NCBI GenBank assembly: GCA_029204225.1
Contig: CM055094.1
Location: 17,848,808-17,912,807, forward strand
Direction: 5' to 3'
DNA from: Diphasiastrum complanatum
Lineage: Eukaryota > Streptophyta > Lycopodiopsida > Lycopodiales > Lycopodiaceae
DNA length: 64,000 nt
The position numbers and the translations under genes are program-made. Numbering within the stretch: position 1 is the first letter of the stretch; each line of letters starts with the position of its first letter. The notes under the pieces were generated by a model, which saw only the letters and a program-made list of their open reading frames with translations, was not told the origin of the DNA and did not search any database. This document shows positions 1-64,000 of the stretch, one piece after another.

Positions 1-170
1 TCCTTGTACAGTTTGGGAAAAACTTCCCTGTGCTCAATAACAAATCTCTCTATGTCAAACTGATAATAGAAATAGGACAAAAAATGGGCTTGTTTGTCGC
101 TAACTTCAGCATGAACAGGGAAAGAACTAAGAGCTATATCATAGATCGAACTAGCAGAAGAGGAGGCCAT
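1..170 (-). pseudogene. 5' part of the unknown plus-strand-type gene, copy 1 (runs off the window)
   Basis: This is the reverse-complement copy of the first ~56 codons of the unrecognised gene that starts at 57136. The ATG is at 170-168 and is followed by the same MASSSASS N-terminus. Only a few bases differ from the right-hand copy over the visible part, and the reading frame is open to the window edge. The rest of the gene lies outside the window, so its integrity is unknown. It is preceded, on the minus strand, by the same ~335-bp leader and the same truncated gypsy integrase as the right-hand copy. No function can be assigned. Confidence 0.6.
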
Positions 171-505
171 ATCGATATGAGGCGCCGGTTAGGACGGGGA
201 CACAAACGGTGTAAACTTGGACGCGTGATGGGGATATGCATTGTACACGATTCCGGATATCGGAACTACGCACCAGGGGAGCAGTGCGACTATGGAACCG
301 TCGGTTGGGCGCGTGGTAGCGATATTGTATGTACTAATTTTGGAGCAGGTTGGTCTCCTGGACTCAATATGCAAAACTGATCTCGAAAAACGACACTCAT
401 ATATATAGTCTAATACAGAGCATCTGAATCGTATAAGTGTTTCGGTAACGTGCGATAAAAATTGTGAAACGACGGCCAAATCATTAGCATGACACGTGTA
501 CAAAT
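171..505 (-). promoter_or_regulatory. Leader/promoter-like segment of copy 1, fused to truncated integrase
   Basis: The segment lies between the end of recognisable integrase (about 506) and the ATG at 170. It carries a TATA-like string, the complement of catatatatag near 402-412, about 235 bp upstream of the ATG. It is nearly identical to 56803-57135. Promoter function is inferred only from the TATA-like string and its position before an ORF. An ORF runs through it in frame with the integrase remnant, but its translation no longer resembles integrase. Confidence 0.4.
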
Positions 506-2426
506 CAACAATGACCCAAACCGAATCGTGGCCCTTCCCTGTACGTGGAAGCCCGACCACAAAATCCATAGATATACTTTCTCACTTTCCGGTAGGAATA
601 TCTAAAGGATGTAATAGGCCACTAGATTTTAGCCTCTCTACTTTATTTAACTGGCACTTAGTACATTTAAGTACATAGGCCTCTACCTGACTTTTCATCT
701 TAGGCCACCAAAATTGCCTTCGAACTAAGTCAAGTGTTCTTTGTATACCCGGATGTCCTGCGCATGGACTATCATGACACTCATGCAAGATTTGGAACCT
801 TACAGTGTCATTCTCCGGTACACACACCTTTCCTTTACGAAACAAAATCCTGTTTCGAATTAGGAAATTCGGTTCAGTCTTTCCCTGATTCGAGAAATCT
901 TGCAACCCTGAATCAACCCCCGAAAGTACTTGTTGCCAATACTTTCCAAAAAAAGGATCGGACTCATATAGTCCTTGAAGAGACTGAAACAACTCCGGTT
1001 CTATAACAGTAAAGCACAATTGATTAATAACCGGTAACCGACTCAAAGCATCCGCTAGAGTATTTTGACTTCCTTTACAATAACGTATAGAAAAGTCAAA
1101 TATTTGCATCATCTCAGCCCATCTAGCTTGCCTCCCCTTTAAATCTGTAGCATCACAGAAATATCGAAGAGTCTGATGATCCGTCAAAACTTCAAATCTG
1201 GCTCCATACAAATAATGTCGCCAAATTTTCAAGGAATGAACAATTGCAAACAGTTCCTTCTCATAGGTACAATACCTAGACTGAGTAGGATTGAGTTTCT
1301 TGCTTTCATAAGCCACAGGATGTCCATCCTGCATCAAAACAGCTCCAATAGCATAATCACTGGCATTGGTCCTAACCACAAAAGTCTTATTAGGATCGCC
1401 AATGATTAGTATTGGTGCCGAAGTGACACTTTTCTTAAGCAACTCAAAACAATTATTCATATCCTCCGTCCACACCACTAGTGGACTCTTAGCCCTCCGA
1501 CTTAGCTTCTTATAGCCTTTCAAGGCCTGGGTAAGGGGAAATGCCAATCAAACAAATTGGGGAATATGCCGACGAAAAAATCCCACAAACCCCAAAAAAG
1601 ACTTGATTTCCCGAACTGTGGTGAGAATAGGCCAATCAATAACCCTCTGGATACGATCAGCCTCAATCTCCACCCCCCGTTCGAAAATCTTATGCCCCAA
1701 GTAGGACAATTCCTTAGCAAAAAAATCACACTTAGATTCCTTGGCAAAGAGCTTTTCCCTTCTTAGCATGTCCAAGACAATCCTAAGATGCTCTTTATGT
1801 TCCGCCAAAGTCTTACTGAACACTAGGATATCATCTAAGAATACCACTACGAATCTTCCCAAATATGGCCTGAACAAATCGTTCATCATTTGTTGGAAAG
1901 TTGCGGGTGCATTGGTCAAACCAAAAGGCAACACCAAAAATTCGTAGTGACCAAAGCGAGTTCGAAACCCGGTTTTTGGTATATCTTATGCCTTAATGCG
2001 TATCTGATGGTAGCCCGATCTTAAATCTATCGTGGTAAAGTACCCAGCACCACCAAGATAGTCTATTAGATCATCCATCCGCGGCAGTGGATATCTATTC
2101 TTAACGGTTACCTTGTTCAATTTCTTATAGTCGACGCAAAACCTTATAGTCCCATCCTTCTTGGCCACCAGAACCACTGGTGATGCCCAAGGAGACTTAC
2201 TAGGTTGTACCCACCCCTTTTTCAGGTAATCATGTAATTGCCTATTTACCTCAGCCTCTTCCGATGCACTCATCCTATAAGGAAGCTGTGCAATTGGAAT
2301 TGCTCCAGGTATTAGGTCAATTTTATGATCAACTGTCCTTTCTGGTGGTAAACCTACAGGAAGGTCTAAAAAAACATCATTGCATTCCTGCCTAAGTTCA
2401 TTATAGGCTTCAAATTTTGTAGTGTT
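506..2426 (-). pseudogene. Ty3/gypsy pol fragment (RT, RNase H, integrase N-terminus), copy 1
   Basis: In minus-strand order the segment encodes the end of the pre-RT linker ([10 protein letters not shown]), then RT ([46 protein letters not shown]). RNase H follows (VRTNASDYAIGAVL, YCTYEKELFAIVH, LTDHQTLRYF, TLADALSRLP). Next come the integrase zinc-binding domain (HECHDSPCAGHPG, KCTKCQ) and the start of the catalytic core (SMDFVVGLP). The core stops after about 17 residues at ~506, and the first catalytic Asp region is followed by unrelated sequence. Nonsense codons interrupt it: TAA at 1988-1986, TGA at 1550-1548 (CGA in the other copy) and TGA at 584-582. It is 5' truncated at ~2426, where it abuts an unrelated LTR-element 3' end. 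It is a non-functional retroelement copy, about 97% alike by eye to 54880-56802. Confidence 0.9.
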
Positions 2427-2544
2427 ATTGTACTTCATATTGTACATATTAGAAAACTTGAGAAGAGATCTATTATCATGATGGAAATCATTCTTAGGTT
2501 GGAGCATAGTGTTGTAAAACTAGCAAGTTAAGTTGAAGAGGGAG
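2427..2544 (+). mobile_element. 3' end and polypurine tract of an LTR retrotransposon
   Basis: A short AT-rich segment ends in the purine run gttgaagagggag (2532-2544), directly against the TGTG start of the LTR at 2545. This is the position of a polypurine tract used for plus-strand priming. The element body is lost upstream, where sequence changes abruptly at ~2426 to opposite-strand gypsy pol. The junction shows that at least one deletion or rearrangement happened here. Confidence 0.6.
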
Positions 2545-3199
2545 TGTGAAAATTGTCAACATTTCCTAGCTAGTTTGAGGCCTAAATTGGCAATTTTTGT
2601 ACATAGTTTTGGATCTAACCTTTCACACGTGTGAAAGAGGCCTAGATACTTTTATTTTAGTAAAGATTTCATATTGAAGAAGTCTCAAACTTCAGGACCT
2701 TCGAAATGACACCAAAATCATGTTATTTGGACATATAGGCCAAAATTGGCTATTTTAGGCTACTGGTGCCCTAAAATTGGGTCCTAACTTCTAGAGAGAG
2801 GAGAGAGCGTCATCTCTCTCACCTATATTAGGCTGAAATTTGTGGAGAACAGGTTGGAGAAACTTATTGTATTGTTGAGAGAGATCAATAGATCATTGTC
2901 ACAGTTTCTTCCTCCATTGAGAGCATTGCTTTGTGTATTGCCTTCAAGCTTTTGTGTATGACCTTAAGAGGTTTCCAAAAGTGGTAGGTTGTTGTTGTAG
3001 GGCTGGTATGCAATTGTTCTTGGCTGCCATCAGTACCTTTTATTAGTTTCTTTGGTCTCTTGAATGTTTTGTCAAGTTCATGTGTATCAAAGGTAGCATT
3101 AGGATGCTTTGCCATTTCTAGCTTTTGTAGCTTGTTGTGCAAAGATCTTAGCCAAGTATTTTGGGAGTTTGGATCCATTCAAGATCCACTTTTTTCACA
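2545..3199 (+). mobile_element. 3' LTR, same family as 19234-19825
   Basis: The segment begins TGTGAAAA and ends TTTTCACA, the short inverted termini of an LTR. It is about 655 bp and matches the 592-bp LTR at 19234-19825 in reverse complement along almost its whole length, with small indels. A polypurine tract sits directly upstream and no primer binding site follows, so this is a 3' LTR in plus orientation. A small antisense ORF here (3178-2885) is the LTR read backwards and is not a gene. Confidence 0.75.
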
Positions 3200-3355
3200 C
3201 TCCAGTCGCTTCCCATGCTTGACCCTCCCATTGATAGATAGTTATAGGATGTTGGATCACGCCAAATAGATCAATATACAAATATTCACAACGAAATAGG
3301 ATTTGCAATAGGGCGTAGGATAGAATGGAAAAAAAAAATTGCAAATTTAAAGCAA

Positions 3356-4538
<1,183 letters not shown>

Positions 4539-7321
4539 TCAAATACTTGTACCCCATGGTACTTGGCTAATCTTCTTGATCCTTTGAGGAGCACGACTAA
4601 TTTTGTGTCGTGTCGTGTCATCTTTTGTCAAAAATTTAGGATTGAAAGCTAGTAAAGCTTTGGCAATAGAAACATTTTGTTTCTTCAGCTCCCTCTCAAA
4701 GCATGATAGCTTGATGACTCCAAGACTGCTCCTCTGTTTCTCGAACAGATCTTTGTCTAAGGCCTTTGTGAAAATGTCAGCAACCATGTCTTTCGTTCCA
4801 ATGAGTTTGTAGCATTTTCTTTCCGATTAGATCCCTTATCAAGTGGTACTTAATTGCAATGTGTTTCGTCCTCGAGTGAAACACAGGGTCTTTTGTCAGG
4901 TGAATTGCAGATGTGTTGTCCATCTGCAAAATCAGAGGTTCATTTCTTGTTTTGCCCAGTTCGTCAAGGAACTATTTGAGCCAAATTATTTCATTGGCCA
5001 TCTTTGCTGCTGCAACGTACTCTGGTTCGTAGGATGATTGAGCTACAGTGGTCTGCTTCTTGCTGACCCAGAGAATTGCTGCTCTTGGTGCATCCTCCTG
5101 AGACACTTTTGCAGTCGTCCTTGAGGTGCCCAGCTAGCATCACTGTAGAAAAGCATCTGGAACTCTGCATCATGACAATAACAGAAACCAAAATCTTTTG
5201 TTAATTGAAGATATTGCAAAATTTGTTTTGCAATCTTCCAATATGTCGAGCCTGGATTTGTGTAGAATTGGCTCATCCTGAACACTGCATAAGCGATGTT
5301 AGGACGTGTGTTATCTGCAAGGTATATCAACGATCCAATCAGCTTCCTATATGGTAAGCTGCATCAATTTCCTTTCTTCTTCAGTCCTCGAACAATTTTC
5401 GTTTGATGTTCCTGCAAGCATTGGAGTATACGCTCCTTTGCAATTCAGCATCCCGAAATCTTCTAGGATTTTCTGGGTATATCTGAACTGATGAAGGTAC
5501 AATTTATCTCCCTCATAGTCTCTATCAATCTGTAAGCCAAGGTAGCACCTGGCTTCTCCTAGATCTACAATCTTGAAATGTTTCGAGATATCATTCTTGA
5601 CTTCAGCAATAAGTTTCTCACTCTTGCAGAGTATCAAAGTGTCATCCACATACACAGCCACAATGATGATCTTCCCATCTGTAATCCTTACATACACATT
5701 GGAATCAGCCATTAGTGGCTTGAATCCTAAGGATTTCAGGGCTTGATCTTTCTTCTTGTACCATTGTCGAGCTGACTGCTTCAGACCGTAGATACTCCTA
5801 CGCATTCTGCATGCATAAGTAGGAAGTGAATTCGAGACATATCTTGGGGGTTGATCCATGTAGACCTCTTCATCCAGCTCACCATGCAAGAAGGCTGTCT
5901 TCTCGTCCATAATGTGAATCCTGAGATGATAAGCAACTGCATATGCAAATAGTAAACGTAGGGACGAATGTTTCACGATAGGAGAGAAGGTCTCAAAATA
6001 ATCAATACCATATCTCTGAGAGAATCCCTTCGCTACAAGTCTTGCCTTATACTTTGAGACATCTCCATCTGGTCCATACTTTAGCTTGTATACCCATTTG
6101 CATTTAACAGTCTTTCACTTTGGTAATGGCTGCAACGTCCATATCTGGTTCTTCCTCATGGATTCCATCTCCTCATTCATGGCTTGGATCCATTTGTCCT
6201 TCTCTGGACATTCAACTGCTTCCTTGAATGTCTGTGGTTAGCCACTGAATCCACAAATTTTTTTTGATGTGGAAGCTGAGCTACCTGGCACATATCTTGC
6301 TGGCACTTTTCGTTGTCTTGTCGACCTTCTAGGAGATCCTCTTGGAACTGCAATGCCTTTGTCTTTGTCTGCTCTGCTAGGTCCGGAACCATTTTGGTTT
6401 ACAAGTACTGTAGCAATAGGCTGCCTCTCAAAATTTTCTTCGTCTTCGTGTTTCGAAAATCTTCGTGTTTGTGTTCGTCCTCTGCTCCCTCTGTCACAGT
6501 TGAAAGATCATAGTACTGTCTTTCAAGAACTTCATAGTTGACAGGATCATTGTTGGCCATCGTTCTGCTCTCATCAAACTTGACATCCCTTATTGTTTTC
6601 ACAGTGTTTGTCTCTAGCATGTAGACTCTGTAGTATGACGAATTATTGTCATATCCTACAAGATATCCTTGTTCAGCTTTCTCATCAAGCTTCTTTCGTA
6701 GCTTATCAAGAATATGTGCATAAGCTGCACATCTAAAGGATTTAATGTGAATCAGATTGGGTTTTCTACCCCACATAATTTGTGCGGTGTCGTGTGAGGA
6801 ACACCAGACTTTCATGTCCTGTTTTGAATGTAAGCAACTGTAGCTACTGCTTCAGCCCACAGTACTCTTGGAGACATCAAAGGCAAACGCACCTTGCCTT
6901 TCATGCAACAGAAAGAGCTATTCCTTTCTGCTTTCCATCTTAAGGCTAAACAATGACCGCACACAAACTCCATCTCTCCAAGATCATGGCATGCTGGGGT
7001 CTGAAGTGATCTAGCTACTTCAAAAAGACCCCGTCTAGAATGCAAGACTTTTGTGGCTACGGGATTTTGTGAAGACAAATGCAAGGTCCGAAGTCTTCGC
7101 TTAGCTTGGTACCTACGATTCAACCTTCTACTCCTAGCGGATCTGGATTCTACTTCCGGAGTCCTATATGATGGGTGATTACGCACATGCTCGGGTGTTA
7201 CAAAAATTGTTGTCGTCGAGTCTACCCCCTCCATAACATCAATATTGGACATTGAATCCAATGTAACTCGCGTAATTGATCCTACACCCAATATATGAGT
7301 CTCTCTTCTGATGAAGCTCAT
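4539..7321 (-). pseudogene. Ty1/copia pol remnant (integrase C-terminus, RT, RNase H)
   Basis: Minus-strand fragments line up in copia order. Around 7321-6812 is a frameshifted protease/integrase part (ILGVGSIT, WAEAVATVAYIQNRT). At 6815-6399 the integrase C-terminus follows (FRCAAYAHI, KAEQGYLVGYD). RT is at 5976-5347 with MDEKTAFLHGELDEEVYM, SIYGLKQSARQW and the catalytic YVDDTL box. RNase H follows at 5330-5043 (RPNIAYAV, YSDASWA), and the terminal VADIFTKAL is at 4787-4700. RT is the best preserved part (~209 open codons), but frameshifts separate every block, so no polyprotein can be made. The internal order (integrase before RT) is diagnostic of Ty1/copia rather than gypsy. Confidence 0.92.
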
Positions 7322-8412
7322 AAATTTGTTTCCTCTCGTCTTATCATACTAATAATTATTGGCATTACTGCCTACCTAGTTAGAGGAGTGGGAGTGGGGA
7401 CAATTTTTTGAAAATTAGTTGATGGTTAGTCAAAGCCCATACGGTAATTCAGGTCTGAAAATCAGTTGTTTTGAATCACTTGTATACTATAGTTTTTTAA
7501 TGAGTTAATTATGTTGATAACTTCATCACATGATCATGTATCACATCACAGGCGTTTAATACTACATGATGCTCATACGTTTGTTTCCTCTCATCTTATC
7601 ATACTAATAATTACTGGCATTACTGCCTACGTAGTTAGAGGAGTGGGAGTGGGGACTGCGGGAACCTAGCATGCATGCATCGATTAGTCACATTCTCACC
7701 AATCTGGTCCAGATATCGAGGATTCCGACAAACCATAGATCTATCTTATTGACAAAGTGTAGCATCTGAAGTATTTTATTGTTGTCACAAAGAGTCTTCC
7801 CTTGTAGAGAATTTTGAATGCAAGAGTTTTTGAAAATTTGACAACCCAAATGAAATGAGGGGGGGTGTTATAGATAGTTGATGTTGTTGAAAGAGCATGG
7901 GACGGATGGGTATTGCGATGTTGTTGTAGATTTCAATAACTTTCTTTAAGAAAAAAAACTTGTGCATTTCAGTGCAGTGTGTTTGGTTTATCTGAAAAGC
8001 AAACAAACCATGAAAGAGAGTGCACGGAACAGAAGTAAAGGATGGGCTCTAGAGCTAAAAGAAGAAACTTGTTAGCAGCTTAACTAAAGGGCACCCTCCA
8101 CCAGAAATAAAAGGAGACTCCAGAGTTGACGGCAACACTCAACATCGCGTTGTGAGTGAGCAATTGGCAATGAATGACATGCCACGGTTCGCGATCCTCA
8201 ACTTTCATGCGCCTTAGCTCATTCATCATTCCTCTCCGATTTCGCGGATACCCAGATAGTTGTTACAACAATGTGAATGACTGATAACTATAGTGTTTGA
8301 TAACGTCACATCATAGGATCATGTATCACATCATAGGCGTTTACAGTAATACTACATGACGCTCATACGTTTGTTTCCTCTCGTCTTATCATACTAATAA
8401 TTATCGGCATTA
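7314..8412. repeat. Three dispersed direct repeats (TTGTTTCCTCTCRTCTTATC block)
   Basis: Near-identical blocks start with gtttcctctcgtcttatc at about 7326, 7584 and 8372. Each continues into catactaataatta and gcattact. The first two also share tagaggagtgggagtgggga. The second and third are preceded by a shared gatcatgtatcacatca..ggcgttta..ctcatacgt segment. The layout suggests local duplication of a non-coding repeat, probably an untranslated part of the neighbouring copia element or a small nested element. No ORF of note occurs. Confidence 0.7.
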
Positions 8413-8659
8413 CTATGGATATGTCGGAGATCCAATGTGGGTAAGCCCGAAAAATGTTCATCTAAGTTCTAATGTGTGAAGGGCATGAAATTTGGTTAGT
8501 GTTTCCATAAACAACATTCCATGTGCCATGACTTGTTCATGTGATGTCACGCGAGCTTTGGGGGGGGGTTAGAACTGCTGCACCGCTGCTCCTGTGGATA
8601 TGTCTAATTTCTGATCGGTGCCTCCAATATTCTCAAGAGATTCTGATTTCTCTTGCAAT

Positions 8660-9140
8660 GTTTGTGGTTCTGCAATCTTTGCTCCGAATGACAGCAGATG
8701 TTATGCAATCTCTGCTCCTAACGACTGCAGATGCTCCGCATTCTTTACATCGTGCTCTGCAATGTGTGAACCCGATGGCTGCACGTGCTCGACAATTTCA
8801 TCCCGTTTTGACACGGGATGTGTCTGCAGAATCTGTTTGGCTACTCAACACATCGCTTGCCATATCTGATGCATTTGAAGCACCAGACAACAAATAGAGC
8901 ATAGACTCCAAAACAGACACTCTCGTCTAGACTGCAATCTATACTAATGGCCATGTTTGGTGACCTTTGCTAATAGCAAGCACTCTAAGTTCAACCCTTA
9001 TTGGACTCTCTAAAAAATGCTTCATTGCTCCGAATGACAGCAGATGCTATGCAATCTCTGCTCCTAATGACAGCAGATGCTCCGCATTCTTTACATCGTG
9101 CTTTGCAATGTGTGAACCCGATGGTTGCAAATGCTACTTG
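8660..9140. repeat. Direct duplication of a ~110-bp segment, ~345 bp apart
   Basis: The segment beginning gctccgaatgacagcagatg occurs at ~8682 and ~9027. It runs through ctccgcattctttacatcg to gtgtgaacccgatgg with few differences. Each copy itself contains a degenerate internal repeat (gctcc.aa.gac.gcagatg). Reading frames on both strands are short. I see no recognised domain and treat the 8.4-9.4 kb stretch as non-coding, possibly the 5' part of the copia element on the minus strand. Confidence 0.65.
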
Positions 9141-9479
9141 GTATTAACCCCGAATGGCAAGAGTGGCTACGCACATAGATCTATACAATCTATGTATCTG
9201 AACCTCCCAACTCAGACATGCTCAACAGCCTTAAACTCGCAGTACACTGATTCTTTGTCCTCTGATCCTTGAACTACATGTTTCTTCTTTCATGTTAAAT
9301 TAGAAAATACTGTCTTCTGATTTCTCAAATATCTTTTAGTCCTAGCTGTTGTCTTATGTTTTCTAAAAATTAGTCACAAATGAGTGTTGCTAAGCCTTGC
9401 ACTCAATGCTTCCTATCTATAGGTTGCTATGGTGTTGTATGAGGCACTACGCTTGTATCCAACAACAACAACAACGCTT

Positions 9480-10260
9480 CTGTGATGTGTGTATGTGACA
9501 GAGAAAGACAGAGTGAGAGAGAGAGACCCACTTGATTAGGCGCAGACCAGCTGGAGGAAACCCGCAGGGAGATTGCTCTTCATACATATACTCATGCGCC
9601 TATGGAGGGAGATGGAGGGAGCAGTGCAGATTTCTCCAGATTACTATTCATGCGATTGCTCCAGATTGCTATTCACGCACTGTTCTTTCTAGAATTGCCA
9701 AGAAAAACATCGCCTTGTTGCCAATAAATCGCCCATCGACTCCTTCAAGGCAGAAGGCAGAAAGAGAGAGAGAGACCGAGCGAGCGAGCGCAGGGATAAT
9801 CCGCCAGAGACAAGGCAGAAATTGAATGAGAGAGAGAGAGAGAGAGAGAAAGCGCAGGGATAATCTGCCAGAGAGAAGGCAGAAATTGAATGAGAGAGAG
9901 AGAGAGAAAGCGCAGCGATAATCTGCCAGAGAGGAGAGCGAGAGCTAAATACAGCAGGGATAATGTGTGTGAGAGAAAGGAGAGAGCAGGGATAATGTGT
10001 GTGAGAGAGAGGAGAGAGCAGGATAATCCGAGAGAGAGAGAGAGATGTACATCGGGAGCTATATCGAGTAGGATAATCGAGAGAGAGAGAGAGAGAGAGA
10101 GAGAGGGCAACGATCAGTGGGCAGCCAATAGTGAGAGAGGAGAGAGCCAACGAGAAGCAATGGGTACGGGAGAGAGTCGACGGGGAGCAATTGCTACTAA
10201 ATAGGGGAGGGTACAGGAGAGAGGGAAGCGGCGGGGAGCAATTGATACTAAATACGGGAA
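9480..10260. repeat. GA-rich minisatellite with a GGATAAT-containing unit
   Basis: Units of the form agcgcagggataatctgccagag followed by gaaggcagaaattgaatg and a (GA)n spacer repeat at about 9780, 9850 and 9910. They then grade into shorter units, gagagagcagggataatgtg, at ~9950-10030. GA runs of up to ~27 bp separate them. Long ORFs on both strands (for example the Ser-Leu-rich minus-strand ones) are by-products of purine-only composition. Confidence 0.85.
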
Positions 10261-10599
10261 GAATTGATAGTTACATTTTAAAAAAAAACACAAAATAAAA
10301 AAATTAAAAGAAAATGCAAAGAGTGTGTGTAATGGGTGTTGTTAACCCTCCTGACATAGGTCTACGTAGTAGACCGAGTTACCATCACCATTACGCTCTC
10401 TCTCTAGAATATATTTATATATATTTTATGTATATATTTTTATATACATATATATATATATGTAAAGAATGGAGCTTTAGGATGTGTGTGTGTTGACTAT
10501 AAAGGCTTTCAACATACTCGCAATTAAGAGCCGATGTCCAATACATGGACTAGATGGTAGTGTGTTGTATATAATATTTAGTTGCATTGATTTTACAAA
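10261..10599. other. AT-rich spacer
   Basis: It contains a (TA)-rich patch near 10410-10462 (atatatttatatatatt). No gene or recognised element is seen. Confidence 0.6.
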
Positions 10600-11520
10600 T
10601 GGATATCCTCATATGGGATTTGTACAAAACTATGTATAGATAACTGCCTTTGGCTTGTACTAGTTTTTGGTTGTTCCTTTAGGTTTGACAAATGCTCTGC
10701 AACCTTTAATAGGGTGTTGCAAAGAATGTTAAAAGGACATGCATCATATTATTGAATACTTTTTTGGCAAAATAAGTAAGGATGAATAGGAACAAAATGA
10801 ACACTTCACAAGAAATTTCAAAGTTTTGATGGAAATTTTACTCTTAAAGAAAATATTAGTACTTTTTTTCTATAATATATTTTGTAGGGCATATTGTAAG
10901 AATGAATCATGAAAAGATAAATTTCATTCAAAAATGACTATAACCTGAAGATGTCCTTGACAAAGGACCTTTCTTGGGTGATGATCCTACTCAATTGTCA
11001 TTTTGCTCACACTGTTGCTCCTTTGCATGAACTTGCCTCTAAGAAGATCAAATTCCATTCAAATGCTAAAAGAAAAAGAGTTTTCTTGTGCAAATGGAGC
11101 AATACATAAAAGGTTAGTGCTCGTCATCCTAGACTTAAGAAGAACTTTTGGAGTAGAGGTCGATGCTAACAAACTTGTATTGAGGATTTTCTAGCCAAGA
11201 GATCCATGTGATTGCTTTTGAGAACAAGAGACTACAAGGAGCATCATTGAACTATGACATGCATGAAAAGAGTTGATGGCTGCACCATTTCCTAAGATAA
11301 GAATGTGCATTAAAGATTGGTCATCAAATCATTTAACGTTCTCACTCAACAACTCAATAAGCACACGCATTTCAAATGGGCAAATTTCTTGCAAGCTATT
11401 CATCTTCAATTGGTAGACCATCTAGAAAGGATAATAAAGCAGTGGATACATTATCAAGGATGCCTTATATACATGCAATTACAAATTGCTAATCATGATC
11501 ATTGATTTTCCACGAAGTAC
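10600..11520 (+). pseudogene. Heavily decayed Ty3/gypsy RT/RNase H relic
   Basis: Translations in shifting frames recover gypsy landmarks in the right order. RT appears around 10660-10720 (VPLGLTNAL), with the following ISKDE..EHFTRNFKVLMEIL near 10765-10860 and FVGHIV near 10885. RNase H follows near 11150-11270 (GVEVDANK, then IAFENKRLQGASLNYDMHEK). Multiple stops and frameshifts occur in every block. The catalytic DD box itself is not recognisable. This is an old copy, far more diverged than the gypsy fragments at the two ends of the window. Confidence 0.7.
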
Positions 11521-12477
11521 TTGTCTGCATGTGACAAAGTTCTTGGAGAATGGAACAATCTCCTATTACTGCCTCTTGAATGCAATAAGTTATCAAAAAA
11601 ATAACAAGAGATTCACCAAAACAATACATGGATACATCTAGCTTACATTTATTTAATATGCATCAAACTGCTTGTCATTTGTCACTTGGATATTATACAA
11701 TCTCTAGATCATTTGCATCTAGGATAGATTTCCTAACCAAAGAACTAATTTAAAAAATTACACCTAAAATTTCTTTCTCTATCCAAAATGGCACCTAGAA
11801 CTTGGCATAGATGATCCACTTTTATCAAATGCCTAAACTTCTTTAGCACCAAATAATTACAGCCCAAACAATTGATTTACAAAATGTAGTTTAGTTAGGC
11901 CAAGCCAGATACTATCCACCATGGAACACTAAACTCATGATTGGTAGCAATCATGAATAGCAGCCCCCAACGGTTGGACATCCTTAGACAAGAGTTGCTC
12001 GCATCATTCATTTTTGAGAGATTTGATTTGATTAATCTAGGAGAGGCTCAGAATATAATAATCTAAAATTGGTCAGAGAATTGACCTATCCATGGGGACA
12101 AAAATGCTCTTCAAAGGAAGGTAATAGTGTGGTTGACTAAATAAAGACCATCTTCCAATTCAATTTGAAGTAGCAATATTCAAACATATGAACATAATCA
12201 AAATATCAGAAGAAGAAAACAAATTTTAAACTATTCAAAAGGATGCCATATACTCTCCCTGCAAATAATTTTGACCTGGAAGTGGACGTGAATTCCCAGA
12301 TGCCATTCAAACTTGCACAACAAGTTTGTATTATCACCAGTTTTTGTAAATAATAATCTCTGTACATGAAGTTATCAACAATTTACGTCACCAATGCCAT
12401 AAATCGAAGCTCTGATCTATGGTTAGGTGAAAAAAATAGATTCCACGTCTTTGAGAATGATGGAAAACACAAGAAAA

Positions 12478-14691
12478 CTACTCTGTGACATCATGCTTGC
12501 AAATAGGACATAGCTTAGAGTGATTTAGCAACCATTCGGATCCACATTCATGGTGGAAGTTATGACAACAAGGCAATATAATGAGATTCTCTGCTATCAC
12601 GTATTCATTTTGACATACTGCACAAACCCTGCAATTCACATGCCAATTGTTTCAATTTATGTGCTGAAAGACATAGATTGAATGAACCAAATTCCGATAG
12701 TTAGAAATTCACATAAGAATCAAAATTTATGAGCCAAATTTTGGTACTTAAAATAATCAGATAAAAACCATAATTAGTGAACCATAATTTACCAGTACTT
12801 AAAATAATCAGATAAAAACCATAATTAGTGAACCATAATTTACCAGTTCTCACACCATTTGCTTTTCTAAACTTATTACGATATCGAAACAAAAGAAACG
12901 TTGTATAGTTTTAAGAAGATACTTATTCTAATGAGAGAATAGATGTACTCACTCAGATGAGTCTTCAGGGAGAGTCTGATTCTTAGTTCCCTCAAAAAGA
13001 AGCACTTTAAAAGAGCTTACGACTAAAGGTGGTGCCACAATTTTTACATCCTCGAGTAACACAAGGTTCTGCCAGGTATCAACATCAAGTTAAAATTCAT
13101 TTGATTAAAAAAGTTTTCAATCAAGTCTCTGTAGGTGTTTATGCTTCTTTGCACATTTTTTCCCTTATGTCTCTTTATGTGGCCGATGGCAGTCTTGTGC
13201 ACATCTCAATTCAAACCGTACATTGATTCAAAAATGTATGCATCGTGACACTTTGGAACTATGATTACGCGAAGCTTCCAGTTGATAATGTTAATGTGGA
13301 AGAAATGGCAAACATTTCATTGGAGGTCTAAGTATTTAAAAATTTGTTAATTCTTCCACCTTCATGAACACAAACTTTCATCAATAAGAACCGACAAGCA
13401 GGCATAAAGAGTAGAAAGAAATGCAAACCTCATATGACATGTTGATTGCCGTAAACTCGTTAGAGCTATCCTGACTGGCAGAAGCAGAGTCTGACAATGA
13501 TAGAGCCAACGCTGAAAATCCAATGGCCAACACAGCAGAGTTGATAAGAATCCCAACTGGAAAACCTTAGCAAGACCTACTGAGAGCTGAAGGAGCTACA
13601 TTTGTTACTTCAAAGGCAGAATCATTCCAGCCACACTCAAGCAATAAGTTAAGACTAGGTTATAAATCCAGCGAAAGAAAAATCTGGTTGCAAAGTATAT
13701 TAATCACTGCAAATTGTCAAGACATATTCCATCACTGCCTTATTGCAAACATGGGATGGAATAACACAGTTGAATTTTAAATGTGTCATGCGAGCTGAGT
13801 TGGCTCTACCTGCAAAAAAGCCCAGGTCATATGCATGCACAAACAGTTCGAATTAGAATTTCACCCCTTGAAATTTCATACTCCAAGAGGAGTTATAGCA
13901 AGATTACCCAGTGCATTGTGAATACTGGATTCCTCATTATGATGAATTATTTCATCAATTGAATCTATAGAAAGGTAATCATCCAATGCATCCTGCCCCA
14001 AATTTCTTCGTCGCAAAGATCTGCGAGCACGCCTCCTGTTCACATGTGTTGGAGCAACTGCAAAATCCTCAATTTCATCATCACCCACGTACTGAACCCA
14101 CCTTTGTTGCTCAATCCTCCTTTCTTCAGCTGCAGTCCGTCTTCGCCGACCTGCAAGTATATTATCAAATCAGATGTAATGAGCTGGAAAAACACTCACC
14201 CTAAATGCAACACTCAACTGATTATGCACGTACCTAAATTAGGCTATATAAGTCCTTTACCATGCCCATAAACCAGAACTAACAGGAAAACTCTAACAAC
14301 CATGGTCCAAAGCTCAATCCTGAATACCGAAAATCAAACAAAATTGAGTACTGCACCTTTTCCAGCAGACCTCTCGTTCCTACTACTTCTTGTCTGGTGG
14401 GGAGCTTCTTCTAAGTGATCTGCAAAAGAAACACAAACCCATTTGAGAAATTTTATCTAGAATTACATACAGATGCGGCAGTCAAGTAACGAGTAAACCC
14501 ATATCAGAAACGTTTACATATATACAGATTCCACAGTCACATAAATAACATACAGATAGATAGAGAAGACAAATCAATATGAAGGAAGAACCACATTCGC
14601 CTGTGGTTATGATGTGAGAAAAGCATAAACCGGATCTAGGGAGCCCACGAGAGGCAGGGGAATTGGCTACTGTGCTGCTGCTGCTGCTCAT
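12478..14691 (-). CDS. RING-H2 finger protein (probable E3 ubiquitin ligase), 6 exons, 253 aa
   Basis: Coding exons on the minus strand are 14691-14631, 14419-14357, 14150-13908, 13556-13429, 13068-12953 and 12628-12478 (stop TAG). All introns are GT-AG and the lengths sum to 762 nt in one frame. The protein starts MSSSSSTVAN. It has basic blocks at ~43-53 and 79-90 (NRRRARRSLRRRN), an acidic stretch at ~95-115, a hydrophobic segment at ~123-144 (GILINSAVLAIGFSALALSL) and a C-terminal RING-H2 at 206-247 (CAVC, LPCCHNFHHEC, CPIC). The RING pattern C-x2-C...C-x-H-x2-H-x2-C...C-x2-C is complete. RING-H2 proteins recruit an E2 enzyme and transfer ubiquitin; that activity and a membrane location are inferred. 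The exon 3 to 4 junction is the least certain: the donor is at 13907, and a second acceptor 9 bp upstream would add three residues. Flanking repeats are unrelated. Confidence 0.85.
12746..12848. repeat. 51-bp tandem duplication inside the RING gene's fifth intron
   Basis: Two perfect or near-perfect copies of the unit tacttaaaataatcagataa...aaccataatttaccag lie head to tail between exons 12953-13068 and 12478-12628. The unit is intronic, AT-rich and non-coding. Confidence 0.9.
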
Positions 14692-15238
14692 ATCTCTCGG
14701 ACTGGTTCTGTGATTGTTCTTGAACTATGGCTCCCTGGCTACTTGCAAAGCAGAGCAGAAACTGAAGCAGCCAAACAAAATTTTCAATTTGGGATCAAAT
14801 AGGTGGCTTCTTCTGAATTTGAACACAAACCCACCTCCAAAACAGCAAAAACTACCTTCCTAAGTAGGCTTTCTCTCTTCCTCAAATGCTTCACCTTTCT
14901 CTCTCGCGCGCGCTGGGCTTTGTAACTGATTCATCCATTAGCCTAATCCAAATTTATCAGCAACATTAAACACGATTAAGGGCTGATTATCCTGGGTTGA
15001 TCTAAGGCTACGATGAGGTTAAAGGTTGGCCAATCAATGAGGAATAAGCATTCGTATATATGGATGAATATGCTAAGTGGGGCCTAAGGAATATGTACGA
15101 AGGGCATATCCTCTAAAATTCCAGGAATATATGTGGACCCAATTCTGGTTGGGTGTGTAGGATGGAGCTTTATGCCAGCTTGCTATATGCAGGCCTAATC
15201 TTTCATCCTTCCCCTAATCTTTCATCCTTCCATATACT

Positions 15239-15240
<2 letters not shown>
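14692..15240 (-). promoter_or_regulatory. Upstream region of the RING gene
   Basis: Immediately 5' of the ATG at 14691 lies a purine-rich leader (minus strand) with GA runs and a gcgcgcgc patch near 14905. No unambiguous TATA box was identified. Promoter location is inferred only from gene position; further upstream the DNA is AT-rich spacer. Confidence 0.3.
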
Positions 15241-15272
<32 letters not shown>

Positions 15273-15460
15273 GTAGATGTCATAATGTTTGTGTTGTGAT
15301 TAGAGATCCAATATATGATTTTGTGGCCAATTTATGATTTAATATATTTGGGGATGCATGTGCATGTGCATATGTTTGTGTTGCAATTAGAGATCCATTA
15401 TACAATTTTGTGGCCAATATATGATTTAATATATATAGGGATGCATGCAAAGATGTAAGC
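15241..15460. repeat. (TG)n(AG)n microsatellite and an ~88-bp tandem duplication
   Basis: A tgtgtgtg/agagag run at 15239-15271 is followed by two tandem copies of a segment beginning gtttgtgttg.gattagagatcca. It runs through ttttgtggccaat and tatgatttaatatat to gggatgcatg. The copies start at ~15286 and ~15374. Confidence 0.75.
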
Positions 15461-15799
15461 AACTCAGGTTGCCATGGTGGTGACAACATGCACTAATCCA
15501 ACACGAATGATGTGCTTGAGAGTTGCAATTATCATTACGAGCTCCTGAGTATCTATCTCCCTTGGATGAAGTTGGCCCCACAACTTCTAAGCACATGCAT
15601 TTGGCTGTGCACTTGGATGGGGATTAAAGGAAAGTTAACAATACTAGTAGGCGGCAGCAAAATGAAAGATTAGCCTTAGGCTCCTCTCTACCCCACATTG
15701 ACCACACAATAAGTTGTGCAAAGTGACAAACGTGCATGGTGTAGTGTAACTTTGATGATTAAGGGCATTCTTGGTGAAGCTAGTTACTTTTTTCTCAGG

Positions 15800-16480
15800 C
15801 TTCACTTACTTTTTCTAAAAGTTTTGAATTAAAAAATGAACATTGTGGGAGTCTTAATTCATTGTTTAGCTTTTAGCTATTGTGACGTTTCAAAGGAAGG
15901 ATATCTATTATGTCATGTGCTCCATGTAATTAGCCCATGAGCTTACTAAATGTAAATGTAGCCATGGAGCTAAATTAGATTAGATGTAGTCAATAGGACA
16001 GTTAATATAGTGGCTCGAACAACCTCGCTATAATTGTGAATAGCGGACCTGTAATAATGGTTGTAAGGCCCAATTTAGCTAAATAAAGTCCCAAACTTAT
16101 AGTAGAGGCACGAATGACCACTAGAGATAGCTGAGGTCATGCTAAATTTGGAGGCTATTATTGATTTGTCTAATTTTTAACTCTATGTGTTCTTGAAGCT
16201 TCTCTTTGAGAGCTTTCTTGAATGGTTTGTGGTTCATGTGGCTAAAGTCACATGAGAGCTTTGATCATGCTCTAGAAAAAAGCCCTATCCTTTGAATTTC
16301 CATTCATTAATAATGAATGCTTAATTTGTCTAATTTGGTGAAGTTTTGCTACTTTTGTCTATCTTCTTGATTTTTGCCTTGTTTTCATGGTTTCTTGCAT
16401 TTCCATTGTGATTAGATGTTCAAGAATGGATTAGATGTTTTAATGCTAAGATTGGCACGTGACATATTATTAATCTATCA
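15800..16480 (+). mobile_element. LTR-like fragment related to the LTR end at 42780-42944
   Basis: The right part (16270-16475) matches 42775-42940: the words tggtgaagttttg, tatcttcttgattttt, catttccattgtgatt, atggattagatgttt and gctaagattggcac all recur in order. At 42945 this sequence is followed by a primer binding site, which identifies it as an LTR 3' end. Here no PBS follows, so this is a truncated or solo LTR. The left boundary is not defined. Confidence 0.55.
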
Positions 16481-17727
16481 TCAACTAAATGATGGGTAGA
16501 ATAGAAAAATAATCACCTAAATGATGATATACAACATAAAACTAAAATCATAATATAAAATGGTACAAATCTTAAATAAATACCTATCACTATTTATTTA
16601 TTTACTTCCTTAGTTAATTATTGATTAATAATGTCATGTTACGAAATTAGCTTATCTATATCTTAGAATGTAGGAAATTCGTTACAAAACTTTTAGTATA
16701 TTATTAGACTCTTAGTCGATTAAATACAAAATGTTTATTAATAAGAAAATGTATAGTTTAAGTATCAAACCTAATAAAAGAAAGTGAAGCACAAAAAAGG
16801 CAACGAGCTTTGAACTTGAAGAGATGCCCTTTAGGATGACAGTTGCAATACTACACTCTTTTGTTCACACTACACGCCTGACTACATGGTCAAGTGTGCT
16901 TGTCATGTGATTTTTATGGAGAGTCAATTTTTATGGTAATCATAGACGGAGGAGCGTATTTTGCAGGTGCAGCATAATTCTATTGGAGATGGGAAATGAT
17001 ATCACTGTTTTTTCAAAACATTGGTATGAACCCCACCTTTAGTGGTGGTGTGAAATACACTCACCCATCATGGACTTGCCACCATTTAATGATGAAGAAG
17101 GATGGTGGGTGCTTGAGAAATATTGACGTATACTCTCAAATAACTGCCATATTGGATGGTGGTATGCTCTTGTCTCCCATGCCTACAGGAGCTTAAATGG
17201 CTAGCCTATGTGCTCATCGATTGGTCACTTCCCAACTAGGCCCTCACCATTGAAAAATTAGTGTCCACTTATCATGACTAGGAAGAGGACAAAGGATGGA
17301 GTAAGGACTTTATGCCTCCTACTTCTTATGTTTTGTGAAATTTATCCTAACAATAGAGACAATGTGTGTTTTGCATCGACTAAGGTTTGTATCCCAATTA
17401 TATATGCATAGACTCATTAGGGGAGGGCCTACTTCCAAGGGATGGATAGAGGGAAGTTGGCTTTAGTAGCAAGCCTCACAAACTTGCAAACATGAAATCT
17501 AGAGCATGTAAAAGCCATGAGACTTGCAACTTCCATGTTTTTAGGTGTCGATGTTGAAGAGTGAGGGGAAAGTGCCAAGAAGCAAGAGGATTGCATGTTG
17601 TCATTGACACTAGGCCTATTGCCATTACCTTCTCTAAGTTTCCATTTGTTGCTTACATTATGCATTGCCTTTCAAATGGCAACTAGGATGCCATACGACT
17701 TCAATCTAAGGACACTTGGAACTTCTC
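16481..17727. other. Spacer without recognised genes
   Basis: AT-rich to mixed sequence. Short ORFs (16996-17196 plus; 17665-17429 minus) have no recognisable motif and no splice-site context that supports a gene. The right part may belong to the internal region of the minus-strand copia element whose LTR is at 19234-19825. Confidence 0.4.
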
Positions 17728-18285
17728 TTAGATATGTTTCCAAAGTTCTTTGAAAGCAAGAGATTGTGTTATCAAAAGTATGCTCTTAGACTTAGTAAGA
17801 GCAGGATTGAGCGTGTTGCTCAAAATTTGAAAAATCATGTTGTTACATGTTTTGAGGCATATTGTAAACTTCTCTTGAGAGTAAGTGAAGCATCCAAAGA
17901 GGACACTTACATCACCACTTGTTGCACAAATGACTTTCTTGGACTCATCACATAAAGATGCAAAAGAACCTTTTTCTTCAAACATGCTCAAAGCACCATC
18001 TTTTTCCAAATGAGTAAATAAGTCATTAGCAACAATCATTTCCAAAGACAAGTTTTCATCACCTTCATTGATGAAGTTAGCTCTCTTCTCACCTTTTCCA
18101 TTTTTGCACTTGCCATGTAGTTCCATTGAAGAGCCACCAAGACTTGAAAATCTATGAGTAGAAGAGTTCAAACATGATACTAATTTAGCACCACATGACT
18201 CCATTTGACTAGTAGGTAGCACTAGTCCATCTTCAAGATCCAATGGATCCAAAACATTGATCATAGATTCACCAAATGTTGCCAA
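17728..18285 (-). CDS. Unrecognised 185-codon ORF inside the copia element
   Basis: The ORF is intact over 185 codons starting MATFGESMIN and lies downstream of the gag fragment (18690-18380) of the same minus-strand element. It is rich in Ser, Leu, Glu and Lys. There is no zinc knuckle, protease DSG or integrase motif in it. It may be an additional gag-like domain, a captured host fragment or chance openness. Its position between gag and where pol should be is the only context. No function is proposed. Confidence 0.35.
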   Translation of the reverse strand: MATFGESMINVLDPLDLEDGLVLPTSQMESCGAKLVSCLNSSTHRFSSLGGSSMELHGKCKNGKGEKRANFINEGDENLSLEMIVANDLFTHLEKDGALSMFEEKGSFASLCDESKKVICATSGDVSVLFGCFTYSQEKFTICLKTCNNMIFQILSNTLNPALTKSKSILLITQSLAFKELWKHI

Positions 18286-18369
18286 GTTAGCACAACAATA
18301 ACTATCTCCAAGAAGCTCTTAGATCTCAACTTAGATCTAGCATAATGAAGCTCTCTAGACTTTGCATAA

Positions 18370-18700
18370 GATATACCAATCTTATTGATGCTAGGAATTG
18401 ACTTTTGAAAGTTGAGAGAACCACCAACATCCATTTCTTGAGAAGTTCATTGGTAACATTCATTTTAATGATATGAAGAGCCCTTTTAGCCTTCTTATCA
18501 AACCTTTGTTGCTCTTGAACTATGGGTGGTGTCTCTCTTCAGTTTCTGCAACTATGTCCATGAGTTCATTCAACTCAAGTAAGGACTCCATCCTCACTTT
18601 CCAAGTAGAGTAGTTTGATGAACTCAACCTATCATTAGTTTCTAGCATGATCCCACCATTGGAAGCCACAAATATAATGATTCTTCAACTTTTAGGCTCT
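18370..18700 (-). pseudogene. Ty1/copia gag fragment
   Basis: Minus-strand translation gives SSNYSTWKVRMESLLELNEL followed, after a frameshift, by ALHIIKMNVTNELL. This is the N-terminal pattern of plant copia Gag (the x-NYxxWKxxMxxLL motif of the UBN2/DUF4219 type). Stop codons break it after about 50 residues and again in the next block. It sits between the PBS at 19233-19222 and the unknown ORF at 18285, as expected for gag. Confidence 0.65.
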
Positions 18701-19221
18701 GTCCTAATGCACCTAGCACTCACTTTTCTCTCAACAACTGATGGATAAGGAGATCTCAGAAGATCTAGGACCCTAAAACACTTCTATCTTGAACCTGGCT
18801 GGTTTCCAAGCATATAAAGGAAGATTGAAACACATGCAACACTTCGCACACACTATGGATTACAGACTCAAACCAACCTGAACACATTCTTGCTTAAGCT
18901 CTCAAACTTTCCAGCAAGTGACCAAATCAAGTTATGATGTGAAGAGTTATTTGCATTTTTAGAAAATACACAAGACTAGGCTGCCAAGAATACCTAGAAT
19001 TAAACAAACTTGATTAACATATGATGAACACACTAGGATATTGATTCAACCTCTAAAACCACATGTAAAACACACTTCTAAAAGTTTATAAACTCCAGCA
19101 AATGATAAATACAAGCTTTAGAGATGAATGAAAGAGCACACTTAGTGAATCACAAGACTAGCTTCACTAGCTTGTCAAATCTTGGTGTTTAGATGTAGAT
19201 CTAAGATCACTTCACATGAAA

Positions 19222-19233
19222 GCTCTGATACCA
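19222..19233 (-). other. Primer binding site (initiator tRNA-Met type)
   Basis: The minus strand reads TGGTATCAGAGC immediately after the LTR end. This is the usual plant retrotransposon PBS complementary to the 3' end of initiator tRNA-Met. It fixes the element's orientation as minus and identifies 19234-19825 as the 5' LTR. Confidence 0.9.
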
Positions 19234-19825
19234 TGTGAAAAAAGTGGATCTTGAATGGATCCAAACTCCCAAAATACTTGGATACACATGAACTTGACAA
19301 AGCATTCAAGAGACAAAAGAAACTAATAAAAGGTATTGATGGCAGCCAAAAACAACAACATACCAGCCCTACAACAGCAGCCTATCACTTTTGGAAACCT
19401 CTTAAGATCATACACAAAAGCTTGAAGACAATACACAAAGCAATGCTCTCAATGGAAGAAGAAACTGTGACAATGATCTATTGATCTCTCTTAACAATAC
19501 AATAAGTTTCTCCAACCTGTTCTCCACGAATTTCAGCCTAATATAGGTGAGAGAGATGACTCTCTCTCCTCTCTCTAGAAGTTAGGATCCAATTTTAGGG
19601 CACCAATAGCCTAAATTAGCCAATTTTGGCCTATATGTCCAAATAACATGATTTTGGTGTCATTTCGAAGGTTTTGAAGTTTGAGACTTCTTTAATATGA
19701 AATATATACTAAAATAAAAGTATCTAGGCCTCTTTCACACGTGTGAAAGGTTAGATCCAAAACTATGTACAAAAATTGCCAATTTAGGCCTCAAACTAGC
19801 TAGGAAATGTTTGACAATTTTCACA
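19234..19825 (-). mobile_element. 5' LTR (592 bp) of a Ty1/copia element
   Basis: The termini are TGTGAAAA and TTTTCACA. The PBS abuts the inner end and a gag fragment lies downstream on the minus strand. The LTR matches 2545-3199 in inverted orientation. A 77-codon plus-strand ORF within it (19251-19484) is the antisense of the LTR and corresponds to the antisense ORF in the other LTR, so it is not a gene. No 3' LTR for this copy is seen in the window. Confidence 0.9.
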
Positions 19826-19879
19826 TGGAGCACAAAATTATGACAATCTCACTTTCAGTAGGCCCACATATGGTTTTGG

Positions 19880-20610
19880 GTAAATGTGTAGAACTAGCTA
19901 GAGGTGTCGGAATGAGGTATTGTAACGTGCTAGATTGTGTTTTCCTATGCCTATAGGAATGCTAAAAATGCTTGTTATGGCCAACTCAACACATACATCA
20001 AGATACAAATGTGGTGCTCTCTTTTGGTGTTTTTTGTAGCCCTATTTGTAAAATGAGTTGTAGGCATCGAATTGAAGGTTTTTAAGTTGCTAGATTATGA
20101 TTCTCAGTGCCTACAAGAATGCTAGAAATGCATTTTTTTGTCTCTTACGACATGTATGTGATGCTCGCTTTTCATGTCTTTTTTAGCCCTAATTTCTGAA
20201 CTGAGTTGTAGGGATCTAATTAGCATGCCATAGGATGCTATATCGTGTTTTTTGATGCTTATAAGAATGCCATGAATGTATGTTTTGGCCCTTATGACAT
20301 GTACATCAAGTATTGAACGTGATGCTCACTTTTCATTTCATTTTTAGCCATGATTTGTGAACTAAGCATTAAAAATTTGATTGATATGTCATAGAATGCT
20401 AGATTATGTTTCACTATGTCTATAAGAATGGCATGAATGTCTTTTTTCACCCATATGGCACGTACATCAAGTTTTAAATGTGATGCTCGTTTTTCATTTT
20501 GTTTTTAGCCCTAATTTGTGAATTGAGCACTAAGTATTGAATTGACGTGTCGTAAGATGCTAGCATATCTATGTCTCTTAATGCTTATAAGAATGCCCGT
20601 CTTCCACCAC
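19880..20610. repeat. Diverged tandem array, five units of ~155-160 bp
   Basis: The phrase ..gctagatt.tg.tt..tatgcctataagaatgc recurs at about 19928, 20088, 20232, 20394 and 20555. Between these, shared words appear in fixed order: cgtacatcaag, gtgatgctcgcttttcat, tagccctaatttgtgaa and tgag. Units differ by roughly 20-30% by eye, so the array is old. The unit length is in the range of nucleosome-sized plant satellites. Confidence 0.75.
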
Positions 20611-20938
20611 CACAGGGGATGTCAAACCTCAACACTAACCATTCCACATCAGAGAGGGATTAGGTCTAGAGCACATCAGACCACTTTGGACAAGTATCCT
20701 TTCTCATGTCCTCCCTTCTCTTTGTGTAAATGAATTTGTTGTGTACTTTAATTTCTAATATGCCCATTGTTTGTCCTTCTCTTTGCCTAAACTACCTTAC
20801 CTTTGATGTGATACTTGAAGAAAGATCAAGGAGGAGAAATAATTTCATGTAAATTCCAACAAAATGTGATCATAATTTGGAACATGAAGACATTTGGGCA
20901 GTCTAGAATATCAGCATGCGATGGAATTAAATCGCACG

Positions 20939-21060
<122 letters not shown>

Positions 21061-21089
21061 CAATGATAGACAAAAGGGGTTTTGTCTGT

Positions 21090-21591
21090 TCTCATTGGTC
21101 CACGTTTGCCCTCAAACTTATTTGAAGTGCATTTGAAATGGCTTGAAAATGACATGTGCATTTAGAAATTTCTAGAGAGAGAACATGTGACTTTAAAAAC
21201 TAATAGAAAGAGAAGTTTCTAGAAAGAGAGGTATAGAAGGGCAAGAGAGAGAAGGAGAGTCGTGCATCAGGGAGAGGTGCTCTTTTTAAGGTTTCAAGAA
21301 AAATTAGCAATAATGTGAGTTGAGAGAGAATGTAGGCTGTTGTGGAGAAAAGTCATTTCGGAGGTTTTCATTGGTCCACGTTTGACCTAAAACATTTTTG
21401 AAGGGCATTGGAAAATGAGTTGAAAAGGAGGTGAAGTGAGAACACTCTCTTTCTAAAAACTTCAAGAAAGAGAACTTTCTAGAGAGAGAATAGGGTATAA
21501 AATTTGGATGGTAGGAGAGGAAAGCAGCGAGAGAGCGTGAGAATTTTTCGTTTTTTAGGTTTTTTTTAGGGTTTTCTGGTATGGGAGAGAA

Positions 21592-21686
<95 letters not shown>

Positions 21687-21690
21687 TCTA
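21090..21690. repeat. Duplicated flank plus second (GA)n microsatellite
   Basis: The segment cattggtccacgtttg.cct.aaac.t.ttttgaag...gaaaatg..ttgaaa occurs at ~21095 and ~21370. Each copy is followed by a gagagagaa / tttctagaaagag segment. A (GA)n run of ~91 bp occupies 21594-21684. The two arrays and their flanks look like one locally duplicated unit. Confidence 0.75.
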
Positions 21691-24600
21691 TCAAAAACAA
21701 TAAAGAGAAGGGGATGAAATGGAAGCAACTACAAAATGTCACAACATAAACCTTGACAAACCTGACAACCACTAAAAGCACCTTAGAAGGCTACATCAAG
21801 AAATGACTGTTGCAAGAACTCGAAAGTGCACTAATGCACTCTAAAAAGTGTGTAGTTGATCAATTTAAAAATAAATGTATCAAGTTGATCAAAGAAGAAG
21901 GGTTACCAATATGAGGCGAAAAAAAGATGGTACAGATTAAACCTAGAAAAAACATGCTTAAATATTCAAATAGGCAAACTCAAAGTCTACTATTAAGAAA
22001 ATCCTTCTTCGAGGACTAGCTAGCAAGAAAAGACTCAACATAATATTTCACAAAGTTGAATGGTGAACCAATTGCGTGAATGCAAAAGAAGCACAACAAA
22101 TTTGTTTCTTGAATGTCACATGGAGAGCTTGAAACACTAGTTCACAAGACATAATTTGCAAAGCCATCAAAATAAAAAAAATATTTGTAATTAGTTGCTA
22201 AAATTGAATTCCAAGGAAAAATGACATAAATAGGATAGCTTTACTTTGCAAATATGAAGAGCAAGAAATCACCCAACTTTCAAATGGAAGTTTTTTTAGT
22301 GCAATAAAACTTTCTAAAATGATTGAGATTTTGCATAATATGAGGGGACTCACTGACAAAAGTGTCTATATAAGGGCTAAAATGAGGACGAAGACCAAAG
22401 ACCACAAGAATAGAGTCAACCATTTTAAGAACTTCAAAAAATCCTTGGAATGTATGGAATCCAACAAGACTGGGGAAGTAGCTTTTTTCGCGTAATTTTT
22501 GGATGAAGCGAGAAGACTCAGAGGCCTCCGCAGGATTTGAGTAGGTCAAACGAAGATAAATAATTACAAATAGCAGAACCTATAGCTTCACCACATCGAG
22601 ATCATGATGGGTTTTCGGCTTTCATGCGCTAACAACATATTCAAATGCTTTTTGCATACTGCATTGGCGGCCCACAACGGAAGGAAAAAAATCAAGTGTT
22701 GAATATTCTTGGATTTTGAAATGCTAAGTAGGTCTTAGACATTATCTAAATTTTGGCATAGCTTTTGATGAAACTTGAGAGGGTTTTAGTTGATGCATAT
22801 ATGAACATTTGCAAAACAATTCTGGTTTGGATGCAAAAGCTATGTTCTCATGGGTTTGATATTCAAAAAGTTGACTTGTTTGTCTACACCTAATAACACA
22901 AGTTAATCAAAAACATTAGTTGACTTCCATTGATGTAAATACTTTGTGTTGGTTTACAAAAAATTAATTTAGTAAATACTTTTACCATAAAATATGCCAC
23001 TTGAAAGCTCTCAAACAAATACATATAAGTTCCAAGTAAAGATGAACCAAACTCTCAATATGTTTTTTGTTAAGGAAATGAACTTTCTAGTGATCTTTAC
23101 TTTTGGTTTAAGTCATGTTGGTCTACTTGTTGCACAAATGGGACCATCATATTTATTTAAAAGACCAATTGTCAACGACTAGTCTTTTCCCTGCACTAAA
23201 GTAACAAATTCTACAAGATAAATTGATGAATGTGGCCATTTTGGTGGAATATTAGAACTAGATCATTCACCTTTCCAACTCACATCAAAAAGTTTGCATT
23301 CAATTTACTCCAAAAACATATAAGCACACTAACTGAAATTTTATGAACAATAAACTGCCATAAAAGAGTGACCCTATATTTATAGATCAAGTTTTGCATT
23401 GCTTTTGACAACCCTATTTTGTAACTTCATTGTATTGTGCTTGTAAACTAGCTCACAAAATTACTATGATGAGCAAAAACCACATGTTACTTCTATAGAA
23501 ATTATCTTATGTTATTTTTATCCTACTTAAAACGCAATTCTACTCTCATATCTTTTAAGTTTTACTTTTTGAATCATGATTCAAAAATTAATGGTGGCAG
23601 AATCTTCCACATTGTCACCGGCAAACAAATTACCTTTATTTTGTAGAATACAAAAATGTTGCGCACAAGCTTTGAAAAAATCTACAACCACAAAACACTA
23701 AAAATAATTTCATAATGTCACATTAGAAAAGCTTTATATGGTAGATATGATGTAGTAGACTATATAACCAATTCTGACATAAAAAAAACAACAAAAATCG
23801 TTAGCCCCAATCTCAATTGAGCCAGACTTTTGGGAGCAGAAAACGGTTTGACTATGTACAGTCGTGGAAAAACGATACGGATTAAGCACAACTTCCCATA
23901 GTCTTTATCTTGTGTATCCATGTATGCCTGAGCAGAAACAAACTTTGGACCTCCAGGTGAGAGAAAGCATCAACAACCAAGAAACTCTTAAGTGGACACA
24001 ATTTCCCATCTTATGCTAGCATATATAACTCAAACTACAAGTGATTCTAGCCAAAAATAAAATTCTCAAAAACTACGTAATGACATTAAAATATATCATA
24101 TCAATGTTTATGTCTAGTATAACACCTGATATGACGAAGGAGCCGTGCAATCATCAACCCGACAACAAAGTCTTAGGCCGTGAACTTTTAGCCAAACTAC
24201 CTTTACTAATGATATGTAATTCTAATTTCTAACCAATTTGACCATGCAAATTAGTTTCAATGAAAATGGGTTTTACAACCGTTTGAATAAGCTGGCCCAC
24301 AGAACAACGAACCAAAAAAGACTAGCGAATTATATACACCTTGTTAAGTGCCACCATGATATGCATCTGAACTTATGATGGCAGATACACTTTAAGTGAA
24401 ATGAGTGGCTTCTTCAAGTATTTGCCTTTCAAAAATGCCAATGGTCCTAAAATTCAGATGGGGGGAATTCTCCTCGTTGTGGTTTGATGTAAGGCTAGAA
24501 TTTTGCTTGGAAAATTAAGTAGGATGTGAAGACTAGCTAGTAAAAAAGTTTACCTCACTTCATGGTATTACGTTGGCAAAAGAAAAAGATATGCCAACAC

Positions 24601-25600
24601 GGCTGAAGTTAGAGAGTTGTGATTAGTGTAGGTAGAAAGTTAGAAAGTGCTTGTTTTTGTTCCGGGTATCCTAATGCTTAATTTATGCAATTAAACCAAA
24701 CTATCTTCTTCAACTGACCATTTAAAAGCTAGAAAGTTATCTGAAAACTGTGCTAGCTTCAACTCTATCTTTTGTCCATGTTGAGAAGTCTGGAGAAAGA
24801 ACCAACATTGCAGTATGATGAGCTATGATTACTGGCTGCCTCGTTGCTAAAGACATCAACAAAGAACAACACGGAGGAATCATGACAGGTTGCAAAACAG
24901 CTGGAATTTCCCTAGTTACCAATGGACATAAATGCAAGTCAAAGTGGAGGAATAAAAACAGGTTGACAATTCTTGAGTTGAGAAACCAAGACAAATTGTC
25001 CAGGCACAAAAACAGTCCAGACTTAATTCTAAACGATAGCACATCCCAAAGAGTTGAACAAATGCCACTCCAGAATTGTGCACAGATACTTTCCAGAACG
25101 TGGACTTAAGAGGGTCAATCGAGCCCATGAAATAATGTGGATCAAATAATTCAAAAAAAAAAAATCATGCCTGGTTCCCAACAATAAAAGGTTCACTGAA
25201 GTCAAACTGGCTACAGAACAAAAGACATAATTTTGGCTCATCTTTGCTGCTCAGTTGACTGTTTCTTGTTAAAGAATCCTAATGAAATAATTTCGTTCAG
25301 TTACAGCTGAACTGAAGAGCCTCTTATACTTAACTGAAGATTCTGACTACACCCAATACTATTGCTTCCTGGTCGTGATTAATGTGATTAGAAGCTAAAT
25401 CAAATAGCTGGGCAATCTTGCTACGTATAGAAAACCTGGATGTAACAGCCTCCTAGATAAGTCAATTGTTTGACATTTAGCAATTTAGAATTGCTGCAAA
25501 AGAGCTTAACCTGCGCAGCTGCTTTAAGAAATCCAACTGTCCAAGGAGGGCCCTTTAAAGTGTGTACTATTAGCAGAAATGTGGATATCAGCAGTTTCTG
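21691..25600. other. Long gene-free spacer downstream of the PP2C gene
   Basis: AT-rich sequence with only short, unsupported ORFs on either strand. The part next to 25600 is expected to contain the PP2C 3' UTR and polyadenylation site (minus strand), but I could not place the end. No RNA gene or recognised mobile element was seen. Confidence 0.5.
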
Positions 25601-33945
<8,345 letters not shown>

Positions 33946-35290
33946 GTTCTAATTAAATTTTGAACTTTCCCAAAACTCTTTTTATCAGCCTGCATGAGCT
34001 CAAAGAAAAGGTCTACTTCAATGATCAGACTCGTCGAACTTTCAGTGTTTAGGGTGTATTTATGATCCTTTCCTCCTCCAAACAACCTTTGTAGTCCCTT
34101 TGAATATGCTTCATAAACTAAGCTTTCAAATCATTATAATCATCATTCACCCTAACGTGGAGCGCCAGCATTTGCTGGATAACACTAGTCACGCACTTCT
34201 GTTCTGACTGGCCCCAAGTGTCCTTCAGACGTTTAACGCAGCACCAGCTGCCAAAGAGGACATAAAGTATGATATAATCACTTATGTATTTCGCTCACAA
34301 AGCTCTATTTCACTCTTGAATCTGGGTGTCCTCCAAATGATGGCGGTACTGTCAGATTTGCAATACCTGGATTTATCACAACAAGGAGCATAATGAAGGG
34401 TAAGGGTAAGCAAGAAACCTACAAGATTTTATTCAAGAGCATTTTGTGAAGGGATGAATTCGTACAAGTCAAGCTCAACCAAAATCTGAATACACGACTG
34501 TTTAGGTTATCTGATGAGAAACAATTACGAGTCAAGATGAACCAATATCTGGCAATACGATTGTTAACGTCATTTGATGAGGGATTAAGGACGCATAACT
34601 CAAGCTCAAGTGATATCCCAAACTCGAGTTGGCTGATTCATAAACTGCAAGAGTTCGTATTTGACGAAAAATTCCAACGTCCATACCACAGAACAAAAAC
34701 CAATTCAAAAATACTCAAGTGCTCAGGAAAAAGCGGAAACTTATCTAGCACTGATACTTGCTAACAAATTGAGTGAGCATCACAGAGAAATAAAGCCGAA
34801 ATCTACAACCTCATCCCATGTCTTTATAGCCAGAAAGAGGCCCTCACCTTCTAAGCCTTTCCAAGGCTCATATATCAAAAAGCGGATCATAAAGCTCAGA
34901 AGTCTGCCGACAAGCTTATATAATTAGCGTTGAACCTTCAAGCTACCAAAAAAAAACGCAGATCTGACTGTCAATCGAAAAAAATTAACAAAGCTATCGA
35001 TCTAAAGGTAGATCCAGGTGATGAATAGCTTAGCGATGGATCGATCGATGGATCGTCGAACAAAAGGGACGTAAATAAAGGGAGAAAAGGGAGAGAAATA
35101 ATCTGTCAAAGCGCGAGGATGACAAACCACCGTTGGATCTCAACACATTGGATGGCTCGGATGGGGCTATTCTAAAATGGACCGCGCGGTCTGGAGATTG
35201 ACAGCCAAAAGGAGGCCTCGCGGTTTGAAGCGCAGTTTGGTCTGATACGAAGCGCGCCGAGGGGGCTGTGCAATAAAATTCCAACGTATT
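33946..35290 (-). promoter_or_regulatory. 5' leader and promoter region of the PP2C gene
   Basis: Upstream of the ATG at 33945 a possible acceptor (tcatgcag, near 34000) and a possible donor (ttggtagc, near 34945) suggest an intron in the 5' UTR. The first untranslated exon would then lie around 34950-35150. Its CT-rich minus-strand sequence (ctctcccttttctccc) fits a plant leader. A GC-rich block (35160-35270) with cgcgcggtc lies just upstream. No clear TATA box was found. All of this is inference from sequence composition. Confidence 0.35.
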
Positions 35291-36179
35291 TTTTCGTGGA
35301 AGCTTCGAGCTTAATTATTTTGATGCGGTGTAGGCCAACAATGCCCCCCAAAAGGCCCCCCCAAACAAAACTTTGAGAGCGAAATGGAATCATATTGCTA
35401 ATGTACACTACATATTCATAACCCCATTTTGCTCTCAACTTTCAAGTATGCGGAAAAAAAAATCTTCTTCCTTCCCACTCCTGCAGCCAAGTTTGATGCA
35501 GGTGGTCAAGCATCCAAAAAGACATATGTACGTTCAAGTCCCTGTCGTCAATGAATAGGTATATCTTAAAGCCTTGTGCAATTTAGATGTACACTCTTCG
35601 TATTAAAGCATTACAATAAAAATAAACAAACAAGATAATCTAAAAAATAGTGGGATTCTTTGTGGTGCATGTTCAAAAATGAAAACAAGAACATTGTGGT
35701 GTACCACAAAAGACTTGCCACAACTTTCGTGAATCAAAATAGAAAATGGGATTGTTTAACATTGGATGTAAGGTAATTGGCTAATTTCAAATGCTAGTTA
35801 TAAGGTCTTAAACCGAGAATCCTATTCTAAGCATGCCAATAACAAGCAACACAAGGGAAACGGATGGTGCACAAACCAACCCAATCAATCCTAGATCGAA
35901 CGGATCTAGCCCCCAAGCTATGGATCAATCACAAAGATGAATGAGGCATCACACCAGCAGCATATGGCTACTAGTCATGCAATCAAGCATACACTAGTGA
36001 GAGCCCAATAGGTATACTTATACCATCCAAGGCCCATGCACCACTAGTAGTGCATTGTGACACCTCACTGGACACCTCTGCAACCTATCTGGGCGATGTC
36101 ATCCAGTTCTCCAATGACTCACTGATAGACCCATACAAATCCACCATCATCAGTTTGGGCCTACAACCATTAATTATAA
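35291..36179. other. Spacer without recognised genes
   Basis: Mixed sequence with no long ORF. I see no recognised repeat boundaries or RNA gene here. Confidence 0.5.
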
Positions 36180-38160
36180 CCTTATGCACATAAGGGCCTC
36201 AATTCCCTTATAGTCACAATTAACTTACGGGTTGTTGGTCTACTGATACCTAGCGTGGACACGCTACCCGAGACCAGTTGTGGGCATGACATTCTTCTCC
36301 CCTTATTCAAGTTCTGTCCTCAAAACTTAAAATTGGAGAAGTTTTTCCTTGAGCTCCTTTTCTGTTACCAAGAATCATCATCGTTTGTGCAACTCTTCCA
36401 TTGAACCAGATGCTTTGTAACTATAGAATTTCTCAATCATTTAGTTCTTGTATCCAAGATCCTTCCGGCGGGGTTAAGTCGAACCCGATGATTTATCCAA
36501 CAGGTCCAATTGATCTCCAAAATCAAGATACACCCTTTCACGTAGACTCACATGAGTCAGTTTATGTGAAAACTCGGATGCACTAGCATTCCTTCCGGGA
36601 GGTCCAATTGGTAAGCTGAGGATCTGATCTTTTCAACATCTAATATGGTCCTCTGTATTCAGGAGACAATTTGTGATGCTTGCTGGTACGCATTACACTA
36701 GAATCCCTCGGGATTCTCAAATATACCCAATCTCCCACTTGAAAGTCTCAAGGTAATCATTTCATATTAGCAAAATGTCGATCCCAATCTTGGGCACACT
36801 AGCCATTTTCACGTGTTATCCGTAGCATTCCTACATATCATGTAGGAAATCCACTACCTTCTGAAATTTGATCTTACGAGTCTCTTCCAAAATGAGTGAT
36901 ATAGGTTCAAAACAATACATAGGCACGAACGGGCTATAACCGGTACCCAAATGCTTACTATAACTTAATCTCCATCAAGGATAACTTCCTCTCTGAGGAG
37001 ATTGCTATACAAATATAACTACATATCTTATTTGATCTTCTGATCACACAAGTAATCTTGCTTTTAAACAATCAAGTATAACTAGAATCTGAACGATGAT
37101 TTGCCAATCATAATTCATCGGATTCTTGTCCTATACTCAATAAAAGAACGTGATAACCTAACATACACAACTATCAATGATCAGAAGAAATTTAAGCTCA
37201 CAGACATCTCTAGTTTAGCAAATACAGTCGACCAAAAGTGACCAGTGAAATTCGAATCGTGAATGTTCATGATGTCACTTGGTAATTCGTAAAGCCTAAA
37301 TAGACACTCTATAACTACTTGGTCTTTACCTGAATAAACATAGCCAATTTGGTAAGATGATCAATAGTACCAAAATTCCACTATCATGTTTATTCATCTG
37401 GGGTAATCTCACCATGAACACGATCCTCTCTTATGGATCAAGTATATCCTAGAGTCTGAGTTATGATGCGCCAATCCCAACTCTCCATATTCACAAGACC
37501 ATACCATTTCATAAGAGTGCATCACAATTCTTAAAAGACACATGAGTTGTTCCAAAAAGTCCTTTCCATCTAGAAAGTTTCAGACTTTTCTGACTCACAT
37601 ATGGTGCCTATATAAAGATTGTAATCCAAAAAACGCCCTTACTTTAGCCATGGCACAAAGTGTCATTTCAAAAATGGTTCAATCCAGAATACGTCTAGAA
37701 TTTACTCTTAAGTTCTAATCTAGAATAACTTAAGATTTACCGAAACCTCATTACGTGAAGTTCTAACTTTTGTCAACCAACAAGCATTCTATTCTTTCCA
37801 ATCAAGAAAAGAAAAGGCCAAAAGTTCACATGCATTTTATGCACATAAAACTTTAAATGAATCCAAGATTGTGACTTATAAGCAATACATTTCATATTGT
37901 TGATTTCCAACAACTAACTCAGAAGTAGCGCTTCTGACTCAGTTCGCAAAATCTTATTTAGAAAATAATTAAATGTCTAGGTGTGGTACCAAAACACCAC
38001 ACTTAATCTGATTCTAAATCAATTCTAGGTCAATATGCAATTCTCAATGAGAAATTACTATAACCTAGCGAGAAATTGTCTCTATATAATTCTCATCAAT
38101 ATGCTTGTGTACTAACAACTAGTTTATACATGCAAATAACTTAGCTCAAAGAATACTTTG
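36180..38160 (-). mobile_element. Decayed LTR-element internal region, inverted relative to 40080-42700
   Basis: On the minus strand, gaggacagaacttgaataag leads into tgtcatgcccacaact near 36292, the pattern of a gypsy pol end joined to an LTR start (TGTCA..). Several words recur as reverse complement in 40080-42700. Examples are gatttgccaatcataattcatcggatt near 37095 against 41800-41830, and aaatgtctaggtgtgg with caccaca near 37970-38005 against 41190-41245. No open frame survives, so the family assignment is tentative. Confidence 0.45.
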
Positions 38161-38593
38161 TAGATCTGTTGGTGTGTGCGACGGCAGTAGAAGCCACAAC
38201 GGAACGAAAGAGATGATTACGATAATGATATGAACAACATCTCTACCAATAGTAAGAAAAACAACGAACACAATGACTACTGTGATGTTCAGAAACGTGG
38301 ATTACTTGAAGAATGGAGTTTAATGAGCTTGTTCTTTAGTTTATCAGAATAGGAGTCTTAGACTACCGTAACAGAAGGATTGTGAAACATTAGGCATCTT
38401 GGACAACCATGTGATCCTCTGCTTCTGATAACTATGTTTGTGTAAGAGAGTGGGAGATAAATACATTCAACAAGAATGCAAAGATTGAACAGTAGCAAAT
38501 CTGTATATTAAAAATAAGAATTAACACAATACAATAGCGCTGATATACGTGTGATCCTACGTACAGATTCAAGCCAATAGCCACGGTTCTATA

Positions 38594-38725
<132 letters not shown>

Positions 38726-39039
38726 AGATCACTAACTCTGAGGAGTTAGCTACTGAAGACCTTCTGGTCATTTTGATCACTCTCTATCATTTCTTTACTC
38801 CGCATCATCCTTTTCGCTCAGATGTATATATAGTTGTCAGAGGATCTTAGGTTTATTCTAATTATAGTTTAAAAGATCGTTAACAACCATTGAGCATGAT
38901 CCGTACATCGGATATTGGAGCATCGTGAAGACAAAAAAAAAGTACAGCGAAAGGATCTCCTTAGTATGCGACAGGAGCGTAAAAGGTGTGCCACCGTTTT
39001 AGCCGTAGTTTGTCTGCAACTCGTTTGTTCAGTTGTCGT

Positions 39040-39420
39040 TCATTCACCTTGGAGGTGGTCGTTTGCTTCCTTCGTTGGTGACCGTAAGTGATAACTTATG
39101 GTGCTGGACGATGACGTGGGTCAACAGTCGTTCGTTGACTTTGTAGGAACTCGTAAGTAGTAACTCACATTGTTATGCTCCGTTGTCATTCGTCGACTTC
39201 GTTGATAGCCGCAAGTTAGTGACTTACGGTATTTGACGGTGAGAAAAGATCAGCATCTGTTCACAGAATTCGCCGGAGTTATTTTCCAGTGACTTTGGTC
39301 ACGGCTCTTTTGCTTTGTAGGTAATCGTAAGAGCGGGACTTACAGTGTTTGACGGAGACCTTCATTCCATTGCCTTTAGATAATCTGTAAGAGCTCGTAA
39401 GTGATAACTTACGTGTTTTG
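39040..39420. repeat. Minisatellite of imperfect CGTAAGT..ACTTACG palindromes
   Basis: Palindromic motifs recur at ~39085 (cgtaagtgataacttatgg), ~39150 (cgtaagtagtaactcac), ~39210 (cgcaagttagtgacttacgg), ~39325 (cgtaagagcgggacttac) and ~39393 (cgtaagtgataacttacg). Between them related spacers appear (cgttcgt.gacttcgtt.g, gtttgacgg). Spacing is roughly 60-115 bp. The right part overlaps the 3' end of the copia gag ORF. Confidence 0.75.
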
Positions 39421-40063
39421 ACAGTTTCCTGCGGGTTGCAATTAGTTCCCTTCATATGTCGAAGTCGTGTTTCACCGTAATCGTCAACTTGACAGTTCTC
39501 ATCGGTTAGGCCGTAGGCACAGGCGAGAGCCTTTGCGATTCTGCCTGTTTTGACTTTACGTGTATTTTTGCAGACTGTATGAGAGAGCGATTTCTTTGAT
39601 AGATGAAAGATATGTTGTTGTTGTTGTTGTTGCAATGCGATTGGTTGTTCCGTCTTTGTCTTCTTGTCCCTGAATCTTTTCTTCTTCTTGGACTGCTGCT
39701 TGTTTGAGTATAGTGCCATTGATTTGGTACTTGTTGATGTAGACAAGCTCTTCCTCCTGACTTCTTCCTGCAAAAGACTTGTTGTCAGCTTCTGGAGAGA
39801 CCTCGCAGGAGTATTGCTCAGAAGCAACACTAAGTTGTCGTAGGAGGATGGAAGACTGGTGAGAAGAGACATCGTAGAGTCTTCTTCTGAGATAGGGAAA
39901 CCTATGGCAGCAAGTTGGTCTAGCAATTGTTTGAACTCATTCAGATGATCGCTGACTGATGTGCCTTCTCTCATTCTGAGTGTCAGTACGTTCTTTCCCA
40001 AAAAGAGACTAGTCGATACATCTGAGGTCTCATAGATGCTTGTGAGTGTATTAGCTATTTCTC
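39279..40063 (-). pseudogene. Ty1/copia gag fragment
   Basis: The 240-codon ORF is open upstream of its first Met to ~40063, where YETSDVSTSLFLGKNV precedes it. The sequence LRMREGTSVSDHLNEFKQLL, ISEEDSTMSLLTSLPSSYDN and LTTSLLQEEVRRKS is typical of the copia Gag (UBN2) domain. A Lys-rich stretch and a poly-Gln run from a CAA microsatellite (~39620) follow. Where the CCHC zinc knuckle should be, the sequence instead enters the palindromic minisatellite and loses homology. No LTR, PBS or pol is attached, so this is an isolated fragment. Confidence 0.85.
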
Positions 40064-40079
40064 TTTTATATTAGACCTC

Positions 40080-42700
40080 TACTCTTAGAACTTCCTTAAT
40101 ACATGACAATTGGATTGAGATTCATATAATTCTTTCCAATGTAGAACTCCGTTCTAAAGGACTGTTATAGTTATATGAAATTGTACTTCCTTGTAGGCTT
40201 TTTGAATATGGCTTGGAATTTAGATTTCCTGAACCCTAACATTAATCTCTATTTGATAGTTGGTTATTGAGAGATAACATTTCTATCACTTGAGATAAGA
40301 TATTCTATGATTTTGAGGAAAAAGTCCGGTTTGTAATAGTATTGGATACTCATTACTGACTTTTTTGAATCTTTGATATCTTATACGTTGTCTCATAAGA
40401 GCTTTTCAATTGAAACTATGGAATTTCTTTTTTAAAGGGGGAGAAGAAAAGATAGGAATAGAACTTCCGAGGAATCAGCCAGTTGCATTGATTTTGGGAA
40501 AAAATCATGTATGTGTGCAAAGGTAGAACTATCCAATTTGAAATAGAGGAACATTCTAAATGATTATTTTGAATAATCTAGAACTAGAGGAGTATTGGGG
40601 TTATTGAGCTATGAGATATTCATGAATATGGAAAGTAGTGGTAAAGATTAAATTAAGGTTCACTGATTATTAACAAGTACCATTTTGTTATGGATTGGAT
40701 CAGTGGAATAAAGCTTTAATGTTATGTCCAAAGATGTATGTATAAGTTAGCCTAATCTTTGTTTGTATGCTAAAATCTATTGTAGGTTGATTGGTAGAAG
40801 AAATCTTGTTAATAAGAGTTAGATGGTTGGAAAACTTGTGATGTGGAGTTGTTCACTTCAAAGATTTCCCAGATATGTTATTTACTCCTGAGAAGTAGAG
40901 CTCTTTGGTAGCTGAGTTGCAAGATTCTCAATGAGTTATGTGAGTAACATATGCAGATTATGGATATCTGTCAGTTGATAGCCTATGTTTATGTATAGGA
41001 ACATAGTTGGATATGTTGCTTATGTACATCTTTGTGGATCTACTATGTGTTTCCTATGTACTGAGTTTATATCGTATACTTAAACTAGTCAATATGCATA
41101 GACATATGAACAAATATTGTTAGAAGCAGTTACTTGCAGGTTAATGTCTCTTTTTGTGGAAAGGATAATTCATTAACTTATTTATGGTTTAGAAGATGAT
41201 CTAGATGTGGTGTTATACATGTATAATTGAGATCTACACCTAGGCATTTAAGATTTCTGAATCATTTACAATTGACTTGAGTAATTGGAATAATCTTGAT
41301 TAGAAGTTAATTGGATAAATAAGCAGTGTGAAGAGAATTCATCGAGAACTGTTCATTTTGATCTATATTGCTTATAAGACACATGTTTGTGAGTCATCTA
41401 GATTCATCTATGAGAATTGTGTGCATAGAATATAGAAGATTCTTGATATAGAATATTTCTTGAAAGAGAACTATCCTAAGTTATTGACTATATCCTAGTG
41501 AGCTCATATTGGATGACAGAGTCTAACTAATGTCAAGGATAACCACTGAATTCAATCAAACTTTGTAAATTCTAGATGTGGTTCTAGGTGATTGTATAAA
41601 TTTGACGACGGTTGTTATAATAGTCTTTAATTACTAGGTTGATTGTAGAATTTGGATTTCATATTCTGGTTAAGAATTGGGTTGAAAGAATATTCTTGGA
41701 ATCCAAAAATTTTCCTTGTGGAAAAGATTACAGAATGTTTCTTATATTTCTTGAGTGCTATGTTGTGCATATACTCATGTATCTCTAATTGATTATGGTT
41801 TTTGGAATCCGATAAATTATGACTGACAAATCATAAATTGATACTTAAAGGTCATTAGATGATTATATGGAAATATGATGATTCTTAAGATAGTGAGTGA
41901 TTCTTGATCAATTGGTTGAGTCAAAATTTAGATATGTTATTTGAATTCTAAATTTGTGTGCATGTCTAAGATTGTGTGAATCTTACATGCATTTTCACTA
42001 AGTAATTGTTTACTTATGAGGAATTTGCTTACCTTCACAAATTTTTCAGCCTAAAATCTCCGATTAATTAGGAGCAGTTAAGTCTATCAAAATTGAATGG
42101 TTGCTATTTTCTGGCATGTGGTGCTAGGGATAGAGCACTTAACTCAAGAGAGTATATGGGGTACTCAGGACTGAGTTAAAGTCATTTTTATCCTGATGGA
42201 TCTCCTAAGAGATTTTGGTGGGATGAGTTTTGTACCTTAGTTTCTAAAAAATTCTAAGTGTATTTGTACCTAGAAGCATTTATGACAGGTCTACAAGTAA
42301 TTGTGGATAGTCTTGGACTATAATTGTTTTGGATCTTTAACTTTTGAACATTGATCTCTTATGTAAGGTGAGAACTCACCCAGTGATTCATGTAAATTGA
42401 GGTTACATGAAGGTGATGTTATTAGATTGGAGAGAATCAAACCCAATAGGAAAATTTATCTTTTAGTGTACTTCTAAAGGTCAATATAGTATTTCAATGC
42501 AGAGATAAATAATTTGAGAATTATTCCATCTCTAAGTACCTATTTGATATTGAAGTCAGACTAAAGATTGATTTTCAAGATAAAGTGAAGGTTAAATGAT
42601 TGTTTTGTTAGTTTTTAAACTTAAACTTCAGGTTTGGTCAGCTGCTATCTAGTATATATGATGATGACAGTTAGATGTATTGAAGATTTTGCCCATTTGG
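40080..42700 (+). mobile_element. Decayed repeat, inverted counterpart of 36180-38160
   Basis: AT-rich and without a useful ORF. Scattered word matches to the reverse complement of 36180-38160 (see that entry) place it in the same repeat family on the other strand, although divergence is high. The two arms flank the (CT)n tract and the copia gag fragment. The exact ends are not visible. Confidence 0.4.
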
Positions 42701-42779
42701 AGGATCTATCACTTAATGTACCTTTGGACCCTGAACGAGTACTCAAGATCACCCCTATCTTATGAATGATCAATAATCA

Positions 42780-42956
42780 TGAATGATGATACCTTACTTT
42801 GTCTATTTTGGTGAGGTTTTGTGACTTTTAGCTATCTTCTTGATTTTTTGGACTAGTTTTCTTGATTTCTTGTATTTCCATTGTAATTTGATGTTTAATG
42901 AATGGATTAGATGTTTGAATGCTAAGATTGGCACATGAAAATTTTGGTATCAGAGC
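42780..42956 (+). mobile_element. LTR 3' end with primer binding site (42945-42956)
   Basis: Sequence matching the LTR fragment at 16270-16475 ends at ~42944. It is followed directly by tggtatcagagc, the initiator tRNA-Met type PBS. The internal region therefore continues to the right on the plus strand. The left end of the LTR is not defined. Confidence 0.75.
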
Positions 42957-44050
42957 ATTAGATCCTTTCTCCATCAGATTTGGTGGACTTTGTTAAGTTT
43001 GGTAGAGTTTCTTGTTCTTGTTTTCTTGTTTTTTTCAATTTCCAGCAAGCTTTGATTCAATTTTTGACCATTTAATCTTCATTTTTTTGTGTAATTCCCT
43101 GTTGTGAATTAGTAAATCTTTTGTTTACTTTTTGGAGGTACTAAGATTTTCTGATTTGGAGCTGTATTGACCAAGTTATGGCCATTTTAGTGTTTTCTTT
43201 CCAATTTTAGTTAGTGATAGTTTTTGCAGTTTGTTTACCTCCATTTTGGCTATACTTCTGGCCGAATTTTATGACTGTATTTTTATAAGATTGTAGATCT
43301 CACTTTTAGCTTGAATTTGAGCCAATTTGCAGCCAATTTGGTTGAAAATTGAGAGAGATATGACATTTCTTGTGAAGGAGGTCAAATTTTAGCTTTGGTA
43401 GGAAATTTGGGAGAGAAGCACTTCAACTTTTCACTTTTGAAGTTTTGTTTCTCTTGATTTTTTTCCAATCTCTTCATTTTGAAGTTTCTGCCAAAGACTC
43501 ATTTTATAAAAAAAAGTGCCCTAACAAAATGTAACCTAACCCTCACCTACCCTAACCCTAATCTCGCTCGAATTACTTCTCCTACTTTAACCTAACAACC
43601 CTAACCGCTCACTCCCTCTCTCTCAAGATTTGCGGCATCATCTGCATTAGGAATATCAAAGTCCTTATCTGCAATTGCTGGACTGCCTTGCTTCAACTCC
43701 CGGGGAAGATTATGGAATGAAAACGGCACCAATATAGATTGAGCTCAGAAACTAATGCCAACTTTTTGTGATCCAACTCCACAGTAAAACAAACAACAAA
43801 GAAAATGGCAGAGCGCTCAAGGATATTCAAGAATATATAACAATTTATGTAAAAGTATTTCAAATACTAGATCGCTAAGTTCCAACTAGCAGTTTTTTAT
43901 TTTGATGGCAAAACAAGTCTTGAATCCTCTTTGATCTGATCAGCGACCTACCATCATGATCAACAGACAGTCCACACATTTTTCCATCAGTAATGCCTGT
44001 TGAATAATCATGTTTGGTTCTAGATGATCTTGTCTAGTTCAAATTGAATG
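42957..44050 (+). other. Retroelement leader region
   Basis: T-rich leader downstream of the PBS with no ORF. Near 43520-43610 there is a CCTAA-rich patch (ccctaaccctaatc) followed by a CT-rich patch. I see no gene. Confidence 0.4.
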
Positions 44051-44179
44051 GATTACAAAGTGAACGATTCTGAGAAAGTTCAACGTTTGAGGAAAGAGTG
44101 CCCAAATCCATATTGTGGAGCAGGGACATTTATGGCAAATCATTGTGATCGGCATTACTTTACTCACTTTACAAGATGA
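44051..44179 (+). pseudogene. RPS27A: Fragment of ribosomal protein eS31 (ubiquitin-S27a fusion) coding sequence
   Basis: The translation reads [19 protein letters not shown], then [10 protein letters not shown] and DRHY, the C-terminal zinc-ribbon of eS31. Normally this protein is made as a fusion to ubiquitin and sits on the small ribosomal subunit. About 42 codons are recognisable. The last Cys pair of the zinc ribbon and the normal C-terminus are lost (HYFTHFTR then TGA). An in-frame stop lies directly upstream, with no ubiquitin part nearby. It lies on the plus strand between a PBS (42945) and a 3' LTR (45632), in the orientation of the retroelement sequences. It is a dead fragment, either captured by a retroelement or a retro-pseudogene. 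Confidence 0.85.
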
Positions 44180-44438
44180 GCTTTTGTCACATGTTTGGGA
44201 GGATTTGAACTTTTCAGAATAGTATTACATCAAACGGAACGGGCCAGTAGGTCGGCCTGATCACCACTTCTTCACCTAAGTATGAGTCAGACGTCACATG
44301 AAAATCAGATATGAGTCTTGTATGTAGTTACAGTCAATGATTCATACAACATTAGTTCTTAGGCATTGTAGCTGAACTGTAGAAAGGCTTGGACGATCCA
44401 ACGCTAAGAAATGACTTGAGCGTGATGCGTATCTCCAG

Positions 44439-45581
44439 ATGCAAATACCAGATCATCCGATAACTCCGACGGAGATCGCGTATTTGTTCAAAAAAGTTGA
44501 AACTTACAAAGTGGCGCTTCAGGGATTCCAAGGCCATTTTGACAAATTCAAAGGTGCAGCTTCAACTGAGTTGGCAAAGGCTAAAGTAACCATCAGTGCC
44601 AAAAAAGTTGTCGCTCAGATGTTGGAAGCTGGACCTCAAATCCTAGTTCCGGTCATGCCGCAATTCTCCCATCTGCACCAAGCTGAAGCACCAATGGATA
44701 CAGGGTTGGATTCGGTTGTGGACCAGGGTGGAGCCCCAAAAATTGAAGAACAACAGCCAGTTCCACAGGCAGTGCAAGCGGGTCCATCTTCTTCAAGGAC
44801 CAAATCATTGTTCAGAAGGCCAATCAGCATCGAGGACCAGATTCAAAGTTTTTTAGCACAACATCCTCATGAGTCCTCGTGTAGTGGTTGGGTCCTTAAG
44901 TTTAAGACCTCTGAAATAGAGGCCGACAAAGAATTGGATAAAATACCCGCATAGGGAGATTAGCCAGCTTGGAGAGTTACCATTTTTGAGAAAACTCCAG
45001 AATCTATTAGGAGTTATGTGGCCAGCCCTCACCAATTGCGCGTAGATCCATATTATGTACCGATGTCGCGCAGGAATAGGTGGAAGGATTTGGGATTGGC
45101 CATGGACAAAATTACTATCCATACACCAAATTGGCCAATCATCCATCAACCTTACACTTGGGACATATCAGTGGATTTTCACCAGGCATTACAAGCATAC
45201 CAGTAGGAGTATATACACTCTCCTGATCCGATAGTGAGACAATCGAAACTTTTTGCGAAAGACTTGACTTTGTTGGCATCCGTGGCAATGAGATGGAATC
45301 ATTGCCTTCCTCCATTGGCATTTGATCCAAATAAGCCAATGGCCTCAGAGAATATCAAGGATCAGCTGTCGGTGGCTCGCGTGTATTTTCGCGTAGCAAT
45401 GATGGGAGGCTCCTGGGAATCTCGCTTCACATCCTGGACAACTTCAAAATGGATTGTCGGAGCCCATCGTTGTTTTTTGTCGCATAATTTGGATTTTAAC
45501 ACTGCTCGACTCGATTTTATGGAGAAGGTGCAATATCATTTAATAAAGATTCGTCGCGAAGCCAATAAAAGCCTACAGTAA
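44439..45581 (+). pseudogene. Orphan retroelement ORF region, no pol domain recognised
   Basis: Two main open stretches occur, 44439-44954 (171 codons) and 45234-45581 (115 codons). Between them frames with a TAG and a TAA are still codon-like (RVDPYYVPMSRRNRWKDLGL, TPNWPIIHQPYTWDISVDF). The first has an Ala/Glu/Gln/Pro-rich linker. There is no zinc knuckle, protease, RT or integrase. It ends ~40 bp before a polypurine tract and LTR, so it is the last coding region of the element, as in non-autonomous LTR elements that carry only a gag-like or foreign ORF. I do not recognise the family. Confidence 0.5.
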
Positions 45582-45618
45582 CTGCATCTTGTAGGTGTCA
45601 TGGGACCGCCACCAGTTT

Positions 45619-46020
45619 TGGTGGGGGATACTGTTGGAGGGTTTGCGGATCCCAAGGCAACCCTAGCCCTAGTTAATAAGTGAGAGGGAGTTGGCACCCT
45701 ACGTGTGTAAGTCCAACCCGATGATCACATAGTTATTTGATTACTTACAAGTCAATAAAAGGACTTTAGGCCTTTTTGCGGGACTTTTAATGTCGCAGGA
45801 CCTAAATGTCAAGTTAGTGAATAAAGTTGGGTTTCCCTCCAATTTGGATGGTTCCCACACTTTTTTTTAATTTGAATAATTAGGGAGGCAGAAATGGACC
45901 AATAGGATTCAGAGGCCAAGGTCCTCCTCTCTACTATAAAAAGGGACCAGCTCGAGTTCCTACACATGCTTATTTCTTCATTTCAATAAAGCAAATTGGT
46001 TCTCTTGTGAAATGGATTTA
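45619..46020 (+). mobile_element. Polypurine tract and 3' LTR with promoter and poly(A) signal
   Basis: The tract ggtgggggata (45620-45630) is followed by TGTTGGAGGG at 45632, a common plant LTR start. The LTR contains a TATA box, ctataaaaaggg (~45934-45945), and a poly(A) signal, aataaa (45985-45990), at the spacing expected for U3/R/U5. The right end is cut off near 46030, where copia pol sequence begins. Confidence 0.75.
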
Positions 46021-46029
46021 TGAATGTCC

Positions 46030-46215
46030 TTGCTCTCTATGTTGTCGCAAGTTGCTGATATATTTACTAAAGCTTTAAGTAAAGAAAAATTTGAAACTTC
46101 TAGAGCCAAACTTGGCTTAGATCTGGTTATATAAAAAGCCTTTACTTATGATACTATTATGGAGGTATATTCCATGTATAGAGTAAACTTTAAAATAAAG
46201 AGAGACGTTGATCAT
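46030..46215 (+). pseudogene. 3' end of a Ty1/copia pol (RNase H tail)
   Basis: The translation SQVADIFTKALSKEKFETSR followed by KLGL is the conserved C-terminus of plant copia polyproteins. It is followed by a short untranslated tail with a purine run, gagggagagag (~46219). Only ~35 codons are present. It was inserted into, or joined to, the LTR on its left. Confidence 0.8.
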
Positions 46216-48150
46216 TGAGGGAGAGAGTTAAAATAGCAATGATCGACTTATACAGTGCTTTCTAATTTCAACAGCACCACATGTGCTCAGTTCTAGAATT
46301 CTCTGGTCGTCCTTCTTTTACGAGCCTGTCTTGTCTTATTGCACTTGACGTTGTGCTGTGGTGATTGATTCGGTTGGGTTTTTAAACTGCATTCTCAACT
46401 GAAACCGTGATTTCTTTCTGTATATATGTATATACTCTTCAGGAAATAGGTAATATGTTTCTTGGTTTTACGTAAGCAATTCATATCCATGCTTTCCCAA
46501 GAAAGTATATCCTCCCGTCTCCTCCTTGCAAAAAAAATTTCCAACCCACACATTTTTGACATCTATTTTTTCTTCTCATTGAATATTCTTCTTATTCCAA
46601 TACGCACTTAGTGTACTTACAAATTTATCTAACTTTTTTTACACCGCTTTGTTTGATGTTCACCTGCCTATTATTTTCTCTAGTGTTTTTTCCACTTGTC
46701 TTTCCACCATGTTCTGCGAGGGGGAGAGACAAGGAGAAATCCTTGTGCTTCAAGAATCACGAATCAACTCCAGACATACTTCGACAAGTTTCTACAACAA
46801 TCATGGAGTCATGGTTAATGAGAATTTCGACTAACAGCTGAACCGTAAGCAAATCGTAGAAACCGCATTAGTCGAGAGCAGAACACTGCAAACCACCGCA
46901 TTAGCTGAGAGCAGTTGACCGTAGAAGACCGTAGGCCACCCCAAGATACCATAACAACCGAGAGTAGATCAATTGAAGTCCCAATCAACCAGGAGCATCA
47001 TCGACGACAAGGTGGGAGGCTACTAGGAGAGATAACAAGGGACCAGCAGCAAACTGTTGCTTGGTATTGCTCTTAATGGCTCATTCGAACTCACCAAAAA
47101 CAGTCTTGAACCAATTATACATACCTGATGGAGGCAGATCACACAACCCAAGAGTAAGAAGAGCCCGTTATCCAACGTTCCAATGGCACATTTTTTTATG
47201 TAGCAGCGCAGCAGTAACAATAACGCACCCTCCTTCGCACCAGTGCATTGCAATAGAGCCCAACCTGAAACTGAAGGACGATACAAACTCGTGACTTGGG
47301 GTATCCTTCAAGGGCATGCAAGTTCTCCTTCCACGCATGAGGTACACCATTAATTTTGATATCATTCCTGCAAGTAGGAGATAGATATGGAAGGGACCAT
47401 CACTTTGTTAATCCTTATAGTTGGAAATGAGTAGTAGTATGTGTGAATTCTAAATTTATATGATATGATGTTGGTTTGTCGAATGTCGTTGACATGGCTA
47501 GCTTAGCGTAACTCAGATTTGGCTTGGTCCCATTTTTAATGAGTGTTGTTAATTTGGTATGTATTTGCCTAATGATGATCTTGTTAACTAGCATGCTAAT
47601 CGTATTTTCTCACATTAGGCTCATCGATGGTTGAAAGCTTTACGTGTATGATGCTTAGGTTGCAAAATCCCATTTGACATTGTACTTGGTAGTGAGCCAA
47701 TTTTTGCCTACTTGAGTCACTAGCTCGACCTCTTTGAAACAGAAGAGCGGGCCATCACCGCACATGGTTGAAATACACCACCTCGGTTAGAGGTCAGCAT
47801 AGTCACCTCTAACGTTGGAACTGATACCTAGGCTTGACGTTTGGCAAAGTACCACTGCCTATCAAACAAGGCGGCACATATGATTGGCACCCTCACACTG
47901 CACAGAACTAATTATGATATTATAGCATAGTCATTTGCTGACTGTCTGCTTATTTCACCATGATCAGTTGAACATTCTAGTGACGCATTCCAAGTAAATA
48001 ACTAGCAATAGACAATGACTCATGATTGCTAATTGAGTACTCCTATGAAACTCCCTATGACATTTGTAAGTAGTTACACTCGTGTGACCTCTAGCCGTGA
48101 ATCTTGACCATTGTGAAGTACCAAAGATGTTGGCATAGGCAATACAACCC
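46216..48150. other. Spacer, probably copia LTR remains and unknown sequence
   Basis: The first few hundred bases may be the LTR of the copia fragment on the left, with a tata-rich patch near 46425. Beyond ~46600 I see no recognisable gene; the ORFs present are short and lack motifs. Confidence 0.35.
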
Positions 48151-48185
48151 CGAATTGTACCCTAAGTTATAGATATGATCCCATC

Positions 48186-51100
48186 TTGACAAAAGTAGGT
48201 GCCTCTAGAGATTTAGGATGGGGGATGCGCCGAACAGCTCCTTTCCTCATGAGGGGTTGGACCTTGAACATAATGGATGAGAATCAGTTCCACCCTACAT
48301 TAGGAGATGTCTGTCAATTGATCCGGGAAGGGGCCACACACTATTATTCCTATACCCCGACACTCCACCCTCACGTACAGGTAGGAGACACTATATTTAG
48401 GATACAACATTACGGGGGCTATAGTTATTTCAAAACCTATGAGCTCATTATCGATGGGCTCTGGCATCTAACTCACGCCGTTTCCACCGACTACACATGA
48501 CCCATCCAACCTTTCATACCATTTATATCGCCAGTGCAGTCACCCGGACCAGTTGGTAGTACCAATAGACCTCCAGAATTGGATCCACCAGAAACAGAGA
48601 GGGTCGAAGACAGTAGTGACGACCCTGCTATGGACTTCTACATATAGGGGTGGACGATCTAGAGGACGAGAAGTCTAGGCCTCAAGATTGATAGGATTGA
48701 GATCGTAGTTACACCTCCTCACAGCCGTGCCTCTAGGGGTCTGGAAAACCATTATTGGCTGGGGAGCACGGGGTGGTTGAGATGGCCCTCAAGATTGGAA
48801 GCAGCATTTCCCAATCACTCATGTAAGGGAAGTGTGGGCCCTTCCCCTGTAGGGCTTCCTGGCGAGACCAATCCCCCGTCGGGAAATTCTCCTATCATTG
48901 GTGCGTCTGCCTGGAGTTAGACCTTTATCATAGGATGTTGATCGATGAGCCAAGTGTCAGTTATTGTGTAGTTTCACCTGCCAGATGCCTAGTGCATGAT
49001 GGGAGTCATTGCGACACCAGCGATTGAGTTGAAAGCCCGGGCCCTGATGTCAAAATCATCATCTGAGGCCCCAACCACACCAGCATCCCAGAAGAATAGA
49101 ATCTAGTATGAACCCCCATGAAGACCGTGCAAGGGAATGAAGGGTTTAGGATCAGACAAATTAATGACCAGGTGGAACTAGTTTAAACAAATGCAGCGGA
49201 AGGCTGGATGACTTATGGGGTGATTTGGGAGAATCATGAGACCCACGTACCACGCCAATTGATTGCTATTCGTCGAAAGACAAAGTACCCCCCTAGGTAA
49301 GACAAAATAGGGTTACCACAGAAAACTAGAGCAAAGGGAACACCCCCCAGAGAGACATCAGAACCCAAGAAGAGACGACTAGGAGCTAGGAGGAACAATT
49401 GAGAGACCCAATCCCCATTGCTTAGAGAATCCAATGGCGAGCCAAGCCAACCTATGATGAATCCTAATGACCCACCAGAAAACATTGCAGAGATACCAGA
49501 ACTTGAACCGATAGAGGAAATCAATGCACCATTAGATGATATCGCACCCATTGTCGTAGGAATGGCAAGACGTCCGACCGAACCAATTGTGGTACCTCCG
49601 ACCGTGGGGGCACTATCCAAATTAAGCAGATCTACACCAAAATTCCATGGGACCCCCTCTGAAAGTGCCGAGGGACACATAGATGCCTTTTGGACAGCAT
49701 GCTTCATAAGCCACATCATGGACCCACATCATGAGATGATGTTTTTCGCAACTACCTTAACAGAGCCGCCAGACGATGGTATTATAGCTTGCAATGAGGG
49801 ACGATCCACACCATTGATGAGTTCCATAGACTCTTCCTGATCGAGTATGCCCCCCACCGTATGACTGATGATTACTGTTCACCCTAACCTCTCTACAACA
49901 AGGAGGAAATGAGAGTATTAGGTAGTATCGGCGCCGATTGATAGAATTGGCACGACAAGTGGAACCCACTGTATAGCTGCCACCCCTGTTACTATTGACC
50001 TTCTTTCTGCGAGGGCTAAAAAATGACATACATATGGTTGAGAGTAACCCCCAGACATTAGTTGAGACAGTAGACAAGGCGATTGTGGTAGAAGATGCGC
50101 AGTTTGCGGTTGCCCATGCATCCCACTTATCACAGGCGATGAACAGTTTAAATTTGAGACCCGAGATGTGGAGAGGGGGACCGATCACAACTATAGGAAC
50201 CACGGATGCAGTGAATCCTCACCCCATACAGGCTATTGAACTTCACTTAGGCAGGATGGCGCAGACACAAGTTGTTAGACGACATGATCGTCGAGTCCCG
50301 GAGACAATACTAGAGCGAGGGTATGAGAGTGCCGGTTCCAATACAGAATTGGGCGATATGTGAGCAATGCTGAAGGGGTACATGGACATGATGAGTGAGA
50401 ACATCCACATGTTAGCAACCGATGTGAATTTTTTGAAACGACAATAAAATATGATAGGTCAGAGACACCCTATAGATGGTCCTAACCCATTAGTGTGTCA
50501 CCATTGTGAAGGAAATCACTTGAACCAAAATTGCCCAAACTTGATTTGTGGGTACTGCAAGAAGCCAGGGCATTTGGAGGATCGATGTTGGACTTGTAGA
50601 GAGGCTCTAAATATAGGCCCCATGAACCATAGGCTCCAAGACATAGCTGGACAATCTAGAGGCCCTCAATTTCTACAACATGGGCCCAAAATTGATCCAC
50701 GAGACAAGGGGAAAGCACGCTTAGAGGTTGATCGAGCACCCATAAACTTCATTGAGTTAGAAACAATGGACCAGACCACAACGAGGAAGGAAATCTTACT
50801 AGTGACGAGAAGTAACCTTTGAAGTGAAACCCCCCCCCCCCCCAAAACTATACCCCTGCAAATAGACAAACCAACAACCATTGACCAAGGGTTGATCAAG
50901 CCAAGGGTAGAAGCTGCAGCACCTAGGGAACGGGGGGGAGGTGAGCGCCTTAGAAGGGAGATGACACCCCATAACCTTAGGATCGAAAAAGACTGGAAAA
51001 GAAAAAATTGGGATAGGGGCAAAGAGAGCAAGGGATACAACACGCAAAATTTGTAGAAATCTTGACGTGAACCCGAGAATAGGAAATATCGATCTAACCC

Positions 51101-52076
51101 AGAAATTGGAAAATATGAAGCTAGAAATAGGACCGTGGCAATTGGTCTAACTGTAACCCACCATTAAGCACACCATCCGATGCATGATCAAATCTAGACC
51201 ATTGGAACCCCCTACAGTTGGACACATCGAAGTAGAAATCGTAGACCGCTATTGCCCTAAGGTAGATGTACTAATTCATGGCCTGGTGATGAAAGGAGCC
51301 ATAGTCGATGCTGGATCTACCGTAAACATTATTAGCCTAGATCTTGCTGACAGATTGGGATTCACACTAGAACCAGCCACGTTGACCGCCCTCAAACTGG
51401 CCAACAATTCAGTGATAAAACCAGAAGAAGAGTTTAAGAGTGTACCAATCACTGTAGCCGATAGAACCATCCAGGTAGATTTCTATATTGTTAGGCCGAC
51501 CATGGCTCAGATTGAGCAATTGTATCGTAGACATCCCAACAGGAGTACTCATCTTTGGATGGGGTCGTGAGCACGTTGTAGTAGATGGCTACCCAGAAGC
51601 CCCCCAGTCAGAAAGAGCCCTCATACCCAAATCAGAATGAGAAGAGATATCAAGTAGCGAGGAGGATTCCGAGTCTAGCACCAGTGACGATGAGCCCGAT
51701 GGAAGACAAGTACTAGGCATAGAGTGGAACTCCCCAGAAGAGCGACCTTTCAAGGTGAGGGATGTTGACATCTGCCTAATACACCTAGGAAGCCTAGAAG
51801 ACCCGAAAGACATCAAAGTAGGGGCCTCGTTGACCAAAGACGATAGAGATAAATACGAACGGTTGTGCAAGAAGTATCAGCACATCTTCACTTGGGAATA
51901 TGGGGATCTGAGGGGCATTCCCCCAGATCTAGTAAAACACAACATACCACTGAAGGAGGGGGCCAAGCCAGTACGCCAAAAACAATGACGCTTACCCTAC
52001 CACTTGAAGGAAAGGGTCTATAAAGAGTTAGAATGACTTAGACAGGCATGGCTATTATTTCCTGTTGAAAACACCT
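48186..52076 (+). pseudogene. Ty3/gypsy gag-protease-RT start, truncated
   Basis: An unrecognised N-terminal ORF (48186-48500) is followed by a gag capsid region (49418-49840; LSRSTPKFHGTPSESAEGHI, MMFFATTL). Two CCHC zinc knuckles follow at 50490-50590 (CHHCEGNHLNQNC and CGYCKKPGHLEDRC). Next is a retropepsin at 51184-51570 with the active-site DAGSTVNII (DAG instead of the usual DTG/DSG). The pre-RT linker is at 51755-51988 (YQHIFTWEYGDLRGIPPDLV). Homology stops at ~52076, a few bases before the 5' end of the next gypsy element. Frameshifts split gag. It is a different family from the gypsy at 53372-56802, since the protein sequences are not alike. Confidence 0.85.
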
Positions 52077-52079
52077 AGT

Positions 52080-52316
52080 TGTTATGATCCTTTGCCTCAT
52101 CAAAGGTTGATGGCTCTCGACACTTCAAAATGTCACTCATTAGGGCATAGTTCACATGATAGCGATTGGGATCCTTGGAGGCTTGCAGATCCTTACTTGC
52201 AGGTGGAGGCATCCTAGCTTGGAGTTGGGAAGCATCTTGAAGCTTGCAGGTTGCTTGGAGGACATTTGGAGGCTCTACCTTGGATTTGGAGGACTTCCTC
52301 ACTTCTACTTGTAAAG
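52080..52316 (+). mobile_element. Partial 5' LTR of the right-hand gypsy element
   Basis: The sequence starts tgttatgatcc at ~52080 and runs to the PBS at 52317, about 240 bp. That is short for a gypsy LTR and lacks a clear TATA box, so it is probably only part of the LTR. A minus-strand ORF across it is spurious. Confidence 0.5.
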
Positions 52317-52328
52317 TGGTATCAGAGC
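52317..52328 (+). other. Primer binding site
   Basis: The sequence tggtatcagagc is complementary to initiator tRNA-Met. It begins the internal region of the gypsy element whose gag starts at 53372. The 1-kb leader between them (52329-53371) is T-rich and carries imperfect repeats of the phrase cagatctgtaaatctgaaaat. Confidence 0.9.
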
Positions 52329-53371
52329 TAGACAAAGGATGGTAACCTTTCTAACCTTCTTCAAGTTCTATTAAGATCACCAACTAATTTTTTTTTGGGG
52401 GAAGATTATAGGCTTTTCTAGTTGTAGGAAGCTTGTAGTTGAAGTACCCAATCAATCTAGTTCTCTTTGGAAGAGAGTAGTGATGCTTATAGAATTGTTT
52501 AGGGGCTGATTTTTGATAATGTTAGAGAAGTTTTAAAGTGGGCTTTGGGTTTTTAAAAGTTTTGAAAAAAAGATTTGTGGGATAGGTAGAGGAAGTCTTC
52601 CTCTACATACACAAACTTTTTTTTGGCAAAAAGATTGATTCTAGCTATGTGTTTTGATCAAAACTAGTGTTTTTTTTGCATGAATGAAGTGTTTGAAATT
52701 CTGATTTTCATTTTGAAGTTTTGTTTCTCAGATCTGTAAATCTGAAAATCAGATCTGAAAAGTGAAGTTTTCATTCAAACTTCATTAGTTACACATTTCT
52801 ATCTCCTAGTTTCATGAAGATGACAATGTAGGAAGGGAATGGTAGTGTAACTTTGTGCATAAAACAAGTTTTGAAATTCTGTTTTTTGTCATTTTGAAGT
52901 TTTGATTTTCAGACCTGTAAATCTGAAAATCAGATCTGAAAATTGAAGTTTTCATAAAGCTTCATTAGTTATCCATTTCTAGACACTAGTTTCTTGGTTT
53001 TGGAAATCTAGAATAGTAAGAAATGTGAAAACTTTGGTTGCTTTTGAAATGACAAATAGAATTGGAATGGGAATGGACTGAGAACTTTATGTAAACATTA
53101 GCTTGGATTAGTTGATTGAAGTTTACATAAAGATTTGGTTTTCATTTTTGCTTTTGATTAAGGCAAATGTAGCTTGTTGTTGTTTTCCTCTTAAGCTTGG
53201 ATTAAGCTTGCAAATAGTAGGCTTGGATTGAGCTTACAAACAATAAGATTGAATGATTAGAAGTAAATGCTTTTTATTTGCATTGGATGTAACAATTGAA
53301 GCATTTCTATCATTCTAATTTGAGCACTTGTTGTTGTATTTGCATAATAGGAAAACACACAAGCAACCCCA

Positions 53372-56300
53372 ATGGATCAAACCAATGAAAACCCAACATT
53401 TGATCTATCAAACCCATCCAATGTGGCACAAGCTCTTGAACTATTATACCAACAAATTCAAGCCACTAATAAGCAACTTCTTGAAACTGATCAAAGAAAC
53501 CAAGACTTAGAGTCTAGGTTAGCCAATCAAAAGAAACATGTAGTTCCACCTCCTGTAAAAGTGTTTAAGGGGGAGAAGAAGGATAGGAACTTACAAGTGG
53601 TAAGTTCTTGGCTGAATGTTTGGAACAAATACTTGCCATGAACCAATTCCCTGAATCCGAGAAGTTATCCACTGTCACTATGTTCCTTGAAGGAAGAGCC
53701 TTAGTTTGGTGGGATGACTTAGTTGCAAAGGGCAATCAACCTTGTACATGGGATGAATTTTGCAAGCTTTTTAGGGATTATTTTCTACCACTTTTAGATA
53801 ACTATGAACACTTCCAAGAGTTGAGTCATCTAACCATGAATAAAGGTTTGGAACAGTTTATTCAAGATTTTCATGAGTACCTAAATCCACTTTATAGTGA
53901 TATTCCGCCTAAGGTACAAATGTTAATGTTTATTGATGGGTTACCAAAAGATTATCAAGTAGATGTTCGTAGGAACCATCCAAAAACCCTAGAAGATGCT
54001 ATTAGGGCTGCAAAATACTTTGATGACACACCTAAGCCACCTAGGGGTCAACAGCCTAATGAGCAGAAAAAAGGTTTTCAATTTAAGAGGAAGGATAGAG
54101 AAGTTGTTAATGAAACACATCCCAATTCCAACAATCCTAAGAAACCAAGAAAAACTTAAAAAAACATCATGGTGGCAATGATAAAGCTGAAGCTCGTAAG
54201 AAGAACTTGTGCTTCAAGTGCAATGACGAGGGTCACCTTGCACGTGATTGCGTCAAAAAACAAGCTTCAACCTCAGGTAATCTATCTCGAAGTAATGAGA
54301 TGGATGTTTGTTTCCTTAGTTCTTTTGTTTTTGGTCCTAATGACCTTATTTGCATTAAAGGTAAAGCTAATGATCAAGTTGTTAATGTTCTTTTTGACAC
54401 AGGATCCACTCATGACTTTATTAATGTAAATTTGGTGCAAACGCTAAACCTTCTTACCAAAAAAAAAGTGAGAAAAAAATATCGTGTGACAATGGCGTCG
54501 GGAAGTGATTCCGATTTGATGGATTTTATTGTTCCTGATGTTGAATTGCACATTCAGGATTACTCTGAAATACTAGAATTCCATGCTGTTCAATTAGCTA
54601 ATGTAGATATTGTTCTTGGGCAACAATGGCATTTTGATAAGAACAAATCATTGAGAATTGATTTTGTTGAAAAATCTTTATCTTTTATGCATGAGAATTC
54701 TTTAATTAAGATCAAGGCTAGTTTAAGCGTTGACACTAAAAATGTTAACCCTTATTCTAAACAAGAACTTAATTCTATTATGAAGAATTCTGATTTTAAA
54801 GTTTATTTATGTTTTCATAATGATATCATTTGCTCCAATGATGAAGAACTTAACATAAATGCCATGAATATACCCAGTGAGAACACTACAAAATTTGAAG
54901 CCTATAATGAACTTAGGCAGGAATTCAATGATGTTTTTTTAGACCTTCCTATAGGTTTACCACCAGAAAGGACAGTTGATCATAAAATTGACCTAATACC
55001 TGGAGCAATTCCAATTGCACAGCGTCCTTATAGGATGAGTGCATCAGAAGAGGCTGAGTAAATAGGCAATCACATGATTGCCTGAAAAAGGGGTGGGTAC
55101 AACCTAGTAAGTCTCCTTGGGCATCACCAGTGGTTCTGGTGGCCGAGAAGGATGGGACTATAAGGTTTTGCGTCGACTATAAGAAATTGAACAAGGTAAC
55201 CGTTAAGAATAGATATCCACTGCCGCGGATGGATGATCTAATAGACTATCTTGGTGGTGCTGGGTACTTTACCACGATAGATTTAAGATCGGGCTACCAT
55301 CAGATACGCATTAAGGCATAAGATATATCAAAAACCGGGTTTTGAACTCGCTTTGGTCACTACGAATTTTTGGTGTTGCCTTTTGGTTTGACCAATGCAC
55401 CCGCAACTTTCCAACAAATGATGAACGATTTGTTCAGGCCATATTTGGGAAGATTCGTAGTGGTATTCTTAGATGATATCCTAGTGTTCAGTAAGACTTT
55501 GGCGGAACATAAAGAGCATCTTAGGATTGTCTTGGACATGCTAAGAAGGGAAAAGCTCTTTGCCAAGGAATCTAAGTGTGATTTTTTTGCTAAGGAATTG
55601 TCCTACTTGGGGATAAGATTTCCGAACGGGGGGTGGAGATTGAGGCTGATCGTATCTAGAGGGTTAGTGATTGGCCTATTCTCACCACAGTTAGGGAAAT
55701 CAAGTCTTTTTTGGGGTTTGTGGGATTTCTTCGTCGGCATATTCCCCAATTTGTTCGATTAACATTTCCCCTTACCCAGGCCTTGAAAGGCTATAAGAAG
55801 CTAAGTCGGAGGGCTAAGAGTCCACTAGTGGTGTGGACGGAGGATATGAATAATTGTTTTGAGTTGCTTAAGAAAAGTGTCACTTCGGCACCAATACTAA
55901 TCATTGGCGATCCTAATAAGACTTTTGTGGTTAGGACCAATGCCAGTGATTATGCTATTGGAGCTGTTTTGATGTAGGATGGACATCCTGTGGCTTATGA
56001 AAGCAAGAAACTCAATCCTACTCAGTCTAGGTATTGTACCTATGAGAAGGAACTATTTGCAATTGTTCATTCCTTGAAAATTTGGCGACATTATTTGTAT
56101 GGAGCCAGATTTGAAGTTTTGACGGATCATCAGACTCTTCGATATTTCTGTGATGCTACAGATTTAAAGGGGAGGCAAGCTAGATGGGCTGAGATGATGC
56201 AAATATTTGACTTTTCTATACGTTATTGTAAAGGAAGTCAAAATACTCTAGCGGATGCTTTGAGTCGGTTACCGATTATTAATCAATTGTGCTTTACTGT

Positions 56301-56802
56301 TATAGAACCGGAGTTGTTTCAGTCTCTTCAAGGACTATATGAGTCCGATCCTTTTTTTGGAAAGTATTGGCAACAAGTACTTTCGGGGGTCGATTCAGGG
56401 TTGCAAGATTTCTCGAATCAGGGAAAGACTGAAACAGATTTCCTAATTCGAAACAGGATTTTGTTTCGTAAAGGAAAGGTGTGTGTACCGGAGAATGACA
56501 CTGTAAGGGTCCAAATCTTGCATGAGTGTCATGATAGTCCATGCGTAGGACATCCGGGTATACAAAGAACACTTGACTTAGTTCGAAGGCAATTTTGGTG
56601 GCCTAAGATGAAAAGTCAGGTAGAGGCCTATGTACTTAAATGTACTAAGTGCCAGTTAAATAAAGTAGAGAGGCTAAAATCTAGTGGCCTATTACATCCT
56701 TTAGATATTCCTACCGGAAAGTGAGAAAGTATATCTATGGATTTTGTGGTCGGGCTTCCACGTACAAGGAAGGGCCACGATTCGGTTTGGGTCACTGTTG
56801 AT
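53372..56802 (+). pseudogene. Ty3/gypsy gag-pol, integrase truncated (copy 2)
   Basis: In order: gag (53372-53641 and, after a frameshift, 53608-54159; GRALVWWDDLV, FCKLFRDYFLP), zinc knuckle [14 protein letters not shown] (54210-54251), retropepsin [12 protein letters not shown] (~54390), RT in pieces (55130-55762; [24 protein letters not shown]), RNase H (55870-56270) and the integrase zinc domain (56510-56660). The integrase core begins SMDFVVGLP at ~56735 and stops at ~56802 after VTVD. Lesions include a lost G near 55059, TAA 55319-55321, a CGA-to-TGA near 55354, a lost C near 55612, a CAG-to-TAG 55975-55977 and a TGA 56722-56724. The TAA and the integrase TGA are also in copy 1 (506-2426). 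No 3' LTR follows, because the element is joined to another gene's leader. Confidence 0.92.
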
Positions 56803-57135
56803 TTGTACACGTGTCATGCTAATGATTTGGCCGTTGTTTCACAATTTTTATTGCACATTACCGAAACACTTGTACGATTCAGATGCTCTGTATTAGACTA
56901 TATATATGAGTGTCGTTTTTCGAGATCAGTTTTGCATATTGAGTCCAGGAGACCAACCTGCTCCAAAATTAGTACATACAATATCGCTACCACGCGCCCA
57001 ACCGATGGTTCCATAGTCGCACTGCTCCCCTGGCGCGTAGTTCCGATATCCGGAATCGTGTACAATGCATATCCCCATCACGCGTCCAAGTTTACACCGT
57101 TTGTGTCCCCGTCCTAACCGGCGCCTCATATCGAT
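56803..57135 (+). promoter_or_regulatory. Promoter-like leader of the unknown plus-strand gene
   Basis: This is non-integrase sequence between the truncated pol and the ATG at 57136. It contains the TATA-like actatatatatgag (~56898-56910), about 230 bp before the ATG. It is nearly identical to 171-505 in reverse complement. Promoter activity is inferred from the motif and position only. Confidence 0.45.
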
Positions 57136-58717
57136 ATGGCCTCCTCTTCTGCTAGTTCGATCTATGATATAGCTCTTAGTTCTTTCCCTGTTGATGCTGA
57201 AGTTAGCGACAAACAAGCCCATTTTTTGTCCTATTTCTATTTTCAGTTTGACATAGAGAGATTTGTTATTGAGCACAGAGAAGTTTTTCCCAAACTGTAC
57301 AAGGATTTTTATGAGTGCTTGCAACAGGGTACCCTTCTGATGGACGGCCTGAGATTTGTGCATTTCACAGATTTGACTCATGCTCAGCCTAGTGCCAAGC
57401 AAAGGCATGATAGTAAGTTTACCAAACTTATCAATCTGTTTAAACGTGTCATACCCTGTGAGGAACACAATCGAGTATGTCGCTTCGTTCATGAGGGTAT
57501 GGCCTTCGTGTTTTTCTTATCTGCTATTATCCTTGACAAGGCAGAATCTTCTGGGTCGTCTATGATTGGTTTGCCTGCCCCTACTACTCGTGTGGCTTCA
57601 GAGGTTTCCATTATTGATGAGGTTTTAGGAGATGCAAAGGAGGCCAGGCAAGCACAACAATATGATCCTGCCAAGGCTCGTTCTTTGTCTATCTCTCCCT
57701 TATCTACCGCGAGCCAGATTGACCAGAGCAGAACCCTGATGGACCTCCCTATGTACCATATGGACGATATTGCATTCTTGTCCATTAGCGACATCGGAGA
57801 CGTAATGGATCTCAAAGAAGATGAGATATTATCTCTTTTGTCAAGGATTATTTCTGAATTTAGTGATTTTATTGACTTTGATGATGACGACCTCATAGAT
57901 GGCATCGACTATGAGGACCAGGAAGAATGGGCAAGTGGCACATATGCCCTTCAAAGGATATGAGGCTAATATGCCAAGTGAGGAGGAGTTTTTGGCATTT
58001 CAGAAAAGGTATCCGCCACCTCCCATATATACTATTCCAGCTGACCAGCAATCGACCATTATTGCTGGTCACAATTTAGAAGCTGCTGGTGTGATCCAAG
58101 TTGACGAGGAGGATCTGGTAAGTACACCTTCTCACAAAAATCATTTACTATTTAATGTGTAATTGATGATTGATCTGCTAGTTTGACTAACACTTGATTA
58201 TGTGTTGTAGAAAATCGTTGAAGTTGATGCCTTTGCTAGCAGGCATGGAGGATTGAGAGAAAGACAAGGCGGGAGACAGAAGGATGCCTCATTGGCTCAT
58301 TATTTGAAACATTTTGTAAATAACGAAATTTGTATTCTTCATGAAAGGTTTTTTGTGAATGCGGGAACCTTAATCATGGCCATCAAGGCCCTATCTTATT
58401 TTGCCCAAGGGCATAAATATCCAAAAAATACATATAGAATCATTTTTGTCAAAAGAGATGTTGCTCTTAAAGTGTTCAATTACGTGCCAGAAAATGTTCC
58501 TATGAGATCATCTGCTCTGGCAATTCTATCAGGATATATAGATCTGAACAAAGGCAATCCACTCGATTTTTGGATCCGTATGATAGGAAAAAGTTCCTTC
58601 ATGACCACACAACAAAAATTGTCCTTAGATACAATGAAAAAAAATGATTGTACTCTTCTCCATTTAATGTATGTAAAATTTGAGAATTTTCGATTACACG
58701 CATTTGATCTTTATTGA
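57136..58717 (+). pseudogene. Unrecognised two-exon gene, plus strand, one frameshift
   Basis: Exon 1 starts at the ATG (57136) and runs to the donor at 58116/58117 (gatctg|gtaagt). The acceptor tgttgtag at 58210 leads into exon 2, 58211-58717 (TGA). The joined frame would encode about 490 residues. A single extra G near 57928 shifts the frame in exon 1, after which codon-like sequence continues in another frame (HMPFKGYEANMPSEEEFLAF). Exon 1 has an aromatic, charged block (AHFLSYFYFQFDIERFVIEH) and an acidic Asp-rich stretch near residues 250-265. Exon 2 opens KIVEVDAFASRHGGLRERQ. There is no signal peptide or known domain that I recognise. It converges with the gene at 58872-61158, and its 5' end is duplicated at 1-170. 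It may be the second protein of a mobile element. Confidence 0.6.
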
Positions 58718-58871
58718 ATGCCATCAATGGAGAGCAGAGTCAGCGGAGGGAGGATCAGTTGAGGCCCGTTACATGGTGGTGCATCCACGAGCATCTAATT
58801 TTGGCTTATAAATTTACATGCTTTTTTGAATCTTTGATATTCAGTTGATCTTGTTGTGTATCAATTTGAGC

Positions 58872-61158
58872 TCATCTATAAAACCATTGGAATAGCTGAA
58901 TGATGTAACTATTTTTTGAGGATATTCCACCATGTTGTGTATTTCGATGAAATGTTGCTCTTGCCTGCCAATGTGATTTCTCCATTTCTTGTGAGGACCA
59001 TATACTCAAACTGCCATACTTTTTTGCAAAAAATGACGCATGATGCCTTAGTATGTGCTACAGTATCAAAGATTTATGCATTGGTTAGAATCTATCAAGC
59101 AAGCTATACTAAAATTATAAAATTGTAAGACACTATTCAAATGTATCTTACCATGTAGTGGGTGATGTGATCTGAGCCCCAGGCCACACGAATTGCATCT
59201 AAAAACTCTATTGTTGTTTTCTCCAATAGGAGTGCATCTGCATATGAAATTGTGTCTTTTCTAAGCACTTCAACCATATTATCGAGCTTTTTCCAAACTT
59301 TAACCTTCTTTACCCTTGTTGTTTCTTTATCTTCAAAGTCTTATGTTGCAGAAATAACATCTTTCCAAACCGAGTATTGGATTTTAGACGACTCTTTAGA
59401 ATGATTTGATAAAAATTGATGAGATTTGACTCCTCCTATGCTAGGTTTACTGGGTACGTTTCTTGTTTTTCCCGAAAGCTTTTCATCTTTTTGTATTTTA
59501 ACATGGCCTTTATGAAGGCCTGCTTTTGACAACACTTCCTCTAATCGAGCGATTGCTTGTTTTGTTGCTGACTCTGGCTTAGTATTCCATGCAAACAAGA
59601 TATGAAGATATATTAATTTCTCTATGATCCTCACCTCTCCATGAAGTGTACAAATATGCACATTTTGTAAAGGAGTAGTACTGGTTTCCAGTTGGGATCT
59701 TCAATATCTCTTGAAACTCTTGTGTTTCTTGAAATGTCATTTGATGATTTCATACAATATAGACATGGATGTTTCGAATTTGCTCCATGAGATACATTGA
59801 ACATACATTTCAATGACTTCAAGTCTCCAGCTAAATGCCATTCCACAAAAAATTCACCTCTTTCAGGAACACTAAGTACTTTTCCATTCATATGATCCTT
59901 TATGATATCTGGATAACTTGTTCTGCTAAAAATCCAGGAAAGAACATCGTGATCCTCCTTGATAACCTGTTCAACATATGGAATCACAAGTTTTTATATA
60001 TTCAAAACAATTACTAAAAGAAATTGCACATGAATAACAACCGTTTTTTACCTGAAAATGTGCTAGCCACCATATGTATTTTTCTGATTGCACACTGAAG
60101 TTGAGATCCCTTGAGTTTGTTGCATTGCTCAATGCTCCATTCATGAGAGTAATACTTACTCTTTCCAACTTTTGTCCTTTTATAACTTTCGATTCATCTA
60201 GCTTGACCACCAGAATAAGTTTGCTCATACTAACACTTGTAATATTATAGAATGTCACTATAAATCTCAATAAATGATTCAAATCCACAAATAAGTTGCT
60301 GGTAGAATTATATGACAAATTGCCAGACTTTAAATTGTAAATCTCATTGATGTGAAAAGGGATTCCAATGACGTTTTGCATACCCTTATTCAATACATCT
60401 CTCTCCAATCTTATCTGAAAAGGGCAAGGAATGGGAAATTTTCTTACGTGCAATTGTCCAAAAGCCTCTTTAATAATTTTAAATATACTCGCATATGCCC
60501 CCCTGCTAATACCTGAGAAATCACATGCTCCCTGAATTAACGTTCAGTCGATTACCTTACCGACCTCGTTCATCAAAGCCTCAGTGACCTTGGACAAGAT
60601 TCGAGAATACCGATTATTGTCCAATAAAGACTTTGTGGACTTGGTTGTCAATACCAAACTCAGTGATTTTCCAATCAGGTCATTGTCCTTCAGATGCTGA
60701 TTTAAAACCAATGCTGATCTGCAAATGATTATGAAAATCAAGAAACCCAAATAGGACACATAATAAATGTCATGCTACTTCACAAAACTAAAATAAAACT
60801 GATTCAAATCAAATCCTTACTTGAATGCTTGAATCTTTTTTCTCCGTTGGCCTCCATTTAACGAAAGCTCATCAATGTCCTTCGGAATTCTTTTTCACTT
60901 GTTTCTTTTTAATTTCTTATCTAGTATGCGAGTTTCTTCTTTTAACTGGTCATTTGATATACGTAATGTTTGAACAAGTTGTCGGAATTGATCATTACTT
61001 GCATTCAAATTTAATATAATATTATGTAAATGTGCATTATCTTTTTGTATTTGTGATAATGTGGTCTCTTTTTCTCTATAGTCAGCAAGCAAACCATTTA
61101 ACATACATTTTAAACTCTGTATTTTCTGAACAGAGTTTGCAACACCATAAGTCATCAA
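58872..61158 (-). pseudogene. Unrecognised four-exon gene, possibly transposase-like, broken
   Basis: Minus-strand exons: A 61158 (or upstream; ATG at 61155) to 60821, B 60718-60052, C 59966-59152 and D 59057-58872 (TGA). All three introns are GT-AG with compatible phases, about 668 codons in all. Residues ~1-90 form a coiled coil. Then come RRKKIQAF, KLDESKVIKGQKLERVSIT, FSVQSEKYIWWLAHFQ, a block with WHLAGDLKSLKCMF followed by HPCLYC (a CxxC), CTLHGEVRIIEKL, and in exon D YGSLSIWSSQEMEKSHWQAR and HRNTQHGG. Lesions are TGA at 60898-60896 and 60546-60544, TAA at 59343-59341 and a one-base deletion near 59670. The modular blocks with GDL and CxxC recall transposon-encoded proteins of other eukaryotes, but I cannot name a family. 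Confidence 0.65.
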
Positions 61159-61159
61159 T

Positions 61160-61774
61160 CTTTCACAATAACTCAGTAAACCGTTTTATCCGTCACACAA
61201 AAACTTTATTAATTGTGTGATGGATTGGAATTGTGGAGCTTGCATCGAGCTCGGATCCAATGGATACAAACCTCCGTCAATCCACAAATCGTAATTCTTT
61301 CTTTGGTTGATTATGTGAGCGACCATATCAAGCGGATTCTTTCACTACTCCTCTTTTAGTTATCGGAGCATTCTCGACAGGGAGAACAATGTGTAGATGA
61401 AACTGAGACATTCCGCAAACATCAACTGATGAACCCAAAAAAAAAAATAGACACTATTCTTCATCCATGGCATACCGGAGATTCTATGTTTATTCTCTCG
61501 CTAGTTAAAACGAGGAACACAATCTCATTTTCAAATTTGAAAAAGTTAGTTAATGAGCGTCATAGGTTCTTGAAGTCGCAGTTGCATGCATCATAATTAT
61601 GTCATGTTAACTACACATTACTAATAAGGTTAAGCTAAACTGGACCTGAAAGTCTGTCGGAGTTTTAAAATCTGGCATTTTTTTGGTCCTACGTGGCATT
61701 TCTTAGACGGCCCTTTTGATGTATGTAACTCCTCTAATGGTTATGTGAGACAAGACTTATATCTTACCACGCAC
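61160..61774. other. Spacer; upstream region of the minus-strand gene
   Basis: A short hairpin-forming inverted repeat (ccgtcacacaa...ttgtgtgatgg, 61189-61223) lies just upstream of exon A. A terminal inverted repeat matching the left side of the unit (near 56803) was looked for and not seen. There is no convincing coding sequence. Confidence 0.4.
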
Positions 61775-62040
61775 AACTGATTAACAAACGATGCCACAAG
61801 GCCTGGCATGACCGTCACCTACGCAATAAAGATCTACACTTATGTGACCAGGTGCTTCTTTATACATCAAAGAAGCACCCGAGCAAATTGAAATTCAGAA
61901 GTGAGGAGCTGTATATTATTAATAAAGTCTTTTCTAATGGTGCAGTCTAGTTACAAACACTTGACGGAATATTCCTAGACACTTTCGTCAACGGTGGTCG
62001 TCTACGGTAGTATTACGAAGAGTTGTTTTTTGTTGACCCA
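61775..62040 (+). pseudogene. C-terminal part of a Ty3/gypsy integrase
   Basis: The translation AWHDRHLRNKDLHLCDQVLL, SKLKFRSEELYIINKVFSNG and FVNGGRLRRYY follows the conserved gypsy pol C-terminus (WHDxx..GDxVLLY..KLxxRWxGPYxV..G.vxL..FVNGxRLxxY). One in-frame TAG interrupts it. RT and the integrase core are absent upstream. It could be the 3' end of the element that is cut off at 52076, which has the same orientation, but sequence alone cannot show that. Confidence 0.8.
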
Positions 62041-62435
62041 ATTTAACATCTTTTCCCTAGTATCTATTTTACATTTTTTTTGTCTTTTTATTTCCTTGCT
62101 TGTAATTCTCGTTTTGCATGTCTATTTTTAACAACGTTCCTTGTTTATACTTCAAACCATTAATCATGTACTTTCTATGCAGCGCGCATTTTCTTTTTCC
62201 TGTAAATACTCATGGGTCATGGATGTTCTAGGTCCACAAAGGATGGGCTACACCATATGAAATGATTCTCACACTTTTAGCCACCTCATTTCTGTCTAAC
62301 TGGTATCTCAAGCATACACACATTCCTGGAGATACACCTTTTTCATAAGAACTTCTACTCTGAGCCATAGTCATATTTTTCCCCTTGAAGTTCTTCACTT
62401 GCATCAAACAGGACCATTCACTCCTCATGGGGTTT
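62041..62435. other. Spacer downstream of the gypsy pol end
   Basis: T-rich sequence without a supported gene. Probably the untranslated 3' part of the gypsy element. Confidence 0.35.
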
Positions 62436-62795
62436 GTCAAATCTCAACCGACGGGATTCGCTCAAATCTCAACCGACGGGTTTTGTCAAATCTCAACCGA
62501 CGGGATTCGCTCAAATCTCAATCGACGGGATTCGCTCAAATCTCAACCGACGGGTTTTGTCAAATCTCAACCGACGGGATTCGCTCAAATATTAATTGAC
62601 GGGATTTGTCAAATCTCAACCGACGGGTTTTGTCAAATCTCAACTGACGGGATTTGCTCAGATCTCAACCGACAATTTCTGTCCAATCTCAACTGACAAT
62701 TTTTGTCAGATCTCAACCGACGACTTCTGTCAAATCTCAACCGATGGATTTCTATCATATCTCGACTGACGTGACTCCATCACATCTCGACCAAC
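62436..62795. repeat. 24/25-bp minisatellite, core aaatctcaaccgacggg
   Basis: About 14 units of the form tcaaatctcaaccgacgggattcgc (25 bp) or tcaaatctcaaccgacgggttttg (24 bp), alternating irregularly. The right-hand units degenerate to tcagatctcaaccgac.atttctg. Plus-strand ORFs across it are periodic by-products (ISTDG, SQPTG and NLNRR read in the three frames). Confidence 0.95.
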
Positions 62796-63480
62796 ACTTC
62801 AAATTCAAAATTCAATGAGCAAATACATCCCATCACACCCAAACCCAGTCAACAACGTCCATAAATGCCATCACCTCGATGCCATTCGCACCTCAGTGAA
62901 GTGCGAATTTTGGAGTTTTCTGCCGACGATCTACTGGCGATTTTTTTGCTCTTGTATATAATCCTGGCGCTCTCTCGTTCTATGCATATGTCATTGCTTC
63001 CACACCATCTCCACCGACTATCAGCCATCCTAGTGTGTTTCCCAATGGGAGCACCATCACAAACCATCTCCAAACCTAACATCACCAGTGGAAGACAAAC
63101 CATTTGAAACTTTCACATGCTGAGGGGCAGTGTCACGCAAGCATTCAACACGCTTCCGTTACACTATTGAATATCACATTATAATTATAAACACTTTTCT
63201 TTTATCATCTCCATACATCCGTTCCCACCGAAAGCTACTTTCCTTACATCTCCCAATATCTTCACCCCTTCCGCTTCTTCACAAACATATACCGACATCT
63301 TCTTTTTTTCGAACTTCTACCTTCCATCGTTCTTATCCCACCTCATTTTGTTTCAACCCTTTTAGTTCACACCATACTTCGTTTTCCACACATCCTCCAC
63401 ACCGTTCTATCCACACACTTGCCTTCCCAACGTCAGTTCTCCACAGTCCTTTCCTTTCGCACCATAACTCCCTTCACACA
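62796..63480. other. Spacer between two related minisatellite arrays
   Basis: CT-rich plus strand; a long open frame begins at 63130 but its composition (Ser, His, Pro, Leu, Thr) and low complexity give no support for a protein. Part of it may be a retroelement leader. Confidence 0.4.
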
Positions 63481-63483
63481 GAT

Positions 63484-63636
63484 TTTCCATCCCATCTCAA
63501 CCGACACCCTCCGCTCACATCTCAACCAACACCTTCCTCTCCCATTTCAACCAACGCCCTCCGCTCACATCTCAACCGACACCTTCCTCTCCCATCTCAA
63601 TCAACGCCTTCCGCTCACATCTCAACCAAGACTTCT
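63484..63636. repeat. Second 24-bp minisatellite array, same core as 62436-62795
   Basis: About six units alternate between ccatctcaaccgacaccctccgct and cacatctcaaccaacaccttcctc. They share the catctcaaccgac core with the array 700 bp upstream but have different spacers. The array is open in several frames. Confidence 0.9.
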
Positions 63637-64000
63637 TATCCTTATCATCAAGGGACACCTAACGCGGCACCAAGGTACGTCGCACCCAATCAACCACAAC
63701 GCATGGCCTTACCTGCTCCACCAAGGCCAGCCAATCAACAAGTGGCCCATGTAAACTTGACAGCAGCAGAACAAGAATTGCAAATGTCACTTCAATCTGA
63801 GCAGCAGCAATGGTACGGACAGATGAACCATTTATGGATCCTGCCATAAATGAATATGTATCGGCCTATACAGCTCAAACTCAACGTCAAGGTGGAAGAA
63901 ATTACGGCTGCTACGGGTGCGGCGAGGGACACAGAATTGCAGAATGTCCCTACAAAGGACAATATACAACCTTCTGCCAGGATTGAGGTAATGGACATTG
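63637..64000 (+). pseudogene. Ty3/gypsy gag C-terminal part with zinc knuckle (runs off the window)
   Basis: Codon-like sequence begins after the minisatellite (GTPNAAPRYVAPNQPQRMAL; LTAAEQELQMSL). After a frameshift near 63835 it continues as YTAQTQRQGG and the zinc knuckle CYGCGEGHRIAECP (C-x2-C-x4-H-x4-C, ~63916-63957). A TGA replaces what should be the second Cys of a following knuckle (FCQD then stop, 63985-63987). Gag zinc knuckles bind the RNA genome during packaging. The element continues to the right beyond the window and is already non-functional. Confidence 0.75.

Follow-up and report, generated by a model that had tools for sequence, protein, structure and literature searches.

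A probable land-plant inverted-repeat DNA transposon with a predicted RAG1/Transib-like transposase and a histone H3-like gene in its longer copies

RAG1, the V(D)J recombination enzyme of antibody diversity, descended from transposons known mainly from animals. In the RAGL transposons (ProtoRAG of amphioxus; RAG1L/RAG2L), a second gene lies tail-to-tail with RAG1L, according to the available parts of two reports, and the two genes described here are convergent in the same way (PMC7204232, PMC9435367). Fungal DNA transposons encode a TET/JBP dioxygenase, as stated in the available part of another report (PMC12730594); the likeness lies in an epigenetic accessory carried on a transposon, although the accessory protein is a different one. 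VANDAL elements of Arabidopsis (MULEs with the anti-silencing protein VANC) would, going by the excerpts available, also be alike in encoding a chromatin-acting protein of their own if the histone described below serves as a silencing-escape factor. Their transposase is unrelated, and their protein is not a histone. The window analyzed here was a 64,000-nucleotide stretch of DNA from Diphasiastrum complanatum. The gene pair within it was assigned, with a probability of about 0.82, to the right-hand part of a land-plant DNA transposon with terminal inverted repeats (TIRs) and a DDE transposase of the RAG1/Transib type (Table 1).

The convergent gene pair in the window

The minus-strand gene spanned about 61326 to 58872 and was interrupted by GT-AG introns at 60820-60719, 60051-59967, and 59151-59058. 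It is not a chance reading because 15 database proteins matched it (E up to 0.01; best 1.5e-136); the viral and prokaryote scans returned no relatives. The third intron was spliced as predicted for the window gene in two of these proteins (P0001 and P0002), 11 read through the donor site (HYM, HYI or QYM, then V), and two stopped before the intron. The features picked out by the sequence-only reading were found as described, namely two intron-containing genes with their GT-AG introns in place, the GDLK...HPCLYC and EMEKSHWQAR/HRNTQHGG blocks, and a coiled coil, the latter as a weak Pfam coiled-coil match. The lesions that it had reported in both genes were also present. The transposase gene contained four in-frame stops (61186-61188, 60895-60897, 60544-60546, and 59341-59343), and exon 3 combined one of them with a frame change near 59680; the plus-strand gene carried a frame change as well.

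Table 1. Coordinates of the element, its genes and its flank in the window
Feature	Position	Strand	Remarks
Flanking Ty3/gypsy pol	54882..56803	+	Cut inside integrase; outside the element
Transposon, right part	56804..61739	none	Truncated left; abuts Ty3/gypsy integrase
Accessory gene exon 1	57118..58117	+	ORF 57118-57963; ATG 57136; frame change near 57940
Accessory gene GT-AG intron	58118..58210	+	Relative P0016 reads into same intron
Accessory gene exon 2	58211..58717	+	Stop at 58717
Transposase exon 4	58872..59057	-	HxxxxH zinc ligands; predicted catalytic glutamate (WSSQEMEKSHW); stop 58872
Transposase exon 3	59152..59966	-	Predicted second catalytic aspartate (GDLK); CxxC zinc ligands; lesions
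Transposase exon 2	60052..60718	-	Predicted first catalytic aspartate (KLDE); VQSE block; one in-frame stop
Transposase exon 1	60821..61326	-	Encodes N-terminus and coiled coil; two in-frame stops
Right TIR	61707..61739	none	Inward reading CATTAGAGGAGTTACATACATCAAAAGGGCCGT

The plus-strand gene had a relative, P0016, that was 90% identical over the aligned part. The extent of its exon 2 is uncertain because an in-frame stop was found there in 16 of the 18 copies compared. No Pfam match was obtained at E up to 1, and the model of the ORF was helical with very low confidence (pLDDT 35). Identity with RAG2 was considered and found no support in this model or in the search for kelch, in which the plus-gene exons, three ORFs of the left end, and the ORF of the H3-like protein all remained without a match at E up to 1. 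Homology to the extension of the H3-like protein was not supported either, with 78 and 403 of 500 shuffles being equally good. The plus-strand gene product probably partners the transposase or the histone H3-like protein.

Copies, ends and the missing left part

The element was present in high copy number: the plus-strand gene had 141 matches in the genome, and transposase exon 2 had at least 152. Twenty loci were fetched and compared with the window by blastn; L028, which duplicates this region of the window to 99.9%, was left out of the counts (n=19). The similarity started at window positions 56800-56804 in 16 of the 19 loci, and the exact right end was present in nine. These nine loci and L028 had the right end in common between different flanks, L009 carried a diverged form of it, and among the genomic matches listed, 40 of 40 stopped exactly there. 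Leftward of 56804, common sequence went on among the 18 loci compared upstream, and the left end was reached 3.3-4.2 kb farther in three loci. The window copy is truncated at position 56804, which does not mark the end of the element, and it lacks these 3.3-4.2 kb of the left side.

The ends were inverted repeats of about 33 bp, CATTA[C/G]AGGAGTT..., also given as CATTA...GGGCC, and the alignment of left and right repeats scored higher than all of 2000 shuffles. Such ends, on dispersed copies with different flanks, are those of a TIR DNA transposon, and the sequence-only reading had proposed a DNA transposon that encodes a transposase-like protein and an accessory one. Its picture of a compact unit bounded at 61230 was revised: the gene pair stood, the right end moved to 61739, the left bound proved to be the truncation point, and the longer copies contained at least one additional gene, a histone H3-like one on the minus strand of the left part, as well as other plus-strand ORFs close to the left end. 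A ubiquitin-like fold for one left-end ORF was a guess, and no PDB match was found for it. A finding that the two genes are never together in other copies had been named beforehand as an observation that would count against the unit. The copies did not bear this out: the last transposase exon was found in 18 of 20 sequences (the window and 19 loci picked by the plus-strand gene), and conversely, a listed plus-gene match lay within 3.5 kb in 16 of the first 30 transposase exon 2 matches. In L023, the transposase part was inverted. Alignment of copies had also been suggested as a way to find end repeats and target-site duplications; the repeats were recovered, and a duplication was seen in none of the six copies read at both ends, the ends of L022, C12, and C3 being paired by position only.

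The left end occurs twice in the window, as had been noted, since 54882-57305 recurs inverted at 2426-1 with 98.4% identity. The duplicated stretch was mostly flanking gypsy, which points to a segmental duplication rather than a second insertion. In both copies, the junction with the gypsy integrase fell on one and the same base, and this common junction early on favored the view that the genes were captured cargo of the flanking Ty3/gypsy and moved by retrotransposition. An Adiantum gene model (P0049) in which the transposase N-terminus is fused to a presumably gypsy-RT-like part, a resemblance without Pfam support, would fit that view. It was rejected because the sequence left of the junction in the 18 other loci was that of the transposon, not of this gypsy. 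The right flanks also differed between copies, the introns were retained, and no LTR pair enclosed the genes within the window, which leaves gypsy capture very improbable.

Predicted transposase fold and its placement

For the DNA transposon, the predicted fold of the transposase was RAG1/Transib-like, an RNase H core with a zinc-binding insertion of the RAG1 type. Three acidic residues and the C2H2 zinc ligands were in the order and spacing of RAG1: D411, D508, C528, C531, H761, H766, and E785 of P0002 corresponded to D600, D708, C727, C730, H937, H942, and E962 of RAG1, of which we take D600, D708, and E962 to be catalytic and the others to be zinc ligands. The window exons retained these motifs of P0002. 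The distance from CxxC to HxxxxH was 233-234 residues versus 210 in RAG1, and the C-terminal block (ITxYxH....H.P...GS...W...G.E) matched RAG1 specifically. On the other side, a fourth block sequence, P0051, was matched by 69 of 1000 shuffles, and when the whole core was used in place of the block, the RAG1 score was equalled by 2 of 300 shuffles for P0001 and 4 of 300 for P0002. The model fell below pLDDT 50 around the glutamate (776-828), where the last pair of VIA-align, a comparison covering the families listed by VIA-align, was 782/963 versus 785/962 in the motif register. The model and the motif spacing together suggest that this is a RAG1/Transib-type DDE transposase, in which an RNase H core is combined with a CxxC/HxxxxH zinc module and the glutamate after it.

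Sequence profiles gave a different picture. Family profiles searched against the PDB at E up to 10 did not retrieve RAG1 or Transib, hhalign with RAG1 yielded E 0.1 and a probability of 0.6%, and no significant profile match to RAG1 (PF12940) or Transib was found. PF12940 did not occur in the complete Pfam tables of nine members or among the families listed for 15 members (25 of 36), so any remaining match would be weak. Nor did the same nine tables (E up to 1) or these 25 listed weak families contain any Pfam transposase model, and membership in KDZ/Plavaka was rejected on that basis. The viral structure library gave nothing below E 0.2.

The profile result would suit a TIR transposon of another DDE superfamily (e.g. 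CACTA/CMC-like) with a RAG1-like zinc insertion. If that superfamily had no solved structure, RAG1/Transib would be merely the nearest solved fold, and to our knowledge, few transposase superfamilies are in the PDB. Both ends begin with CATTA and lack the 5'-CAC start that resembles the RSS heptamer, no convincing RAG-type TIRs (5'-CAC with a 5-bp duplication) were found within the window alone, and the absence of a duplication in the six copies is on the same side. Against this stand the RAG1-specific C-terminal block, the RAG1-like size of the CxxC-HxxxxH module, and the lack of any Pfam transposase match in the tables above, and a different superfamily is considered rather unlikely.

For a RAG1/Transib-type transposase, the element would share with RAGL the modeled fold and the spacing of active-site and zinc residues. 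It differs from RAGL in its CATTA ends without a 5-bp duplication in six copies, in having no detected kelch/RAG2-like protein, in a sequence beyond profile detection, and in carrying a histone H3-like gene. It differs from Transib in its extra genes, its TIR sequence, and the lack of a profile match, in a comparison that leaves published plant Transib-like sequences aside. A high-copy plant family with the predicted fold and the active-site and zinc spacing of RAG1 would extend the RAG1/Transib world beyond the reach of sequence searches.

The histone H3-like gene and its possible role

The missing left part encoded, in 14 of 20 loci, a histone H3-like protein with an extension of no known family. 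The protein matched Pfam Histone at E 9.6e-20, and its top PDB matches were H3.3 and H3.Y. The 14 copies read had an N-terminus close to ARTKQTAR. In a count anchored on the histone fold, K4 was kept and leucine occupied position 9 in all 14; an earlier count based on the MARTKQT pattern with up to two changes leaned towards K4. No tail lysine besides K4 was present in 12 of the 14, and none lay where K27 or K36 would be. Codon 5 was a stop in three of the 14.

By sequence, the family is one of dispersed copies with matching inverted ends, a predicted transposase, an accessory gene, and, in the longer copies, the H3-like gene. The transposase would bind the CATTA...GGGCC ends, pair and cut them, and reinsert the element, by analogy with Transib and RAG. 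A role of the H3-like protein as a chromatin aid is possible, at somewhat less than even odds. Where incorporated, its tail could carry the active mark on K4, whereas leucine 9 and the lack of a K27-site lysine would make repressive K9/K27 methylation impossible; such nucleosomes may keep element copies expressible or mark open target chromatin. More tentative still is the full proposal that a seedless-plant lineage with the RAG1 fold encodes its own H3, with K4 as the sole methylatable tail lysine, to keep copies active or mark open sites. RAG2 reads the same K4 mark, and the K4-only tail invites comparison with it: a chromatin-coupled RAG-like transposon would solve with a histone what RAG2 solves as a K4-methyl reader. 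If borne out, the RAG1-like transposons would include an unrecognized branch that brings a chromatin protein of its own, and a K4-only H3 borne by a transposon would offer a direct, testable route to escape K9/K27 silencing or to choose open chromatin.

Many copies were decayed, with in-frame stops in plus exon 1 of 10 of 20 copies, in the H3 part of 4 of 13, and in transposase pieces of 3-4 of 12-18. Intron divergence among copies was about equal to exon divergence, so selection on the present copies is weak at best. The stops and the equal divergence are what a host fragment that was captured passively and does nothing for the element would show, and capture of host genes by plant transposons is described in the available part of one report (PMC13317346). 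Such a passive origin of the H3-like gene is nevertheless judged doubtful: 121 matches to the gene were found, several with long open frames free of stops, its dN/dS of 0.26 was the lowest among the parts of the element, and K4 and L9 were invariant in the copies read. In the fern Adiantum nelumboides, a gene model (P0050) also placed a segment with the histone fold next to part of this transposase.

Copies and ends of the element

The copy searches covered the 1.745-Gb host assembly and returned at least 141 matches to the plus-gene ORF (from 138 scored candidates, 64-100% identity) and at least 152 to transposase exon 2 (from 150 scored candidates, 75-100% identity among the matches listed); both totals are lower bounds in which duplicated contigs are counted. 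Twenty loci of 10 kb each were fetched from the plus-gene match list. One of them, L028, duplicated the window region at 99.9% identity and was left out of the end counts. Of the remaining 19 loci, 16 started at window position 56800-56804, and nine had the exact right end at 61739 followed by unrelated flanks; locus L009 carried a diverged version of this end. The sequence-only reading had proposed a mobile element, and the many copies, common ends and unrelated flanks among the fetched loci bore this out. When 18 loci were compared with one another, the common sequence reached beyond 56804 on the left side, for a distance that varied from tens of bases to over 2 kb, and the extended copies L010, L015 and L024 agreed on a left end 3.3-4.2 kb beyond this position.

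The left end had the sequence CATTACAGGAGTTCTCAAACTTAGAAGGGCC, and the right end, read inward, was CATTAGAGGAGTTACAAACATCAAAAGGGCC. Their alignment score was 34, and the best of 2000 shuffles reached 28. All 40 genome matches listed for a 200-base left-end query began within its first four bases, and all 40 listed for the right-end query reached its last base. Both ends were read in six copies, with end-to-end spans of 6.1 kb (L018), 6.2 kb (C3195), 8.6 kb (L024), 11.7 kb (C12), 13.1 kb (C3) and 13.9 kb (L022), the two ends in L022, C12 and C3 being paired solely on their positions. This range of spans indicated internal deletions or insertions in several copies. No direct duplication adjoining CATTA/TAATG was found in these six copies. 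The five flanking bases at the two ends of the C3195 copy were reverse complements of each other, which was treated as chance. Beside the left TIR of the full-length copy L030, plus-strand ORFs at L030:3290-4510 belong to a further gene, probably with introns, for which no credible family match was found.

Gene content and linkage

The convergent pair of genes with clean GT-AG introns was confirmed in the window, and both genes were broken, as the sequence-only reading had also stated.

Genes of the element and their positions
Feature	Position	Strand	Basis
Plus gene, with intron	window 57118-58717	+	clean GT-AG splice sites
Transposase gene, with introns	window ~61326-58872	-	clean GT-AG splice sites
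H3-like ORF, 359 aa (L010)	~0.5 kb left of the window copy's cut point	opposite to plus gene	Pfam

The third transposase intron was backed by database relatives, since the donor was read through after HYM, HYI or QYM in 11 of 15 database relatives and P0001 and P0002 were joined across it as predicted; the other two stopped short of the intron. Relative P0004 read through introns 1 and 3, and the second intron of the window was not seen in it. The transposase was predicted to have a RAG1/Transib-like fold and, by analogy, would bind the ends, cut with a DDE center and rejoin the DNA. Relatives of RAG1/Transib are not unheard of in plants, because 39 Transib-like plant proteins were reported by Tao et al. 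(PMC9435367). Transib was mentioned in none of the 12 papers listed, of 466 matching, in a PMC literature search on ferns; Transib in ferns may still be in print. The plus-strand protein had one database relative (P0016) and no domain found by Pfam, and its model was mostly helical, of low confidence and uninformative.

Linkage of the two genes was assessed in 20 sequences (19 fetched loci and the window), all selected through the plus gene; 18 of these retained 70% or more of transposase exon 4. Of the 20 loci fetched, 14 carried the H3-like gene. Among the first 30 transposase matches listed, 16 had a listed plus-gene match within 3.5 kb (four of these being the window and its duplicates), two more had one within 10 kb, and 12 had none. 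Among the first 30 H3-like matches listed, 14 had a listed plus-gene match and four others a transposase match within about 6 kb, one had a plus-gene match in an unexpected orientation, and 11 had none. These tallies were made by hand from incomplete match lists, where absence is weak evidence; one gene is probably missing from some elements. In locus L023, the transposase part was inverted relative to the plus gene.

Median dN/dS among copies was 0.26 for the histone part, 0.69 for the histone extension and 0.47-0.56 for the transposase pieces; the plus gene gave 0.47 in exon 1 and 0.61 in exon 2. Stops were found in 4/13 copies of the histone part, 2/12 of the extension, 3-4 of 12-18 of the transposase pieces and 10/20 of plus exon 1. 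Introns diverged among copies about as much as exons, so most of the divergence was attributed to neutral decay after insertion. Plus exon 2 (window 58211-58717) had an in-frame stop in 16 of 18 copies, and the plus gene may therefore end or be spliced differently in most copies.

The histone H3-like gene

The first third of the L010 ORF matched histone H3 (Pfam E 9.6e-20), sharing 42 of 90 aligned fold residues with H3.3; the remaining ~240 residues had no Pfam match. The genome search with this gene scored 113 candidates and gave 121 matches, several of which kept long reading frames free of stops. In 14 loci the N-terminus was read by extending the frame of the histone fold upstream, which gave MARTKQTAR-LTTFAPPPRPPVQRAVG and variants. 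K4 and a leucine at position 9 were kept in all 14, and K4 was the sole lysine ahead of the first helix in 12; L017 and L020 had a disturbed frame and one extra lysine. Codon 5 was a stop in L010, L011 and L024, and L022 was without the histone start region. Read from its tail, the element H3 could not be methylated at K9 or K27 and could be methylated at K4; such a K4-only histone would favor expression or targeting to open chromatin. We consider such a role, in some form, possible at somewhat below even odds. A PMC phrase search found no transposon-encoded histones, which may still be in print, and the word histone does not occur in a 2026 review on how plant transposons capture genes (PMC13317346).

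In Adiantum nelumboides, P0048-P0051 carried transposase pieces fused to gypsy RT-like, transporter or histone sequence, and are transposon pieces swallowed by gene models. P0050 had a transposase piece followed by a histone-fold stretch on one strand, a layout that matches the order expected from the element; its annotated gene model is probably not real, although the neighborhood is. The host retroelements and these Adiantum relatives point to a land plant.

Surroundings in the window

The left end had been said to occur twice in the window, and indeed 1-2426 was an inverted duplicate of 54882-57305 (98.4%), comprising gypsy pol and the element's first 500 bases. The left duplicate ran past the window start and included both genes (C3:17845571-17848995). 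L028 (G000:C3:28668352-28678351), on the contig that also holds the window, matched window 54618-64000 at 99.9% identity, and near 28.757 Mb of this contig lay a second plus-gene copy resembling the left one of the window. Either a large region was duplicated recently or the duplicate arose in the assembly. On the right flank, 61741-61950 had no Pfam match and resembles the C-terminus of a Tat/Athila-type integrase, from a retroelement other than the left gypsy. An array of 24-25-base repeats (TCAAATCTCAACCGACGGG...) occupied 62429-62771, and a related array lay ~0.7 kb beyond it at 63490-63629.
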